DNA from: Fusobacterium sp. IOR10
GTDB lineage: Bacteria; Fusobacteriota; Fusobacteriia; Fusobacteriales; Fusobacteriaceae
Reading direction: 5' to 3'
DNA: 60,006 bases
Assembly: GCF_010367435.1 (NCBI RefSeq)
Contig: NZ_WJWY01000012.1
Span: forward strand, 1 to 60,006
Under the pieces are notes generated by a model that was not told the origin of the DNA, did not search any database, and saw only the letters and a list, made by a program, of their open reading frames with translations. The position numbers and the translations under genes are program-made. Positions 1 to 60,006 of the stretch are shown piece after piece. Position 1 is the stretch's first letter; every line of letters starts with the position of its first letter.

Positions 1-117
1 GCATTAATGTTAACAATATTTGCTCTTCAAGATAGTTTTGGTACTGCTTGTAACGTAACAGGAGATGGAGCATTAACAATGATATTAAATGGATTATATG
101 GAAGTAAGATTAAATAG
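1..117 (+). CDS. Dicarboxylate/amino-acid:cation symporter, C-terminal fragment
   Basis: Only the last 38 codons lie in the window, in frame 1, ending at a TAG. The residues QDSFGTACNVTGDGAL match the conserved last helix region of the DAACS (GltP/SstT/DctA) family, where the Asp and the NxTGD stretch take part in substrate and sodium binding. These are inner-membrane carriers that take up glutamate, aspartate, serine or C4-dicarboxylates. The fragment is too short to name the substrate. It ends just before a strong terminator shared with the convergent aminotransferase gene. Confidence 0.8.
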   Translation, partial: ALMLTIFALQDSFGTACNVTGDGALTMILNGLYGSKIK

Positions 118-149
118 TAATTAAAAAAATAGAATAGTGATCAAATAAA

Positions 150-192
150 AATCTGCCAACTTATAAGAAATTTTAAGTTGGCAGATTCTTTT
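150..192. terminator. Bidirectional terminator between convergent genes
   Basis: A 14-bp perfect inverted repeat (AATCTGCCAACTTA at 150-163 with its complement at 174-187) is followed by CTTTTT on the plus strand and flanked by AAAA on the other side. It can therefore end both the symporter transcript and the aminotransferase operon. Confidence 0.9.
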
Positions 193-1337
193 TAAAATTT
201 TATGTTTTCCATTCGATCAAAAGCTTCTTTTAATAAAGGTATTTCCAAAGTACAAGCTATTCTAATGAATCCTTCTCCACCAAAAGTCTTGCCACTTATA
301 ACCATAATTCCATAATTTTCAACTAAAAATTTTGAAAATTCATCAGAAGTCATTTTAGTTTTTTCAATATTTATGAACAAATATATTCCTCCTTGAGGTT
401 TAAAGCAATCTAGATAAGAAATATTTTTTATTCTATTATATGAATAATCAACTCTTTCTTTAAAAATAGGAACAATATCTTTTTTTATTCTTTTGAAATC
501 TTTAATAGCATGAAGAGCACCTCGTTGGGAAATAGCTGGAGCACTATAGATTATAGCTTCATTAATAAAGCTCATACAGTCAATTATATCCTTGCTACCA
601 ATTGCATAACCTATACGCCATCCAGTCATTGCAAAGTCCTTAGAGAAGCTACAGATGCTCACAGTTCTTTCTTTCATATCTGGTAATGTATAAATTGGGG
701 TAAAAGAATTATTATATGTATAAAAATCATAAACATCATCAGCTATAATAAGAAGATTATATTTTATTGCAATTTCTCTTATAATATTAAGACTTTCAAT
801 ATTATAACAAACTCCAGTTGGGTTAGAAGGAGAGTTTACTATAATTGCTTTTGTTTTAGATGAAATACTTTTTTCTAAATCCTCTTTGATAATTTGGAAA
901 TTATTTGAAAATTTTGTTTCAACCACTTTAGTAATTCCATTTGCAAGGGAAATAGCATCTGCGTATACTGGGAAAAATGGTGCTAGAACAACAATTTCAT
1001 CTCCAGGATTAGTAATTGAATTTATTAAAAGATAGATAGCGTGGCAAGCTCCAGTAACAACTAAAACATTTTCCATTGAAAAATTATAGTTGTTAAAATT
1101 AGTTCTATGATAGTTACAAATCTCCTCTCTCAATTCAGGATAACCATAGGGATCAGTGTAGTGTGTATGTCCATTGAGAGCATCTTTCATAGCTTTTTCT
1201 ATTACTATTTTATCAGTTGTAATATCTAAGTCTCCAATTCCCAAATTAATAGGTGAATATTTACAGTTTTTATTAAAAGTATTACTACCCATTGAATGGG
1301 TCATGTTTTTAAATCTCTTTGCAATAAAATTATTCAT
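192..1337 (-). CDS. PLP-dependent class I/II aminotransferase
   Basis: The 381-residue protein is a fold-type I aminotransferase of the aspartate aminotransferase family. Visible motifs are VVTGACHAIYLL (phosphate-binding region), NSPSNPTG, ADDVYDFYTY, the Schiff-base lysine in SFSKDFAMTGWRIGY and the C-terminal arginine in EGFIRIACT. It would transfer an amino group between an amino acid and a 2-oxo acid in the cytoplasm. It is the last gene of an operon after an amino-acid binding protein and an iron-type alcohol dehydrogenase, so it may start degradation of the imported amino acid (inference). AGGAGG lies 5 nt before the ATG. It is a paralogue of the aminotransferase at 3414-4550. The exact substrate cannot be read from sequence. 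Confidence 0.85.
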   Translation of the reverse strand: MNNFIAKRFKNMTHSMGSNTFNKNCKYSPINLGIGDLDITTDKIVIEKAMKDALNGHTHYTDPYGYPELREEICNYHRTNFNNYNFSMENVLVVTGACHAIYLLINSITNPGDEIVVLAPFFPVYADAISLANGITKVVETKFSNNFQIIKEDLEKSISSKTKAIIVNSPSNPTGVCYNIESLNIIREIAIKYNLLIIADDVYDFYTYNNSFTPIYTLPDMKERTVSICSFSKDFAMTGWRIGYAIGSKDIIDCMSFINEAIIYSAPAISQRGALHAIKDFKRIKKDIVPIFKERVDYSYNRIKNISYLDCFKPQGGIYLFINIEKTKMTSDEFSKFLVENYGIMVISGKTFGGEGFIRIACTLEIPLLKEAFDRMENIKF

Positions 1338-1354
1338 ACGGACCTCCTAGTAAA

Positions 1355-2413
1355 TTATTTATAAAGTAGAGCATTTTTTAAATTTGTTTCATTAATATTA
1401 AAGTCAAAATCAATAATATCTGGAGAATTTAGTATATTCTTTAATATTTCATTTTCTTCCTTTAAAAAGTCCTCTAAAGGTACAATCTCTTCTAAGGATA
1501 TAGGTAATTTTAAATTTTTATAAAAATCTAAAAGGAGATTATATTCTTCATGTTTTTCTTCAATTAAAAGTTGAACTAAAATACCAAAAGCAACAACTTC
1601 CCCATGAAGATGATCTTTTTCAACACTTGGTAAAGTTGTAAGTCCATAAAAAACTGAATGAGCTATTCCTCCATTGAAAAATTCGTCAACTAAATTAGAA
1701 ACCATACCAGTGTTAACTATAATAGTAAGAACAACTTGTTTAAATTCCTCTGTTATTTCAGATTCAAAATATGCTATTTTTGAATTATCTAGAATAATGT
1801 TTTTACAATTATTAGCAAGTTCTATCCCCATTAGACTTGGAAAATTAATTTTTGAGTTTTCTTTACTTAAATTTTCTTTTTTTAAATTAACTTCATAGTA
1901 TTTTCCTAAAGTGTCCCCTATTCCAGCCCATAAATATTGATTAGGTGCGTTATTTATAGTCTCTAAGTCTATAAAAACTTTGTTTGGAGGAGTTTTAAGA
2001 AAATATAAATCTTTAAATGAATGATCGTTATTATATACCACAGAAACAGCAGAAGTACTAGCACAAGTTGAGGCTATTGTAGGGATGGCAAAGAGTTCTA
2101 CATTTATTTTAGAAGCTATAATTTTTCCTGTATCAACAGCTTTTCCTCCTCCTGCAGCAATAACAAGATCAAAATTTTCTGTGGAAATTGAATCAATAAT
2201 GTCTTGAGAATGCTCATAAGAACATTCTCCAAGGTATTTTTTTAATGTATAATTTTTATTTTCTAGTATTGGTAAAAATTTTTCTTTAATAGCATTAAAT
2301 GATTTTTCACCAGTTACAATTAGAATATTATTAAAATCTTTTATTTCTTTTTTTAATGTTTCCCAAATTTGGTTATTAACAAAATAATTTGTAAAATTAA
2401 AGTTTTCTTCCAT
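1355..2413 (-). CDS. Iron-containing alcohol dehydrogenase / glycerol dehydrogenase-like
   Basis: The 352 residues have the layout of the dehydroquinate synthase-like superfamily: an N-terminal nucleotide-binding half with AAGGGKAVDTGK and TIASTCASTSAVSVVY, then a helical metal-binding half. Likely metal ligands are the Asp in AGIGDTLGKYYE and the His residues in GGIAHSVFYG and DHLHGE, as in glycerol dehydrogenase. The family oxidises alcohols or reduces carbonyls with NAD(P)H in the cytoplasm. The start lies two bases after the stop of the preceding binding-protein gene, so the two are translationally close. With the aminotransferase downstream, reduction of a 2-oxo acid or aldehyde derived from an amino acid is a plausible role (inference). 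Glycerol is the default alternative. Confidence 0.8.
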   Translation of the reverse strand: MEENFNFTNYFVNNQIWETLKKEIKDFNNILIVTGEKSFNAIKEKFLPILENKNYTLKKYLGECSYEHSQDIIDSISTENFDLVIAAGGGKAVDTGKIIASKINVELFAIPTIASTCASTSAVSVVYNNDHSFKDLYFLKTPPNKVFIDLETINNAPNQYLWAGIGDTLGKYYEVNLKKENLSKENSKINFPSLMGIELANNCKNIILDNSKIAYFESEITEEFKQVVLTIIVNTGMVSNLVDEFFNGGIAHSVFYGLTTLPSVEKDHLHGEVVAFGILVQLLIEEKHEEYNLLLDFYKNLKLPISLEEIVPLEDFLKEENEILKNILNSPDIIDFDFNINETNLKNALLYK

Positions 2414-2415
2414 TT

Positions 2416-3123
2416 TTACACTCCATATTTTTTTCTTAAGTTGGAAATAGTTCCATCTTTTAACATTTCGCTTAAAGCAGTATTTACTTTTTCAAGAAGT
2501 TCTGGATATTTTTTGTTAACAGCTATTGCTTTAGGTTCTCCAGCTAAAGTTCCAATTAACATTAGATCTTTATTGTGAGAAACATAGTTATCTCCAACAC
2601 TTTTATCAACTACCATAGCATCTATTTTCCCAGCTTTTAAAGCTACAAGGGCAGGTGTATTACCATTAAAAGGAATTACTTTTGAATTTTTAATTTTTTT
2701 AGCACTTGCCTCTTTAGTTGTACCAAGTTCTGCTCCAAAAGTTTTCCCTTCCAATTCAGCAATTGAATTTATAGGATTACTTTTACTTCCTATAAAGGCA
2801 ACTTCAGAAGAAAGATAAGGCACTGAAAAGTTAACAGCTTTAGCTCTTTGTGGAGTGATGCTCATTCCTGCAATAACAAGGTCAAGTTTGTTAGTTTGAA
2901 GAGCTGGAATTAAACCGTCAAAGGACATATTAGACCATTTGTATTCAACTCCCATTCTCTTTGTTAGTTCAGTTATAATATCAGCGTCTAATCCTGAAAT
3001 TTTATTATTTTCCATATATTCAAATGGTGGATACTCAGCATTTGTTCCAATATATAGTTTTGAACTTCCAAAGGAAAAGGTAAAAGTGATAATAGACAGT
3101 ATAAAGATTATAAATTTTTTCAT
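2416..3123 (-). CDS. Amino-acid ABC transporter substrate-binding protein (orphan)
   Basis: The 235-residue protein starts with a cleavable signal peptide (residues 1 to about 20, MKKFIIFILSIITFTFSFG) and continues as a type-3 periplasmic binding protein of the polar amino-acid family. Typical motifs are EYPPFEYM near the N terminus, GLDADIITEL, and DGLIPALQTNKLDLVIAGMSIT. No permease or ATPase gene is adjacent, so it either works with a transporter encoded elsewhere or acts as a sensor or scavenger. It is the first gene of a three-gene operon with an alcohol dehydrogenase and an aminotransferase. A leader ORF and terminator precede it, suggesting attenuation. The ligand is undetermined; family members bind Arg, Lys, Gln, Cys or similar. 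Confidence 0.85.
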   Translation of the reverse strand: MKKFIIFILSIITFTFSFGSSKLYIGTNAEYPPFEYMENNKISGLDADIITELTKRMGVEYKWSNMSFDGLIPALQTNKLDLVIAGMSITPQRAKAVNFSVPYLSSEVAFIGSKSNPINSIAELEGKTFGAELGTTKEASAKKIKNSKVIPFNGNTPALVALKAGKIDAMVVDKSVGDNYVSHNKDLMLIGTLAGEPKAIAVNKKYPELLEKVNTALSEMLKDGTISNLRKKYGV

Positions 3124-3127
3124 AGTG

Positions 3128-3196
3128 GTTCCTCCTTAAAATAAATAAAAAAAAAAGACAATTATCCTAGTTAAAAGAATAAATGTCTATAATTAC
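3128..3196 (-). terminator. Candidate attenuator terminator before the binding-protein operon
   Basis: Read on the minus strand, AGACATTTATTC pairs with GGATAATTGTCT (one T-T mismatch, about 12 bp) around an A/T-rich loop and is followed at once by a run of T residues. This is an intrinsic terminator lying between a strong promoter and the first structural gene, only about 15 bases before the AAGGAGG of that gene. A terminator there can only act as a regulatory gate on the operon. Confidence 0.7.
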
Positions 3197-3238
3197 AAAA
3201 TTAATAAATAAAAATTGAAACAAAATTAAAATTATAAA

Positions 3239-3316
3239 TTAAGAAATTTTTCCATAGGAATACAAATTAATATTAACATTAAATTTTAATATACTCCTTA
3301 GGCTCCTTAGCTTCAT
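3239..3316 (-). CDS. Putative 25-residue leader peptide
   Basis: This short reading frame (MKLRSLRSILKFN... ending ...YGKIS) begins 6 nt after GAAGGAGG, a near-ideal Shine-Dalgarno sequence, and lies directly after a consensus promoter. The stop codon is roughly 45 bases before the terminator hairpin at 3128-3196. Placement between promoter and attenuator is what is expected of a leader peptide whose translation decides read-through. Its early codons include two AGG arginine codons inside the direct repeat CTAAGGAG. No family match is expected, and expression is unproven. Confidence 0.5.
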   Translation of the reverse strand: MKLRSLRSILKFNVNINLYSYGKIS

Positions 3317-3345
3317 AATAATCCTCCTTCAATTTAGTTGAAATG

Positions 3346-3374
3346 ATTATAATATAAATAAGAGGAAAAGTCAA
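3346..3374 (-). promoter_or_regulatory. Sigma-70 promoter of the binding-protein operon
   Basis: On the minus strand TTGACT (3369-3374) and TATAAT (3346-3351) are separated by exactly 17 bases. Transcription should start near 3339, so the leader ORF ribosome site lies within the first 20 bases of RNA. Confidence 0.85.
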
Positions 3375-3389
3375 TAAAAAGATAAAGAA

Positions 3390-3416
3390 AAAAATGCGGA
3401 TTAACCGCATTTTTTA
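3390..3416 (-). terminator. Terminator of the lysine/DAP operon
   Basis: AAAAATGCGG and CCGCATTTTT form a 10-bp stem around a 5-nt loop, followed by further T residues on the plus strand and by T-rich sequence on the minus strand. It overlaps the last codon of the aminotransferase gene and separates the DAP operon from the promoter just downstream. Confidence 0.8.
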
Positions 3417-4550
3417 GTTTTCTTCTATATATTTTTTTAATCTGTTAACTACTTCTTCTAAGATAGGGAGATCGTAGATAGAAGATATTCTAAAATAATT
3501 TTCTACACCAAAGGCTACACCTGGCACTAGGGCAATCTTTGATTTTTTAAGTAAATCAATAGCAAAATCATAAGATTTTAACTTTGAAATTTTAGAATAA
3601 TTAACAAAAATATAGAAAGCTCCTTTAGGTTTAACTGGATCAAGTCCTAATTTTTTAAACTCTTCATATAAATAAAGAGCTCTTTTTTTATAAACATTTT
3701 TAAATTCACTTCTGTCATCAAATTTTTCCATGGCAACTTCTCCTGCAAGTATTGAAACAGCCATTGGGGAACTTAATGTATAAAGAGTTGTGTTTAAAAA
3801 GTTTTTTCTATATTCAAGTGGGAAAATAGTATAACCTATTCTCCAACCAGTCATAGAATGAGATTTTGAAAATCCATTTATAATAATAAGTTGATCTTTT
3901 AGATTTTTAAATAAACCAAAAGAATAAAATTCTTCAAAGGCAAGTTCACTGTAAATTTCGTCAGAAATTACGAATAAATCTTTTCCTGCTAAAAAGTCAG
4001 CAAGATTTTTCATTTCTTCATATCCCATAACATTTCCTGTGGGATTACAAGGGTTGCAAAATAGTACGGCCTTTGTTTTATTAGTTATATACTTTTCTAA
4101 AACTTCAGGGGTTAAAACAAAATCATGTTTTGATATATCAATTGGTACAGGCTTTGCATAACAAAGTTCAATCATAGGAGGATAACCTGCATAATATGGA
4201 GCAAGTACAATTACTTCATCCCCTGGGTTAAGTATAGTTCTAAAGCAAGAAGAGATAGCCTCTGAAGCCCCTACATTTACAATGACATTATCAGTTTTAT
4301 ATGATGTATTATATTTTTTATTATAATGGTTGGCAATGAGAGAACGAATGCTTTCTCCTCCACCTGTTGGTGGATATCCAAGTTTTATTTTTTTAGCTTT
4401 TTCAAATGCTCCTATTACAATTTCCTCAGGTGTTTCTAAATCAGGTTCACCTACAGTTAAATCTATAACATTTGAATAATTTAGAGCTTCTTCTTTTAAT
4501 GCTCTAATTAAAGAATATTGTAAACCACTAACTACTTTATTTATTTCCAT
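3414..4550 (-). CDS. Aminotransferase, probable N-acetyl-L,L-diaminopimelate aminotransferase
   Basis: The 378-residue fold-type I aminotransferase shows NVGASEAISS, NPCNPTGNVMG, ISDEIYSELAF, the Schiff-base lysine in GFSKSHSMTGWRIGY and the C-terminal arginine in YFRISS. It resembles PatA/DapX of Bacillus. It is the last gene of lysC-dapA-dapB-dapH and directly follows the acetyltransferase gene dapH. In the acetylated DAP pathway the next step after DapH is transamination of N-acetyl-2-amino-6-oxopimelate, so the position supports that assignment (inference). The general activity is clear from the motifs; the specific substrate is not. It shares the lysine riboswitch. Confidence 0.8.
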   Translation of the reverse strand: MEINKVVSGLQYSLIRALKEEALNYSNVIDLTVGEPDLETPEEIVIGAFEKAKKIKLGYPPTGGGESIRSLIANHYNKKYNTSYKTDNVIVNVGASEAISSCFRTILNPGDEVIVLAPYYAGYPPMIELCYAKPVPIDISKHDFVLTPEVLEKYITNKTKAVLFCNPCNPTGNVMGYEEMKNLADFLAGKDLFVISDEIYSELAFEEFYSFGLFKNLKDQLIIINGFSKSHSMTGWRIGYTIFPLEYRKNFLNTTLYTLSSPMAVSILAGEVAMEKFDDRSEFKNVYKKRALYLYEEFKKLGLDPVKPKGAFYIFVNYSKISKLKSYDFAIDLLKKSKIALVPGVAFGVENYFRISSIYDLPILEEVVNRLKKYIEEN

Positions 4551-4571
4551 TTATGTCTCCTTTGCTTAAGA

Positions 4572-5276
4572 TTATTTTCTTAAGTCTTCAACAAGTTGAG
4601 TTTTTCCTAAAGTTTTATCATCAACTGTTTTTATTATTTTAGCGGGATTTCCTCCAACAACAGCTCCTGCAGGAACATCTTGTAATACTATAGATCCAGC
4701 TCCAACAACGGCTCCTTTTCCAATTCTAATTCCTTCAATAACTACAGAATTAGCACCAATTAAAACATTGTCTTCAACTATTACAGGCGTTGCAGAAGAA
4801 GGCTCAATAACTCCAGCTAAAACTGCGCCAGCTCCAATATGACAATTTTTTCCAACAGTAGCTCTACCCCCTAGGATAGCCCCCATGTCTATCATTGTAT
4901 TTTCTCCAATTATAGACCCAATATTTATAACAGCTCCCATCATGATAACTGCATTATCTCCAATGGTAACTTTATCTCTTATAACAGCTCCAGGTTCTAT
5001 TCTTGCTTTTATATTTCTAAGGTCAAGAGTAGGAACTCCAGAATTTCTTCTGTCATTTTCAATATGAAATTCTGTGATCATATCTTTGTATTCTTCCAAT
5101 ACTCTAGATATTTCTTCAGATTCTCCAATTAAGATATAAGAACCTTCTCCTTTAAAAACTTTTGCAGTTGTTTTTAAATTGTCTAGGTCTCCATTGATAT
5201 ATGCTTTTACAGGTGTACTTTTTGTTGAGTTTTTTATAAATGCGATTATTTCTTCAGCAGTGTTTAATTTGTTCAT
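4572..5276 (-). CDS. dapH: Tetrahydrodipicolinate N-acetyltransferase
   Basis: The 234 residues have the usual size of DapH. The N-terminal domain (about 1-85) contains the family-typical [20 protein letters not shown]. The rest is a left-handed beta helix of hexapeptide repeats ([24 protein letters not shown] and onward) with the acetyl-CoA region [23 protein letters not shown]. It acetylates tetrahydrodipicolinate in the cytoplasm, committing the cell to the acetyl rather than succinyl route to diaminopimelate. It sits 13 bases after dapB and 21 bases before the aminotransferase gene that should catalyse the next reaction. Confidence 0.93.
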
Positions 5277-5289
5277 TGATTTCCTCCAA

Positions 5290-5985
5290 TTAAAATATAT
5301 CTTTCATAGAATAAAGTCCAGCAGGTTTATTAGCTAAGAATTTAGCAGCAGTTAAAGCACCTTCAGCAAATATTTTTTTAGACATTGCTGTATGTTTTAT
5401 TTCAATTATTTCATCATTACCACAGAATAAAACAGAATGTTCTCCAACTATAGTTCCTCCTCTAACAACATGCACTCCAATTTCATTTTTTTCTCTTTTC
5501 TTAATACCTTCTCTACCATATTGTTCTATCATTTTATCTTGGCAACCATTTTCAATAACTTCCAAAATACTTTTAGCAGTTCCACTAGGTGAATCTACCT
5601 TTTTATTGTGATGTTTTTCAATAACTTCAATGTCATATTTTCCATATAATACAGGTACAATTTTCTTAAGGATATCTTGCATTAAATTAACTCCAAGAGA
5701 CATATTAGAAGATAAAAGAATAGGTATTTCTTTTGAGAATTCCTTTAATTTTTCTAAAGTTTCATTATCATATCCAGTAGTTGCAATAACTAGTGGAAGT
5801 TTGTTATTTTTAGCATAGTCAAGAAGTGAATTTAACCTAGAAAAATGAGAAAAATCAATAATTACATTTCCCTTTTCATTTGTTAATTCATCTGCAAAAC
5901 CACTTAAATTTAGATTTTTATCATCTGCGATTAAATTAGAAACTTCTTTTCCCATAGCTCCTGTTCCGTGTATAATTATATCCAT
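5290..5985 (-). CDS. dapB: 4-hydroxy-tetrahydrodipicolinate reductase
   Basis: The 231-residue protein starts with a dinucleotide-binding turn ([12 protein letters not shown]) and contains VIIDFSHFS and the C-terminal-domain motif [18 protein letters not shown], where His-His and Lys are the catalytic and binding residues of DapB. It reduces the DapA product to tetrahydrodipicolinate with NAD(P)H. The start codon lies inside the end of dapA (10-nt overlap), which suggests translational coupling. It is slightly shorter than the 265-273 residues common in this family because the N-terminal Rossmann part is compact, as in other fusobacterial and clostridial forms. Confidence 0.93.
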
Positions 5986-6863
5986 TTTTCAACTCCATAT
6001 TCATTTAATATTTTATGTAAAGTTAGTTTATTTTCTTCAAACATTTCCCCAAGAGGTAATCTGCAAGGACCAACTTCATATCCTAAAAAATTCATAGCAT
6101 CTTTTATTGGGATAGGGTTTGTTTCAATAAATAAAGCATTTACTAAACCATTATAATCTAATTGTAATCTCATTCCTTTATTTATGTCACTATTTAAAAA
6201 TGAAATAACCATTTCGTGAGTTATTTTAGGTATTATATTAGCTGAAACAGAAATAACACCTCTTGCTCCAAGGGATAACAAAGGAATAACCATGTCATCA
6301 TTACCAGAATAAATTGTAAGGGAAGGTACTACTCTAGCAATTTCAGCAGCATATGAAATATTTCCACTAGCTTCTTTAATTGCAATAATATTATCAATCT
6401 CAGCTAATTTTTTCAAAAGAGGTATTGATAAATTAACACCTGTTCTAGAAGGTACATTATAAAGAATGATTGGACAATCAACAGCTTCAGCAATGGATTT
6501 GTAATGGTTGTAAATACCATTCTCATTTCCTTTGTTGTAATAAGGTGTAACAATTAATAATCCATCTACTCCAAGTTTTGTAGCAGCAATACTAAATTCC
6601 AAAGCATGTCTAGTATCATTTGAACCAGTTCCTGCAATAACAGGAATTCTATTATTAATAACGTCAACAGTAAATCTAATTACGTCTAAGCTTTCTTCAT
6701 CTGTCATAGTTGCAGATTCTCCAGTTGTTCCATTAATAACAATAGCATCTGTATTATTTTCAACATGGAATTCTAGAAGTTCTTTAAGTTTAGGATAGTT
6801 TACCTCCATTGAATTTGTAAATGGTGTAATAATTGCAACTCCTGATCCTGTAAATAAGGTCAT
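5976..6863 (-). CDS. dapA: 4-hydroxy-tetrahydrodipicolinate synthase
   Basis: A full-length 295-residue TIM-barrel aldolase of the DapA family. GTTGESATMTDEE holds the pyruvate-carboxylate site, YNVPSRTG holds the catalytic tyrosine, and IKEASG holds the Schiff-base lysine. It condenses pyruvate with aspartate semialdehyde. The gene has a good GGAGG ribosome site, follows lysC after a 155-nt spacer and overlaps dapB by 10 nt. The enzyme that makes its substrate, aspartate semialdehyde dehydrogenase, is not encoded in the window. Confidence 0.95.
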   Translation of the reverse strand: MTLFTGSGVAIITPFTNSMEVNYPKLKELLEFHVENNTDAIVINGTTGESATMTDEESLDVIRFTVDVINNRIPVIAGTGSNDTRHALEFSIAATKLGVDGLLIVTPYYNKGNENGIYNHYKSIAEAVDCPIILYNVPSRTGVNLSIPLLKKLAEIDNIIAIKEASGNISYAAEIARVVPSLTIYSGNDDMVIPLLSLGARGVISVSANIIPKITHEMVISFLNSDINKGMRLQLDYNGLVNALFIETNPIPIKDAMNFLGYEVGPCRLPLGEMFEENKLTLHKILNEYGVEKWI

Positions 6864-7018
6864 ATTTATTCCTCCTGTTTAGATTATTTATATATTAAGT
6901 GATTTTATAATTTGAGCAGTATTCATAGTTGCTCTTTTTTATTAAATTGTAGAAAATTATTAATGGTACTTAGTATTTGACGTAAATAAATACAATTCTG
7001 TTATTTATAACTAATTTT

Positions 7019-7507
7019 TTATAAATTAAATTCTTTAGCAACAGCTTTTACAGCAGTCTCAACTAAATCTCTATCAATACTAGATGAGACACTTATTTCA
7101 GAAGTAGTTACTTGATAAAAATTAATGTTAGCTCTACTTAAAGATGAAAAGAATCGTCCAGCAATACCTGAATTATTAATCATTCCAACTCCAACTATTG
7201 AAATCATACCTAAATTATCATTATAGTCAACTTCAGCTTCTGGAATATTAGCTTTTACTTTGCTAATAACTTGTTCTAATAAATATTTTTCATCAGAGTT
7301 ACAACTGAAAGAAAGGTCAACATGGCAATCCTTTGTCATATTTTGTGTAATCATATTTATATTTAATCCCCCAGCATCTACAAGTGAGAATATTTCAGCT
7401 ATTTTTTCACTAGAATATCCAATATTTAAGATTCTAGTAATAATAATTTCCTTTGTAACACTTATTCCTGTAACTAATTTCTCCTCTAAATCATTAATTG
7501 TATTCAT
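7019..7507 (-). CDS. Probable internal-start beta subunit of aspartate kinase
   Basis: Inside lysC and in the same frame, AGGAGG (7518-7523) lies 10 nt before ATG codon 240. Initiation here would give a 162-residue protein made only of the two ACT domains. Bacillus subtilis aspartokinase II (LysC) is known to be an alpha2-beta2 enzyme whose beta subunit is made from an internal start at nearly the same place. The ribosome site is visible; expression is inference. Confidence 0.55.
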   Translation of the reverse strand: MNTINDLEEKLVTGISVTKEIIITRILNIGYSSEKIAEIFSLVDAGGLNINMITQNMTKDCHVDLSFSCNSDEKYLLEQVISKVKANIPEAEVDYNDNLGMISIVGVGMINNSGIAGRFFSSLSRANINFYQVTTSEISVSSSIDRDLVETAVKAVAKEFNL

Positions 7508-8224
7508 AATATAAGTTCCTCCTGATTCGTTTAAAGATTTACCAACGAAGATAGGCACATTGTATTTTTTACCTATTTCCACAGCTCTAGTTTCCATAAC
7601 TCCAGCTCCTAAATTAGACATTTCCATCATTTCTTCATAGGATAATTTTTCTATAAATTTAGCACCAGGATGAATTCTAGGATCAACGCTATATATTCCG
7701 TCAACATCAGTATAGATTCTACATTCACACTGTAATGTTGCTGCTAGTGCAACTGCACTAGTGTCAGATCCACCTCTTCCAAGAGTTGTGATATCTCCAT
7801 CTTCATTAATTCCTTGAAAACCAGCTACAACAACAATTTTACCTTTTTTAAGATAACATTTAATTTTTTCAGCATCAATACTATTAATTTTACTTTTTGT
7901 ATGAACTCCAGTAGTTAGAATATTTGCTTGAGATCCTGTTAGAGAAATAGCACTTGAACCCATTGAATTAATTGCCATTGAAATAAGAGAAACAGTTTGT
8001 TGTTCTCCAGTTGAAAGAAGAGAATCCAATTCCCTTTGATCAGGATTTTCAGAAATATCTTTGGCAAGAGATATTAATTTATTGGTAGTTTTACCCATTG
8101 CAGAAGCAACTACAACTATCTCACTATATTTAGTTTCTTTTAATTTTATAATATACTTGGCAATAGCTTTTATTTTATCAATTGTTGCAACACTAGAACC
8201 ACCGTACTTTAACACTACTCTCAT
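7019..8224 (-). CDS. lysC: Aspartate kinase, lysine-regulated type
   Basis: The 401-residue monofunctional aspartokinase has the N-terminal KYGGSSVA phosphate-binding motif, the kinase-domain FQGINEDGDITTLGRGGSDTSA region, and two C-terminal ACT domains (about 260-400) that bind the feedback amino acid. It phosphorylates aspartate in the first step towards lysine, DAP, threonine and methionine. It is the first gene of the operon, directly behind a lysine riboswitch, so both RNA and protein feedback are expected. Size and layout match Bacillus LysC, which also makes a separate beta subunit from an internal start; a matching internal start is visible here at 7507. Confidence 0.95.
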   Translation of the reverse strand: MRVVLKYGGSSVATIDKIKAIAKYIIKLKETKYSEIVVVASAMGKTTNKLISLAKDISENPDQRELDSLLSTGEQQTVSLISMAINSMGSSAISLTGSQANILTTGVHTKSKINSIDAEKIKCYLKKGKIVVVAGFQGINEDGDITTLGRGGSDTSAVALAATLQCECRIYTDVDGIYSVDPRIHPGAKFIEKLSYEEMMEMSNLGAGVMETRAVEIGKKYNVPIFVGKSLNESGGTYIMNTINDLEEKLVTGISVTKEIIITRILNIGYSSEKIAEIFSLVDAGGLNINMITQNMTKDCHVDLSFSCNSDEKYLLEQVISKVKANIPEAEVDYNDNLGMISIVGVGMINNSGIAGRFFSSLSRANINFYQVTTSEISVSSSIDRDLVETAVKAVAKEFNL

Positions 8225-8249
8225 TTATAAATCTCCTTTGTAATAAAAT

Positions 8250-8510
8250 TTAATTAAATAAAAAAACCAACAGTCAACAAACTGTTGGTCTAGTAATTTC
8301 TACTAAAGCTCATACTAAAATTTTAGTAAGACACAACAGAAAGCACAACATTGAATACTCAATGACAGTAGTGCAACTGTTAATTACACTCCCAATATAA
8401 ACTTTACCTAAAGTTTATACTTCGGCAACTTTCCCTTTCACTATATTTCAAAGTTTTAGGTAAACTCCATATAGTTAATAATGTCAACTGCTCCTCAATC
8501 TGGTTTATAT
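8250..8510 (-). promoter_or_regulatory. Lysine riboswitch (L box)
   Basis: The leader RNA of lysC, read on the minus strand, contains core elements of the L-box aptamer in order: GATTGAGGAGCAG near the 5' end, GGGAAAGTTGCCGAAG in the middle and CTGTCATTGAG further on. A helix pairing ATAAACTTTA with TAAAGTTTAT lies between them. A terminator follows directly. Lysine binding should favour termination and reduce the whole lysC-dap operon. Outer limits are approximate because the closing helix was judged by eye. Confidence 0.85.
8255..8289 (-). terminator. Riboswitch expression-platform terminator
   Basis: ACCAACAGT and ACTGTTGGT (8281-8289 and 8266-8274) form a 9-bp stem followed on the minus strand by seven T residues, placed between the aptamer and the lysC ribosome site. 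Confidence 0.88.
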
Positions 8511-8523
8511 TTAATTAATGCAT

Positions 8524-8575
8524 ATTATACACGGATATTCATTAAATTAACAATATATTCTATAAATGTTATAAT
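8524..8575. promoter_or_regulatory. Overlapping divergent promoters
   Basis: On the minus strand TTGTTA (8548-8553) and TATAAT (8524-8529) are 18 bases apart and drive the lysine riboswitch. On the plus strand TTAACA (8547-8552) and TATAAT (8570-8575) are 17 bases apart and drive the M20 amidohydrolase gene. The two -35 boxes occupy the same bases. Confidence 0.7.
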
Positions 8576-8657
8576 GAAATAGAATATATTTTATTTAGTT
8601 GCTATTTTGTATTAAACTTGTTTTAATTAGGTGAAAGAAAAAATAGGAGGAGAGTTC

Positions 8658-9854
8658 ATGAAAAAAAATGCGTTTTTAGAATCAGCAGATAGGGTGGAGG
8701 ATTTTGTTGTAAATATTAGAAGAAAATTACATAAATATCCAGAATTAGATTTTTCTCTTCCAAAAACAACTGAAATAATTTGTGATACATTGGACCAATT
8801 AAAGATAAACTATAAAAAAAATATAGGTAAAAGTGGCATTGTTGCAGAGATAGAGGGTAAAAATAAAGATATAACATTAGCCTTTAGAGCTGACATGGAT
8901 GCACTCCCTATTTTGGAAGAGACTGAATGTGACTTTAAGTCAGAGCATAGGGGGAAAATGCATGCTTGTGGACATGATGCTCACATGAGTGTTTTGCTTG
9001 GTGTAGCAAAGGTTATTTCTGAAAATATTAAAGAATTACCTTGTAATGTAAAATTAATATTTCAACCTGCAGAGGAGACAACAGGTGGTGCACTGCCTAT
9101 GATTAAAGAAGGTGTTCTTGAAAATGTAGATGGAATATTTGGATTACATGTGGATCCTTCAATAAGTGCAGGGAAAATAGGAATTAAATATGGGCCTATG
9201 AATGCAGCTTCAACAAGAATAAAAATAAGAATAAAAGGAAAAAGTTGTCATGGAGCTTATCCTAGTACAGGGGTTGACTCAATAGTTGTAGCAGCCCAAG
9301 TAATAACTGCTCTTCAAACAATAGTTAGTAGAAGCATAGATTCAAGAGAATCTTTAGTTTTAAGTTTTGGAAAAATTATAGGTGGAGAAACAGAAAATGT
9401 AATAACTGGAGATGTTTTATTAGAAGGTGTAATAAGAACTCTTTCTAATAAATTAAGGGACTCAGTAAAACCTAAAATAAAAAATATGGTTACATTAATA
9501 TGCGAAGGTATGGGAGCAGTAGGGGAAGTTGAATATATTGATAGTTATATGGCTCTTATAAATAATGACAAATTTGTTGATATTGTAAAGAAAAGTGGAG
9601 AAAATGTACTAGAGAGTAAAAATGTTAAGGAAAAGAAAATTCCTGAAATGGTAGTTGAAGATTTTGCCTATTATTTAGATAAGGTTCCAGGAGCTTTTTT
9701 TAATCTTGGAGTTGGAATGAGAACAAAAGAAAATAAACCACTTCATAACGGATCATTTTCTATAGATGAAAAATCTCTTGCTATTGGAGTAAAAGTTCAG
9801 GTTATGAATTTGTTAAATGCCTATGAATATTTAAATAAAAATAATGACAATTAA
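8658..9854 (+). CDS. M20 amidohydrolase, possible N-acetyl-diaminopimelate deacetylase
   Basis: The 398-residue M20D metallopeptidase has the metal-site motifs AFRADMDALPI, MHACGHDAHMS and FQPAEE, and a dimerisation domain in the middle third. These cytoplasmic enzymes remove N-acyl groups from amino acids. The ATG at 8658 is preferred over the upstream GTG because AGGAGG stands 7 nt before it. The gene is divergent from lysC-dap with overlapping promoters. The acetyl-DAP pathway needs a deacetylase after DapH and the aminotransferase, and none is in that operon, so this is the natural candidate (inference). A general N-acyl-amino-acid or hippurate hydrolase is the alternative. It is not behind the lysine riboswitch. 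Confidence 0.8.
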   Translation: MKKNAFLESADRVEDFVVNIRRKLHKYPELDFSLPKTTEIICDTLDQLKINYKKNIGKSGIVAEIEGKNKDITLAFRADMDALPILEETECDFKSEHRGKMHACGHDAHMSVLLGVAKVISENIKELPCNVKLIFQPAEETTGGALPMIKEGVLENVDGIFGLHVDPSISAGKIGIKYGPMNAASTRIKIRIKGKSCHGAYPSTGVDSIVVAAQVITALQTIVSRSIDSRESLVLSFGKIIGGETENVITGDVLLEGVIRTLSNKLRDSVKPKIKNMVTLICEGMGAVGEVEYIDSYMALINNDKFVDIVKKSGENVLESKNVKEKKIPEMVVEDFAYYLDKVPGAFFNLGVGMRTKENKPLHNGSFSIDEKSLAIGVKVQVMNLLNAYEYLNKNNDN

Positions 9855-9869
9855 TTAAGATTTTTTATA

Positions 9870-9899
9870 AAAAGAGGGAATTTAATTTCCCTCTTTTTT
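9870..9899 (+). terminator. Terminator after the M20 gene
   Basis: GAGGGAA and TTCCCTC form a stem extended by A-T pairs around a TTTAAT loop and followed by six T residues. Confidence 0.9.
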
Positions 9900-9906
9900 A
9901 TTTTAG

Positions 9907-9964
9907 TTGACTAATATAAAAAATAGTGATAGTATTATTTTAGTACCCCCCTATACGGGGGCCA
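9907..9964 (+). promoter_or_regulatory. csoR-copA promoter with CsoR operator
   Basis: TTGACT (9907-9912) and TAGTAT (9930-9935) are 17 bases apart. Just downstream, covering the expected start of transcription, is TACCCCCCTATACGGGGG (9944-9961), an inverted repeat of C and G runs around an A/T centre, which is the known form of copper-sensing CsoR operators. In an AT-rich genome this GC block stands out. CsoR would block the promoter until it binds Cu(I). Confidence 0.85.
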
Positions 9965-9979
9965 AGAGGAGGAAGAAGA

Positions 9980-10246
9980 ATGAATGAAGAAAGAAAGAAA
10001 GCGTTACAAACTTTAAAGATAGCAAAAGGACAAGTGGAAGCTTCAATTAAAATGATAGAGGAAGACAGATATTGTATAGATATTTCAAATCAAATTTTAG
10101 CTTCTCAATCTCTTCTAAAAAAAGCTGATATATTAATAATTAAGCAGCATATGAAACATTGTGTAAAAGAATCATTTGAAAATAATAATGAGGATGAAAA
10201 AATAGATGAAGTAATAAAACTTTTAACTAAGATGATTGGAAAATAA
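9980..10246 (+). CDS. csoR: Copper-sensing transcriptional repressor of the CsoR family
   Basis: The 88-residue all-helical protein (DUF156 family) has Cys32, His57 and Cys61, the C-x24-H-x3-C copper-binding set that marks true copper sensors rather than the formaldehyde or persulfide sensors of the family. It acts as a cytoplasmic tetramer that leaves DNA on Cu(I) binding. It is the first gene of an operon with the copper ATPase, 14 bases upstream of it, and a matching operator lies in its own promoter, so autoregulation is expected. Confidence 0.92.
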
Positions 10247-10260
10247 GGAAAGGGATAATT

Positions 10261-12717
10261 ATGACAAATAAAACACTAAAAATTCAAGGAATGACATGTG
10301 CTGCTTGTGCAAAAACAGTTGAAAAAGTTAGTAAAAAATTAGAAGGAGTTAATGAGGCAAATGTTAATTTAGCAACAGAAAATTTAAATATTACCTTTGA
10401 TGAAAATGTATTTTCAGAAGAGAAATTAAAAAAAGCTATAGAAGATGCAGGGTATACAGCTTTAAATGAAAAAGAGGCTCCTTCCTTTGAGGAGAATAAG
10501 AGTGAAAAAGAAAAAGAAGTGAAAATTTTCTGGAAAAGATTTATAATATTAGCTATATTTACAATACCTCTTTTGTATATATCCATGGGACATATGTTTG
10601 GTCTACCATTACCTGGTTTTTTAAATCCTAATATTAGTCCAATTAATTTTGCTTTATCTCAATTAATATTAACAATACCAGTTGTAATATTGGGATATAA
10701 ATTTTATACAGTTGGGATTAAAACTCTAGTTAAAGGAAATCCTAATATGGATTCATTGATAGCTATAGGTACTGGTGCAGCATTTCTTTATGGAGTATAT
10801 GCAGTTTATCAGGTTATAAATGGAAACATTTTTTATGCAAAAAATTTATATTTTGAATCAGCAGCAGTTATTATTACTTTAATTTCTTTAGGGAAATATT
10901 TAGAAGCTGTTTCCAAGGGGAAAACTTCAGAAGCAATAAAAAAATTAATAGATTTAGCACCTAAAACAGCTGTAGTTATAAAAAATAATAGAGAAATAAT
11001 TACTCCAATTGAAGAGGTTAAAGTTGGAGATATAATAATTGTAAAACCAGGAGAAAAGTTCCCAGTTGACGGGGAAATTATAGATGGTCATACTTCAGTT
11101 GACGAATCAATGCTTACTGGAGAAAGTATTCCTATAGAAAAAAATGTAGGGGATAATTTAGTAGGAGCAAGTATTAATAAAAATGGATTTATAAAATATA
11201 AGGCAACAAAAATAGGAGAAGATACTACTCTTGCTCAAATAATAAAATTAGTTGAAAATGCCCAAGGTTCAAAGGCTCCAATTGCTAATTTAGCAGATAT
11301 TATAGCAGGATATTTTGTTCCAACAGTTATTGGTTTAGCTCTTCTATCTGGATTAGCTTGGTATTTTATAGGGGGAGAGTCAGTTGAATTTTCATTAACT
11401 ATATTTATTGCAGTTTTAGTTATAGCCTGTCCTTGTGCTCTTGGGTTAGCAACTCCAACAGCGATAATGGTGGGAACTGGAAAAGGTGCTGAAAATGGAG
11501 TTTTAATAAAAAGTGGTGTAGCTTTAGAAAGAGCCCATGAAATAGAAATAGTTATATTTGATAAAACAGGAACTATAACAGAAGGAAAACCTAAATTAAC
11601 AGATATTATAACCATTGGAAATACAAAGAAGGAAAAATTATTACAATTAATTGCATCAGCAGAAAAGGGATCAGAACATCCCCTTGGAGAAGCGATAGTT
11701 AATGACGCAGTGGAAAATGGAGTTGAATTTAAAGAAGTAACTTCCTTTGAAGCTATTCCAGGTCATGGAATTCAAGTTATGATAGATGGAAAGAATATTC
11801 TAGCTGGAAATAGAAAACTTATGCTAGATAAAAAGATTGATTTGGAACAACTAGATGACATTGCTGATAGACTAGCTACAGAGGGTAAAACTCCAATGTA
11901 TATAGCTATTGATTTTAAAGCTGCAGGTATAATTGCAGTGGCAGATACAGTTAAAAAAAATAGTAAGAGAGCAATAGAAAAGCTTCATGAAATGGGAATT
12001 AAAGTGGCAATGATAACAGGAGATAATAAAAAAACAGCAGAGGCTATTGGAAAGCAAGTGAATATAGATACAATTCTTGCAGAAGTTCTTCCAGAGGATA
12101 AGTCAAAGGCTGTTAAAAAATTTCAAGAAAATAATAAAAAAGTGGCAATGGTTGGAGATGGAATTAATGATGCCCCAGCTTTGGCACAGGCAGATATTGG
12201 AATAGCAATTGGAAGTGGTACAGATGTAGCCATTGAGTCAGCAGATATCGTTCTTATGAAAAGTGATTTAATGGATGTTCCTACAGCTATTTTACTTAGT
12301 AGAAGTACTATTAAAAATATTAAACAAAATTTATTTTGGGCATTTGGTTATAACGTTTTAGGAATTCCAATTGCAATGGGAGTATTACATTTATTTGGAG
12401 GACCATTATTAAATCCAATGATAGCAGGTACTGCTATGAGTTTTAGTTCTGTATCTGTTGTAACTAATGCACTTAGATTAAAAAGATTTAAAATAGGAGG
12501 AGATATTATGAAAAAAGAAATATTAATAGAAGGAATGAGCTGTATGCATTGTGTTAAACATGTTACAGATGCATTAAATGGAATCTCAGGAGTAACAGAT
12601 GTGTCTGTTAATTTAGAAAGTAAAATGGCAACATTTAATGCTTTAGATAATGTGAAAGATGAAACTTTAAAAGCTACTATTGAAGAAGCTGGATATAAAG
12701 TTATTAAAATAAATTAA
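10261..12717 (+). CDS. copA: Cu(I)-exporting P1B-type ATPase with C-terminal CopZ-like domain
   Basis: The 818-residue protein starts with a heavy-metal-associated domain (GMTCAAC, Cys13 and Cys16). The P-type ATPase core follows, with LTGES in the actuator domain, the metal-site CPC in [12 protein letters not shown], the phosphorylated Asp in [18 protein letters not shown] in the nucleotide domain and [10 protein letters not shown]. It pumps Cu(I) out across the inner membrane. Unusually the frame runs on after the last membrane helix into a second HMA domain (residues 750-818, GMSCMHC with Cys761 and Cys764) that looks like a complete CopZ chaperone. An AGGAGG lies before Met750. Most relatives carry extra HMA domains at the N terminus only. 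Confidence 0.95.
12508..12717 (+). CDS. Candidate CopZ-like chaperone from internal start within copA
   Basis: In the copA frame, AGGAGG (12495-12500) stands 7 nt before the ATG of codon 750. Initiation here would give a free 69-residue protein with GMSCMHC near its N terminus, the exact size and motif of the copper chaperone CopZ. The same mRNA could thus make both a membrane-tethered and a soluble chaperone. The ribosome site and domain are visible; use of the start is inference. Confidence 0.6.
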
Positions 12718-12735
12718 CAGAAAATGAAAAAAAGC

Positions 12736-12764
12736 TTTACAAAAGAGCATTTACGGGCTATAAC
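12736..12764 (+). promoter_or_regulatory. Promoter of the HU gene
   Basis: TTTACA (12736-12741) and TATAAC (12759-12764) with a 17-base spacer, about 40 bases before the HU start codon. Confidence 0.6.
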
Positions 12765-12802
12765 CATAGTAATACTTAAGATAATTTATTAGGAGGATGG
12801 TT

Positions 12803-13102
12803 ATGACAAAAAAAGAGTTTGTAGTGGATATTGCTGAAAAGGGCGAAATAGCAAAAAAAGATGCAGAAAAGTTTGTAAATTTATTTTTGGATACTGTAAC
12901 TGATAATTTAGAAAAAGGAAATTCAGTAGGTTTTGTTGGTTGGGGTAAATGGGAAGTAACAGAAAGATCAGCAAGAGAAGTTAGAAACCCTCAAACAGGT
13001 GAAAAAATGCAAGTAAAAGCAAAAAAAGTTGTTAAATTTAGAGTAGGAAAATCTCTAGAAGAAAAAGTTGCAAAATCAAAAACAAAAAAGAAATCAAAGT
13101 AA
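12803..13102 (+). CDS. HU-family DNA-binding protein
   Basis: This 99-residue protein of the HU/IHF family has the conserved arm FVGWGKWEVTERSAREVRNPQTGE, including the RNPQTG loop that inserts in the DNA minor groove, and a lysine-rich tail (KSKTKKKSK). It bends and compacts the chromosome as a dimer. The second ATG is chosen because AGGAGG lies 6 nt before it, whereas the first ATG (12797) touches the ribosome site. It has its own promoter and terminator and is probably highly expressed. Confidence 0.93.
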   Translation: MTKKEFVVDIAEKGEIAKKDAEKFVNLFLDTVTDNLEKGNSVGFVGWGKWEVTERSAREVRNPQTGEKMQVKAKKVVKFRVGKSLEEKVAKSKTKKKSK

Positions 13103-13126
13103 AAAATAATTATACTGTAAACAATA

Positions 13127-13166
13127 AAAAAGATGAATTCTATAAATATAGGATTCATCTTTTTTT
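13127..13166. terminator. Bidirectional terminator between HU and TspO genes
   Basis: AGATGAATTCTATA pairs with TATAGGATTCATCT (14 bp with one G-T pair), flanked by AAAAA and TTTTTTT, so it can serve both convergent genes. Confidence 0.9.
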
Positions 13167-13180
13167 ATTTATATCTAAAA

Positions 13181-13645
13181 TTATGCATTGAGTAAAACAA
13201 TATAATAATTTAAATATCCTGCAAAACTTAACCAAATAATATAAGGTATTTGTAAAATACCTGCAAATTTATTTAATCTAAAGAAATTAAAAGTCATCCA
13301 TATAACAGCTAATAAAAGGAACATGTGTAAATAAAAACCAGGAACAATTAAATGAAATTTAAAAAACACAAATGGCCATATAAAATTAGAAGTTAATTGA
13401 ATATAAAAACTAGTTACAGCTAATTTATGATTTCTTTTTTCAAGAATTAAATAAAGGCCTATTCCCATAAAAGTATAAAGGAAAGTCCACACTAGTGGAA
13501 ATACAAATGAAGGGGGAGCAAAGTCAGGAAGCACAAGTTTTTCATATAACTCCACTGAATTTTGATTAAAGAATCCTGAAATACCTCCAAAAAGAGTGGG
13601 TATTAATAGGCATAAAATAAATTTAGATAGCTTAAAATTTTTCAT
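13181..13645 (-). CDS. TspO/MBR family protein
   Basis: The 154-residue protein is predicted to span the membrane five times and has the family signatures: LPDFAPPSFVFPLVWTFLY, YTFMGIGLYL, QLTSNFIWP and the cholesterol-recognition-like end PYIIWLSFAGYLNYYI. TspO proteins bind porphyrins and are tied to tetrapyrrole and stress responses in bacteria; their biochemical role is unsettled. It is a single gene facing HU, with GGAGG before the start. Confidence 0.9.
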   Translation of the reverse strand: MKNFKLSKFILCLLIPTLFGGISGFFNQNSVELYEKLVLPDFAPPSFVFPLVWTFLYTFMGIGLYLILEKRNHKLAVTSFYIQLTSNFIWPFVFFKFHLIVPGFYLHMFLLLAVIWMTFNFFRLNKFAGILQIPYIIWLSFAGYLNYYIVLLNA

Positions 13646-13727
13646 AAAAATCCTCCTTAAATCAAAATAATATCTATATATGTATTATACATCAAGAAAG
13701 TCATATTACAAAATTAATTGTAAAGAA

Positions 13728-13756
13728 TTGACTTTGATAATTCATTGTGATAGAAT
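13728..13756 (+). promoter_or_regulatory. Promoter of metF-metH
   Basis: TTGACT (13728-13733) and TAGAAT (13751-13756) with a 17-base spacer. Transcription would start just before the SAM riboswitch. Confidence 0.75.
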
Positions 13757-13771
13757 GTTTTAAATTAAATA

Positions 13772-13909
13772 CCATATAGAGAAGTTGAGGGACAGGCCCG
13801 AAGAGACTTCAGCAACCTACTTTGAAAGAAGTGTGGTGCTAATTCCTGATAGATGGCGAATATATCATATGAGACTCCTCACATCTATCAAAAGATGTGA
13901 GGATTTTTT
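13772..13909 (+). promoter_or_regulatory. SAM-I riboswitch (S box) with terminator
   Basis: The leader contains the S-box core in order: GTTGAGGGACAGGCCCGAAGA, CTTCAGCAACC, GTGGTGCTAATTCC and ATATGAGA, closed by a short CATAT/ATATG helix. The expression platform is a perfect 10-bp hairpin, CCTCACATCT with AGATGTGAGG (13877-13902), followed by six T residues. S-adenosylmethionine should cause early termination and switch off metF-metH. Confidence 0.93.
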
Positions 13910-13928
13910 ATTATAAGGGAGAGAAAAG

Positions 13929-14795
13929 ATGAAAATAAAAGAAATATTTGAGAAAAAAAAGACAACTATATCCTTTGAAGTTTTTCCACCAAATAAATAT
14001 TATTCTTTGGAAGAAGTTTACTCTGTTATAGATAAATTATCAGAACTTGGTCCAGATTTTATAAGTGTAACTTATGGAGCTAATGGATCAGGAATGAGAA
14101 AAACAGCAGAAATTGCAGAAAAAATTCAAAGTAAAAATATTTGTTCATTGGCACATTTAACTTGTATAGGAGCAAGCAAAAAAGAAATTGAACATGTATT
14201 AAAAGACTTTGAAAAATATAATATTGAAAATATTTTAGCTTTAAGAGGAGATCCTCCAAAGGAATATTTAAATTTAGATAAGGGAGATTTTAAATATGCA
14301 AGTGATTTAGTTGATTTTTTAAAGTTAAAGGATAAATATTGTATTGGAGGAGCAGTTTATTCAGAAACTCATCAAGAAAATAATGATTTGTTGGACTTAT
14401 TTAATTTAAAGAAGAAAGTTGAATCAGGAACAGATTTTTTAATTTCACAAATGTTTTTTGACAATAATAATTTCTTTGAATTTTTAGAAAAATTAAAGAA
14501 GTTGGAAATTAATATTCCAGTTATAGCAGGTATAATACCAATTACAAATAGTAAGCAAATAAAAAAAATAACATCTCTTTGTGGAGCGAAAATTCCTCCA
14601 AAACTTCAAAGAATATTAGATAAGTATGAGGACAATCCAGAGGCTTTAAAGGAAGCTGGAATTGGGTATGCAACAGAACAAATAATTGAACTAATTGCTT
14701 CAGATGTTAAGGGAGTTCATATATACACAATGAATAAGCCTGAAATTGCCAAGAAAATAATGGAAAATATTGCTAGAATAAGAGAAACATTTTAG
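13929..14795 (+). CDS. metF: Methylenetetrahydrofolate reductase
   Basis: The 288-residue TIM-barrel flavoprotein has SFEVFPP at the N terminus (catalytic Glu), VTYGANGS, ILALRGDPP for the folate/FAD site and ISQMFFDNN. It reduces 5,10-methylene-THF to 5-methyl-THF, the methyl donor for the methionine synthase encoded 9 bases downstream. Both are under the SAM riboswitch. Length matches E. coli MetF (296). Confidence 0.95.
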   Translation: MKIKEIFEKKKTTISFEVFPPNKYYSLEEVYSVIDKLSELGPDFISVTYGANGSGMRKTAEIAEKIQSKNICSLAHLTCIGASKKEIEHVLKDFEKYNIENILALRGDPPKEYLNLDKGDFKYASDLVDFLKLKDKYCIGGAVYSETHQENNDLLDLFNLKKKVESGTDFLISQMFFDNNNFFEFLEKLKKLEINIPVIAGIIPITNSKQIKKITSLCGAKIPPKLQRILDKYEDNPEALKEAGIGYATEQIIELIASDVKGVHIYTMNKPEIAKKIMENIARIRETF

Positions 14796-14804
14796 GAGGT
14801 AATT

Positions 14805-17800
14805 ATGTTTGATAAATTAAAAAATAAAATACTAGTTCTTGATGGGGCAACAGGGACAGAAATACAAAACTATAATTTAACAGAGGAAGATTTCAAAGGA
14901 GAAGCATTTAAAAATCACAAAACATTTTTAAAAGGTTGCAATGAAATTTTAAATATAACAAACCCTAGTATTATTAAAGATATTCATTTTAAATACATGG
15001 AAGCTGGGGCAGACATAATAGAGACAAATTCTTTTAATGCAAATAGAATTTCATTAGGGGAATATAATCTTCAAGAAAAAGCATATGAAATAGCAAAGAA
15101 AAGCGCTGCTTTAGCAAAGGAAGCAACAACAAAATTTTTTGAAAAATACAAGAAAAAAATATTTATAGCAGGGTCAATAGGCCCAACAAGTAAAAGTCTT
15201 TCAATACCTGTTGGAAATATTCCATACGAAAGAAGCTTAACTTTTGATTATTTAAAAGAAATCTATTATGAGCAAATTTTAGGACTTGTTAATGGGGGGA
15301 TAGATATAGTTTTAATAGAAACTATTTTCGATGGACTTAATGCAAAGGCAGCTCTTTTAGCTGCAGAGGAAGTATTTGCATACAAAAATATAAATTTACC
15401 AATTATGATTTCAATGACTGTTAATAAACAAGGAAAATTATTATCAGGACAAAGCATGGAGTCTTTAGCAGTGGCCCTTGATAGAAAATCAATTATATCC
15501 TTTGGTTTAAATTGTTCTTTTGGTGCAAAGGATTTAATTCCTCTTATAAAGAAATTAGGAAAATTTGTAGATAAACCTATTTCATTATATCCAAATGCAG
15601 GTCTTCCAAATGAAGAGGGAAAATACAATGAAACTCCTCAAATAACAGTATCTTATCTAAGAGAACTTATTGATGGGAAGCATTTAAATATTGTAGGTGG
15701 ATGTTGTGGAACTAGCTTTGAACACATTAAAGAAATAGTTTCTGCCACAAAGAATAAAGAGCCAAGAAAGTTTAATCTAGAAAAAAAACATAATTATATT
15801 TTATCTGGAAATGAAATTTATGATTTTAAAGGTAAGTTTTCTCCAGTTGGAGAAAGAAACAATGTTGCAGGTTCTAAACTTTTCAAAAGATTAATAGAGG
15901 AAGAAAATTATATAAAAGCATTGGAGATAGCTAGAAATCAAATAAAAAATGGAGCAAATATTTTGGATATTAATTTAGATGATGGATTACTTGACTCTTC
16001 CCTTGAAATGGAAAAGTATTTAAAGGTTTTACAAAATGATCCCTTAGTTTCCAAATATCCATTAATGATTGATTCTTCAGAGTTTAAAACCATTGAGATA
16101 GCCCTTAAGAGTACTGCTGGAAAATCCATTATCAATTCCATTAGTTTAAAAGAAGGGGAAGAAAAATTTATAGAAAAAGCTTTGATTATAAAAAAATATG
16201 GAGCCTCTGTTGTAGCTATGGCTTTTGATGAAAAAGGTCAAGGGGTTAATTTTGAAAGAAAAATTGAAATAATAGAAAGGGAGTATAAAATATTAAAAAG
16301 ATTAGGATTTGAAGATTCAGAAATAATATTTGATCCTAATATTTTAACAATAGGTACAGGAAGTGAAAGTGATAGGTTTAATGGGGTGCATTATTTAAAT
16401 ACAATTAAGTGGATTAGAGATAATCTAGGTCCTGTTGGAATTGTAGGAGGACTTAGTAATTTATCCTTTGCTTTTAGAGGGAACAATTCATTGAGAGCTT
16501 CAATTCATAAATTGTTCATAGATAGGGCTAAAAAAATTGGAATGAATTTTGCAATAATGAATCCAGGGGAAAAAGCTCCAGCTTTATCAGAGGAAGAGAT
16601 AAGGATAATAGAGTCTCTAATATTAGGAGAGGAAAACTCATTAGATGATGTACTTACTCTATCATTAAAAAAGAACGAAGTAAAGAAATCTAAAGTTGTA
16701 TTAGAAGATTGTGAAAGTAAAATTAAACAAGCACTTATCTATGGTGGAAGTACAACTTTTCAAGAGGATATTGCAGAGGCTTTAAAAAAATATTCCCCTT
16801 TAACTATAATTCAAGAAATATTAATGAGTGGAATGGAAGAAGTTGGAAAAATGTTTGAAGTAGGTGAATTGTATCTGCCACAACTAATACGTTCAGCAAC
16901 TGTTATGAATAATGCTATTGATATATTAACACCCCTACTTGCTCGTAATGAAAAAGTAACATCTAAAGGTAAGGTTGTAATGGCAACAGTGGCAGGAGAC
17001 GTTCATGATATAGGTAAGAACATAGTGGGCACTGTTTTAAAATGTAATGGGTTTGAAATTTTTGATTTAGGGGTGATGGTTTCTAAGGATGAAATTTATA
17101 AAAAAGCAGTTGAAATTAATGCAGATGTGGTAACATTAAGTGGTTTAATAAGTCCTTCTTTAAAAGAAATGGAAAAAGTTCTGAAGCTTTTTAATGAAAA
17201 TAATATGAATATACCAATACTTGTAGCAGGAGCCACAACATCAAAACTTCATACAGCATTAAAACTAGAGCCTCTTTATGAAAAAAAAGTAGTTCATGTT
17301 ACAGATGCTCTAGATACACTTTCTTTAGTCTCTAAAATTTGTGGAAATACTCTAGAAAAAGAAAAATATTTATTTGAAAAAAATGAGGAACTAAAAAAAT
17401 TAAGTGAAGCATATTATGAAAATAAAAAGATGAAAAAACCAGTTTGTGAAGTTAGAGAAAAATACGAAAATAAGTTAAAGGTTCCTAAAAACCTTGGAAA
17501 ATTTTATTTGGAAATTCCTATAGAAAAATTAGAAAAGCATATAAATTGGAATTTTGTTCTTGAAAATTTAAAAGTTAGAAAAACAAAGGTTGAGAGGGAA
17601 ACCTTGGAAGAAATAAGGAAAATTTTCAATGTTATGAAAGAAAAAAAAGTTGTTGCTAAAGCCACCTTTGGAATTTTTAATTGTGAAAAAAATCTAGAAA
17701 ATGATCAAGTTAAAATATTAGCCCAAGGACAAGAAACAAAAATTAATTTTGTAAAATCTAGTTATAAAAACACAAAGGTTTCATTAAGTGATTTTTTAAA

Positions 17801-18137
17801 CGAAAAAGATTATATAGGGGCGTTTTTAATTAGTGTAAAGAGTAATATTTTCCAAGAAAAAATATACGAAAAAATAATAGAAAATTTAATATTAATGGAG
17901 GCAGCAGAAAGTTCTTCTAAATATCTTCAAGATTATATAAGTGAAAGAATGTGGGAAATTAATATAAGACCTGCTATAGGTTATAATTCTATACCAGATC
18001 ATTCATTAAAAAGAGTAGTCTTTGATATTTTAGATAGTGAGAAAACAGATGCTATTTTAACTGAGAATTTTTCAATGTATCCTTTAACTAGTGTTTGCGG
18101 TTTTTATTTTTCTTCAAATGATAGCTTTTATTTTTAA
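14805..18137 (+). CDS. metH: Cobalamin-dependent methionine synthase
   Basis: The 1110-residue protein has all four MetH modules. The homocysteine domain (about 1-320) has zinc ligands Cys237 and Cys300-Cys301 in GGCCGT. The pterin-binding domain (about 340-600) begins with FSPVGERNNVAGS. The cap and B12 domain (about 635-840) has GDVHDIGKNIV, with His734 as the likely lower cobalt ligand. The reactivation domain (about 870-1110) keeps RPAIGYNSIPDH and SVCGFYFS for AdoMet binding but is more divergent and shorter than in the 1227-residue E. coli enzyme. It transfers methyl from methyl-THF to homocysteine. It follows metF in one SAM-controlled transcript. Confidence 0.95.
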   Translation: MFDKLKNKILVLDGATGTEIQNYNLTEEDFKGEAFKNHKTFLKGCNEILNITNPSIIKDIHFKYMEAGADIIETNSFNANRISLGEYNLQEKAYEIAKKSAALAKEATTKFFEKYKKKIFIAGSIGPTSKSLSIPVGNIPYERSLTFDYLKEIYYEQILGLVNGGIDIVLIETIFDGLNAKAALLAAEEVFAYKNINLPIMISMTVNKQGKLLSGQSMESLAVALDRKSIISFGLNCSFGAKDLIPLIKKLGKFVDKPISLYPNAGLPNEEGKYNETPQITVSYLRELIDGKHLNIVGGCCGTSFEHIKEIVSATKNKEPRKFNLEKKHNYILSGNEIYDFKGKFSPVGERNNVAGSKLFKRLIEEENYIKALEIARNQIKNGANILDINLDDGLLDSSLEMEKYLKVLQNDPLVSKYPLMIDSSEFKTIEIALKSTAGKSIINSISLKEGEEKFIEKALIIKKYGASVVAMAFDEKGQGVNFERKIEIIEREYKILKRLGFEDSEIIFDPNILTIGTGSESDRFNGVHYLNTIKWIRDNLGPVGIVGGLSNLSFAFRGNNSLRASIHKLFIDRAKKIGMNFAIMNPGEKAPALSEEEIRIIESLILGEENSLDDVLTLSLKKNEVKKSKVVLEDCESKIKQALIYGGSTTFQEDIAEALKKYSPLTIIQEILMSGMEEVGKMFEVGELYLPQLIRSATVMNNAIDILTPLLARNEKVTSKGKVVMATVAGDVHDIGKNIVGTVLKCNGFEIFDLGVMVSKDEIYKKAVEINADVVTLSGLISPSLKEMEKVLKLFNENNMNIPILVAGATTSKLHTALKLEPLYEKKVVHVTDALDTLSLVSKICGNTLEKEKYLFEKNEELKKLSEAYYENKKMKKPVCEVREKYENKLKVPKNLGKFYLEIPIEKLEKHINWNFVLENLKVRKTKVERETLEEIRKIFNVMKEKKVVAKATFGIFNCEKNLENDQVKILAQGQETKINFVKSSYKNTKVSLSDFLNEKDYIGAFLISVKSNIFQEKIYEKIIENLILMEAAESSSKYLQDYISERMWEINIRPAIGYNSIPDHSLKRVVFDILDSEKTDAILTENFSMYPLTSVCGFYFSSNDSFYF

Positions 18138-18160
18138 ACCTAAAGCTATCATTTGATTAT
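18114..18160. terminator. Long hairpin terminator overlapping the end of metH
   Basis: A 15-bp perfect inverted repeat, TCAAATGATAGCTTT (18114-18128) and its complement (18142-18156), has the metH stop codon in its loop. The following sequence is T-rich but interrupted. It lies between convergent genes and may serve both. Confidence 0.65.
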
Positions 18161-18168
18161 ATTTTATT

Positions 18169-19035
18169 TTATTTAATCTCAACTTGTTCAGCTACAAATG
18201 TTGAGATTAAAATTAAAATACCTCCAGCTATTTGGAAAATATTCATAGGCTCTTTTAAGTAAAAAACAGATATTAAAACTGCAAAAATAGGTGTGATATA
18301 ACTTAAAATTGCAATACTTTGTCCCTTTATATTTTTAATAGCAGAAAAATATATAAAAAAAGCAAATCCTGTATGAACAACTCCTATAATTATTAAATTT
18401 ATTGATGATATTATATTTAAATCTTTAAAATTAAAGTCTTCAAATATTGATATGTATCCTAATAATAAAATAATAGCAGAAAAAAATTGTCCTAAGGTTT
18501 GCTCTAAGGAAGAAATATCCTTTAGAGATTTATTTATAATAATAACACTGGAGTAACAAATAGCAGTTAATATACCAAAAAATATCCCTAAAGTATGATT
18601 ATATGAAATATTGTCATTTGGATTATTACTATTATAGAAGATTAGTAGCATTCCAATTATAGAAACAAAAACACAAATAATTTTTTTTATGTCAGGTTTT
18701 TCTTTTAAGAAAATTATAGAAAAAATAATCATAAATATAGGAGCACAATAGCAAGAAATAGTTGCTATTGAAAGGGTTGTATATTTGTATGATTGAAACA
18801 AAAATATCCAATTTAATCCTAATAGAAAACCAGAAGAAATAATTTTTTCTTTATTATCTAAGATTTGCTTTATAATTATTTTTTTGTTGCCAATTATAGT
18901 TAGAAAAATTAAAAAAAGAAATCCCACAGTTCCTCTAATAAAAGCTATTTTTCCAGAAGTTAAATCTATTTTTTTTACAAAAACTCCAAGGGTTGAAAAC
19001 AACACAAGAGCAAAAATAAGTTTTAGTTTATTCAT
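18169..19035 (-). CDS. EamA/DMT-superfamily transporter
   Basis: The 288-residue protein is predicted to have ten membrane helices in two EamA repeats. The N-terminal repeat has IAFIRGTVGFLFL and LNWIFLFQSYKYTTLSIATI, and the second ends with YITPIFAVLISVFYLKE. These carriers usually export amino acids or small metabolites; the substrate cannot be predicted. It is a close paralogue of the gene at 42213-43079, of the same length. Confidence 0.85.
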   Translation of the reverse strand: MNKLKLIFALVLFSTLGVFVKKIDLTSGKIAFIRGTVGFLFLIFLTIIGNKKIIIKQILDNKEKIISSGFLLGLNWIFLFQSYKYTTLSIATISCYCAPIFMIIFSIIFLKEKPDIKKIICVFVSIIGMLLIFYNSNNPNDNISYNHTLGIFFGILTAICYSSVIIINKSLKDISSLEQTLGQFFSAIILLLGYISIFEDFNFKDLNIISSINLIIIGVVHTGFAFFIYFSAIKNIKGQSIAILSYITPIFAVLISVFYLKEPMNIFQIAGGILILISTFVAEQVEIK

Positions 19036-19146
19036 AATATCTCCTTGTATAATAAAATAGAACTATTTAATGAACTATTTATGTTACTTGATTTTTGAAT
19101 ATTTATAGGATACCATATAAAATGATTAAATTCACTATTAATTTAT

Positions 19147-19177
19147 AAAAAAATCTCGATATAATTCGAGATTTTTT
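19147..19177. terminator. Terminator after the nitrilase-lipoprotein gene
   Basis: AATCTCGA (19152-19159) and TCGAGATT (19166-19173) form the stem around TATAAT. A run of A on the left and T on the right make it work in either direction. Confidence 0.88.
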
Positions 19178-19179
19178 AA

Positions 19180-21003
19180 CTATTTTTCAATTAATTTCAT
19201 ATAATAAGGTGTTCTCCTTGAAGAAATTAATTTTTCTTGGTTAAACCACCATTTATTTTGTAAGGTTTTAAAACTAAAAATCAAAGCTTCTTCTTTTTCA
19301 TTAGAAGCAACAATAGGCTGGTCAAGTCCATACAAAGGATCTAAAGTATAAAGGCTACTTCTTCCTTGATAATTCTTATCTGTTCCTACAAAGTTAGCTA
19401 CGATAGTATAAGCTTGAGAACTTATGGCAGTTGAATCCCATAAAGTCATAGATCCTTTAGGATATTTATTAACAGAAATATTTTCGTTTATTTCCATATC
19501 ACTACCATACTGCCCATACCAGGCTGAAGGAATAGCAATTATATCAGCTCTATTAATAGCTAAAACTCCAGATGCTTCTGGGAACATTACATCTTCTCCA
19601 ATTAAAATTCCAATTTTCCCTAATTTCTCTGAATTAAAAACTGATAAGTTATTTCCTGGTGTAGCCCATTTTTCATCAAATATATTTAAATGAGTTTTTT
19701 GATAAACACCAATAGTTTCACCATTTTCATTAATTAAAACAGCACTATTATATAGTTTTTCATCTTTATTTTCAATCATTCCAAAGACGATAGATATATT
19801 GTTATCCTTAGCCAATTTAGAAAAATATAAGTAAGAATTGCCATCTATTTTTTCTGAAAGTTTTTTAATTTCTCCTAAAGTTAAATTATCAGTTGGACCG
19901 ATTAAAGAAAGTTCTGGCAAAATAACAAGATTTAAATCATTATTTTTATTTTTTGCATTCTTTATTAATGTAAAAATTTTATTTTTATTAGTTTCTTTAT
20001 TTCCTACTGTAGGTTCATACTGGAAAGAAGAAGCAATAATTTTTTTTGAGTCATTGTTTTTTGTATAATCCCATGGTGAAATATATAACATCAAATCTTT
20101 ATATAATTCAGGACGTCTTTTTTCTAAAGCAATTCTATTTTCATTATTATATTTTTTAGGATCAATAGTTGCATAAATTATAGTAGGTTCATTTACATCT
20201 TCTTCTTTTGTCATTAATGCAGGTGCTTCATTTAATTTTTTACCTTTAGGTGTCAAAATTGCGCTACCACCTATCATATGAAATCCATTTTCTGTATTTG
20301 ATCTATTAGCACTTATTACATAAACTCCATTTTGTTGAGCTCTTGCAGGTAATGCAGAAATTGCTTGAGCTGATGAATTGGTAGGGAAGGCAAGTATGTT
20401 AGCTCCTTGAATTCCAGCAAGACGAGCACTTTCAAAATATGCTGAATCCATACAAATATTTATAGCAATTTTTCCTAAATTAGTGTTATAAACAGGAACT
20501 CCTAAATCTCCCCAAGCAGCCCAATGTTCTTCACTTTCCCATTGATGAGTTTTTCTATATTTTCCAATATATCCATCTGGTCCAACTAATGCAGCAGAGT
20601 TATAATATAAATCTGTTGTTCTATCTACTTCTGGCATTCCAAAAATAATATAGGTCTGGTATTTTTTAGTTAGTTCTGAAAATTTATCTGTAGTTTTTCC
20701 AGGAAGAGAATCTACAAATGGCTTGATAGAATTTCTATTTTTATAGTAGTAACCTGTTGTAGACATTTCAGGAGCAACTACCAGTTTAGCTCCATTTTTA
20801 AAAGCAGTTTCAGCTACTTTTAATAAGTCATTTACATTTTGATCAAGTTTATTTAACTGAGGATTAAATTGAATGCTTGCTACTTTAAATGGTAAGATAT
20901 TTTTATCAGCTTCTTTTTTAAAACATGCAGAAAAAAGAGATAAAAGAGTACATAATATAAGTAAATAAAAAATTCTATTTTTTTTTATTTTAGAATAGGT
21001 CAT
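19180..21003 (-). CDS. Lipoprotein with two tandem carbon-nitrogen hydrolase domains
   Basis: The 607-residue protein has a lipoprotein signal peptide ending LFSAC, with Cys27 as the lipid-attachment residue, so it should be anchored outside the cytoplasm. Domain 1 (about 38-310) is a nitrilase-superfamily amidase with the full triad: Glu79 (APEMS), Lys151 (YRKTH) and Cys184 (NICMDS). Domain 2 (about 320-600) keeps the Glu (LPELS) and Lys (YQKTH) but has glycine 469 where the nucleophile cysteine belongs (LIGEDV), so it is probably inactive. Nitrilase-family enzymes hydrolyse amides, nitriles or N-carbamoyl compounds. Neighbours are an ESS carrier and two other putative hydrolases. Substrate unknown. 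Confidence 0.85.
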   Translation of the reverse strand: MTYSKIKKNRIFYLLILCTLLSLFSACFKKEADKNILPFKVASIQFNPQLNKLDQNVNDLLKVAETAFKNGAKLVVAPEMSTTGYYYKNRNSIKPFVDSLPGKTTDKFSELTKKYQTYIIFGMPEVDRTTDLYYNSAALVGPDGYIGKYRKTHQWESEEHWAAWGDLGVPVYNTNLGKIAINICMDSAYFESARLAGIQGANILAFPTNSSAQAISALPARAQQNGVYVISANRSNTENGFHMIGGSAILTPKGKKLNEAPALMTKEEDVNEPTIIYATIDPKKYNNENRIALEKRRPELYKDLMLYISPWDYTKNNDSKKIIASSFQYEPTVGNKETNKNKIFTLIKNAKNKNNDLNLVILPELSLIGPTDNLTLGEIKKLSEKIDGNSYLYFSKLAKDNNISIVFGMIENKDEKLYNSAVLINENGETIGVYQKTHLNIFDEKWATPGNNLSVFNSEKLGKIGILIGEDVMFPEASGVLAINRADIIAIPSAWYGQYGSDMEINENISVNKYPKGSMTLWDSTAISSQAYTIVANFVGTDKNYQGRSSLYTLDPLYGLDQPIVASNEKEEALIFSFKTLQNKWWFNQEKLISSRRTPYYMKLIEK

Positions 21004-21034
21004 GTAAATTCTCCTTTTATATTTTTTAATTAAT

Positions 21035-21065
21035 AATAAAGATGGATTTATAATCCATCTTTATT
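21035..21065. terminator. Hairpin downstream of the ESS carrier gene
   Basis: A perfect 14-bp stem, AATAAAGATGGATT (21035-21048) and its complement (21052-21065), surrounds a 3-nt loop. On the minus strand the T tract after it is poor, so it may act as a weak terminator or as an mRNA-stabilising structure between the carrier gene and the nitrilase gene. Confidence 0.6.
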
Positions 21066-21086
21066 AAGGGTATATTATTTTATTAA

Positions 21087-22478
21087 TTAATCAAGAATAG
21101 TAGCTATTATTTCTGCTTCTCCTTCTCTTAATTCATCCATTGGCATTTTATAAGAACCATATTTAAACTTACAAAATAAAAGCATAGCTATACCAATAGC
21201 AACGAGAATAGCTCCAATTGGAATTACTCCCATGGATACTGCAAAAACAGGAACTAAAGTAACTATAAATAGTTCTACAACAGATTGAAGAGTATAGGCA
21301 GTTCCAAAATCACTTAATGTTCCACTTTTCATTTCAGGGTCAACAATTCTAAGAAGAGTTACGCCAACTGCAACAACTCCAGTTATATATCCAAAAATAA
21401 AGATGGATCTTTCAAACCAGAAATTTCTAAATAATCTTCTACCTACAAAGAATACTAAAACACATGGCCAAGCTATACCAACAGTAACAAGAACTAATAT
21501 AGGTCCTATAAATTCAAGTACAACTGATAATTTTATAGTTGCAATTCCAAAAGCGACTAAATAGTCAGTAACTCCACTTCCTGTTCTATCAATTATTCTT
21601 TTATCAACATATGTTCCATATCCTGTTCTATTTAAAATAGATTGAATAATAACTCCAACAATCATAGTAACACACATTAAGGGAACTTCTACTCTAGGAA
21701 AATATGGCTTATATGCATAGTAAATAGCATATCCAATACCTGTAGTCATAAGAATAAGTCCAATATGCCAAGCTAATGGATCCATAGCCATAGGATGAAT
21801 AGTTTCATCTCCCATTGTTTGTCTTTTTTCTAGCGGGATCATTCCAGTTTTACATTCTTCAGGTAATGAACCTATACTTTTAACTAACCTTGTAGCTCCT
21901 TTTCTAGTAGCATAGTTAATACAAATTATTCCTCCAAAAATTCCACTTAGAAGCCCTAAAGTTGCAAAGGTTTGACCTATTATAACCCCATCAGTTCTAT
22001 CTAATAATGTATTAATAGTTCCACCAATAGCTGCAGCATAACCATGTCCACCCATGAATCCTGCAGGAAGTAAAACAGCTATTTCAGAAAATACATTTGG
22101 GAACAATAGTATTACTAATCCACCACCTACTAAACAGGCTAATCCGAAACATAATATTTCACTAGACATATTTATTAAAAATGTATCTCCTACTTTGTTA
22201 ACTGTTTCTTTAAAATTAAATTTTTCTTGTTTACCTAAAAAAATACCAGCAAATAAAACACAAACTAATAAATAAGGATAAGATCCTGTTTTACCACTAA
22301 ATGGTAAAATATTTAAAAATTGTGGGCCTCCAAATAATCCTAGAAAACCTGCTACAAGTGAAGAAGGAATATAATAATTTTGTAAAAATTTTATTTTACT
22401 TCTCATAATTTGTGCAACAAATAAAAGGCCTGACATAATACTGAAATCTAATAACATTGAATACGGTGTAAAATTCAT
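21087..22478 (-). CDS. Glutamate:Na+ symporter (ESS/GltS) family carrier
   Basis: The 463-residue polytopic membrane protein (about 11-12 helices) shows the paired reentrant-loop features of the ESS family: GFMGGHGYAAAIGG in the first half, near GltS GGHGT motifs, and GPILVLVTVGIAWPC in the second. GltS proteins take up glutamate with sodium. This one is longer than classical GltS (about 400) and has a hydrophilic insert around 200-230, so another carboxylate is possible. It sits between the nitrilase lipoprotein and an alpha/beta hydrolase, all on the same strand, which suggests a shared catabolic function. Confidence 0.75.
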   Translation of the reverse strand: MNFTPYSMLLDFSIMSGLLFVAQIMRSKIKFLQNYYIPSSLVAGFLGLFGGPQFLNILPFSGKTGSYPYLLVCVLFAGIFLGKQEKFNFKETVNKVGDTFLINMSSEILCFGLACLVGGGLVILLFPNVFSEIAVLLPAGFMGGHGYAAAIGGTINTLLDRTDGVIIGQTFATLGLLSGIFGGIICINYATRKGATRLVKSIGSLPEECKTGMIPLEKRQTMGDETIHPMAMDPLAWHIGLILMTTGIGYAIYYAYKPYFPRVEVPLMCVTMIVGVIIQSILNRTGYGTYVDKRIIDRTGSGVTDYLVAFGIATIKLSVVLEFIGPILVLVTVGIAWPCVLVFFVGRRLFRNFWFERSIFIFGYITGVVAVGVTLLRIVDPEMKSGTLSDFGTAYTLQSVVELFIVTLVPVFAVSMGVIPIGAILVAIGIAMLLFCKFKYGSYKMPMDELREGEAEIIATILD

Positions 22479-22561
22479 TTTAACCCCCTTGTTTTGTGTA
22501 GTATAAACATAAAAAAATATTAGATCTTAATGTTATAGATAAAATAATATTAATATCCAAT

Positions 22562-22598
22562 ATCTTGATAAAGCTAAAATTTCTAGCTTTATCAAGAT
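22562..22598. terminator. Hairpin after the alpha/beta hydrolase gene
   Basis: ATCTTGATAAAGCTA (22562-22576) and its perfect complement (22584-22598) form a 15-bp stem. The T-rich side (TTGTTTT) is on the plus strand and the minus-strand tract is weak. Confidence 0.6.
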
Positions 22599-22606
22599 TG
22601 TTTTAT

Positions 22607-23533
22607 CTATTTAATAAATTTAGCAAAGAAATTATCTAATGCATCCATTAGGTTTAAAAATTTAGGATCTTCATCAAACATCCATTCATTATGTTTTCCT
22701 TCAACAAAATACAATTCTTTAGGTTCATTGGCAATTCTATATGCTTCATCAGCTTCTATTCTGTCGTGAAGTTCATTATATTTTCCATGTCCTACAAATA
22801 CACCACATTTAAGTCTTTTTAAAGCATCTTCCACATTAAATCTAAAGAAAGAATCTGCTATTGCTGTGGACATTGCAGTAGGAAAAGCTTCTCCAGCATC
22901 ACCGTTAGCAATTTTATCTACTCCACCATTTATTTTTTTAAGAGTGTTATCCACATAGAAGTCTCCAGATTCAGTGATGTTAGGGTAAGCAACATAAGGA
23001 TGTCTCATAACTAAGTCCCCAGTAGTAGCTCTAGTCATTTTATCCTCTTCTAACATCTCAAGGGCTCTATGATATTTGTCATTCCCCATACCCATTCTCA
23101 TCCAACGATCACCGTCTACAAAGGAATTAAGTGTGGCAATTACTTTAACTGTTGGTTCACGTCTAGCACATTCTATACAAACTGCACCTCCAACTCCCCA
23201 ACCAATTAATCCTATTTTATCTTTATCAATCTCAGGTTGAGCTTTAGCAAAATTAATAGCAGCACAAATATCTTCAACTTCCCTTTCTAGTGTAGTGTAT
23301 TTAGCTATTCCTTCAGTTGGTTTAAATCCTCTATAATCAAATCCTATACAAATATAACCTTTTTTTACTAAGTTTCTTGAGAATAATTCAGGGTAAACTA
23401 CTTTGATTCCTGTCCATCCTGAGTTAGCGATAATTACTGGTCTTTTTTCCCCTTCTTTATAGTCATCTGGGTAATAAATAGATCCTAAAACTTTGTCACC
23501 TTCACTGTAAAAAATTACATCTTTTTGTTTCAT
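22607..23533 (-). CDS. Alpha/beta hydrolase-fold protein lacking the nucleophile serine
   Basis: The 308-residue protein reads as an alpha/beta hydrolase of the dienelactone-hydrolase/acetyl-esterase type: VIIANSGWTG near the oxyanion strand, ICIGFDYRGF, the elbow IGLIGWGVGGAV, and a late His in VEGKHNEW. At the nucleophile elbow the usual G-x-S-x-G is GWGVG, with glycine 113 where serine is expected. The protein may therefore be a non-hydrolytic member or use another residue. It is divergent from the DUF6282 gene, and both have a copy of the same 19-bp repeat in their leaders. TTGACA-17-TTTAAT lies upstream. Substrate unknown. Confidence 0.75.
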   Translation of the reverse strand: MKQKDVIFYSEGDKVLGSIYYPDDYKEGEKRPVIIANSGWTGIKVVYPELFSRNLVKKGYICIGFDYRGFKPTEGIAKYTTLEREVEDICAAINFAKAQPEIDKDKIGLIGWGVGGAVCIECARREPTVKVIATLNSFVDGDRWMRMGMGNDKYHRALEMLEEDKMTRATTGDLVMRHPYVAYPNITESGDFYVDNTLKKINGGVDKIANGDAGEAFPTAMSTAIADSFFRFNVEDALKRLKCGVFVGHGKYNELHDRIEADEAYRIANEPKELYFVEGKHNEWMFDEDPKFLNLMDALDNFFAKFIK

Positions 23534-23568
23534 TTACATCACTCCTTGTTTGAATTATCTTCATTTTC

Positions 23569-23587
23569 ATATTTAGTTTCTTTTGAT
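23569..23587 (+). repeat. 19-bp direct repeat, copy 1 (candidate operator)
   Basis: ATATTTAGTTTCTTTTGAT lies at the expected transcription start of the alpha/beta hydrolase gene, just past its -10 box. A second copy with 18 of 19 identical bases is at 23796-23814. Confidence 0.55.
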
Positions 23588-23593
23588 ACATCT

Positions 23594-23622
23594 ATTAAAT
23601 CACAGTTAAAAGAATTTGTCAA
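23594..23622 (-). promoter_or_regulatory. Promoter of the alpha/beta hydrolase gene
   Basis: On the minus strand TTGACA (23617-23622) and TTTAAT (23594-23599) are separated by 17 bases. The rest of this 308-base intergenic stretch holds an 18-bp AT palindrome (23639-23656) and a weaker plus-strand promoter candidate, TTTATT-17-TATGAT (23726-23754), for the DUF6282 gene. Confidence 0.75.
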
Positions 23623-23795
23623 ACCTTTTTATTTTAAAAAAGTTTTTAAAAACTTTTTAATGGTTCTTTCTTTTCTTTTTTCGGGAAGTTATCTTGCGAA
23701 AATAGTTTAAATAAATTTTAAAATATTTATTTATATTGTAGATTATGTTATGATAATTTTAGGTAAAGATTTTTTCTTTGCAAAAATTCCTTTTT

Positions 23796-23814
23796 ATATT
23801 TGGTTTCTTTTGAT
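23796..23814 (+). repeat. 19-bp direct repeat, copy 2 (candidate operator)
   Basis: ATATTTGGTTTCTTTTGAT lies about 28 bases before the DUF6282 start codon, in the same orientation as copy 1 and differing at one base. Two well-spaced copies flanking a divergent promoter region suit a regulator that bridges them. Confidence 0.55.
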
Positions 23815-23841
23815 GATAAAAATATAAAAAGGAGCTTAATT

Positions 23842-24711
23842 ATGAAAGAAAAAAATAAGTGTATTGTAGAAAGACTGCTAGAAGGAGCTTATGATCTTCA
23901 TACTCATACTGAACCTTCAGCTTTCAATCGAGCTTTAGATGATTTTGATTTAGTTACAGAAGCAAACGAATTTAAAATGGAAGGGGTTTTAATAAAAAGT
24001 CATTATGAGCCTACTCAATCAAGAGCAGCTTTAGTAAATTTAAAGAGTAATTTAAAAACTAGAGTCTATGGAGGAATAGTATTAAATTGGCCAAACGGTG
24101 GTCTCAACCCATTTGCTGTTGAAAATGCTTTGAAAACTGGAGCTATAATTGTATGGATGCCAACAAGAGATTCTGAAAATTGTTTAAAATATGGAGATAT
24201 GCCTGGAGATTTTTTTAAAAGATCTGGAATTTCAATATTAGAAAAAAAAGGAAAGTTGAAAAAAGAAATTTATGAGATATTTAAAATAATGAAAAAATAT
24301 AACAGCTATTTAGCGACAGGACATTTAAGCATTGAAGAGTCTATATTATTATGTGAAGAGGGTAGAAGGTTAGGTGTTAATATGATTCTTACTCATCCTG
24401 AATGGCAAAGAACAATGATTGATGGAAAGACTCAAAAATATTTAGCCACTTTAGGAGTTTTAATAGAAAAAAATTGGCTCAACATTGCAGAACATTCAGT
24501 TACAGCAAAAGAAATGGCAAGTAATATTAGAAATGCAGGAATTGAGAATGTTTATCTTTCAACAGATAGGGGACAAAAAGGTTTTGAAACTCCAGTTTAT
24601 GGAATGATGAAATTCATGGAAGTTTTACTTGAAGAAGGATTTACAGAAGAAGAAATTAGAATAATGTCTCACGAAGTGCCCAAATTAATTGTAAATAGAT
24701 TGTCAAAATAA
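23842..24711 (+). CDS. DUF6282 family, putative metal-dependent hydrolase
   Basis: The 289-residue protein resembles the DUF6282 group of amidohydrolase-like TIM barrels. Likely metal-site residues are the early YDLHTHTEPS, KSHYEP, a mid-chain ATGHLS, LTHPEWQ and a late Asp in LSTDRGQ. Such proteins are thought to be cytoplasmic hydrolases, but no reaction is established to my knowledge. The ATG at 23842 is chosen because AAAAAGGAG precedes it; the longer frame upstream has no ribosome site. It is divergent from the alpha/beta hydrolase and convergent with an RpiR-type regulator, so a common pathway is likely. Confidence 0.7.
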   Translation: MKEKNKCIVERLLEGAYDLHTHTEPSAFNRALDDFDLVTEANEFKMEGVLIKSHYEPTQSRAALVNLKSNLKTRVYGGIVLNWPNGGLNPFAVENALKTGAIIVWMPTRDSENCLKYGDMPGDFFKRSGISILEKKGKLKKEIYEIFKIMKKYNSYLATGHLSIEESILLCEEGRRLGVNMILTHPEWQRTMIDGKTQKYLATLGVLIEKNWLNIAEHSVTAKEMASNIRNAGIENVYLSTDRGQKGFETPVYGMMKFMEVLLEEGFTEEEIRIMSHEVPKLIVNRLSK

Positions 24712-24770
24712 AAAAAGCTATGTAATATAGTAAATTTTAATTTATTGTCATTAAATTAAATATATTAAAA

Positions 24771-24816
24771 AAGTGCCCCTTTTATCTTAGATAATTAAGA
24801 TAAGAGAGGCATTTTA
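24771..24816. terminator. Bidirectional terminator between DUF6282 and rpiR-like genes
   Basis: GTGCCCCTTTTATCTTA pairs with TAAGATAAGAGAGGCAT in a 17-bp stem with one or two non-standard pairs, flanked by AAAAAA and TTTT. Confidence 0.85.
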
Positions 24817-24827
24817 TTAAATAATTT

Positions 24828-25691
24828 TTAAACTTTAGATTCCCAGATAAACAAGTCTAAATCATCTAAATCATTTTCTAATTTTTCAATATTCTTAGTT
24901 GATTCAGAAATTGTTTGTTTAGCTAATTCAGCAACTAAAGTTTCAACAATTACAAAAGCAGGCAAATTTCCAAGTGGACTTTGAACAGAATTAGTATCGA
25001 TTACTATATCAGCAAATTTTGCAATTGGATTTAAGGTTGTATTTGTAACTAATATAATTGGTATTTTTCGCTTATGGCAAATTTCAGACAACTTAACTGT
25101 TTTTCTAGTACAAGGCCAAATTGAAAATACGACCAATACTTCATTTTTATCAATTCTTAAGGCTCGGTCGTAAAGATAGCTGTCATCAGTGCTAAGTTGC
25201 TTTACTTTAGGATAAAATCTATTAACAGCAGCCTCCATGTATAAACTTATAGGTCTAGAAGATCTAAGTCCTAGTAGATTTATCCATTTAGATTTAATCA
25301 TCAGTTCTATGGCATTATTTATTTCTTCAATATTCTTAGGAGTTATAAAATTTTCTATTGTATGAATAGTTTCATAGCAAGTAGTAGTTAGAGGGTCTGA
25401 CCCTTCTCCTTTAATAATATGTTTAAAATTTTCTTTTATACTTCCGTAAGAAGACATAGTATTTTTTAGTGAATATTCTAAAAAAGCATTTTTAAAATCA
25501 TTATAAGATTCAAATTTAAGTAATTTCATAAATCTCATTACTGTAGTGGTAGCAACTCCAGCAGCCACGGCAACCTCAGCAGCAGTCATCATTCCAATTT
25601 CTTTGTGATTTAGAACGATATAGTCACATAATAATTTTTGTTTTTTTGGTACAACATCTTTAATTTCCATAATCTTTTCTATTATATCCAT
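24828..25691 (-). CDS. RpiR/MurR-family transcriptional regulator
   Basis: The 287-residue protein has the N-terminal HTH_6 domain (about 1-78), including MTAAEVAVAAGVATTTVMRFMKLLKFESYNDFK, and a C-terminal SIS sugar-phosphate-binding domain (about 120-270) with LGLRSSRPIS, VLVVFSIWPCTRKT and ILVTNTTLNPIA. Family members sense phosphosugars or related metabolites. It faces the DUF6282 gene, and the paired repeats in the neighbouring divergent promoter region are its obvious candidate target (inference). The GGAGG in its leader lies about 35 nt from the annotated ATG, so the start is weakly supported, although an in-frame stop lies just upstream. TTGACT-18-TATAAT precedes the gene. Confidence 0.88.
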   Translation of the reverse strand: MDIIEKIMEIKDVVPKKQKLLCDYIVLNHKEIGMMTAAEVAVAAGVATTTVMRFMKLLKFESYNDFKNAFLEYSLKNTMSSYGSIKENFKHIIKGEGSDPLTTTCYETIHTIENFITPKNIEEINNAIELMIKSKWINLLGLRSSRPISLYMEAAVNRFYPKVKQLSTDDSYLYDRALRIDKNEVLVVFSIWPCTRKTVKLSEICHKRKIPIILVTNTTLNPIAKFADIVIDTNSVQSPLGNLPAFVIVETLVAELAKQTISESTKNIEKLENDLDDLDLFIWESKV

Positions 25692-25825
25692 GGTTATTTA
25701 AACATAAATTAATTATGTTATCCTCCTTTGTTATAAAATATTAAACTAATTAAGTTCATTATAACATTGTAATAATATTTTAGTCAAAAAAACTTAAGAA
25801 TATATTTTTAAATTTTTTCAAACAA

Positions 25826-28800
25826 TTAAACATTATTTTTGTATTGAGTTAATTCCTCAGGAATTTTATTTTCCAGTCTCAAAAAAATTTTATGATTAAA
25901 CTTCGATCTATGTCCATCTTTAGTTGAATGGAGTATTACAGTGGATATTTCATCAACGTGAAGATCTCCTAAATTAAAATAAGAGGTATTACCATAACCT
26001 AGATGCGGAAATTTAGCACAAATAAATAATTTATATCCATTTTTTATTAAAGTTATTTTTTCTTCAGCTTTTTCCTTACTAGAGGATTCTTGAGTCATAT
26101 ATACAATTCTTTTTTTGTTATCAATATAGTTATTATGAAAGGTATCTTTTTTACTGATGTTAATAATACAATAAAATCTTTTTTGAATGTGATCTATTCT
26201 TTCTCCAACAGCATTCATATAACAATCATTTGCATTTTTATTGAAAAGGAATTCTCCTTTATTAACTAACTCAAAGGGTTTCATTTTATAAGACTTCCTT
26301 TTTGATAGCTCACAGAATAAATCAATATGTTCTAGAAAAAGGCTATAGGCATTTTTTCTTTTTAATTCAATTATTATTTCATTTATTAAAGATAATCCTT
26401 TTTCATATTTAAAAATATCTATAAAATTATTTCCCTTTTTAAAGTAATCACTGTTAATAGCAGTTTTTTTCCCGTTTATTTTTTTAGGAATTAAAGTTTC
26501 TATAAGGGTTCTATTAAAAGTAATATTTCCTTTTAATAGAGAGATGTATTCTTTTAACGTTTCTTGATCGTATCCTCTAAAGGTAAATTGAGTAATTAGT
26601 CCAAAAAATTTATCTAAAAATTTATCATCTTTTGAGATATTATATTTTTTAATATAATATTCCATAAAAGGGTCATAAAAATTTTTACACAGCAATTGTA
26701 AAAGATTAAGCTCTTTAAAATTAGGATCCTTATATAGATCAGAAAGTGAAGGAATAATTTTAAATCTGTATAGTTCATTTTTAAATTTTTCTTTTAATTT
26801 TGTTTCCACTTTAAAGTTATTGGATATTGACTTAATAATATTTTCAATAGCTTTTTCTTCTATAATAACATTTATAAATTGAGAAACTGATTGAAAACCT
26901 TCATTAGCTTCTTTAAACAATACTCTTTTGTCAGCTGTTGAATTTCCAGTTAAAACTTCAGCAATGGAATAATTATTATTGGAATTTCCAATAATATCAA
27001 AGACAGTAACATATTTATGTGGATCTTCTGTTTTTCTAAGCCCTCTTCCTAATTGTTGTAAATATATAATAGATGAAGTGGTGTTTCTAATCATAAAAAT
27101 AACATTTATTTCAGGAAGATCAATCCCTTCATTAAATTGATTAACCACACATAAAAGTTTTAAAGGATTAGTATCATCTTTTAAATTTTTTATATAAATT
27201 TCTGTTTCTTCTCTTGAAGAATGTTCGCTGGTAATAGCTTTAGATTTTATTTCTAAATTATTGAAAGTATTAGCTATTTCTTTAGCTTCTGAAATATTAG
27301 AACAAAAAACAATTCCCTTTAATTTCTTACCAAAATATCCTTTTTCAATTAATTGCTTTTTCATAAATTTTCCTAATTCAGAATAATTAAATTTTTCATT
27401 AGTTTCCAATAGCTTGTTTTCAAGGTTTAGTCCATAATAAGTAAAAGGGCAAACCAATTGGTGATTCATAGCATCGAGCAATCTAATTTCATATGGAACT
27501 GTATATTCAAAAATTTCAAATAAAAATTTAGGATCTTTTGTTCTTTCTGGAGTTGCTGTAATTCCAAGGGTAAATTTAGGATTAAAATATTTTATAAGTG
27601 AATGATAGTGAGTATCTTCTCCAATTTTATGAGCTTCATCATAAATAATATAATCAAAGTATTCTTTGGAATATTTTTTATAAAGATGATTATAAGCTGT
27701 TTTATCAGTGGTAAAAATAATATGACTATCTTTAATTTTTTCTATGTTCAAAGAATTTAATTCAAGCAAATTCTTATTTGGAAAAACTTTTTTATAGGTT
27801 TCATAGGCACTTGAAAGGATTAGACGATTATGAACTAAAAATAATACTTTTTTTGCCTTTGTTTGTTTTACATCAAATGCAGAAAGATAAGTTTTACCAG
27901 TACCAGTGGCAGCGATAATAAGGCCTTTATTTGAATATTCTCGATAGCTTTCTAGTTTTGAAAGAGCTTTTTCTTGCATATAATTAGGAGTAATTTTATG
28001 TAAGGAAAAAACTTCAGATATTTTTTTATCTAGACTTTTTTTTTCATAAAACATTTTAGAATATTTCTCTATGAAAGTTTTAGTAATAAACTGTGAACAT
28101 CTATCATTCCAAAGATCATTAAAAATTTTGTGATATTCCTCAACAAGTGCTCCATTATTACTAGTGTTTATTTCCACTACCATTTCATGAGCTAATCCAA
28201 AAGCTCTAGCAGAAATATTAGAACTTCCTATAATAATTTTACTTTCATTGGGTTTTTCACCAAAATAAGCCTTTAAATGAAAACCCTTATTATTTAAAGT
28301 TGGAGAATAAATTTTAGCTTGAAGAGGTAATTCCAAGAGCTTTTTTAAGGATCTAGGATCACTGACCATTCCTTCTGTTGTAACTAATATTCTACTTTTA
28401 CTATCTAATTTTTCTAAATCTTTATAAATAAGTGAAAGTCCTGACCATACTACATAGCTTACTGCTATATCAACTCTTTTTGAAGATTTAAGAAGTTCTA
28501 TAACTTTGTCTTTTATATTTTTAGTATTTGAATTAATTACTAAACATGGATTATAGGTAAATGATTCTATTGATTTATTAAAAAGTGATTTGTTCACAGC
28601 ATTTCTATTAATTAATTCTTCAACAATTGGAATATCAGCTTCAGCCCAGTCTAAGAAAGGAAGTTCTTCTAAATTTAGCCACTTTGAATCTAAATGTTCA
28701 AGTAATTCTATTTTTTGAAAATCAATTTCACATAAATATGAATGCATAATAATTGTAAAGGTTTCATATTCATGTTCTACAGTTTTAAAAAATTCTCCAA

Positions 28801-28987
28801 TTTTTATATTTAAGTTTAATTCTTCAAAAAGTTCTCTAGCTAAGGCTTCTTTTTGTCCTTCTCCACTTTCTATTTTTCCACCTGGAAATTCCCATTTCTT
28901 TCCCAAAGGACCTGAATTTTTTCTTTGAGCACAAAAGTATTTATCTTTATATTTTAATATTGCTGCAACAACTTCTATTTTCTCCAT
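25826..28987 (-). CDS. NUDIX-PLD nuclease-SF2 helicase-DUF3427 fusion protein
   Basis: One 1053-residue protein joins four modules. Residues 1-125 are a MutT/NUDIX domain with the box G37-x5-E43-x7-R51-E52-L-x-E55-E56. Residues about 140-300 are a phospholipase-D-type nuclease domain (HKD family) with His237-x-Lys239 and GSSN at 254-257. Residues about 335-700 are an SF2 helicase with Walker A AATGTGKT (359-366), DEAH (450-453), ITATP and the motif VI region QQLGRGLRK. The remainder (about 700-1053) resembles the DUF3427 tail of COG1061-type helicases, including GYGNTSYFNLGDL. The PLD-helicase-DUF3427 order is known in bacteria; the NUDIX head is the unusual part. It is a single gene with AGGAG before the start. 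A DNA repair or anti-phage role is inference. Confidence 0.85.
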   Translation of the reverse strand: MEKIEVVAAILKYKDKYFCAQRKNSGPLGKKWEFPGGKIESGEGQKEALARELFEELNLNIKIGEFFKTVEHEYETFTIIMHSYLCEIDFQKIELLEHLDSKWLNLEELPFLDWAEADIPIVEELINRNAVNKSLFNKSIESFTYNPCLVINSNTKNIKDKVIELLKSSKRVDIAVSYVVWSGLSLIYKDLEKLDSKSRILVTTEGMVSDPRSLKKLLELPLQAKIYSPTLNNKGFHLKAYFGEKPNESKIIIGSSNISARAFGLAHEMVVEINTSNNGALVEEYHKIFNDLWNDRCSQFITKTFIEKYSKMFYEKKSLDKKISEVFSLHKITPNYMQEKALSKLESYREYSNKGLIIAATGTGKTYLSAFDVKQTKAKKVLFLVHNRLILSSAYETYKKVFPNKNLLELNSLNIEKIKDSHIIFTTDKTAYNHLYKKYSKEYFDYIIYDEAHKIGEDTHYHSLIKYFNPKFTLGITATPERTKDPKFLFEIFEYTVPYEIRLLDAMNHQLVCPFTYYGLNLENKLLETNEKFNYSELGKFMKKQLIEKGYFGKKLKGIVFCSNISEAKEIANTFNNLEIKSKAITSEHSSREETEIYIKNLKDDTNPLKLLCVVNQFNEGIDLPEINVIFMIRNTTSSIIYLQQLGRGLRKTEDPHKYVTVFDIIGNSNNNYSIAEVLTGNSTADKRVLFKEANEGFQSVSQFINVIIEEKAIENIIKSISNNFKVETKLKEKFKNELYRFKIIPSLSDLYKDPNFKELNLLQLLCKNFYDPFMEYYIKKYNISKDDKFLDKFFGLITQFTFRGYDQETLKEYISLLKGNITFNRTLIETLIPKKINGKKTAINSDYFKKGNNFIDIFKYEKGLSLINEIIIELKRKNAYSLFLEHIDLFCELSKRKSYKMKPFELVNKGEFLFNKNANDCYMNAVGERIDHIQKRFYCIINISKKDTFHNNYIDNKKRIVYMTQESSSKEKAEEKITLIKNGYKLFICAKFPHLGYGNTSYFNLGDLHVDEISTVILHSTKDGHRSKFNHKIFLRLENKIPEELTQYKNNV

Positions 28988-29103
28988 AGCATTCTCCTAA
29001 TTTAGTAGTATTTATTTGAATTTATATAATGGTATTATACAACATTTTATAAAGGGATTATATAGTGAATTTCTTATTTATAACTAGTGATAAAATAAAT
29101 TTC

Positions 29104-29140
29104 TTGACAAATAAGCCGACTGGTCATATAATTAGTCATG
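29104..29140 (+). promoter_or_regulatory. Consensus promoter with TetR-type operator and start codon at +1
   Basis: TTGACA (29104-29109) and TATAAT (29127-29132) are fully consensus with a 17-base spacer. The spacer and -10 box hold GACTGGTCATATAATTAGTC, an imperfect palindrome; read on the other strand it contains ACCAGTC, a core seen in operators of several TetR-family repressors. The expected transcription start (about 29139) coincides with the ATG at 29138. Confidence 0.75.
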
Positions 29141-29719
29141 GATAAAAAAAATATGAAAAAAAATATGATAATTGAAAAATCTATTGGGTTAATGTACCTC
29201 AATGGATATAACGGAACAAGTGTAAAAGACATTACAGATGCAGCTGGAATTCCAAAGGGATCTTTTTATAATTATTTTGTAGGAAAAGAACAATATGCCA
29301 TAGATGCTATTGATTTTTATGAAGAAAATATTAATTATTTAGTTGAAAATTTAGAAAATAATAATTTGAAACCTTTGGACAGGATAAAAAATTTTTACAA
29401 AGAAAAAATAAAAATATTAGAAGAAAGAGGAGTTGAATACGGTTGCTTTGTTGGAAATTTATCTGAGGAAGTTGGAAATAATAATGAGAATATATCAAAA
29501 CGTGCAGATGAATTTCACAAAAAAATAGAAAGTGTCATTGTAAAAAATTTAATAATAGCTGAGAAAGAAAATATGTTAAAAAAGAATGTATCTGCTAAAA
29601 TATTAGGTGATTTTATACTAATTAGCTGGCAAGGAGCTTTACTTAGAGCAAAAGTTGCAAAGAATATTTTACCAGTTGAAGAATTCTATGAAGTACTAAC
29701 TAAAGAGCTATTAATCTAA
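29138..29719 (+). CDS. TetR-family transcriptional regulator, probably leaderless
   Basis: The 193-residue repressor has the TetR N-terminal helix-turn-helix (about 10-56), seen as GYNGTSVKDITDAAGIPKGSFYNYF, then a helical ligand domain. It is the first gene of an operon with a flavodoxin-fold oxidoreductase and a HAD hydrolase and most likely represses it. No Shine-Dalgarno sequence precedes any of the first three ATG codons (29138, 29153, 29165), and the promoter places +1 at the first ATG, so a leaderless mRNA is likely. The ligand is unknown; a reactive electrophile or quinone would suit the downstream flavoprotein (inference). Confidence 0.88.
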   Translation: MDKKNMKKNMIIEKSIGLMYLNGYNGTSVKDITDAAGIPKGSFYNYFVGKEQYAIDAIDFYEENINYLVENLENNNLKPLDRIKNFYKEKIKILEERGVEYGCFVGNLSEEVGNNNENISKRADEFHKKIESVIVKNLIIAEKENMLKKNVSAKILGDFILISWQGALLRAKVAKNILPVEEFYEVLTKELLI

Positions 29720-29746
29720 TAGCTAACCATTTAAATGGAGGGGAAA

Positions 29747-30397
29747 ATGATTTTAGGAATATCAGGTAGTCCAAGAAAAGATGGGGTAACTGCTAATGCA
29801 GTGAAAAAGATTTTAGAAGAAAGTGGTATGGAAAGTGAATATATATCTCTTTCTGGGAAAAAAATCAATGGGTGCATAAGTTGTTTAGGATGTGTTGAAA
29901 ATAATAAATGTATTGTAAATGATGATTTTATAGAAATAGCAGAAGCTATGGAAAGAGCAGATATAATAGTTATGGGTATGCCAAATTATTATAATATTAT
30001 GAATGGATTGTCCCATGCAGTATTAGAAAGATGTTATTGCTTTAGACATAGAGAAAAATTTATATTACAAGATAAAGGTTTTGTACTGTTTAGTGTTGAA
30101 TATAATAATACTGTAAATAGTAATGTTTTAAGTGCAGCTAAAGTTTTTGTTGAAAGTAATAAGTGTAATATAATTGATGAATTTACATTAGACGCAGTTT
30201 CTCAATGTTATACATGTAAAGAAGGTCATAATTGCAAGGTAGGAAAAGTTGTGAGAGAGCACGGAGTTGTGGATAAAATAACAGATGAAATTAGACCAAA
30301 AGAATTTTGCAATAATAGAATTTCTATTTCTAGAACAGATGAAGCTATAAAAAAAATAAAAGAATATACTAAAAAATCAAAAAATTTGAAAGGATAA
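29747..30397 (+). CDS. NADPH-dependent FMN reductase / flavodoxin-family oxidoreductase
   Basis: The 216-residue flavodoxin-fold protein has the FMN phosphate loop GISGSPRKDGVT at the N terminus and VMGMPNYYNIMNG further on. Two cysteine clusters, CISCLGCVENNKC and CYTCKEGHNC, resemble those of iron-sulfur flavoproteins and may bind a cluster or metal. The ATG at 29747 is preferred to 29735 because GGAGG overlaps the earlier one. It sits 27 bases after the TetR gene and 4 bases before the HAD gene. Reduction of quinones, nitro compounds or azo compounds is typical of the family; the substrate is not known. Confidence 0.82.
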   Translation: MILGISGSPRKDGVTANAVKKILEESGMESEYISLSGKKINGCISCLGCVENNKCIVNDDFIEIAEAMERADIIVMGMPNYYNIMNGLSHAVLERCYCFRHREKFILQDKGFVLFSVEYNNTVNSNVLSAAKVFVESNKCNIIDEFTLDAVSQCYTCKEGHNCKVGKVVREHGVVDKITDEIRPKEFCNNRISISRTDEAIKKIKEYTKKSKNLKG

Positions 30398-30401
30398 AAT
30401 T

Positions 30402-31067
30402 ATGATAAAAGCTGTATTTTTTGACTTAAATGAAACATTACTTAATATGGATTTATTAGGTAAAAAATTTAATAAATATTTTGATAATGAATATGCTATG
30501 AAATATTGGTTTAGAAAATTATTACATTCTTCTGTAGTTGTGGGAAGTTTAAATAAATACACAAGTTTTTCAGAATTAGCTAGAGTAGAGCTTGAAAATC
30601 TATTTTATGAAAATAGTAAAGAAATAAATGAAAATATAAAAAATGATATTTTAGGAACATTCACTGATCTTAGAGTTTATGAAGACGTAATTGCTTCTTT
30701 GAATGTTTTAAAGGAAAATAAAATTAAGATTATAATTATTTCAAATTCATCTAAAGAGATGATGAATTTACAATTGAAAAATTCAGGGATAATTTCATTA
30801 ATTGATAATTATTACTCTGTTGATATGGTTAAAAAATATAAACCATTTAATTTGATATATAAAGATGTTATTAATAAAGAACAATTACTACTATCAGAAG
30901 TATTTATGATTGCATGTCATGATTGGGATTTATTTGGAGCGAAAGAAATTGGTTTGAAAACAGCTTATATTAAGAGAAAAAAAGAAATATTTAATCCTTA
31001 CTATCCAAAGGCTGATTTAGAAGATAAAGATCTTTATTCATTAGTAAAAAAAATAATTAAATATTAA
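30402..31067 (+). CDS. HAD-superfamily hydrolase, haloacid-dehalogenase-like
   Basis: The 221-residue protein has the HAD motifs in order: motif I FFDLNETLLN (nucleophile Asp), motif II IIISNSS, motif III Lys in MVKKYKPFN and motif IV ACHDWDLFGAKEIG. The N at the third position of motif I, in place of the second Asp of phosphatases, is typical of type II haloacid dehalogenases. It is the last gene of the TetR operon. Detoxification of a halogenated or otherwise reactive compound would suit the context, but this is inference. Confidence 0.82.
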   Translation: MIKAVFFDLNETLLNMDLLGKKFNKYFDNEYAMKYWFRKLLHSSVVVGSLNKYTSFSELARVELENLFYENSKEINENIKNDILGTFTDLRVYEDVIASLNVLKENKIKIIIISNSSKEMMNLQLKNSGIISLIDNYYSVDMVKKYKPFNLIYKDVINKEQLLLSEVFMIACHDWDLFGAKEIGLKTAYIKRKKEIFNPYYPKADLEDKDLYSLVKKIIKY

Positions 31068-31091
31068 CAAATGAAATATATATTAAAAGGA

Positions 31092-31146
31092 AATACACCT
31101 TGAGTATTAGATAAAATTCTGATACTCAAGGTGTATTCTGTTTTTT
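31092..31146. terminator. Terminator after the HAD gene
   Basis: AATACACCTTGAGTAT (31092-31107) and its perfect complement (31122-31137) form a 16-bp stem, followed by TTTTTT. It also lies at the end of the convergent regulator gene. Confidence 0.92.
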
Positions 31147-32344
31147 AAAATGTTAATATATATTTTTTTTGTGGTCTTCCTCTTGGAATTTTTTTAATAA
31201 TATGTTGAGCAAGATTATTACTTTCTAATTTTAAAAGTATTCTTGCAGCTGTTCTTTCAGTTGTGCTTAAATAATTGGCTAATTCTTTTATTGACATGGC
31301 TTTATTTGCTTTAAAAACTTCAATTAAACCAAGAGCCCTTTTACCTGTAATATTAATTTCTTTTAACTTGTCAAAAATTAACAGGTTATCCTCTTCATCT
31401 GCAATAAGAGTTTTTAAAGTTGTAATCTTATTTTCTTCCATTAAACAAAGAACAGTTCCATCAGATTCTACATTTTTTTGATAGGATTTTTCAGCATAAA
31501 TTCTTGCTAAATTTATGCTAGCTCCTCCACCAAAACCAATGTTAACATTAAAAGAAGCTAACTTCTTTAAAAGTTTTTCTATGTGGTAACTATAAAAATC
31601 TTTTTTTAAAGTGAGTATTTCAAATTCTTTTTTCTTAGGTTCACTAATAATTCCATTGAAATTATTAGCTAGTATTTTTCTAACCTCTGTAATATTTTTT
31701 TTAACTAAGAGCTTAATTAATATTATTTCTTTCTTTACTGAATTTTTTGCCTTTAAATCAATTATAGCTGAATCTACAACTTTTCTAATGGTATTTTTAG
31801 AAGGAAATAAAAATATATAAGGCATATCTATTTTTTCTAAAAATTTAAGCATATTACTTATTCTAGTTATAACTAAATTTACTTTTTTTCCATTTTTAAA
31901 TTTAATGTAATTTTGTTTAAGAGTATTATACAGCTCCACGCTACTATAGTCCAATGGACAAAAGATAGGTTCATCTTTATCTTTGAAAGTATCTTCTAAC
32001 CAATATTCTTTTTCAGAAGAAGATATAAAGTCAATATATACTTTTGAAAAATCAATTGTAGAATTGTTTCTTAAAACATCAAACAAACATTTGTACAGTT
32101 CATATTTGTCTATTTCTATATAATATACAGGAGTTATTACTTTAGCATTGGTAGTTATAATTTCATATCCTATGGGGCCACTTGTTATAACAGCATCATA
32201 TTTGTGAGCAACCTCTATATAAATATCCTTTAATTGTAGCAAGTCATCATAAATTAGATATTCTATTTTTTCTTCAACCCCAATTAAAGCCTCTTTTACA
32301 TAATTTTTTGAGTTTTCAGGAGTTAATATGAGTAACTTTAGCAT
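31145..32344 (-). CDS. Uncharacterised transcriptional regulator with C-terminal winged helix
   Basis: The 399-residue protein is not a family I can name. The N-terminal 150 residues contain a Rossmann-like sensing region (YDAVITSGPIGYEI) resembling PrpR-type sensory domains. The middle (about 255-300) has FNVNIGFGGGASINLARIYAEKSYQK, like the degenerate GGDEF-type linker of CdaR/PucR activators. The C-terminal 60 residues are a winged helix (SIKELANYLSTTERTAARILLKLE) with a basic tail. It is divergent from abgT and two M20 hydrolases and probably controls them. Its promoter TGGACT-17-TATAAT is at 32388-32416. Confidence 0.6.
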   Translation of the reverse strand: MLKLLILTPENSKNYVKEALIGVEEKIEYLIYDDLLQLKDIYIEVAHKYDAVITSGPIGYEIITTNAKVITPVYYIEIDKYELYKCLFDVLRNNSTIDFSKVYIDFISSSEKEYWLEDTFKDKDEPIFCPLDYSSVELYNTLKQNYIKFKNGKKVNLVITRISNMLKFLEKIDMPYIFLFPSKNTIRKVVDSAIIDLKAKNSVKKEIILIKLLVKKNITEVRKILANNFNGIISEPKKKEFEILTLKKDFYSYHIEKLLKKLASFNVNIGFGGGASINLARIYAEKSYQKNVESDGTVLCLMEENKITTLKTLIADEEDNLLIFDKLKEINITGKRALGLIEVFKANKAMSIKELANYLSTTERTAARILLKLESNNLAQHIIKKIPRGRPQKKYILTF

Positions 32345-32476
32345 TCTATACCTCCTAGGTATTTTTTAAAAAATATAGTTTTATTAAATTATATACTAAA
32401 AAATGAAAATAGTCCACTATGTTAGCTTAAATTACTAGTATAAATTTAAAAAATTGAGAAATAAAAAATAAAAGTG

Positions 32477-32546
32477 TTGACAAACAAGGGCCGGTACTAT
32501 ATAATCGTAGAAACATATTTAGCATGTCTTAAAAAATGTCTTAAAA
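32477..32546 (+). promoter_or_regulatory. Promoter and tandem repeats before the abgT operon
   Basis: TTGACA (32477-32482) and TATAAT (32500-32505) are consensus with a 17-base spacer. The spacer holds an unusually GC-rich AAGGGCCGGTAC. Downstream in the leader, ATGTCTTAAAA occurs twice in tandem (32524-32534 and 32536-32546), one helical turn apart, as expected for a regulator site. Confidence 0.75.
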
Positions 32547-32574
32547 GATTGAAAATAATAGGGAGGTTAGAATT

Positions 32575-34086
32575 ATGGGAACAGCACTGAAAAAGAAGCA
32601 TGGATTTTTAGATTGGGTAGAAAGAACAGGAAATAAAATACCTCATCCATTTATACTATTTAGTATTTTAACTCTTGGAATTATAATTATTTCAACTATT
32701 TGTAATATGATTGGCGTTGAAATTTTAGATCCAGTTAGCGGTAAAATGATAGGAATTAAAAATTTACTGTCAAGTGAAGGAATTGTTTTTATTCTAAAGA
32801 ATTTAGTTAAAAATTTCACTGGTTTTGCACCATTAGGATTAGTTTTAGTAATGACTTTAGGTATTGGACTTGCTGAAAAAGTTGGTTTTGTTTCAGCTCT
32901 TATGAGAAACACTATTTTAAATAGTTCTCCTAAAATTATAACTTTCATGATAATGATGATTGGAATATGTGGAAATATAGCTTCAGATGCAGCAATTGTT
33001 GTAATCCCAGTTATATCCGCATTTATATTCTTATCTTTAAATAAAAATCCATTAGCAGGGATTGCCATAGGTTACGCAGCAACAACTGCTGGATTTAGTG
33101 CAAACTTAATAATTGCAGGAACAGATGCATTATTATCAGGAATTTCCACAGAGGCAGTACATATAGTTAATCCAAATATGTCTGTATCTGTAGTTTCTAA
33201 CTGGTATTTTATGATTGCTTCTACATTTTTATTAGCAATTATAGGAACTTTTATTTCTGAAAAAATTATAGAACCAAGACTTGGAGAATACAAAGGAAGT
33301 AAAAAAATGGAACAAGAAGGGGTTAGTCCTCTAGAGAAAAAAGGATTAAGAGTGGCTGGAATGTGGACTCTTGCATATATAGCTTTAATTACAGCTGCAG
33401 TTTATCCTAAAAATAGTTTTTTTAGAAATTCAGTAACTCATTCTTTACTAAGATCACCATTTTTAAAATCAATTATACCATTACTTTTAGTGTTGTTCTT
33501 AATATCTGGTATTTCTTATGGGATTATTGTTGGAAAGATAAAATCTTCAGCAGATGTTCCAAAATATATGGGTTTAGCAATAAAAGATATGTCATCATAT
33601 ATAGTTTTAGTATTTATGATAGGTCAATTTATAGCATTCTTTAAATGGAGTAATATGGGATATGTTATTGCTGTTGCAGGGGCAGATTTCTTGAAAAGTA
33701 TGAATATTACAGGAATACCTTTATTTATTGCTTTTATTTTGTTAACAGCTTTTATAAACCTATTTATAGGAAGTGGATCAGCAAAATGGGCTTTACTAGC
33801 ACCTATTTTTATTCCAATGTTTTATTTCTTAGGATACAACCCAGCATTAACACAAGTACTTTATAGAGTTGGAGATTCTACAACAAACATTATATCTCCA
33901 CTATTTCCATATATGCCAATAGTATTAGCCCTAGCTCAAGAATATGATGAGGATGCTGGTATGGGAACCATTATTTCACTAATGTTACCTTACTCAATAG
34001 GAATGTTAATTATGTGGATTATACTAGCTATTGTATGGTTTGGTTTAAATATTCCATTGGGACCAGGAGTAACAATGTTTATTTAG
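32575..34086 (+). CDS. AbgT-family transporter
   Basis: The 503-residue integral membrane protein belongs to the AbgT family (p-aminobenzoyl-glutamate or drug transport). Recognisable stretches are GNKIPHPFILFSILTLGI at the N terminus, GICGNIASDAAIVVIPVIS, AGFSANLIIAGTDALLSGIS, and FINLFIGSGSAKWALLAPIF with GDSTTNIISPL in the second half. In E. coli AbgT imports p-aminobenzoyl-glutamate for AbgAB to cleave. Here two M20 amidohydrolase genes follow within the operon, the same logic. A paralogue is at 46680-48218. Dipeptides or other N-acyl amino acids are possible alternative substrates. Confidence 0.9.
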   Translation: MGTALKKKHGFLDWVERTGNKIPHPFILFSILTLGIIIISTICNMIGVEILDPVSGKMIGIKNLLSSEGIVFILKNLVKNFTGFAPLGLVLVMTLGIGLAEKVGFVSALMRNTILNSSPKIITFMIMMIGICGNIASDAAIVVIPVISAFIFLSLNKNPLAGIAIGYAATTAGFSANLIIAGTDALLSGISTEAVHIVNPNMSVSVVSNWYFMIASTFLLAIIGTFISEKIIEPRLGEYKGSKKMEQEGVSPLEKKGLRVAGMWTLAYIALITAAVYPKNSFFRNSVTHSLLRSPFLKSIIPLLLVLFLISGISYGIIVGKIKSSADVPKYMGLAIKDMSSYIVLVFMIGQFIAFFKWSNMGYVIAVAGADFLKSMNITGIPLFIAFILLTAFINLFIGSGSAKWALLAPIFIPMFYFLGYNPALTQVLYRVGDSTTNIISPLFPYMPIVLALAQEYDEDAGMGTIISLMLPYSIGMLIMWIILAIVWFGLNIPLGPGVTMFI

Positions 34087-34095
34087 GAGGGAATT

Positions 34096-35301
34096 ATGAA
34101 ATTTTCTGAAATAGAAGAAGTAATAGATAGTTATATTGATGAAATAATTAATTTTAGAAGGGATTTGCATGAACATCCTGAACTTGGAGGTTCTGAAGAT
34201 AGAACTCCAAGGCAGGTTATAAAAGAATTAAAAAAATTACCTTTAGAGATAAAAGAAAATATTGGAGAAAATGGTATAGTAGCTAATTTATTTGGAAATG
34301 AAGAAATAAAAAATAAGAAAACTATTCTTATTAGAGGAGATATGGATGCCCTTCCAATTCAAGAAGAAAATAAATTATCATTTATTTCAAAAAATAAAGG
34401 AGTTATGCATGCATGCGGCCATGATATGCATACATCAATGGTACTTGGAACAGCAATGGTTCTTTCAAAATTTAAAGAAAAATTAAATGGGAATGTTAAA
34501 TTTATGTTTCAACCAGCAGAGGAATGTTCTCCAACTGGTGGGAGTAGACAAATGATAGCTGATGGACTCTTAACAAATCCGACTGTTGATGAAGCTTATG
34601 CATTACATGTATATAATAAACCTGTTGGAAGTATTTTATTTAGACCAGGAGTGGCAAATGCAAGGTCAGATGCAATAGAAATTCATATTAAGGGGAAAAG
34701 CAGTCATGGATCAATGCCTTCACAAGGTAGAGATGCAATAGTTGCAGGAGCCAATGTTATTATGGCTATCCAAACAATTGTAAGTAGAAATTTAGAATCA
34801 GGTGAACCAGCTGTTGTTACAATTGGGAAAATGGAAGGTGGAAGTAGATATAATGTAATAGCTGATTATGCTTTATTTAAGGGAACAGTTAGAGTTTTTA
34901 GTGATAATTCAGCAAAAATTGTAAAGGAGAGACTTGAAAAAATCATAGAGGATATTTGTTCTGCATACGGATGTAAAGGAGAATTAGTATATAAAAATGG
35001 TTATGATTTTATATATAATGATCTGGAGCTTTCAAAGGGAGTTATAAAATCTCTTACTCCAATATTAGGTAAAGATAATATTGAAATACAAAAGAATCCA
35101 TCCCCTGGAGGAGAAGATTTCTCCTTTATAACTAAAAAAGTTCCCTCTGTATTTATGTGGATAGGAACTGAATCAGATATGAATAGAGGAAATTGTATAC
35201 TACATAATCCAAATTTTATGGCAGATGAAGCTACTTTAAAATATGGAATTAAGGTTTTTACCAAAATAATATTAGATAGATTTGAAAATTTAGAAGATTA
35301 A
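34096..35301 (+). CDS. M20D amidohydrolase (AbgA/AbgB-like)
   Basis: The 401-residue metallopeptidase has RGDMDALPIQEE, MHACGHDMHTS, FQPAEECSPTGG and a C-terminal PSPGGEDFSF carrying the last metal ligand. It lies 9 bases after abgT and 12 bases before a second M20 gene. In E. coli AbgA and AbgB, both M20 proteins, form a heterodimer that splits p-aminobenzoyl-glutamate, so these two may also act as a pair (inference). Other options are hippurate, indole-acetyl-amino acid or N-acetyl-amino acid hydrolysis. A cytoplasmic location is expected, as no signal peptide is present. Confidence 0.85.
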   Translation: MKFSEIEEVIDSYIDEIINFRRDLHEHPELGGSEDRTPRQVIKELKKLPLEIKENIGENGIVANLFGNEEIKNKKTILIRGDMDALPIQEENKLSFISKNKGVMHACGHDMHTSMVLGTAMVLSKFKEKLNGNVKFMFQPAEECSPTGGSRQMIADGLLTNPTVDEAYALHVYNKPVGSILFRPGVANARSDAIEIHIKGKSSHGSMPSQGRDAIVAGANVIMAIQTIVSRNLESGEPAVVTIGKMEGGSRYNVIADYALFKGTVRVFSDNSAKIVKERLEKIIEDICSAYGCKGELVYKNGYDFIYNDLELSKGVIKSLTPILGKDNIEIQKNPSPGGEDFSFITKKVPSVFMWIGTESDMNRGNCILHNPNFMADEATLKYGIKVFTKIILDRFENLED

Positions 35302-35313
35302 AGGAGAATTTGT

Positions 35314-36447
35314 ATGGATGAATTTTATATTAAAGTTAGAAGTGATTTACATAAAATTCCAGAGATTGCATTTAATGAGCATAAAACATCTGCATATATA
35401 AGGGACTTTTTAAAAAAGCTAAATATTAAATATATTGAGATAGGAACAAGTACACTAGCTATATTTCAAGGTAAAAAAGATATATGGGTAGGATTTAGGG
35501 GAGATATAGATGGGCTTCCAATAAAAGAATTAAATGACAAAGGATACAAGTCTATAAATGAAGGGATGATGCATGCTTGTGGTCATGATGGACATACTAC
35601 AAATTTACTTTATACAGCTAAATGGTTACAAGAACAAATAAAAAGTGGTAAGACTCTTGAAAAATCTGTTATGTTAATATTTCAAGCAGCAGAGGAAGGA
35701 AAGGGAGGAGCTCAAGTAGTAGCTAATTCTGATTTTTTTAAAGAGAAAAAATTTCAAGGATTATTTGCATTGCATGTTGCTCCTGATGTGGAACAAGGAA
35801 AAATTGGATGTATTTGTGGACCAATTTCCTTTCAAAATATAAATTTTGATATAACAATTATAGGGAAAGGAGCCCATGGAGCTCAACCTCATAAGGGAAT
35901 AGATTCTATATATATAGGAGCAAAATTAATAGAAGCTTATCAATTAATAGTTGCAAGGGAAATAGATCCAATAGAACCTATTGTACTTACAATTGGAAGT
36001 TTTAAAGCAGGTGAAGTTAGAAATATTATTCCTGAAAAAGTTGAAATTTTAGGAACAATTAGATTTGCAAATACAGATTTAATAGAGTTTCTAACAAAAA
36101 GAGTTGAAGCAATTAATGCTGGATTTGAAAGAGCCTACGGAATTAAAATCAAAATGATGTTCAAAGCTTTTTATCCTCCAGTAATTAATTCTGAAAAATT
36201 ATTTAATGTTTTAAAGGAAGTTGTTCCAAAGGAAAAATTTATTGATAATATAAGGCTAACTGGTTCTGAAGATTTTTCTTTTTATCTTCAAGATGGCAAT
36301 GAAGGATTATTATTTTTGTTAGGAATAAAAACAGAGGAATTTAATTCCCCACTTCATACTGCAACATTTGATATGGATCCAAGAGCTTTAGAATTAGGTT
36401 TTAAAATATTTAGAGATATAATGTTAAAACTAGAAGTTTTAAAATAA
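35314..36447 (+). CDS. M20D amidohydrolase (second of pair)
   Basis: The 377-residue protein has RGDIDGLPIKEL, MHACGHDGHTT, FQAAEEGKGG and LTGSEDFSFYL. Its metal-binding residues are all kept, so it should be active. It is diverged from its upstream neighbour, is shorter and has Gly for Ala in the RGDIDGLP stretch, so it is not a recent duplicate. It is the last gene of the abgT operon, and its stop codon lies in the first arm of the terminator. Confidence 0.85.
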   Translation: MDEFYIKVRSDLHKIPEIAFNEHKTSAYIRDFLKKLNIKYIEIGTSTLAIFQGKKDIWVGFRGDIDGLPIKELNDKGYKSINEGMMHACGHDGHTTNLLYTAKWLQEQIKSGKTLEKSVMLIFQAAEEGKGGAQVVANSDFFKEKKFQGLFALHVAPDVEQGKIGCICGPISFQNINFDITIIGKGAHGAQPHKGIDSIYIGAKLIEAYQLIVAREIDPIEPIVLTIGSFKAGEVRNIIPEKVEILGTIRFANTDLIEFLTKRVEAINAGFERAYGIKIKMMFKAFYPPVINSEKLFNVLKEVVPKEKFIDNIRLTGSEDFSFYLQDGNEGLLFLLGIKTEEFNSPLHTATFDMDPRALELGFKIFRDIMLKLEVLK

Positions 36448-36490
36448 ATAAATCTCCACTTTTGTTTTCAAGGGTGGAGATTTATTTTTG
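36446..36490 (+). terminator. Terminator of the abgT operon
   Basis: AAATAAATCTCCAC (36446-36459) and its perfect complement (36474-36487) form a 14-bp stem with a T-rich tail. Confidence 0.88.
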
Positions 36491-36602
36491 TATTATTGAG
36501 AATCTAACTATTTTAATTTTTAAAAAATAAAATAAACAAAAGAATTGAAGTGTGATAGAATAGTGGTAATTAGAAGAAATATTTAAATGTTAGGAGAAAA
36601 AA

Positions 36603-37262
36603 ATGGTAAAAGATAGAAAAAATGTGAGTGATTCTATATATGAAGTTATAAAGGAAAATTTTCTTTCAGGAAAATTAGATTTTGGTGATAGTATAGTAGA
36701 ATCAGATTATTGTAAAAAATATAATATAAGTAAGACCCCTCTTAGAGAAGCTATAAAAAAATTAGAAATAGAAGGGATTGTTGAAAGATATCCAAATGGA
36801 AGAATGGGGATAATGGATATTGATGAGGAAAGTATAGAAGAAATAATAGAAATAAGAATTTCATTGGAAAATCTTATATTTAAAAAAATAATTAAAGATG
36901 GGAAAATAGATGAAATTACAAAGAAATTAAATCAAAATTTAAAATTGACAGAATTTTATATAGAATCTTGTAATTTGGACGAAGCAAGAAAACTTTTTGA
37001 AAACTTTAATGAGATTTTATATAAATTTTCAGGGTTAAAATTTACAACAAAAATATTAAAAAATTATACATTTATTCTTTCAAAATTAAGGAATAATTCT
37101 TTGAAAAATGAAAAAAGAGTTCGAAAAGCTTTTGGAGAACATAAATTATTAGTAAAATATTTAGAAGAAAATAATTTAGGAAAACTTTCAGAGTTAAATA
37201 CAAATCATTTATTAGCATCAAAGGAATCAATTCTTAAATATTTTAGGGAAAAACAAAATTAA
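36603..37262 (+). CDS. GntR-family (FadR/FCD subfamily) regulator
   Basis: The 219-residue protein has an N-terminal winged helix (about 5-70) with DSIYEVIKENFLSGKLDFGD and CKKYNISKTPLREAIKKLEIEGIVERYPN, and a helical FCD-type effector domain (about 80-215) with IIEIRISLEN. These regulators usually respond to carboxylic acids. The next genes are a CitMHS carrier and an aconitase-like enzyme. A perfect FadR-type palindrome (TTGTATACAA core) sits between their promoter and start codon, so the target is clear. AGGAG lies 6 nt before the ATG. Confidence 0.88.
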   Translation: MVKDRKNVSDSIYEVIKENFLSGKLDFGDSIVESDYCKKYNISKTPLREAIKKLEIEGIVERYPNGRMGIMDIDEESIEEIIEIRISLENLIFKKIIKDGKIDEITKKLNQNLKLTEFYIESCNLDEARKLFENFNEILYKFSGLKFTTKILKNYTFILSKLRNNSLKNEKRVRKAFGEHKLLVKYLEENNLGKLSELNTNHLLASKESILKYFREKQN

Positions 37263-37270
37263 ATATAAAT

Positions 37271-37315
37271 AAAAGGCTGTACATTAACTATCCTATCTAA
37301 TGTACAGCCTTTTAT
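37271..37315 (+). terminator. Terminator after the GntR gene
   Basis: AAAAGGCTGTACATTA (37271-37286) and its perfect complement (37298-37313) form a 16-bp stem with T residues on the right and A residues on the left. Confidence 0.92.
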
Positions 37316-37380
37316 TATGTAATGTGCACTGAAATTAAACGAAAAACTTAGATAACTACATAAACAAGCAAAAAAAACAC

Positions 37381-37409
37381 TTGACAAAAATAAAAAAGAG
37401 TAGTATCTT
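37381..37409 (+). promoter_or_regulatory. Promoter of the CitMHS-hydratase operon
   Basis: TTGACA (37381-37386) and TATCTT (37404-37409) with a 17-base spacer. Transcription should start a few bases before the palindromic operator. Confidence 0.7.
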
Positions 37410-37420
37410 ATGATAACAAG

Positions 37421-37438
37421 ATAATTGTATACAATTAT
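37421..37438 (+). promoter_or_regulatory. GntR/FadR-type operator palindrome
   Basis: ATAATTGTATACAATTAT is a perfect 18-bp palindrome containing TTGTATACAA, which fits the TNGTNNACNA pattern typical of FadR-subfamily GntR operators. It lies just after the promoter and before the carrier gene. The adjacent GntR gene is the obvious regulator, acting as a roadblock repressor. Confidence 0.75.
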
Positions 37439-37461
37439 TAAAATAATTATGGGAGGTTTAT

Positions 37462-38775
37462 ATGTATTTAGCAATTGTTGGATTTTTAATGTTAGCTATA
37501 ATAATGATAATGCTTTTCAAAAGCAAAACAATACCATTGGTTTTATTTATTATAGTTCCAGTAGTAGCTGCTTTTGTAGCAGGGTTTTCCATTCCTGAAG
37601 TAGTTGGATTTATTGAAAAAGGGGTAGGGAAAGTTAGTAAAATGTCAATTTTATTTATATTTTCAGTTACTTTTTTTGGAATATTATCAGATGCAGGAAT
37701 GTTTGATTATTTAGTAAGTAAATTAGTGAAAAAGGCAGGAAAAAACTTAATTGTTATAGCTATAGTAACAGCAATAGTAGCTATATTTTCTCATTTAGAT
37801 GGTGCAACAGTAACAACTGTACTAGTAACAGTTCCAGCTTTATTGCCTTTATATAAAAAGCTAAACATTAGACCGCATTTATTATTACTTATAATAGGTT
37901 GTGGAATGGGTGTAATGAATTTATTACCATGGGGAGGACCAGTAGCAAGGGAAGCAGCAGTTCTTGGCATGGATCCAAATGAATTGTGGCACATATTAAT
38001 ACCTATACAAATATTAGGAATTATAGCTACAATATCATTGGCAGTAGTAATGATGCTTAGAGAAATTAAATATCATGGAGCAGGACAAATATCTTCTGAA
38101 CATGTTTCAATGGATGAAGAAGAGAAGGAAACAAAAGATGAAATTGAAAAATTAAAAAGACCAAAATTAATAGCTTTTAATTTTATTTTAACAGGAGCTG
38201 TTTTGGTAATTTTATTAATGGATATTTTCCCAACATACTTTGTATTTATGTTTGGATGCAGTGTGGCATTATTTGTTAATTATCCTGATGTAAAGGATCA
38301 AAAAGCTAGAATAAAAGCTCATGCTCCAGCAGCTTTAGATGTTGCAGCAGTAATGTTAGCTGCAGGTGTATTAGTTGGAATATTAGGTAAAAGTGGAATG
38401 CTTGAAGCAATGACAGTACCTTTATTATCTATAATACCTCCTATTATAGCTCAAAAGTTACATATATTAATGGGATTTATTGCGTTACCTTTAGGAACAT
38501 TATTAGGTACAGATTCATATTTCTATGGATTATTACCATTATGTATAAAAGTTGGAGAAAATTACAATATAACACCTTTAACAATGGGAGTAGCAATGAT
38601 AATAGGGAAAAATTTATCTTTATTAGTAAGTCCTTTAGTTCCTGCAACTTATTTAGGAATAGGACTAACAAATTTGGATTTAAAAGAACATATTAAATAT
38701 AGTATTGTTCCTTTATGGATTGTAGGAGCAATAATGTTAATCTTTGCAATTTTGATTGGAATGGTAAAATTATAA
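37462..38775 (+). CDS. CitMHS-family citrate:H+/divalent-cation symporter
   Basis: The 437-residue membrane protein of about 12 helices has the CitMHS signatures: SHLDGATVTTVLVTVPALLPLY, GVMNLLPWGGPVAREAAVLG, and in the second half LLGTDSYFYGLLPL and LSPLVPATYLGIGL. Characterised members import citrate complexed with magnesium or calcium; others take related tricarboxylates. A hydrophilic loop of acidic and lysine residues (about 215-235) separates the halves. The aconitase-like gene follows 38 bases downstream and a GntR regulator precedes, so it should feed the hydratase (inference). Confidence 0.88.
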   Translation: MYLAIVGFLMLAIIMIMLFKSKTIPLVLFIIVPVVAAFVAGFSIPEVVGFIEKGVGKVSKMSILFIFSVTFFGILSDAGMFDYLVSKLVKKAGKNLIVIAIVTAIVAIFSHLDGATVTTVLVTVPALLPLYKKLNIRPHLLLLIIGCGMGVMNLLPWGGPVAREAAVLGMDPNELWHILIPIQILGIIATISLAVVMMLREIKYHGAGQISSEHVSMDEEEKETKDEIEKLKRPKLIAFNFILTGAVLVILLMDIFPTYFVFMFGCSVALFVNYPDVKDQKARIKAHAPAALDVAAVMLAAGVLVGILGKSGMLEAMTVPLLSIIPPIIAQKLHILMGFIALPLGTLLGTDSYFYGLLPLCIKVGENYNITPLTMGVAMIIGKNLSLLVSPLVPATYLGIGLTNLDLKEHIKYSIVPLWIVGAIMLIFAILIGMVKL

Positions 38776-38813
38776 ATTAAGATATAACTTGGAATTTTTT
38801 AGGAGGAAACAAA

Positions 38814-41066
38814 ATGATAAAATTATACGAAGATGGAATTTTTTTAAAAAATGGAAATGAAATCTTAAAGGAAAAAGATGTTGAATATAATAAAGAAGAG
38901 GGAAAAAAGGGAACAATTGCCTATTCAATATTAGAAAAACATAATATAGCTGATAATATGGATAATTTAAAAATTAAATTTGATGCAATGGCTTCACACG
39001 ATATTACATATGTAGGAATAATTCAAACAGCAAAGGCATCAGGAATGAAAAAGTTTCCTCTTCCTTATGTTTTGACAAATTGTCACAATTCTTTATGTGC
39101 TGTTGGAGGAACAATAAATGAAGATGATCATATGTTCGGTCTTTCTGCGGCTAAAAAATATGGAGGGATCTATGTACCTCCTCATATTGCAGTAATTCAT
39201 CAATATATGAGAGAAAAATTTGCAGGTTGTGGTAAAATGATACTAGGTTCAGATTCCCACACTAGATATGGAGCTCTAGGAACTTTAGCAATAGGAGAAG
39301 GTGGAGGAGAATTAGTAAAACAACTTCTTGAAAAAACTTATGATGTTGAATATCCAGAGGTAATAGCAATTTATTTAGATGGAAAACCTAAGCCATGGAT
39401 AGGACCTCAAGATATATCCCTTGCAATAATTGGAGAAGTTTTTAAAAAGGAATATGTTAAAAATAAGATAGTTGAATTTGTTGGGCCAGGGGTAGAAACA
39501 ATGACAACAGATTTTAGAAATGGAATAGATGTAATGACAACAGAAACTGCTTGTTTATCATCTATATGGAAAACAGATGAAAAAACAAGAGAATTTCTAA
39601 AAAAACATGGAAGAGAAGATGATTATAAGAAATTAAATCCTAAAGAAATGGCATATTATGATGGCTGCGTATATGTTGATCTAAGCACAATAAAACCAAT
39701 GATAGCTTTACCTTTCCATCCAAGTAATGTTTATGAAATAGATGAACTTAATAAAAATCTTGAAAAGATTTTGAAAACAGTTGAAGACGAAGCTGAACAG
39801 TTAACAGGAAATAGAAATTTAACTTTTAAAGACAAAATAATAGATGGTAAATTACATGTTCAACAAGGTATTATTGCAGGATGTTCAGGTGGAGGATATA
39901 CAAATTTAGAAGAAGCTGGAAAAATTCTTAAGGGAAAAAGTTGCGGAAATGGAGAGTTTAGTTTGTCAGTTTATCCTTCTTCTCAACCAGTACTAACAGA
40001 ATTATTGAAGCAAGGAATAATAACTGATTTAACAAATTCAGGTGTAATAGTTCGTTCAGCATTTTGCGGTCCGTGCTTTGGGGCTGGGGATACTCCTGTA
40101 AATAATGGGCTTAGTATTAGACATACAACAAGAAATTTTCCAAATAGAGAAGGATCTAAACCTGGAAATGGACAAATATCTGCAGTTGCATTAATGGATG
40201 CTCGTTCAATTGCAGCAACAGCGGCAAATGGAGGAATATTAACATCAGCAGAGGAAATGTATAAAGGAATGGAAATTCCAGAATATGTATTTGATGAAAT
40301 ATCTTACGAAAATAGAGTATATAATGGATATAAAAAAGGGGATGCAAAATTAGAACTAAAATTTGGACCAAATATTAAAGAATGGCCAAAAATGGAAGAA
40401 TTATCTGAGAATATTTTATTAAAAGTATGTGCAAAAATATTAGATGAAGTAACAACAACAGATGAACTTATTCCATCAGGAGAAACATCATCTTATCGTT
40501 CAAATCCATTAGGACTTGCTGAATTTACTTTGTCAAGAAGAGTTCCAGAATATGTAGCTAGATCTAAAAAAGTAAGAGATCTTGAAAATAAAAGATTAAA
40601 AAAAGATATTGATGAAGAATTAGAAAAAGTTTTGAAAAAAATTAATGAAATAGATTCTAATAAAAATATAACATTTGAAAATATACAAATTGGAAGTATG
40701 ATATATGCAATAAAACCAGGTGATGGTTCAGCAAGGGAACAAGCAGCTTCTTGTCAAAAAGTTTTAGGTGGACTTGCAAATATTTCAAGAGAATACGCAA
40801 CAAAGCGTTATCGTTCAAATTTGATTAACTGGGGAATGATTCCTTTTCAAATGAAAGAAGAAGCTAATTTCCAAGTTGATGATTATATCTATGTTCCTAA
40901 TATAAAAAATATATTAAATGGAGAATTAGATCATATAAAAGCCTATGTGATAGGTAAAGAAATTAAGGAAATTGAATTATATATAACTTATTTAACTTCA
41001 GATGAAAGAAAAATAATTCAATCAGGATGTTTAATAAATTATAATAGAAAAAATATAGTTCTTTAA
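38814..41066 (+). CDS. Aconitase-family hydratase
   Basis: The 750-residue protein belongs to the aconitase superfamily. The [4Fe-4S] ligand cysteines appear to be those in [12 protein letters not shown] and [22 protein letters not shown] and [31 protein letters not shown] are typical substrate-site segments, and the C-terminal swivel domain (about 650-750) has [10 protein letters not shown]. Sequence style differs from housekeeping aconitases and is closer to the group annotated simply as hydratase in clostridia and fusobacteria, whose substrate is not assigned. It forms an operon with a CitMHS carrier under a GntR operator, so it most likely acts on imported citrate or a similar tricarboxylate. 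Confidence 0.82.
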
Positions 41067-41097
41067 TTGAAAAATTATTAAAAATTTAAATTAATTT

Positions 41098-41127
41098 AAC
41101 AAGGTACCTAGGTACCTTGTTTTTTTG
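41098..41127. terminator. Terminator after the hydratase gene
   Basis: A perfect 24-bp palindrome, each arm AACAAGGTACCT or its complement, is followed by a run of T residues. Confidence 0.9.
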
Positions 41128-41156
41128 TTGGAAAATTAAGAGTATTGTGGTATAGT
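41128..41156 (+). promoter_or_regulatory. Promoter of azlCD-eamA
   Basis: TTGGAA (41128-41133) and TATAGT (41151-41156) with a 17-base spacer, 33 bases before the azlC start codon. Confidence 0.6.
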
Positions 41157-41189
41157 AACTATCACAGTGAACAATAGATAGGGGGTAAT

Positions 41190-41894
41190 ATGAAATTTTT
41201 GGAAAAATGTGATTTTCATGATGCTATTGTAGATGGAAGTCCAATAGTTATAGGATTTATACCAATTGCAATGGCCTTTGGAATTTTATGTAAATCAGCA
41301 AATTTAAACTTAATGGCAAGTGTTAGTTTTTCATTATTTGTTTTTGCAGGGGCTAGTCAGTTTATAGCTGTAAATCTCTTAATTGCAGGGGCTAGTATGG
41401 GAGAAATTATACTGACAACTTTGCTTGTAAATATGAGGCATGTATTATTTTCTGCATCTATTTCACCGAAACTTAGTTCTCAAATGAGAAGGGATATTCC
41501 TTTCATAGCTTTTGGATTAACTGATGAGACCTTTTCAGTGGCATCTTTAAAGGATAAGGAGTTAACAAATAGTTATATGTTAACTCTAGAAGGAATGGCT
41601 TATTCTTCCTTTGTGATAGGAACTTTTTTAGGTTATGTTTTAGGAGGAATTTTACCAATAATAGTACAGGTTAGTATGGGAATAGCTTTATATTCTTTGT
41701 TTGTAGCTATTTTAGTACCTGAATTAAAAAAATCAAAAAAAGTTTTAATTTTAGTTGTTTCATCAGGCTTGATAAATAGTTTTTTAACAAAATTAGCTCA
41801 TATTCCTCAAGGATGGAGTATAGTAATAACTATATTATTTGTTTCTTTTTTAGGAGTTATTATTCCTTTGAAAAAGGAGGGTTCTAATGAGTAA
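41190..41894 (+). CDS. azlC: AzlC-family branched-chain amino-acid exporter subunit
   Basis: The 234-residue membrane protein has the AzlC signatures IGFIPIAMAFGILCKSAN, FAGASQFIAVNLLIAGAS and NMRHVLFSASISPKL. With the small partner AzlD it exports branched-chain amino acids or analogues. The azlD start overlaps its last codons by 8 nt, indicating translational coupling. Confidence 0.92.
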   Translation: MKFLEKCDFHDAIVDGSPIVIGFIPIAMAFGILCKSANLNLMASVSFSLFVFAGASQFIAVNLLIAGASMGEIILTTLLVNMRHVLFSASISPKLSSQMRRDIPFIAFGLTDETFSVASLKDKELTNSYMLTLEGMAYSSFVIGTFLGYVLGGILPIIVQVSMGIALYSLFVAILVPELKKSKKVLILVVSSGLINSFLTKLAHIPQGWSIVITILFVSFLGVIIPLKKEGSNE

Positions 41895-42195
41895 GATATA
41901 CGTTTTAATTTTAGGGATGTTTATAGTAACTTATTTACCTAGATTGTTGCCTTTTTTTCTAGTTTCAGGAAAAAAATTACCTAGAAAATTAGAAGAATTT
42001 TTAAGATATATACCCTATACAGCTTTAGGAGCACTTATAATTCCAGGATTTATAGATGCTATCCCAGGGCATAAAATAGTTGCTGTGGTGGGTATAATTA
42101 TAGCTTTTATGCTTTCTTTCATAAGAAATAGTATAGTAATTCCTGTGTTAGGGTCAATTGGAATTTGTATGTTATTATTAAGTTTAGGATTATAA
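41887..42195 (+). CDS. azlD: AzlD-family branched-chain amino-acid exporter small subunit
   Basis: The 102-residue protein has four predicted helices and the AzlD pattern VTYLPRLLPFFLVSGKKLPR with FLRYIPYTALGALIIPG. It is the obligate partner of AzlC. An AAAGGAGG inside the end of azlC serves as ribosome site. Confidence 0.92.
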   Translation: MSKIYVLILGMFIVTYLPRLLPFFLVSGKKLPRKLEEFLRYIPYTALGALIIPGFIDAIPGHKIVAVVGIIIAFMLSFIRNSIVIPVLGSIGICMLLLSLGL

Positions 42196-42212
42196 TAATT
42201 AAAGGAGGATAA

Positions 42213-43079
42213 ATGGATAAATTAAAAGTAATAGGAGCTATGTTGACTTTTTCAACTATTGGTATTTTTATTAAAAATATAGACTTACCTTCAAGTGAAA
42301 TAGCTTTTTCAAGAGGGGTTATAGGGGGTATTTTTATAATACTAACAAGCTGTATATTGAAGAAAAAAATATCAATAAATTCAATAAGAAGAAATTTAAA
42401 AATATTAGTTTTTTCAGGAACTGCAATTGGAATAAACTGGATATTTCTATTTGAGGCTTATAAATATACAACTATTTCAATAGCTACAATTTCTTATTAT
42501 TTTGCTCCTATTTTTGTAATGATAGCTTCCCCAATATTACTTAAAGAAAAAATAAGTTTAAAGAAAATTATTTGTATATGTTTTGCTGTAATTGGGATGT
42601 TATTAATAGTAGGAACAAATAAATCTTCAGGAGGGAACATAATAGAGTATAACCATATGCTGGGTATATTTTGTGGAATACTAGCAGCAGTTTTTTATGC
42701 AAGTGTTATTATATCAAATAAATTTATTGTTGATATTTCCCCAGGTGATAGAACAGTAGTTCAATTATTTGTAGCTGCCATTGTTTTAATTCCTTATATT
42801 TTAATGACAACAGGATTTCATTTGAGCTCATTACATGGGATATCTTTATATAGCTTGTTATTTTTAGGAATATTTCATACAGGTCTAGCTTATACAGTAT
42901 ATTTTTCTGCAATAAAAAATTTAAAAGGTCAAACTTTAGCAATGTTAAGCTATATAGATCCTATATTTGCAGTAATAATTTCAACTTTATTTTTGAAAGA
43001 AAATTTAGGATTATTTCAAATTATTGGTGGAATATTAATACTAGGTTCAACCTTTGCAAGCGAAATAAAGGATAAATAG
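42213..43079 (+). CDS. EamA/DMT-superfamily transporter (second copy)
   Basis: The 288-residue, ten-helix protein is paralogous to the gene at 18169-19035 over its whole length: FSTIGIFIKNIDLPS matches FSTLGVFVKKIDLTS and INWIFLFEAYKYTTISIATI matches LNWIFLFQSYKYTTLSIATI. It follows azlD by 17 bases in the same operon, so a joint role in amino-acid export or overflow is plausible (inference). The substrate is not known. Confidence 0.85.
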   Translation: MDKLKVIGAMLTFSTIGIFIKNIDLPSSEIAFSRGVIGGIFIILTSCILKKKISINSIRRNLKILVFSGTAIGINWIFLFEAYKYTTISIATISYYFAPIFVMIASPILLKEKISLKKIICICFAVIGMLLIVGTNKSSGGNIIEYNHMLGIFCGILAAVFYASVIISNKFIVDISPGDRTVVQLFVAAIVLIPYILMTTGFHLSSLHGISLYSLLFLGIFHTGLAYTVYFSAIKNLKGQTLAMLSYIDPIFAVIISTLFLKENLGLFQIIGGILILGSTFASEIKDK

Positions 43080-43098
43080 TACTTAGTCCTTTATTTTT
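43063..43098 (+). terminator. Terminator overlapping the end of the EamA gene
   Basis: AAATAAAGGA (43063-43072) and TCCTTTATTT (43087-43096) form a 10-bp stem with the stop codon in the loop; the following T run is short. Confidence 0.65.
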
Positions 43099-43147
43099 AA
43101 TGATTTTTATGGTAAAATTATATATAAAATTGCTTGGAGGAAAATTA

Positions 43148-43717
43148 ATGATTTTTAAGTCAAAGGGAAATTTTTTTAGTTTTTTTGTTTTATGTTTAGT
43201 AATTATTGTTTCAGTTGGAGGGATGTTTTTTGTTAAAGATTCTAAAATGGAAACTTTAATTTATTCTGTAGGAGCTGGAATATCTTTTCTTGGTTTTATG
43301 GGGTATGTAATAATGTTAATAAAATTAAAGATGACTGCTAAAAATTTAATATTTTATATTTTGGCAGGAATCACTTTATTTTTGTCAACTTTAGGGTTAT
43401 GTATAGTTTTAGTAAAGAACAAACCTATTATTGAGATGTTAATATCAAAAGTTATGTATGTGTTTATTATAGGAGCTATGATAGCACTTGGAAGTAAGGT
43501 TCCTTCTAAGAAAAACATTCATGTTCTGTCAATAATTTCTAGTTCTTTTGTTTTAAGTAGTTTTGCAGCTCAAAGAATTTTGGAAAATAATAGTCCAGCT
43601 GAGTTTGTAATGTTAGGGATAGCAGTTATTAGTATTTTTACAATTAATATATTTATAATTGTAAAAAATTATATTAATGGAGATAATAATTATGAGTTTT
43701 TTAAATCTTTTACGTAA
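43148..43717 (+). CDS. Unknown membrane protein
   Basis: The 189-residue protein is mostly hydrophobic with about six predicted membrane helices and no motif I recognise. The ATG at 43148 is chosen because GGAGG stands 7 nt before it; upstream codons in the same frame lack a ribosome site. Its end overlaps the start of the PAP2 phosphatase gene by 26 nt, so the two are co-expressed and may cooperate in lipid or envelope metabolism (inference). Confidence 0.65.
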   Translation: MIFKSKGNFFSFFVLCLVIIVSVGGMFFVKDSKMETLIYSVGAGISFLGFMGYVIMLIKLKMTAKNLIFYILAGITLFLSTLGLCIVLVKNKPIIEMLISKVMYVFIIGAMIALGSKVPSKKNIHVLSIISSSFVLSSFAAQRILENNSPAEFVMLGIAVISIFTINIFIIVKNYINGDNNYEFFKSFT

Positions 43718-44582
43718 TTACAGAACTCCTTTTTGGAATGAAATTTGGAATTTAATTACTAAATTAGGAGAAGGAACAACTGTAATAGTAGTCATATGTA
43801 TTATTTATTGGTGTCTTAATAAAAAGTTAGGAAAGATTTTAGGCTATATATTTTTTATATCTTCCCTTGTGGTACAAGGGTTAAAAATAGGATGTAGAAT
43901 AGAAAGACCTTGGATAATTGATCCTAATTTTAAAGCTGTTAGTTTAGCTTTAAAAAATGCCACTGGATATTCCTTTCCAAGTGGTCACTCTCAAAGCTCA
44001 ACTTCAATTTTTGGTGGTTTAGCCTTTTATTTTAGAAGTAGAATTTTAAAAATATTTTTTATTTTGATACCTATGTTAGTCTGTTTTTCTAGATTATATT
44101 TGGGAGTTCACACTCCTAAAGATGTAATTGTAGGATTTTTAATAACTTTTATAATTGCATTTGTAGTTATAAAATATACAAAGGCCTATAATAGATATCA
44201 GAGAATAGAATTAATGATAATTACTTTTATTTTAGGAAGTATATTGCTAATATATTCTTTTCTTTTATATATAAGAAATGTTATAGATGTTGAATATTTA
44301 GTTGATTGTTTTAAGATTATAGGAAGTAGTTTTGGATTTATTTTAGGAAATTATCTAGAAGGTAATTTTGTTAAGTTTAGAGTTAAAACTATAAGAATAT
44401 GGGAACAGTTAGTTAAAATAATTTTCGGATTGTTAGGATTATTATTATTAAATGAATTTTTTAAATTGTTAAGTAATTTATTAGGCTTTAAATCTTTAAT
44501 AGTTTATGGAGTGGAATATTTTATTTTAATGCTTTGGATTGTTTATATTTGGCCTATGATTTTCAAAAAAATATTGAAATAA
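43692..44582 (+). CDS. PAP2-family membrane phosphatase
   Basis: The 296-residue membrane protein has the three acid-phosphatase motifs: KIGCRIERP, SFPSGHSQS and SRLYLGVHTPKDV, with His of the second motif and His of the third as the expected catalytic pair. The family removes phosphate from phosphatidic acid, undecaprenyl pyrophosphate or similar lipids at the membrane. The ATG at 43692 follows a GGAG at a suitable distance. Further hydrophobic helices after the core (about 170-296) are longer than in minimal PAP2 proteins and have no assigned role. Confidence 0.88.
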   Translation: MSFLNLLRNYRTPFWNEIWNLITKLGEGTTVIVVICIIYWCLNKKLGKILGYIFFISSLVVQGLKIGCRIERPWIIDPNFKAVSLALKNATGYSFPSGHSQSSTSIFGGLAFYFRSRILKIFFILIPMLVCFSRLYLGVHTPKDVIVGFLITFIIAFVVIKYTKAYNRYQRIELMIITFILGSILLIYSFLLYIRNVIDVEYLVDCFKIIGSSFGFILGNYLEGNFVKFRVKTIRIWEQLVKIIFGLLGLLLLNEFFKLLSNLLGFKSLIVYGVEYFILMLWIVYIWPMIFKKILK

Positions 44583-44611
44583 AAAAACAGAGATTAATTC
44601 TCTGTTTTTTG
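44583..44611. terminator. Bidirectional terminator
   Basis: ACAGAGA (44587-44593) and TCTCTGT (44599-44605), with A and T runs on either side, lie between convergent genes. Confidence 0.88.
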
Positions 44612-44612
44612 T

Positions 44613-45245
44613 TTATTTATTTTTAATGCAAAGGTCTTTGAACATTGGTAAAGTTAAACACCAATCACAAAAAGAACCCCAATCTTCTTTTAATTTATGA
44701 TGTCTTCTTTGATTATAGATGCTTTTTAATTGAAGATAATTAGTTGTAACTCTCATAGTTTGTTCTAAACCAAGGGGAGCATTTGAAATAATTTTCATAA
44801 AAACTTCGTATTTAGTATATTTTTTATCATTAACAGTTATTTCAGTTTCTTCTTCAGAAAAAGAATTGTAAATATCTACCCATTTTTGAAGATTTTCAAT
44901 AACAATATCGTCAACATATTTATTACAAGTTTTATGTAAATCCATTTTTGTAATTCTATGCATTTTAGAAGTTGAGCTTACAATATCAGCAAAATGATAT
45001 CTTTGAAATTGTGGACTCCAATAGTTAGGATAAGTAATATCAAATTGTACAGTTATTCCTTTTAAAAAACAATCATGACCACTCCCTGGGATAGCATTAC
45101 CTAAATTCTTTATTCTTTTTATTTCTTTTTCAGATAGTTCATCAATATCATCGTAACATGGAATATCTCCACTAATCATAGGATAACCACTGGCCTTTGC
45201 GCTTTCGTTCAAACCATAAACTTTTACATTAAATATTTTTAGCAT
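44613..45245 (-). CDS. Unrecognised conserved-looking soluble protein
   Basis: The 210-residue protein has no signal peptide, no membrane helix and no motif I can name. Visible features are an acidic stretch (YDDIDELSEKEIKRIK), GSGHDCFLKGITVQFDITYP, and a C-terminal TTNYLQLKSIYNQRRHHKL followed by WGSFCDWCLTLP. Aromatic residues, charged patches and such strings recall proteins often found in phages and Firmicutes without assigned function. The start follows GGAGG with a long spacer of about 10 nt. It stands alone between a PAP2 gene and fabK. Confidence 0.7.
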   Translation of the reverse strand: MLKIFNVKVYGLNESAKASGYPMISGDIPCYDDIDELSEKEIKRIKNLGNAIPGSGHDCFLKGITVQFDITYPNYWSPQFQRYHFADIVSSTSKMHRITKMDLHKTCNKYVDDIVIENLQKWVDIYNSFSEEETEITVNDKKYTKYEVFMKIISNAPLGLEQTMRVTTNYLQLKSIYNQRRHHKLKEDWGSFCDWCLTLPMFKDLCIKNK

Positions 45246-45459
45246 TGATTATGTCCCTCCTTATAATATACTTCCCTTGATTATAAAATATAATCTAAAA
45301 ACAGTCAAATAGAAATATTCAATACTTGGAGGAGAAAAGATTAGAAAGTATTAAAAAGTTATGGTATAATGAGAGAAGATTATGTGCCATAGTAGTTTTA
45401 GAAATAACAATATTATATTTTTGTTATGAAATAAAAGATTTAAGGGGGAAATATAAAGA

Positions 45460-46407
45460 ATGAAAAATAATAGAGTGTGTGAAATATTAGGAATAGAGTA
45501 TCCTATAATTCAAGGAGCCATGGCCTGGATAGCTGATGGAAGTTTAGCAGGTGGAGTATCAAAAGCAGGAGGTCTTGGAATTATTGCTGGTGGTGGGATG
45601 CCTTTAGATAATTTAAGAAGAGAAATAAAAATAGCAAAGGAAATTGCAGGAGATAAGCCATTTGGTGTAAATTTAATGCTAATGATGGGAAATGTAGAAC
45701 AACAAATAGACATATGTATTGAAGAAGGTGTTAGAGTAGTAACAACTGGAGCTGGAAATCCAGGGGTACATATGAAAAAATTAAAAGGGGCAAATATAAA
45801 AGTAGTACCTGTAGTTGCATCTGTTGCTCTTGCAAAAAGAATGGAAAGAATAGGGGCAGACGCTGTAATAGCTGAAGGTCTTGAAGGAGGAGGTCATATT
45901 GGTGAAATAACTACAATGGCTCTTACTCCACAAGTGGTAGAAGCAGTTGAAATTCCAGTTATATTAGCAGGTGGAATAGGTGGAGGAAAACAATTCTTAG
46001 CTGCATATGCACTTGGAGCAGAAGGAATACAAGTTGGAACTAAATTTTTAGTTGCAGAGGAATGTAATGTGCATGATAATTACAAGGAAGCAATTATAAA
46101 AGCAAAGGATAGATCAACAGTTTCAACAGGAACTTTCACAGGTCATCCAGTTAGAGTAATTAAGAATAAACTAGCTAAGGAAATGATGAATTTGGAAAAA
46201 GCAGGAGCTTCTGTTGAAGAAATAGAAAAATTTGGTGTTGGGAAATTAAAACTTGCAGCAGTGGATGGAGATGTTAAAGAGGGAAGTGTAATGGCTGGTC
46301 AAGTTGCTTCTATGGTAAGAAAAAAAGAAACAGCTTTAGAAATAATTTTAAGTTTAATAAATGATTTGGAAATTGAAAAACAAAGATTAATAGATTATTT
46401 AGCTTAG
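45460..46407 (+). CDS. fabK: Enoyl-[acyl-carrier-protein] reductase II
   Basis: The 315-residue FMN-dependent TIM barrel starts with [20 protein letters not shown] and has [19 protein letters not shown] with the catalytic His region, and [27 protein letters not shown] for FMN phosphate binding. FabK carries out the last reduction of fatty-acid elongation in bacteria that lack or supplement FabI. Other fab genes are not adjacent, so it is a stand-alone unit here. A -10 box TATAAT is at 45365-45370 with a poor -35. Nitronate monooxygenase is a related family but matches less well. Confidence 0.9.
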
Positions 46408-46445
46408 TTAATTTTTAAAGAAAATAAAATAGATAAAAAACATTT

Positions 46446-46478
46446 AAAAGAAATAATTTTATATTATTTCTTTTTTTT
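46446..46478 (+). terminator. Terminator after fabK
   Basis: AAAGAAATAAT (46447-46457) and ATTATTTCTTT (46463-46473), followed by a T run. Confidence 0.85.
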
Positions 46479-46612
46479 ATTGTTGAAATTATAATGTTTA
46501 AAATATAATGTTATATATTATTATTTAATAGTTTAAATGTGTATTTAAAAAGTATTCTCAAGTATACATTGTTGAAATTTATTTTTTAAAATAGTACTTT
46601 AATTAAATTTAG

Positions 46613-46641
46613 TTGAAAAAAATGGATTTATGATATATAAT
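46613..46641 (+). promoter_or_regulatory. Promoter of the second AbgT operon
   Basis: TTGAAA (46613-46618) and TATAAT (46636-46641) with a 17-base spacer, 38 bases before the start codon. The preceding 130 bases are AT-rich with no other structure seen. Confidence 0.75.
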
Positions 46642-46679
46642 CACACTATGCGAACAAAAAATAACTAGGAGGATTGAAA

Positions 46680-48218
46680 ATGAAACAAAAAAAGGGAATA
46701 TTCGACAAATTTCTTGATGGAGTTGAAGTGGTAGGTAATAAATTGCCTCATCCAATGACAATTTTTGTAATGTTATCGTTAATTGTTATTGCGGTATCAG
46801 CTATTTGTTCCAAGTTAGGAGTTTCAGTGGACTATACTGGAATAAACAGAAAAACTTTTGAAATAGGTGAGATTCATTTAAAAGCAAAATCTTTACTTAG
46901 CCCAGAAGGTATAAGATATGCATTTAATAGTATGACAACGAATTTCACAAGCTTTGCTCCTTTGGGAACAGTATTAGTTGCAATTATAGGGGTAGGAGTA
47001 GCAGATGGAAGTGGACTTATTCATGCATGTTTGAGAAAACTAGTGTTATCAACTTCTCCTAAATTACTAACAGCTGTATTAGTTTTTGCAGGGATTATGT
47101 CAAACATAGCTTCAGATGCAGGATACGTTGTATTGGTTCCTCTAGGAGCTGTAATATTTATGTCAGTTGGAAGACATCCATTAGCAGGTATAGCAGCAGC
47201 ATTTGCAGGTGTTTCAGGAGGATTTTCAGCTAACTTATTAATAGGAACTCTTGATCCATTGCTAGGAGGAATATCAACAGAAGCAGCTAGAATTTTCATT
47301 CCAGATTATGTAGTTTTACCAACAGCAAACTGGTATTTTATGGTAGCTTCAACTTTTCTAATTACTTTTTTAGGTACCTATATTACAGAAAAAATTGTTG
47401 AACCAAGATTAGGAAAATATAAAGGATCACACAAGGAAGAATTAGGGGAAATTGGAGGATTGGAAAAGAAGGGATTAAAGAGAGCTGGAATATCTCTAGT
47501 TATATATTTAATAATAGTTTTAGCAGTTACTGTTCCAGAAAATGCAATATTTAGAGAAAATGGAAGTATTACTAATTTTATGAGAAATGGGTTGTTACCT
47601 GGAATTATGTTTTTCTTCATGATACCTGGATATTTTTATGGTAAAACTGTAGGAACAATAAAAACAGATAAGGATCTTGTTAAATTAATAGGAAATGCAT
47701 TAGGTGGAATGGGTGGATATATGGCATTGGTATTTGCTGCTGCTCAATTTATAAAATATTTTTCTTATACAAATTTAGGAACAATACTTGCAGTTAGAGG
47801 AGCAGATGCTCTAGAAGCTATAGGTTTTACAGGATTCCCATTAATTGTAGGTTTTGTAGTAGTATCAGCATTTTTAAATTTATTTATGGGATCTGCCTCA
47901 GCTAAATGGGCTATTATGGCACCTGTATTTATTCCAATGTTTATGAAACTAGGTTTTACACCAGAATTTACCCAAGCAATGTATAGAATAGGAGATTCAT
48001 CAACTAATATAATTTCTCCTCTTATGTCATATTTTGCCTTCATAGTTGCTTATGCTCAAAAATATGATGAAGATAGTGGAATAGGAACTTTAATTTCTAC
48101 AATGTTACCTTATTCTTTATGTTTCTTATTTGCTTGGTTATTATTATTAATGGTTTGGTACTTTGCAGGATTACCTATTGGACCTGGAGTAGCAACAACT
48201 ATGCAAATGGCATTATAA
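46680..48218 (+). CDS. AbgT-family transporter (second copy)
   Basis: The 512-residue membrane protein parallels the AbgT at 32575-34086: VVGNKLPHPMTIFVMLSLIV, GIMSNIASDAGYVVLVPLG, GGFSANLLIGTLDPLLGGIS, NLFMGSASAKWAIMAPVF and GDSSTNIISPL. The ATG at 46680 is chosen because AGGAGG is 7 nt upstream; the TTG six bases earlier is too close. It is paired with a PepV-type dipeptidase gene 14 bases downstream rather than with M20D amidohydrolases, so the two loci probably handle different peptide-like substrates. Confidence 0.9.
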   Translation: MKQKKGIFDKFLDGVEVVGNKLPHPMTIFVMLSLIVIAVSAICSKLGVSVDYTGINRKTFEIGEIHLKAKSLLSPEGIRYAFNSMTTNFTSFAPLGTVLVAIIGVGVADGSGLIHACLRKLVLSTSPKLLTAVLVFAGIMSNIASDAGYVVLVPLGAVIFMSVGRHPLAGIAAAFAGVSGGFSANLLIGTLDPLLGGISTEAARIFIPDYVVLPTANWYFMVASTFLITFLGTYITEKIVEPRLGKYKGSHKEELGEIGGLEKKGLKRAGISLVIYLIIVLAVTVPENAIFRENGSITNFMRNGLLPGIMFFFMIPGYFYGKTVGTIKTDKDLVKLIGNALGGMGGYMALVFAAAQFIKYFSYTNLGTILAVRGADALEAIGFTGFPLIVGFVVVSAFLNLFMGSASAKWAIMAPVFIPMFMKLGFTPEFTQAMYRIGDSSTNIISPLMSYFAFIVAYAQKYDEDSGIGTLISTMLPYSLCFLFAWLLLLMVWYFAGLPIGPGVATTMQMAL

Positions 48219-48232
48219 GGAGAGTGTAATAA

Positions 48233-49618
48233 ATGGATATTCAAAATGAAGTTTTAAAGTATAAAGAGGAGTTAATAAAATCTTTACAGGAATCAATTAA
48301 AATAAAAAGTGTTGAAGAGAAAGCACAACCAGGGATGCCCTTTGGAGAAGGACCTGCAAAGGCGTTGAATCATTTTTTAAATGTTGCAGAAAAGTTAGGA
48401 TTTGAAACAGAGAACTTTGATAATTATGTTGGACATATTGAATTTGGACAAGGGGAAGAAACAATTGGAATATTAGGACATGTGGATGTTGTTCCTGAGG
48501 GAAATGGTTGGGATTATCCTCCTTATTCAGCTAAGATTGTGGATAATAAAATGTATGGAAGAGGAACTCTAGATGACAAAGGACCCTTAATGATTGTTCT
48601 TTATGCACTTAAAGCTTTAAAAGATTTAGGAGTACCAATGAAGAGAAAAGTCAAGATAATAGTTGGTGCAAATGAAGAAACAAACTGGGGATGTATGAAG
48701 CATTATTTTGAAAAATTGAAGATGCCACAGCCAGTTATGTCCTTTACTCCTGATAGTACTTTTCCTGTGACCTTTGCAGAAAAAGGTATAATGAGAGGGA
48801 TTATTAAAATAAGAACAAATTCTCAAGGAATAACATTACAAGGGGGAGAAGTTTATAATGCTGTTCCAGAGAAATCAATATTAACTTTACCAATGGAATA
48901 CAAGGAAAAAGTAGAAGAAAAACTAGAAATATATAATATAGACAAAGAATATAAAATTAAAAGTGAAATTATAGATAACAAATTAGTAATAGTTTCTTAC
49001 GGTAAATCAGCTCATGCTGCTCATCCTGAATCAGGTTATAATTCATTGTCTGCTCTAATGAATTTTGTTAATTTATTAGAGGTTGAAATTTTAGGTTTAA
49101 AGGAAATGGGACAATATTTTTCTGAAAATGTAAAGATGGAGTATAATGGAAAATCAGCAGGACTTTTTTATGAGGATGAACCTTCAGGGGAAATTACAAT
49201 GAATTATGGTAAAGCCTTTGTAAAGGATGGATATATTCAAGTATCTGTTGATATTAGATATCCTGTTACCCTTGATCATAAAAAATTAAAAGAAAAAGTA
49301 TTGGATTTATTAAGAAAGTATAATATGGAATTTGTTGTATTAAAAGAGAAAGAACCTCTTTATGTGAAAAAAGATAGTTTTTTAGTTAAGACGTTAACAG
49401 ATATATATCAAGAAATAACAGGAGATTCTAATGGAGAGCCTCGTTCCACAGGGGGAGGAACTTATGCCAAGGCAGTTAAGAATTGCGTTGCTTTTGGAGC
49501 TTTATTAAAGGGGACTAAAGATACTATGCATCAAAAAAATGAATGTATAGATTTATCAACTATAGATATTTTATTAAAAATTTATATTGAAGCAATTTAT
49601 AGACTAGCAAATAGTTAA
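48233..49618 (+). CDS. M20 family dipeptidase (PepV/Sapep type)
   Basis: The 461-residue zinc peptidase has GILGHVDVVPEG (metal His and Asp), YGRGTLDDKGP (bridging Asp), GANEETNWG (catalytic Glu pair), SFTPDSTFPV, KSAHAAHPESG and a late His in MHQKNECID. PepV enzymes cleave dipeptides, often with an N-terminal D- or beta-residue, in the cytoplasm. It follows an AbgT carrier in one transcript, suggesting import of a dipeptide-like compound followed by cleavage (inference). Confidence 0.9.
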   Translation: MDIQNEVLKYKEELIKSLQESIKIKSVEEKAQPGMPFGEGPAKALNHFLNVAEKLGFETENFDNYVGHIEFGQGEETIGILGHVDVVPEGNGWDYPPYSAKIVDNKMYGRGTLDDKGPLMIVLYALKALKDLGVPMKRKVKIIVGANEETNWGCMKHYFEKLKMPQPVMSFTPDSTFPVTFAEKGIMRGIIKIRTNSQGITLQGGEVYNAVPEKSILTLPMEYKEKVEEKLEIYNIDKEYKIKSEIIDNKLVIVSYGKSAHAAHPESGYNSLSALMNFVNLLEVEILGLKEMGQYFSENVKMEYNGKSAGLFYEDEPSGEITMNYGKAFVKDGYIQVSVDIRYPVTLDHKKLKEKVLDLLRKYNMEFVVLKEKEPLYVKKDSFLVKTLTDIYQEITGDSNGEPRSTGGGTYAKAVKNCVAFGALLKGTKDTMHQKNECIDLSTIDILLKIYIEAIYRLANS

Positions 49619-49640
49619 ATATAAATTATATTATAAATAA

Positions 49641-49676
49641 AAAAGAGCAGACATAAAATCTGCTCTTTTTTATTTT
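49641..49676. terminator. Bidirectional terminator between the dipeptidase and mnmA genes
   Basis: AAAAGAGCAGA (49641-49651) and TCTGCTCTTTT (49659-49669) with flanking A and T runs. Confidence 0.92.
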
Positions 49677-49691
49677 AATATTAAGAAACTA

Positions 49692-50744
49692 TTATTTTAT
49701 AAATCCACTTGCAAGAACTTCATATGAGTCATCATATAAAACAACACCTTGACCAGGTGTTACTGCTCTAACTTGGTCCTCAGTAAATAAAACTTTTATT
49801 TCATTTTCATTTAAAACTTCTATTTCACATGGATGAAATTTATCTCTAGATCTAGTTTTAGCCATACACTTAATTCCATTTAAATCTTTTAAAGAAGGGA
49901 TTTTCAAAAGATTTATATCATCTGCAATAAGCGATGATTTAAATAATTCTTCATTGCTTCCAAGTACAACTTCATTTTGTGCTCCGTTGAATCTTAAAAC
50001 ATAATAAGGAGATTCAGCAGATATTCCAAGACCTTTTCTTTGACCTATTGTATAAAAAGCAAGTCCTCTATGTTTTCCTAAAACTTTCCCATTTGTATCA
50101 ACAAAATTTCCAGGTTTTATTATTTTTCCCTTAGTTCTTTCTATTAAAAATTCCTTTAATTTTCCATCTTCAACAAAACAAATTTCTTGGGAATCTTTTT
50201 TAGAATAAACTCTTACTCCCAAATCTTTTCCTATTTTTCTAACTTCATCTTTATTTATTCCACCAAGTGGAAAAATAATATATTTTAATTTTTCCTTTGA
50301 AACTTGTGAAAGAAAATAAGCTTGATCCTTGCTTAAGTCATCACCAATTTTAAGAGTTCCATCATTAATATTACTATAATGTCCAGTTGCCATAAAGTCA
50401 GCACCTTTTTCTAAGCAAAAATCAATTAATGCACCCATTTTTATATATTTATTACAAACCATACAAGGGTTAGGAGTTCTTCCATTATTATATTCATTAA
50501 CAAAGTAATTAATTACCTTGTCAGAAAATTCTTCACTAATATCTAATATGTAATGCTTAATTCCCAAATCATCACAAACTTTTCTAGCATCTTCATCAAC
50601 ATCATTTTCAGTAGTTTTCATAGTAACTCCAAAAATGTTAAAACCTTTTTCTTTTAGGAGATATGCAGTTACAGAACTGTCAACTCCTCCACTCATTGCC
50701 ACAGCAATAGTAGTATTTTTATTTAAGTTTTCTAATATATTCAT
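49692..50744 (-). CDS. mnmA: tRNA-uridine 2-sulfurtransferase
   Basis: The 350-residue enzyme has the PP-loop AMSGGVDSSVTAY, the first catalytic Cys in NPCMVCNKYIK, TGHYSNI, DQAYFLSQV, the second catalytic Cys in SQEICFVEDG and HRGLAFYTIGQRKGLGI. It thiolates U34 of Lys, Glu and Gln tRNAs. It is the last gene of a minus-strand group with a LysE exporter, a zinc-ribbon protein and lepA, spaced 10-30 bases apart. Confidence 0.95.
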   Translation of the reverse strand: MNILENLNKNTTIAVAMSGGVDSSVTAYLLKEKGFNIFGVTMKTTENDVDEDARKVCDDLGIKHYILDISEEFSDKVINYFVNEYNNGRTPNPCMVCNKYIKMGALIDFCLEKGADFMATGHYSNINDGTLKIGDDLSKDQAYFLSQVSKEKLKYIIFPLGGINKDEVRKIGKDLGVRVYSKKDSQEICFVEDGKLKEFLIERTKGKIIKPGNFVDTNGKVLGKHRGLAFYTIGQRKGLGISAESPYYVLRFNGAQNEVVLGSNEELFKSSLIADDINLLKIPSLKDLNGIKCMAKTRSRDKFHPCEIEVLNENEIKVLFTEDQVRAVTPGQGVVLYDDSYEVLASGFIK

Positions 50745-50754
50745 AACCTACCTT

Positions 50755-51369
50755 CTATTTAAATAAAATATATCCTAGAGATACTATTCCAAAAGTTAGA
50801 ATAATAAAACTAGAAATTTTAGACAATTTAACAAGTAATTCATCATTAATAAACCTTTTAAAATAAATTATTATTTGTACAGTTAAAAACCAAGAGACAG
50901 AACCACTGATTCCAATACCAAGAGCAAGTAAAAAATAATTATCAGAATCTCCAACTACACTTAAAAGAGTATAGATGAAAACAATAGTTACAATACCTGC
51001 AACATTTAAAAGAGAAAGTAATAACCCGTAAAAAAAATTTTGAATGTAACCATAGTTACAATCATAATTATCTGGTTTTTTAATAACAACATCAGTATTC
51101 AATTTTTTAATTCCCAAGGCAACAAGACAAATTCCAACTAGCCCTTTAAAGATAATTTCATATCTCAAAATGAAGACTTCAGCCTGATTTATAAAGAAAA
51201 AAGCAAGCAATCCATATATAACATCAGAAGTTACCATTCCTATGGCAGTAGTATATCCTTCTTTTTTTCCTCCTATTAAGGTTTTTTCCATACAATAAAA
51301 ACCAACAGGACCAAAGGGAAGAGATAGAATTATTCCAGTTATAACACCCTTAAAAAAAGTAATGTTCAC
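50755..51369 (-). CDS. LysE-family exporter
   Basis: The 204-residue protein has about six predicted helices and the family N terminus FKGVITGIILSLPFGPVGFYCMEKTL, then GYTTAIGMVTSDVIYGLLAFF. LysE/RhtB proteins export amino acids or related compounds. It starts 27 bases after the zinc-ribbon gene and ends 10 bases before mnmA. The substrate cannot be inferred from its housekeeping neighbours. Confidence 0.8.
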   Translation of the reverse strand: MNITFFKGVITGIILSLPFGPVGFYCMEKTLIGGKKEGYTTAIGMVTSDVIYGLLAFFFINQAEVFILRYEIIFKGLVGICLVALGIKKLNTDVVIKKPDNYDCNYGYIQNFFYGLLLSLLNVAGIVTIVFIYTLLSVVGDSDNYFLLALGIGISGSVSWFLTVQIIIYFKRFINDELLVKLSKISSFIILTFGIVSLGYILFK

Positions 51370-51396
51370 TATTCCACATCCTTAAAATTTATAAAG

Positions 51397-51744
51397 TTAT
51401 AATTTTTTCCCACAATTATGACAATATGTATCTTTAGGATCAACCTTAGCTCCACAGTTATAACAAATAGAGCCATTGTTAATTATTCCTTCAACATCAT
51501 CATAATAAACATTTTTAGTTTTTAAAATATTTTTAATTGATTCATTTTTGAGTTTGTAAATACTATTACATCGACTACAAACAATAAAATATTTTTTTGA
51601 AAATTTAAATAACGGTATAAAAAATAAAGAAAAATAATTAGCTCTCTCGATTAATTTAGCATTTTCATTAGTACAATTAACACATTTAAATTTAACATTT
51701 TCAATTATATTTTCTTTGTTTCCAAATCCCATAAGGAAAAACAT
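51397..51744 (-). CDS. Small zinc-ribbon protein
   Basis: The 115-residue protein has two probable zinc ribbons. The first is made by CVNC and CSRC around an aromatic segment that could touch the membrane (YFSLFFIPLFKFSKKYF). The second is the C-terminal CYNCGAKVDPKDTYCHNCGKKL. The ATG at 51744 is chosen because GGAGG lies 5 nt before it. Function unknown; it lies between lepA and the LysE gene. Confidence 0.75.
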   Translation of the reverse strand: MFFLMGFGNKENIIENVKFKCVNCTNENAKLIERANYFSLFFIPLFKFSKKYFIVCSRCNSIYKLKNESIKNILKTKNVYYDDVEGIINNGSICYNCGAKVDPKDTYCHNCGKKL

Positions 51745-51766
51745 AAGCCCCTCCAAGTAGTTTTAA

Positions 51767-53572
51767 CTAATCAGTATTTAATTTTAATACAGAAACAAAT
51801 GCTTCTTGAGGTATTTCCACATTTCCTATTTGTTTCATTCTTTTTTTACCTGCTTTCTGTTTTGAAAGTAGTTTTTTCTTTCTAGAAATATCTCCTCCAT
51901 AACATTTAGCAATTACATTTTTTCTATAAGCTTTAATAGTTTCCCTAGCTATAATTTTAGCACCAAAAGCAGCTTGAATTGGAATTTCAAATTGTTGTCT
52001 AGGAATAACGTCTTTTAATTTATCACAAATTGCTCTACCTTTTAAAACAGCGTTATCTTTATGTGCTATAAATGAAAAGGCGTCTACAACTTCTCCAGAA
52101 ACTAGAATATCAACTTTCACAAGTTCTCCAACTCTGTATTCAATTAATTCATATTCAAAGGAAGCATAACCTTTAGTTTTAGATTTTAATTTATCATAGA
52201 AATCCAAAACAATTTCAGCAAGGGGTAATTCATAGGTAATCATAGCCCTTGTTTCATCTATAAAGCTCATTCCAATATAAACTCCACGTTTTTCTTGACA
52301 AAGTTCCATAACTGGCCCAACATAATCTTTTGGTACAATTATATTACCTTTAATAAATGGTTCTTCTACTATGAATTTCCCTTGTCCTGCTTCTGGGAAT
52401 TCACAAGGATTATCAATTATATAAGTTGGTTTTCCTTCTTTAGTTATTCTATACTCAACTGATGGTGAAGTTGATATTAAGTCAATATTATATTCTCTTC
52501 TAAGTCTTTCAACTATGATTTCCATATGTAAAAGTCCTAGGAATCCACATCTAAATCCAAAACCTAAGGCAAGGGATGTTTCAGGAACAAAATTTAAAGA
52601 GGCATCATTTAATTGCAATTTTTCCAATGAATCTCTTAAATCTCCGTAATCATCAGTTGATAATGGATATACTCCAGCGAAAACCATTGATTGAGCAGGT
52701 CTAAATCCTTGAAGAGGTTCTTCACATGGCCTCTTAGAATGGGTAACAGTATCTCCAACTCTAGAATCTTTAATAGTTTTTAATCCAGTTATAATATATC
52801 CAACTGAACCACTTGATAATTCTCCAGTTGATTTCATTACAGGGGAGAATATTCCACATTCAAGGATTTCAACTTCTTTTTTTGTGGACCAAATTTTAAC
52901 TTTATCTCCCTTTTTAATTGTTCCATCTTCAACTTTTACATAGGTTATAACTCCCCTGTAGTCGTCAAATTTAGAATCAAAGATAAGGGCTCTTAAAGGA
53001 GCTTCCTCATCATAACTAGGAGCTGGAATTCTCTCAACTATAGCTTCTAAAAGTTCAGGTATTCCAAGATTTATTTTAGCAGATGCTAAAATGGCGTTGT
53101 CAGCAGGAAGACCAATAATGTCTTCAATTTCATTTTTAACTTTTTCTGGATCTGCTGCAGGTAAGTCTATTTTGTTAATAACAGGTATGATTTCAAGATC
53201 ATTTTCCAAAGCTAAATATACATTTGCTAAGGTTTGAGCTTCTACACCTTGAGCAGCATCAACAACAAGAAGTGCTCCTTCACATGCAGATAAAGATCTA
53301 GATACTTCATAAATAAAGTCAACATGACCAGGTGTGTCTATAAGGTTTAATTCATATTGATTTCCATCTTTAGCTGTATATAGTAATGTAACTGCTTGTG
53401 CTTTTATTGTAATTCCTTTTTCTCTTTCTAGTTCCATAGAATCTAAAAGCTGGGATTTCATATCTCTCCCACTAACTGTGTGGGTTAATTCCATAAGTCT
53501 ATCAGCTATAGTAGATTTTCCATGATCTATGTGAGCGATTATCGAAAAGTTTCTTTTAAATTTTTGTAACAC
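51767..53572 (-). CDS. lepA: Elongation factor 4 (LepA) GTPase
   Basis: The 601-residue translational GTPase starts with [19 protein letters not shown] (P loop) and has the G3 motif DTPGHVDF, the G4 motif [23 protein letters not shown] and the LepA C-terminal end [12 protein letters not shown]. It acts on ribosomes as a back-translocase or initiation factor under stress. GTG at 53572 is preferred over the TTG at 53584 because GGAGG lies 5 nt before the GTG. TTGCTT-17-TATAAT (53608-53636) lies upstream. Confidence 0.95.
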
Positions 53573-53607
53573 TTGAACCTCCAAAAATAAATAATATAGT
53601 ATATATT

Positions 53608-53636
53608 ATTATAGAAGAAAATAGCGAAAAAAGCAA
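53608..53636 (-). promoter_or_regulatory. Promoter of the lepA group
   Basis: On the minus strand TTGCTT (53631-53636) and TATAAT (53608-53613) with a 17-base spacer, just after the end of the aminopeptidase gene. Confidence 0.6.
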
Positions 53637-53647
53637 TAAATACTTAA

Positions 53648-54877
53648 TTAAAAGGCCCAATTGCCCTTAATAAATATATTTTCTTTTTTCATATTTTTAG
53701 CTATTCCCAAAATATTTAAATCATCTGTTCCAAACATGAAATCAACATGTGTTAAAGAATCATTAACACCATTTTTTTCCATTGTTTCAGAATCCATTTT
53801 ATCCCCATCTTGTATACAACTAGGATAAGCTTGTCCAATTGCCAAATGACAAGATGCATTTTCGTCAAATAAGGTATTATAAAATAGAATATTTGAATTT
53901 GAAATAGGAGAATCAAAAGGCACAAGTGCAATTTCTCCTAGATATTTAGAACCTTCATCTGTATTAATAAGACTTTCTAAAGCTTCTTTCCCGTGAGCTG
54001 CTTTAAAATCTATAATTTTTCCATCTTTAAACGTAATGGAAAAGTCTTCAATTAAAGTTCCTCCATAATTTAATGGTTTTGAAGCATAAACAATACCATT
54101 TACTCCGTATTTATGAGGAAGAGAAAAAACTTCTTCAGTTGGAATATTGGCCACAAATTCAATATTGTTTTTTGTAACATCCTTACCAGAAGCCCAAATA
54201 TGATTTTTAGGCATTTGTACAGTTAAATTAGTTCCTAAAGAATTTGTGATAATAAGTTTTTCAAATTGTTTATTATTTAAATAATCCATTTTTTCTTTTA
54301 AAGTATCCAAATGTTTTTTCCAAGTTTCTATAGGATCAGGAGTATCAGCCTTTACAGAATAAATAATAGCATCCCATAATTTTTGAACTGCCTTTTCTTC
54401 ACTACAGTTTTCAAATATTTTTTTAGCCCAAGATTTAGTTGGAACAGATAAAATATTCCATTGTATTTCATTTCCCATAACTTTATCATAGTATGGCTTA
54501 AATTTAATGTTTCTAGTTTTTTGAGAAATAGCAATTTTTTCAGAATCAATTCCCTTTAAAAGTTCAGGATCATTTGCAGCAATACTTAAAAAAGCAGCTC
54601 CTTTATTTGCATAGGACATAAGAGATTCAAGTTGCCAATCAGGAATATTTTCAAATAACAGTTTATCCTTATAAATAAAATCCATTTTCTTACAAAAATC
54701 ATCTGACCAATGTACAATAACTTCACTAGCTCCAATTTCATAAGCTTTTTCAACTAATTTTCTAGTGAAATCAGCTGTTTCCACAGGGGACATAATTACT
54801 AAACATTGATTTTTTTGTAAATTAATTCCAATTTTTAAAGCAAGTTCAACATAGTTTTCTAAAAATTCTTTATTCAA
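53648..54877 (-). CDS. M29 family aminopeptidase (AmpS/PepS type)
   Basis: The 409-residue metallo-aminopeptidase has the M29 site residues: Glu in TEEVFSLPHKYGVNG, Glu and His in ENASCHLAIGQAYPS with the nearby Tyr, and the closing His-x-Asp in HVDFMFGTDDLN. It binds two metal ions and removes N-terminal residues from peptides in the cytoplasm. TTG at 54877 is chosen because GGAGG lies 7-8 nt before it; the TTG at 54892 overlaps the ribosome site. The length equals Bacillus AmpS (410). Confidence 0.9.
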   Translation of the reverse strand: MNKEFLENYVELALKIGINLQKNQCLVIMSPVETADFTRKLVEKAYEIGASEVIVHWSDDFCKKMDFIYKDKLLFENIPDWQLESLMSYANKGAAFLSIAANDPELLKGIDSEKIAISQKTRNIKFKPYYDKVMGNEIQWNILSVPTKSWAKKIFENCSEEKAVQKLWDAIIYSVKADTPDPIETWKKHLDTLKEKMDYLNNKQFEKLIITNSLGTNLTVQMPKNHIWASGKDVTKNNIEFVANIPTEEVFSLPHKYGVNGIVYASKPLNYGGTLIEDFSITFKDGKIIDFKAAHGKEALESLINTDEGSKYLGEIALVPFDSPISNSNILFYNTLFDENASCHLAIGQAYPSCIQDGDKMDSETMEKNGVNDSLTHVDFMFGTDDLNILGIAKNMKKENIFIKGNWAF

Positions 54878-55009
54878 ATTAATTACCTCCAAAAAGTAAA
54901 TTATAAATCTATAGTAATTTTATCATAAAAAACTTTAAAATAACACAAGTTCTTAAACAAAATTAATTAACCAGGTGATACTGTAATAGTACAATTTATC
55001 TTGTTAATC

Positions 55010-55038
55010 TTGATAAGATTAGAAAAGTGTGTTATAGT
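55010..55038 (+). promoter_or_regulatory. Promoter of the thiamin-salvage operon
   Basis: TTGATA (55010-55015) and TATAGT (55033-55038) with a 17-base spacer, 16 bases before the TPP aptamer. A 7-3-7 inverted repeat (TAATCTT-GAT-AAGATTA, 55005-55021) covers the -35 box. Confidence 0.65.
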
Positions 55039-55054
55039 TTATTTGTTATGTAAT

Positions 55055-55186
55055 ACTACTAGGGGAGCGAGAGCTGAGAATTACCCTTAATTACCTGTTC
55101 TAGATAATACTAGCGAAGGGAAGTGGTTAAGCTTTATATCATTTTCTTTTACTGACTATTTAAGTAAATTAAGAAAATGATTTTTT
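55055..55186 (+). promoter_or_regulatory. TPP riboswitch with terminator
   Basis: The leader carries the THI-box core: AGGGGAGCGAGAGCTGAGA, ACCCTTAATTACCTG, TCTAGATAATACTAGCGAAG and GGAAGTGGT, closed by ACTACT with AGTGGT. A terminator follows: ATCATTTTCTT (55139-55149) pairs with AAGAAAATGAT (55171-55181) with an inner TTACT/AGTAA helix and then a run of T. Thiamin pyrophosphate should stop transcription before tenA. These elements account for most of the 325-base gap after the aminopeptidase gene. Confidence 0.95.
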
Positions 55187-55202
55187 TATTTTAGGGGGAA
55201 AT

Positions 55203-55859
55203 ATGTTATTTACAGAGGAATTATATTCACATGTTGAGAAAATATGGGCAAGTTATTACGAGCATCCATTTGTGGATGAACTTGGAAGTGGAAAATTAGA
55301 TAAGGAAAAATTTAAATATTATATGATACAAGATTATTTGTACTTATTAGATTATGCAAAGGTATTTTCACTTGGAGCTATAAAAAGTGATGATGAGGAA
55401 ACTATGGCTAAATTTTCTAGTTTAGCAGAGGGGACTCTTCATACTGAAATGTCAACTCATAGAAAATATATGGAAAAATTAGGAATAACAAAGGAAGAAA
55501 TTGAAAATTCAAAACCAGCATTGGCAAATTTATCTTACACTCACTATATGCTAGCAGTTTCTTATTCTGGTGGAATAATAGAAATAGCAGTTTCTGTTTT
55601 AGCATGTCTTTGGAGTTATGAATGTATAGGAAGACATCTTTATGAAAAATATGGTTTGCAGGATAATTTTTACAAAGAATGGATAGAGTCATATATTTCA
55701 GATGAGTATCATAATTTAACTCTTTGGCTTCTTGAATTAGTTAATAAGTACGGAGAAGGAATAGGAATAAAAAGAAAAGAAAAATTAATTGAAATATTTA
55801 TAAATACAAGTAGATTTGAATATTTATTTTGGGATATGGCTTATAAAATAGAAGATTAG
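55203..55859 (+). CDS. tenA: Aminopyrimidine aminohydrolase / thiaminase II
   Basis: The 218-residue helical-bundle protein of the TenA family has SGKLDKEKFKYYMIQDYLYLLDYAK, the catalytic Cys region in VSVLACLWSYECIG and the late Glu in FEYLFWDMAY. TenA hydrolyses amino-HMP breakdown products of thiamin so the pyrimidine can be reused. It is the first gene behind the TPP riboswitch and is followed by the transporter genes thought to import the formylaminopyrimidine precursor. Confidence 0.93.
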   Translation: MLFTEELYSHVEKIWASYYEHPFVDELGSGKLDKEKFKYYMIQDYLYLLDYAKVFSLGAIKSDDEETMAKFSSLAEGTLHTEMSTHRKYMEKLGITKEEIENSKPALANLSYTHYMLAVSYSGGIIEIAVSVLACLWSYECIGRHLYEKYGLQDNFYKEWIESYISDEYHNLTLWLLELVNKYGEGIGIKRKEKLIEIFINTSRFEYLFWDMAYKIED

Positions 55860-55870
55860 AGGAGATTATA

Positions 55871-56575
55871 ATGAAGGTTTTAGAATTAGATGAAGTTTCC
55901 TTTTCATATGAAGAAGAGGAAGAGCTTATAAAAAAAATATCATTTTCATTAAGTAAAAATGAATTCTTATCAATTATAGGAAGCAGTGGTTGTGGAAAGT
56001 CAACTATAATAAAAATTATAGGGGGAATAGAAAAAGAAACAAGTGGGAAGATAAAAAGTTTAAAAACTGCATATATGCCACAAAAAGATTTACTTTTACC
56101 ATGGAGAACAGTAATTGATAACATACTTTTACCTATAGAATTAAACAAAACATCTATAAGTGAAGGGAGAAAAAAAGGAAAATTTTATTTGGAAAAACTT
56201 CATTTAAAGGAATATGAAAACAAGTTACCTCAAGATCTTTCTGGAGGAATGAGGCAAAGGGTATCATTTATAAGAACCCTTTTAACTGAAGCAGATATAT
56301 TGTTATTAGATGAACCTTTTTCTGCTCTAGATGCAATAACTAAAGGAAAGTTACAAAAATGGTTGTTAGAAACTTTAAGTGAATTTAACAAAAGTGTTAT
56401 TTTTATAACCCACGATATAAATGAAGCTCTATATTTATCAGATAGAATACTAGTTTGTCAAAATAGACCTCTTGATTCATTTATAGAATATAAATTACCA
56501 AAGGTAAAAGATGAAAAATTTATAATAGAAACTAAGAAAAAAATATTGTCAAATATAGGAGGGGAAGAGGAATGA
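55871..56575 (+). CDS. thiZ: ABC transporter ATPase for thiamin precursor
   Basis: The 234-residue ATPase has Walker A GSSGCGKST, Q-loop AYMPQKDLLLPW, signature LSGGMRQRV, Walker B ILLLDEPFSALD and the H-loop THDINEAL. It belongs to the nitrate/sulfonate/taurine-type importer ATPases. It starts 11 bases after tenA, and its last 4 bases overlap the permease gene. Under a TPP riboswitch this set corresponds to ThiXYZ. Confidence 0.9.
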   Translation: MKVLELDEVSFSYEEEEELIKKISFSLSKNEFLSIIGSSGCGKSTIIKIIGGIEKETSGKIKSLKTAYMPQKDLLLPWRTVIDNILLPIELNKTSISEGRKKGKFYLEKLHLKEYENKLPQDLSGGMRQRVSFIRTLLTEADILLLDEPFSALDAITKGKLQKWLLETLSEFNKSVIFITHDINEALYLSDRILVCQNRPLDSFIEYKLPKVKDEKFIIETKKKILSNIGGEEE

Positions 56576-57312
56576 GAAAACCTTCATTAGCATTTTACTC
56601 TTCAAGTATATTTTTTATAGCCTGGGAGGTATTTGCAAGATATTTAAATTTAAAATTTGTTTTACCTTGGCCAACTGCTGTTTTAAAAAGAATGTGGGAA
56701 TTAAGAGTTCCTTTATTTAAATATCATATGTTTGCAACTTTAAAAATAGCTGGAGTATCAATTATTTTATCCTTTGCTTTGGGGATATTTTTAGCAGTAA
56801 TCATGGATAGGAGTAAAAAGGTTGAAGAGGCTATATATCCAATAATAGTTACAACTCAAACTATACCAACACCTGCAATAGCACCTATATTTATTCTTTG
56901 GTTTGGATATAGTATTTGGAGTAAAGTATTGGTAGCTGTATTAATTGCTTTTTTTCCAGTTACAATTAATTTACATGATGGGTTGAAATCAACAAAAAAA
57001 GATTATATAGAACTTTTCAAAAGTATGCATGCAAGGGAATGGGATATATTTTGGAAATTAAAAGTTCCATCAACTATACCATATTTTTTCTCATCTCTAA
57101 AAATGGCAATTCCTTTAGTTTTAATAGGAGCAGCAATTGGAGAATGGTTAGGAGCAACAGCAGGACTTGGATATTTCAGTAAAAGAATGATGACACAACT
57201 AGATGGAGCAGGGGTTTTTGCACCAATAGTTTTAATTTCAATTATAGCTGTATCCTTTGTTAATTTAATTTCTTATTTGGAAAAGAAATTTTTAAAGTGG
57301 AGGGGAAATTAA
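56572..57312 (+). CDS. thiX: ABC transporter permease for thiamin precursor
   Basis: The 246-residue permease has about six helices, the binding-protein-dependent permease core ATLKIAGVSIILSFALGIFLAVIMDRSK, and the EAA-like loop LFKSMHAREWDIFWKLKVPSTIPYFFSSLK that contacts the ATPase. It is overlapped by thiZ upstream and followed directly by the first binding protein. Confidence 0.9.
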   Translation: MRKPSLAFYSSSIFFIAWEVFARYLNLKFVLPWPTAVLKRMWELRVPLFKYHMFATLKIAGVSIILSFALGIFLAVIMDRSKKVEEAIYPIIVTTQTIPTPAIAPIFILWFGYSIWSKVLVAVLIAFFPVTINLHDGLKSTKKDYIELFKSMHAREWDIFWKLKVPSTIPYFFSSLKMAIPLVLIGAAIGEWLGATAGLGYFSKRMMTQLDGAGVFAPIVLISIIAVSFVNLISYLEKKFLKWRGN

Positions 57313-57314
57313 TT

Positions 57315-58310
57315 ATGAAATTTAAGCATTTATTAATTATTTTATTAATTGTCATTTTTTCAGGTTGTGGAAATAAATCCAGTGAAAATAAAGGGATTGA
57401 TAACTTAGAAACTATAGATTTAGTTTTAGATTGGTATCCAACATCTTCAAGTGTTCCAATATACGTAGCTTTAAAAAAGGGATACTATAAGGAAGAGGGA
57501 ATAAAATTAAATATTCATCTTCCTTCAGGTGTTTCAGATCCTTTAGCTTTAGTAGCTGCAAAAAAGGCTGATTTAGGTTATTATTATATTCATAATACAA
57601 TTATATCAATTGTAAATGATAATATACCAGTTAAGGCTATAGCTACTACTTTACAGGGATCAGTTAATACGGTAATGTCTTTAAAGGAAAGTAATATAAC
57701 TCGTCCAAAGGATTTAGAAGGAAAAACAATTGGATATTCAGGTGGACCTTTATCAGAAAAAATGATATTTACAATGATGACAGCAGATGGTGGAGATCCT
57801 AAAAAAGTAAAATTAATAGATGTAGGTTTTGAATTATTAACATCTCTAATGACTAAAAAAGTTGACGCTATATTTGGAGGACTTGTAACCCATGAGGTTC
57901 CTCTTCTAGAAGAAAAAGGCTATAAAGTTAATTATTTTTTCCCAAGGGATTTTGGAGTTCCTGAATACCCAGAAACATTAATAATTGCAAATAATGAGTT
58001 AATAGAAAAAAGAGGAGATATTTATAGTAAATTTTTAAAGGCAACAAGAAAAGGTTTTGAATATGCAAAGGGCAATCCAGAGGAGGCTGTTCAAATTCTT
58101 TTGTCTAACCAAGCAGCAGATCAATTTCCTTTAAATGAAAATGTAGAAAGAATTGCAACGAAAAAATATATTGAAATTATGGAAAAATTTGGACCATTTT
58201 TATCAATAGACAAGGAAGTTTTTCAAAAAAATGTTGATTGGTTATATGAGAAAGGGTTTATAAAAAGAAAAGAAAAACTTGAAAATTTATATAAAAGCTT
58301 GATTAATTAA
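57315..58310 (+). CDS. Thiamin-precursor binding lipoprotein (ThiY/NMT1-like), first copy
   Basis: The 331-residue protein has a lipoprotein signal ending IFSGC (Cys21) and an NMT1/THI5-like binding fold with LVLDWYPTSSSVPIYVALKKGYY, ADLGYYYIH and DLEGKTIGYSGGP. It should deliver N-formyl-aminopyrimidine or a related HMP precursor to ThiXZ. The ATG at 57315 follows GGAGGGG; the longer frame starts inside thiX. It is duplicated by the next gene. Confidence 0.88.
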   Translation: MKFKHLLIILLIVIFSGCGNKSSENKGIDNLETIDLVLDWYPTSSSVPIYVALKKGYYKEEGIKLNIHLPSGVSDPLALVAAKKADLGYYYIHNTIISIVNDNIPVKAIATTLQGSVNTVMSLKESNITRPKDLEGKTIGYSGGPLSEKMIFTMMTADGGDPKKVKLIDVGFELLTSLMTKKVDAIFGGLVTHEVPLLEEKGYKVNYFFPRDFGVPEYPETLIIANNELIEKRGDIYSKFLKATRKGFEYAKGNPEEAVQILLSNQAADQFPLNENVERIATKKYIEIMEKFGPFLSIDKEVFQKNVDWLYEKGFIKRKEKLENLYKSLIN

Positions 58311-58347
58311 GAAAAAGATAATAAAATAGAAAAAGGGGAGAGGGCAA

Positions 58348-59343
58348 GTGAAAAAAATTAAATTATTAGTATTGTGTATGTTAATATTTATTGTTGGGTG
58401 TGGGAGCAAAAAAGTTAAGGAAAAAGAATTGACAAATGTTTCCATAGTTTTGGATTGGTATCCAAATGCTATTCATAGTTTGTTTTACGTTGCAATGGAA
58501 AAGGGTTATTTTGAAGATGAAGGAATTAAATTAGATATAAAATATCCTGCTAATGTGTCAGATCCAATAGCATTACCAGCAGCTGGAAAAGCTGATTTTG
58601 GATTATTTTATCCTCAACAAATGATAATGGCAAAAACTCAAGAAGATATTCCAATAGTTGCAATTGGAGCATTAACTCAAGGACCTTTAAATGTAGTAGT
58701 GGCTCCAAAGGAAACTGGAATAACTAGACCAAGAGATTTAGAAGGGAAAACAATTGGATATTCTGATGGACCTCTAACAGAGGATATATTAAAAACAATG
58801 GTGGCAGAGGACGGAGGAGATATTTCCAAAGTTAAAGTTTTAGATGTTGGCTTTGATTTATTATCTTCTATGATAACTAAAAGAGTTGATGCTACTTTAG
58901 GGTGCTTTGTAAATCATGAAGTTCCAGTTATGAAGGAAAAAGGTGTAGATGTAAATTATTTCTACCCAACAGATTTTGGTGTACCTTATTATAATGAACT
59001 ATTAATAGTTGCAAATTCTAAAAAAGTTAAAGAAAATAGAAAATTATATATAGGATTTTTAAGAGCTTGTGAAAAAGGATTTAGAGATGTTAAAAATAAT
59101 CCAAAAGAAGCTCTAGATATACTTTTAGCAAATCAAGAGGCAGACCAATTTCCATTAACTAGAGGAATAGAAAAACAAAGTCTAGAAACTTTGATTCCGA
59201 TTATGGAAAAAGACAACGCTCCTTTTTTAGACCAAAGGGAAGAAATGTGGGAAGAAAATATAGAATGGCTATATGATAAAAAAATAACTAACAAAAAAAT
59301 TAATGCAAATGACATGTTTATAAATTTATATAAAGAAATATAA
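58348..59343 (+). CDS. Thiamin-precursor binding lipoprotein (ThiY/NMT1-like), second copy
   Basis: The 331-residue lipoprotein (signal ending FIVGC) is a tandem paralogue of its upstream neighbour, with the same length. Matching stretches include VLDWYPNAIHSLFYVAMEKGYF and DLEGKTIGYSDGPLTED; diverged stretches include the ligand-side GLFYPQQM versus GYYYIHNT. It starts with GTG, preceded by a purine-rich GGGGAGAGGG. Divergence in likely ligand-contacting regions suggests the two bind different precursors (inference). Confidence 0.88.
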   Translation: MKKIKLLVLCMLIFIVGCGSKKVKEKELTNVSIVLDWYPNAIHSLFYVAMEKGYFEDEGIKLDIKYPANVSDPIALPAAGKADFGLFYPQQMIMAKTQEDIPIVAIGALTQGPLNVVVAPKETGITRPRDLEGKTIGYSDGPLTEDILKTMVAEDGGDISKVKVLDVGFDLLSSMITKRVDATLGCFVNHEVPVMKEKGVDVNYFYPTDFGVPYYNELLIVANSKKVKENRKLYIGFLRACEKGFRDVKNNPKEALDILLANQEADQFPLTRGIEKQSLETLIPIMEKDNAPFLDQREEMWEENIEWLYDKKITNKKINANDMFINLYKEI

Positions 59344-59384
59344 GTTATTTGATTTAATTTGATAAAAAAAGGAAAGTGATATTT

Positions 59385-59864
59385 TTGGAAGAAAGATTAT
59401 ATAAAAAAGAAGAGGTATTAGAAGCTTATTTGGGAACACCTGATAAATATGATTGGTATAAGCATGCTTTTGATAAATATGAAATTAATGGTGTTGAAAA
59501 ATTTGCTTGGAATTGGTCATGGTATTCATTTTTCTTTGGATATATATATTTAGTTTATAGAAAATGTTATATTGAAGCTATATTGTTGTGGGTAGCTCAG
59601 ATGATTATTGCAGGTTTATTTGGAATAACTGGAATAGTTGTTATGATTTTATGTGGGGGACTTTTACCATATTTAGTTTATAAAAGATATAAGAAGATAT
59701 CAATGGAAGTTGAAAATATTGATGGAAATTATATAAAAAAATTAGAAACAATGAAAGAGCTAGGTGGAGTAAATATCATAGCTAGAAATATAATGATAGG
59801 AATATTTGTTATTTCTATTTTTAGCATTTTAGGATTAATGACATTTTTAGCAGCAGTTTTATAA
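59385..59864 (+). CDS. Small membrane protein, DUF2628-like
   Basis: The protein (159 residues from the TTG at 59385) has a soluble N-terminal part with NGVEKFAWNWSWYSFFFGYIYLVYRK, an aromatic-rich entry into the membrane typical of DUF2628 proteins, and about three predicted helices (about 50-65, 70-100 and 140-159). TTG is preferred over GTG at 59376 because AAGGAAAG is at the right distance from it. It follows the thiamin genes by about 40 bases and may be transcribed with them, but no link to thiamin is known. Confidence 0.65.
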   Translation: MEERLYKKEEVLEAYLGTPDKYDWYKHAFDKYEINGVEKFAWNWSWYSFFFGYIYLVYRKCYIEAILLWVAQMIIAGLFGITGIVVMILCGGLLPYLVYKRYKKISMEVENIDGNYIKKLETMKELGGVNIIARNIMIGIFVISIFSILGLMTFLAAVL

Positions 59865-59879
59865 AATATATAAATTATA

Positions 59880-59908
59880 GGTTCTTTGTCAACTGGTGTT
59901 GGTGGAGA
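59880..59908. mobile_element. Possible ISL3-family insertion-sequence end
   Basis: GGTTCTTTGTCAACTGGTG, continuing TTGGTGGAG, resembles the terminal inverted repeats of ISL3-family elements, which often start GGxTCTTTGxCAA. It stands after an AT-rich stretch (ATATATAAATTATA), a typical target. No transposase frame is visible in the remaining 100 bases, so this is either one end of an element continuing beyond the window or a solo remnant. Confidence 0.35.
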
Positions 59909-59935
59909 AAAATAAAAAAATAAATAATGTTTTTG

Positions 59936-59966
59936 TTCCTTCAGCTTTATGCTGAAGGAATTTTTA
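59936..59966 (+). terminator. Terminator near the window end
   Basis: TTCCTTCAGC (59936-59945) and GCTGAAGGAA (59951-59960) form a perfect 10-bp stem with a TTTAT loop and a T run. It could end the thiamin operon or lie inside an insertion element. Confidence 0.88.
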
Positions 59967-60006
59967 TTTTTGTTAAATTGCTATAAATTAAAATTCTATT
60001 TCTTAA

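What the first reader, a model, noticed from the sequence alone, without database searches (positions are those of the whole stretch)
25826..28987. NUDIX-PLD-helicase-DUF3427 single-protein system
A nucleotide-pyrophosphatase-like domain with a near-complete NUDIX box is fused to a PLD nuclease, a DEAH-type helicase with all main motifs, and a DUF3427-like tail. PLD plus SF2 helicase combinations occur in defence islands (for example DISARM components), and NUDIX domains can act on modified or signalling nucleotides. One protein that can recognise a nucleotide, unwind and cut nucleic acid could be a stand-alone anti-phage or repair machine. Neighbours do not form an obvious defence island, so function is open. 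It is my best candidate for an undescribed system.
Basis: partly seen in the sequence, partly recalled or inferred. Interest (0 to 1): 0.7.

Follow-up and report, generated by a model that had tools for sequence, protein, structure and literature searches.

The report
Nudix-fused SauUSI-type modified-DNA restriction enzyme
This bacterial gene joins a SauUSI-like enzyme, which cuts foreign DNA carrying methylated or hydroxymethylated cytosine, to a domain whose best-studied relative destroys the matching modified nucleotides, and most SauUSI genes sampled have that second enzyme as the gene next door.

Summary
The reading frame and the domain order Nudix - PLD nuclease - SF2 helicase are real. 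The tail misses Pfam's DUF3427 model, but its predicted fold is SRA, the modified-cytosine reader. [quoted passage not shown]

The new part is the Nudix domain. A scan with the restriction core alone gave 80 loci from bacteria and archaea; 67 have a Nudix gene within 400 bp, in three gene arrangements. S. aureus SauUSI has one (identical to PDB 5X1X). Background is 3 Nudix genes in 490 kb of flank. The closest characterised Nudix enzyme, B. fragilis 3GWY, hydrolyses 5-methyl- and 5-hydroxymethyl-dCTP at kcat/Km above 4x10^6 M-1 s-1; those are the bases SauUSI attacks in DNA. The same Nudix family is fused to, or adjacent to, unrelated HNH-type methyl-directed nucleases and is fused to Vsr.

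Most likely the Nudix arm removes modified dCTPs so they cannot enter host DNA and trigger self-cutting. That step is inferred. I found only uninterpreted mentions of the co-localisation in the literature.

The parts
25826..28987 (-). whole gene, 1053 aa: Nudix-PLD-SF2-coupler-SRA fusion
   Evidence: 80% identical fused homologue in G004
28604..28987 (-). Nudix domain (residues 1-128), PDC-S07 / 5-methyl-dCTPase-like
   Evidence: Pfam NUDIX_4, PADLOC PDC-S07, best PDB match 3GWY E 1.3e-32
28811..28879 (-). Nudix box GX5EX7REXXEE (residues 37-59), catalytic Glu 52/55/56
   Evidence: intact in 86 of 86 SauUSI-paired Nudix proteins
28109..28501 (-). PLD-family nuclease domain (residues 163-293)
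   Evidence: Pfam PLDc_2; alignment with SauUSI 7CLG
28256..28279 (-). PLD catalytic motif H237-x-K239-x4-E244
   Evidence: same HxKx4E motif as SauUSI 119-126; H and K invariant in A1
26918..27997 (-). SF2 helicase/translocase (residues 331-690)
   Evidence: Pfam ResIII, DEAD, Helicase_C; 7CLG Z 27 over 330-1052
27890..27910 (-). Walker A, TGTGKT with K365
   Evidence: invariant in A1
27629..27640 (-). DEAH box, D450-E451-A452-H453
   Evidence: D, E and H invariant in A1
26294..26917 (-). helical coupler region (residues 691-898)
   Evidence: AF2 model of 690-1053, SauUSI 7CLG Z 13.8 over the coupler and TRD
25835..26293 (-). SRA-fold target recognition domain (residues about 899-1051), sequence-divergent
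   Evidence: structural matches are SauUSI and then SRA domains: SUVH5 Z 9.6, AspBHI 9.2, LpnPI 9.2, MspJI 9.0; no DUF3427 hit

Best explanation
This is a SauUSI-family type IV restriction enzyme carrying its usual partner, a Nudix pyrophosphohydrolase, as an N-terminal domain. The SRA domain finds 5-methyl- or 5-hydroxymethyl-cytosine in incoming DNA, the SF2 motor translocates, and paired PLD domains cut (inferred from SauUSI homology). The Nudix domain hydrolyses 5-methyl-dCTP and 5-hydroxymethyl-dCTP to the monophosphate (inferred from 3GWY and NudG). The likely reason for the pairing is that shredded modified DNA, or a phage's own modified dNTP pool, yields modified dCTP that a host polymerase could insert into the chromosome, where the enzyme would cut it. 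The Nudix arm keeps self DNA free of the mark. Shown by computation: architecture, intact active-site motifs, family membership of both halves, and conserved pairing. Inferred: substrates in this protein, prevention of self-cutting, and anti-phage effect.
For: Residues 130-919 match SauUSI 7CLG at 2.7e-86 with the PLD and SF2 catalytic residues conserved. The tail is predicted to be SRA. SauUSI cuts 5mC and 5hmC DNA (PMC7913695; PMC3874153). The closest characterised Nudix, 3GWY, has kcat/Km of 4.8e6 for 5-Me-dCTP and 4.4e6 for 5-hydroxymethyl-dCTP, with low activity on canonical NTPs (PMC5158307), and falls among SauUSI-paired Nudix proteins in the tree (weakly resolved). E. coli NudG prefers 5-Me-dCTP over CTP. 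Pairing: 67 of 80 loci fetched with the core only, in arrangements that need at least 33 changes on the core tree. In 8 of 8 genomes the best genome-wide hit of 3GWY is the Nudix beside SauUSI (7) or about 7 kb away (1). S. aureus SauUSI has a Nudix overlapping its 5' end, identical to PDB 5X1X. Generality: HNH(mREase_IV)-Nudix fusion, Nudix overlapping HNH mREase_IV genes, Nudix beside MrcB_N plus MazG-like, Nudix-Vsr fusion.
Against: No experiment on this protein or on any paired SauUSI Nudix was found. McrBC also reads modified cytosine but had no Nudix neighbour in 14 loci, so sanitation is not needed by every type IV enzyme. In Fusobacteriota only 16 of 68 core ORFs have the Nudix fused or within 400 bp, and the orthologue L085 lacks one within the stretch held, so it is not essential. 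The window's target-recognition domain is too divergent for sequence methods, so its exact target base is unknown; the SRA model was guided by canonical SauUSI sequences. Of 13 3GWY-like Nudix genes in Bacteroidales, two sit beside a SauUSI gene. The genomic neighbourhood of 3GWY itself could not be reached.
Confidence: 0.58

Rival explanations
1. The Nudix arm is offensive: it drains the hydroxymethyl- or methyl-dCTP pool that hmC- or mC-using phages make, starving their replication, while the restriction arm cuts the modified DNA already present.
For: 3GWY hydrolyses 5-hydroxymethyl-dCTP as well as 5-methyl-dCTP. The domain belongs to PADLOC's defence-candidate family PDC-S07. A 2025 review notes that the 5hmdCTP pool of T-even phages could be monitored by the host (PMC12707154).
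Against: SauUSI also acts against methylated plasmid DNA and horizontal transfer, where there is no modified dNTP pool to drain. Nudix partners occur with nucleases in many phyla where hmC phages are not known (own knowledge). It is not exclusive with sanitation.
Confidence: 0.2
2. The Nudix domain is a sensor or regulator: binding or hydrolysis of a nucleotide gates the nuclease or motor allosterically.
For: It is covalently fused here with almost no linker, and many separate pairs overlap or abut.
Against: The catalytic Nudix box is intact in 86 of 86 paired proteins, which points to turnover rather than sensing. Separate genes occur up- or downstream, on either strand when downstream, without a fixed order. 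SauUSI is active in vitro and in an E. coli clone as a single polypeptide (PMC3874153).
Confidence: 0.12
3. Ordinary house-cleaning (8-oxo-dGTP, 5-OH-dCTP, CTP) or repair function, with the Nudix gene near SauUSI only because defence islands collect genes.
For: MutT-like family; annotations often read MutT or 8-oxo-dGTP diphosphatase.
Against: 3 Nudix genes in 490 kb of surrounding flank against 67 of 80 at the SauUSI gene itself. No Nudix at McrC loci or at reader-less PLD-helicase loci. 3GWY prefers 5-methylated over 5-hydroxy dCTP about 50-fold.
Confidence: 0.07

Closest known systems
[quoted passage not shown]
   Same: PLD nuclease with HxKx4E, SF2 motor, helical coupler, SRA reader in the same order; residues 130-919 match at 2.7e-86
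   Different: SauUSI has no Nudix domain in the chain (it has a separate overlapping Nudix gene); the window's SRA domain has diverged beyond DUF3427
B. fragilis Q5LBB1 / PDB 3GWY and E. coli NudG, 5-methyl-dCTP pyrophosphohydrolases
   Same: Nudix box, D118 shared by both; W114 shared with 3GWY; best PDB sequence match
   Different: stand-alone enzymes; NudG is a more distant relative lacking the conserved Trp114
PDC-S07 (PADLOC phage-defence candidate, single gene)
   Same: the Nudix domain hits it at 4.8e-47 and all paired Nudix proteins tested hit it
   Different: listed as an isolated candidate without mechanism; co-location with RM type IV in S. suis reported as 23/23 without interpretation (PMC12813430)
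HNH-type methyl-directed nucleases with PDC-S07 Nudix (Paenibacillus, Priestia plasmids)
   Same: same Nudix family fused or overlapping with a predicted modification-dependent nuclease
   Different: unrelated nuclease fold, no SF2 motor

Membership tests
SauUSI-type type IV restriction enzyme | PLD nuclease domain with HxKx4E motif | tested here: met
   PLDc_2, H237/K239/E244, H and K invariant across 12 homologues
SauUSI-type type IV restriction enzyme | SF2 helicase-like ATPase following the nuclease | tested here: met
   ResIII/DEAD/Helicase_C, Walker A and DEAH invariant, 7CLG Z 27
SauUSI-type type IV restriction enzyme | C-terminal SRA-fold reader (target recognition domain) | tested here: met
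   AF2 model of 690-1053 (mean pLDDT 70) matches SauUSI Z 13.8 and SRA domains Z up to 9.6; caveat: alignment guided by SauUSI homologues. The Pfam DUF3427 sequence model, a label for canonical members rather than a functional criterion, does not match (profile-profile E 0.068)
SauUSI-type type IV restriction enzyme | ATP-dependent cleavage of 5mC/5hmC DNA | not testable with these tools
   needs purified protein
Pfam DUF3427 (PF11907) | sequence profile match in the tail | tested here: not met
   no hit at E up to 10; canonical relatives hit at 3e-82
5-methyl-dCTP / 5-hydroxymethyl-dCTP pyrophosphohydrolase (3GWY, NudG) | complete catalytic Nudix box | tested here: met
5-methyl-dCTP / 5-hydroxymethyl-dCTP pyrophosphohydrolase (3GWY, NudG) | closest to characterised modified-dCTPases rather than to 8-oxo-dGTPases | tested here: met
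   3GWY 1.3e-32, NudG 1.3e-17, E. coli MutT 1.9e-10; 3GWY groups with SauUSI-paired Nudix proteins (moderate support)
5-methyl-dCTP / 5-hydroxymethyl-dCTP pyrophosphohydrolase (3GWY, NudG) | hydrolysis of modified dCTP | not testable with these tools
   needs enzyme assay
PDC-S07 (PADLOC) | profile match | tested here: met
   PDLC04899 4.8e-47, residues 1-128
DISARM | drmA/drmB and methyltransferase neighbours | tested here: not met
   flanking genes are metabolic or regulatory: RpiR/SIS, DUF6282, TetR, FMN reductase, HAD

The most novel reading that the evidence does not exclude
Restriction of modified DNA is commonly coupled to destruction of the matching modified nucleotide. One Nudix family (PDC-S07), sometimes with a MazG-like enzyme, pairs or fuses with several unrelated modification-dependent nucleases so that the modified base is removed from both DNA and the precursor pool; the window gene is the single-chain form of this two-arm system.
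Probability: 0.45. Interest if true: 0.8.

Novelty: new variant of a known kind. Interest (0 to 1): 0.66.

Why it matters
SauUSI is the main barrier to gene transfer into S. aureus and has been studied as a lone enzyme. If its neighbouring Nudix enzyme clears modified dCTP, type IV restriction has a self-protection or offence arm that has been overlooked, and a listed but unexplained defence candidate (PDC-S07) gets a biochemical role. It also suggests how cells without a protective methylase avoid cutting themselves when modified bases leak into their nucleotide pool. The prediction is directly testable, with 3GWY and 5X1X already crystallised.

Tried and rejected
DISARM or another multi-gene system: no supporting neighbours. 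Housekeeping gene at a conserved locus: present in 2 of 7 congeneric genomes, flanks vary. The first TRD HMM was badly aligned (587 columns) and was replaced. Search for a substitute sanitiser beside Nudix-less SauUSI genes: the neighbour tally gave none, only an RNase_T-type exonuclease in one lineage. Genomic context of B. fragilis 3GWY: not sampled in 393 Bacteroidales genomes. Viral contigs gave few SauUSI-like genes; three of the loci inspected also carry a Nudix gene near the core. Literature for an explanation of the pairing: only a figure legend (PMC7641849) and a co-location statistic (PMC12813430).

Full report
Observation. The ORF at 25826-28987 (-) encodes 1053 aa without a stop. 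Pfam finds Nudix (7-123), PLDc_2 (163-293) and SF2 helicase (331-651) domains. The tail does not match DUF3427 at any threshold, although canonical relatives do. The fusion is real: G004, a congeneric species, has the same single chain at 80% identity, and dN/dS between the two is 0.25 in the Nudix part and 0.10-0.25 elsewhere.

What the large part is. Residues 131-778 hit PADLOC mREase_IV at 5e-87 and residues 130-919 hit SauUSI (7CLG) at 2.7e-86. SauUSI consists of a PLD nuclease (HxKx4E), an SF2 ATPase, a helical coupler and an SRA-fold target domain, and cuts S-5mC-N-G-S sites with 5mC or 5hmC (PMC7913695; PMC3874153). The window has the same nuclease and motor motifs. By sequence its last 360 residues are no more like canonical SauUSI tails than shuffles are. 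An AlphaFold2 model of residues 690-1053 (mean pLDDT 70) matches SauUSI (Z 13.8), and the next 47 rows are SRA-containing chains: SUVH5, SUVH6, AspBHI, LpnPI, MspJI, AbaSI, PvuRts1I, UHRF1 and others. The model was built with SauUSI homologues in the alignment, so it supports but does not independently prove the fold. The exact target base of this divergent reader is open.

What the Nudix part is. It hits PADLOC's candidate PDC-S07 (4.8e-47) and, among solved structures, B. fragilis 3GWY first (1.3e-32), the S. aureus protein 5X1X second, and E. coli NudG third. 3GWY was assayed on 74 substrates: its best are 5-Me-CTP, 5-Me-dCTP (4.8e6 M-1 s-1) and 5-hydroxymethyl-dCTP (4.4e6), with 5-OH-dCTP 50-fold lower and canonical NTPs much lower (PMC5158307). 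NudG also prefers 5-Me-dCTP. These are the bases that SauUSI attacks in DNA. All 86 SauUSI-paired Nudix domains have the full catalytic box and the Asp at position 118; Trp114 is in 98% of them and in 3GWY and 5X1X.

The pairing. I scanned the genome collection with an alignment of the restriction core only, the Nudix left out of the query. Of 80 loci, 67 have a Nudix gene within 400 bp of the core: about 33 upstream and 18 downstream on the same strand, and 17 downstream on the opposite strand (one locus has both). The hosts include Bacillota, Bacteroidota, methanogens, a Bathyarchaeote, a spirochaete, an actinomycete and a Vibrio. Beyond 1 kb the same loci hold 3 Nudix genes in 490 kb. On a tree of 152 cores the arrangement label needs at least 33 changes, so the partnership survives repeated reordering. 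In 8 of 8 genomes tested, the best genome-wide hit of 3GWY is the Nudix beside SauUSI (7) or about 7 kb away (1). The S. aureus locus has a Nudix overlapping the SauUSI start, and that protein is identical over 123 residues to PDB 5X1X.

Controls. Fifteen PLD-SF2 relatives that lack the C-terminal reader have no Nudix nearby (Fisher 3e-10 against the wide set, 0.03 against Fusobacteriota computed with 16 of 66). Fourteen McrC loci in the same phylum have none. The own genome has 5 Nudix ORFs in 2.03 Mb.

The fusion. In the relative G055 the two parts are separate genes: the Nudix stop codon is followed by one base and then the core's ATG. In the window and in G004 they are joined without a linker. 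The fusion is therefore most simply a recent step inside a lineage that already had the pair; the next orthologue (G012) has no Nudix within the stretch held.

Beyond SauUSI. The same Nudix family occurs with other modification-linked nucleases on plasmids: an HNH(mREase_IV)-Nudix fusion in Paenibacillus polymyxa, Nudix genes overlapping an HNH mREase_IV gene in Priestia, Nudix beside a MrcB_N protein and a MazG-like gene, Nudix beside an HNH gene in Sphingomonas, and a Nudix-Vsr fusion in Collinsella. Of ten non-SauUSI plasmid contexts that I opened (not a random sample), five are HNH-type or MrcB_N-type, one is Vsr, one has a GmrSD-type gene about 1.3 kb away, and three are something else. 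MazG-like genes also sit behind Nudix-SauUSI in two lactobacilli; the MazG-like enzyme DCTPP1 is a known 5-methyl-dCTPase (PMC10742078).

Mechanism. The best reading is a two-arm system: the SRA-PLD-SF2 part destroys DNA carrying modified cytosine, and the Nudix part destroys the modified dCTP so that it does not enter host DNA and provoke self-cutting. SauUSI shreds its substrate, which would release modified nucleotides. Offensive use against hmC phages is the main rival and the two can coexist. The substrate preference of this Nudix domain, the self-protection effect and any phage phenotype are untested.

Weak points. McrBC lacks the partner (in this phylum), many Fusobacteriota SauUSI genes lack it (16 of 68 core ORFs have it), and of 13 3GWY-like Nudix genes in Bacteroidales two lie beside SauUSI. 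The Nudix tree is poorly resolved. The neighbourhood of 3GWY itself could not be read.

Known and new. The restriction enzyme kind is known. The co-location has been mentioned twice without interpretation: a figure legend calling the small genes beside SauUSI homologues MutT homologues in Streptococcus (PMC7641849), and PDC-S07 with RM type IV co-located in 23 of 23 S. suis cases (PMC12813430). I found no paper linking SauUSI to modified-dCTP hydrolysis, within an open-access library only.

Noticed in passing
L002 (own genome, contig C15:44268-46497): A second, broken SauUSI-like gene without Nudix: the PLD-helicase frame stops after 286 aa and continues in another frame, near the contig end.
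   Followed up: partly
L003, L009, L103 (G004 contig C5): The 80% identical fused homologue is present twice, 65 kb apart, as 100% identical inverted copies including flanks; a perfect palindrome or an assembly artefact.
   Followed up: partly
L073-L083: In one Fusobacteriota family SauUSI genes lack a Nudix but nine have a conserved RNase_T/DEDDh exonuclease gene directly upstream; a possible different partner.
   Followed up: partly
L293:4998-5987: Nudix (PDC-S07) fused to a Vsr mismatch endonuclease in Collinsella aerofaciens.
   Followed up: partly
L353:1421-2884: HNH methyl-directed nuclease fused to a C-terminal PDC-S07 Nudix domain on a Paenibacillus polymyxa plasmid.
   Followed up: partly
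L350:2507-4488: Priestia aryabhattai plasmid: Nudix, MrcB_N (DUF3578) protein and MazG-like gene in a row.
   Followed up: partly
L309-L323: A roughly 790-aa PLD-SF2 subfamily without the SRA tail in at least 14 Fusobacteriota genomes; function unknown, no Nudix partner.
   Followed up: partly
L285:1086-3662, L288:6994-9570: PDC-S07-like Nudix gene directly after a Schlafen-group-3-type helicase gene in Bacteroidales (Pfam run on L285; L288 has the same gene sizes and order).
   Followed up: no
L011-L015: Orphan Nudix genes in the window's genus fall inside the SauUSI-paired Nudix clade although their genomes' SauUSI genes lie elsewhere.
   Followed up: no
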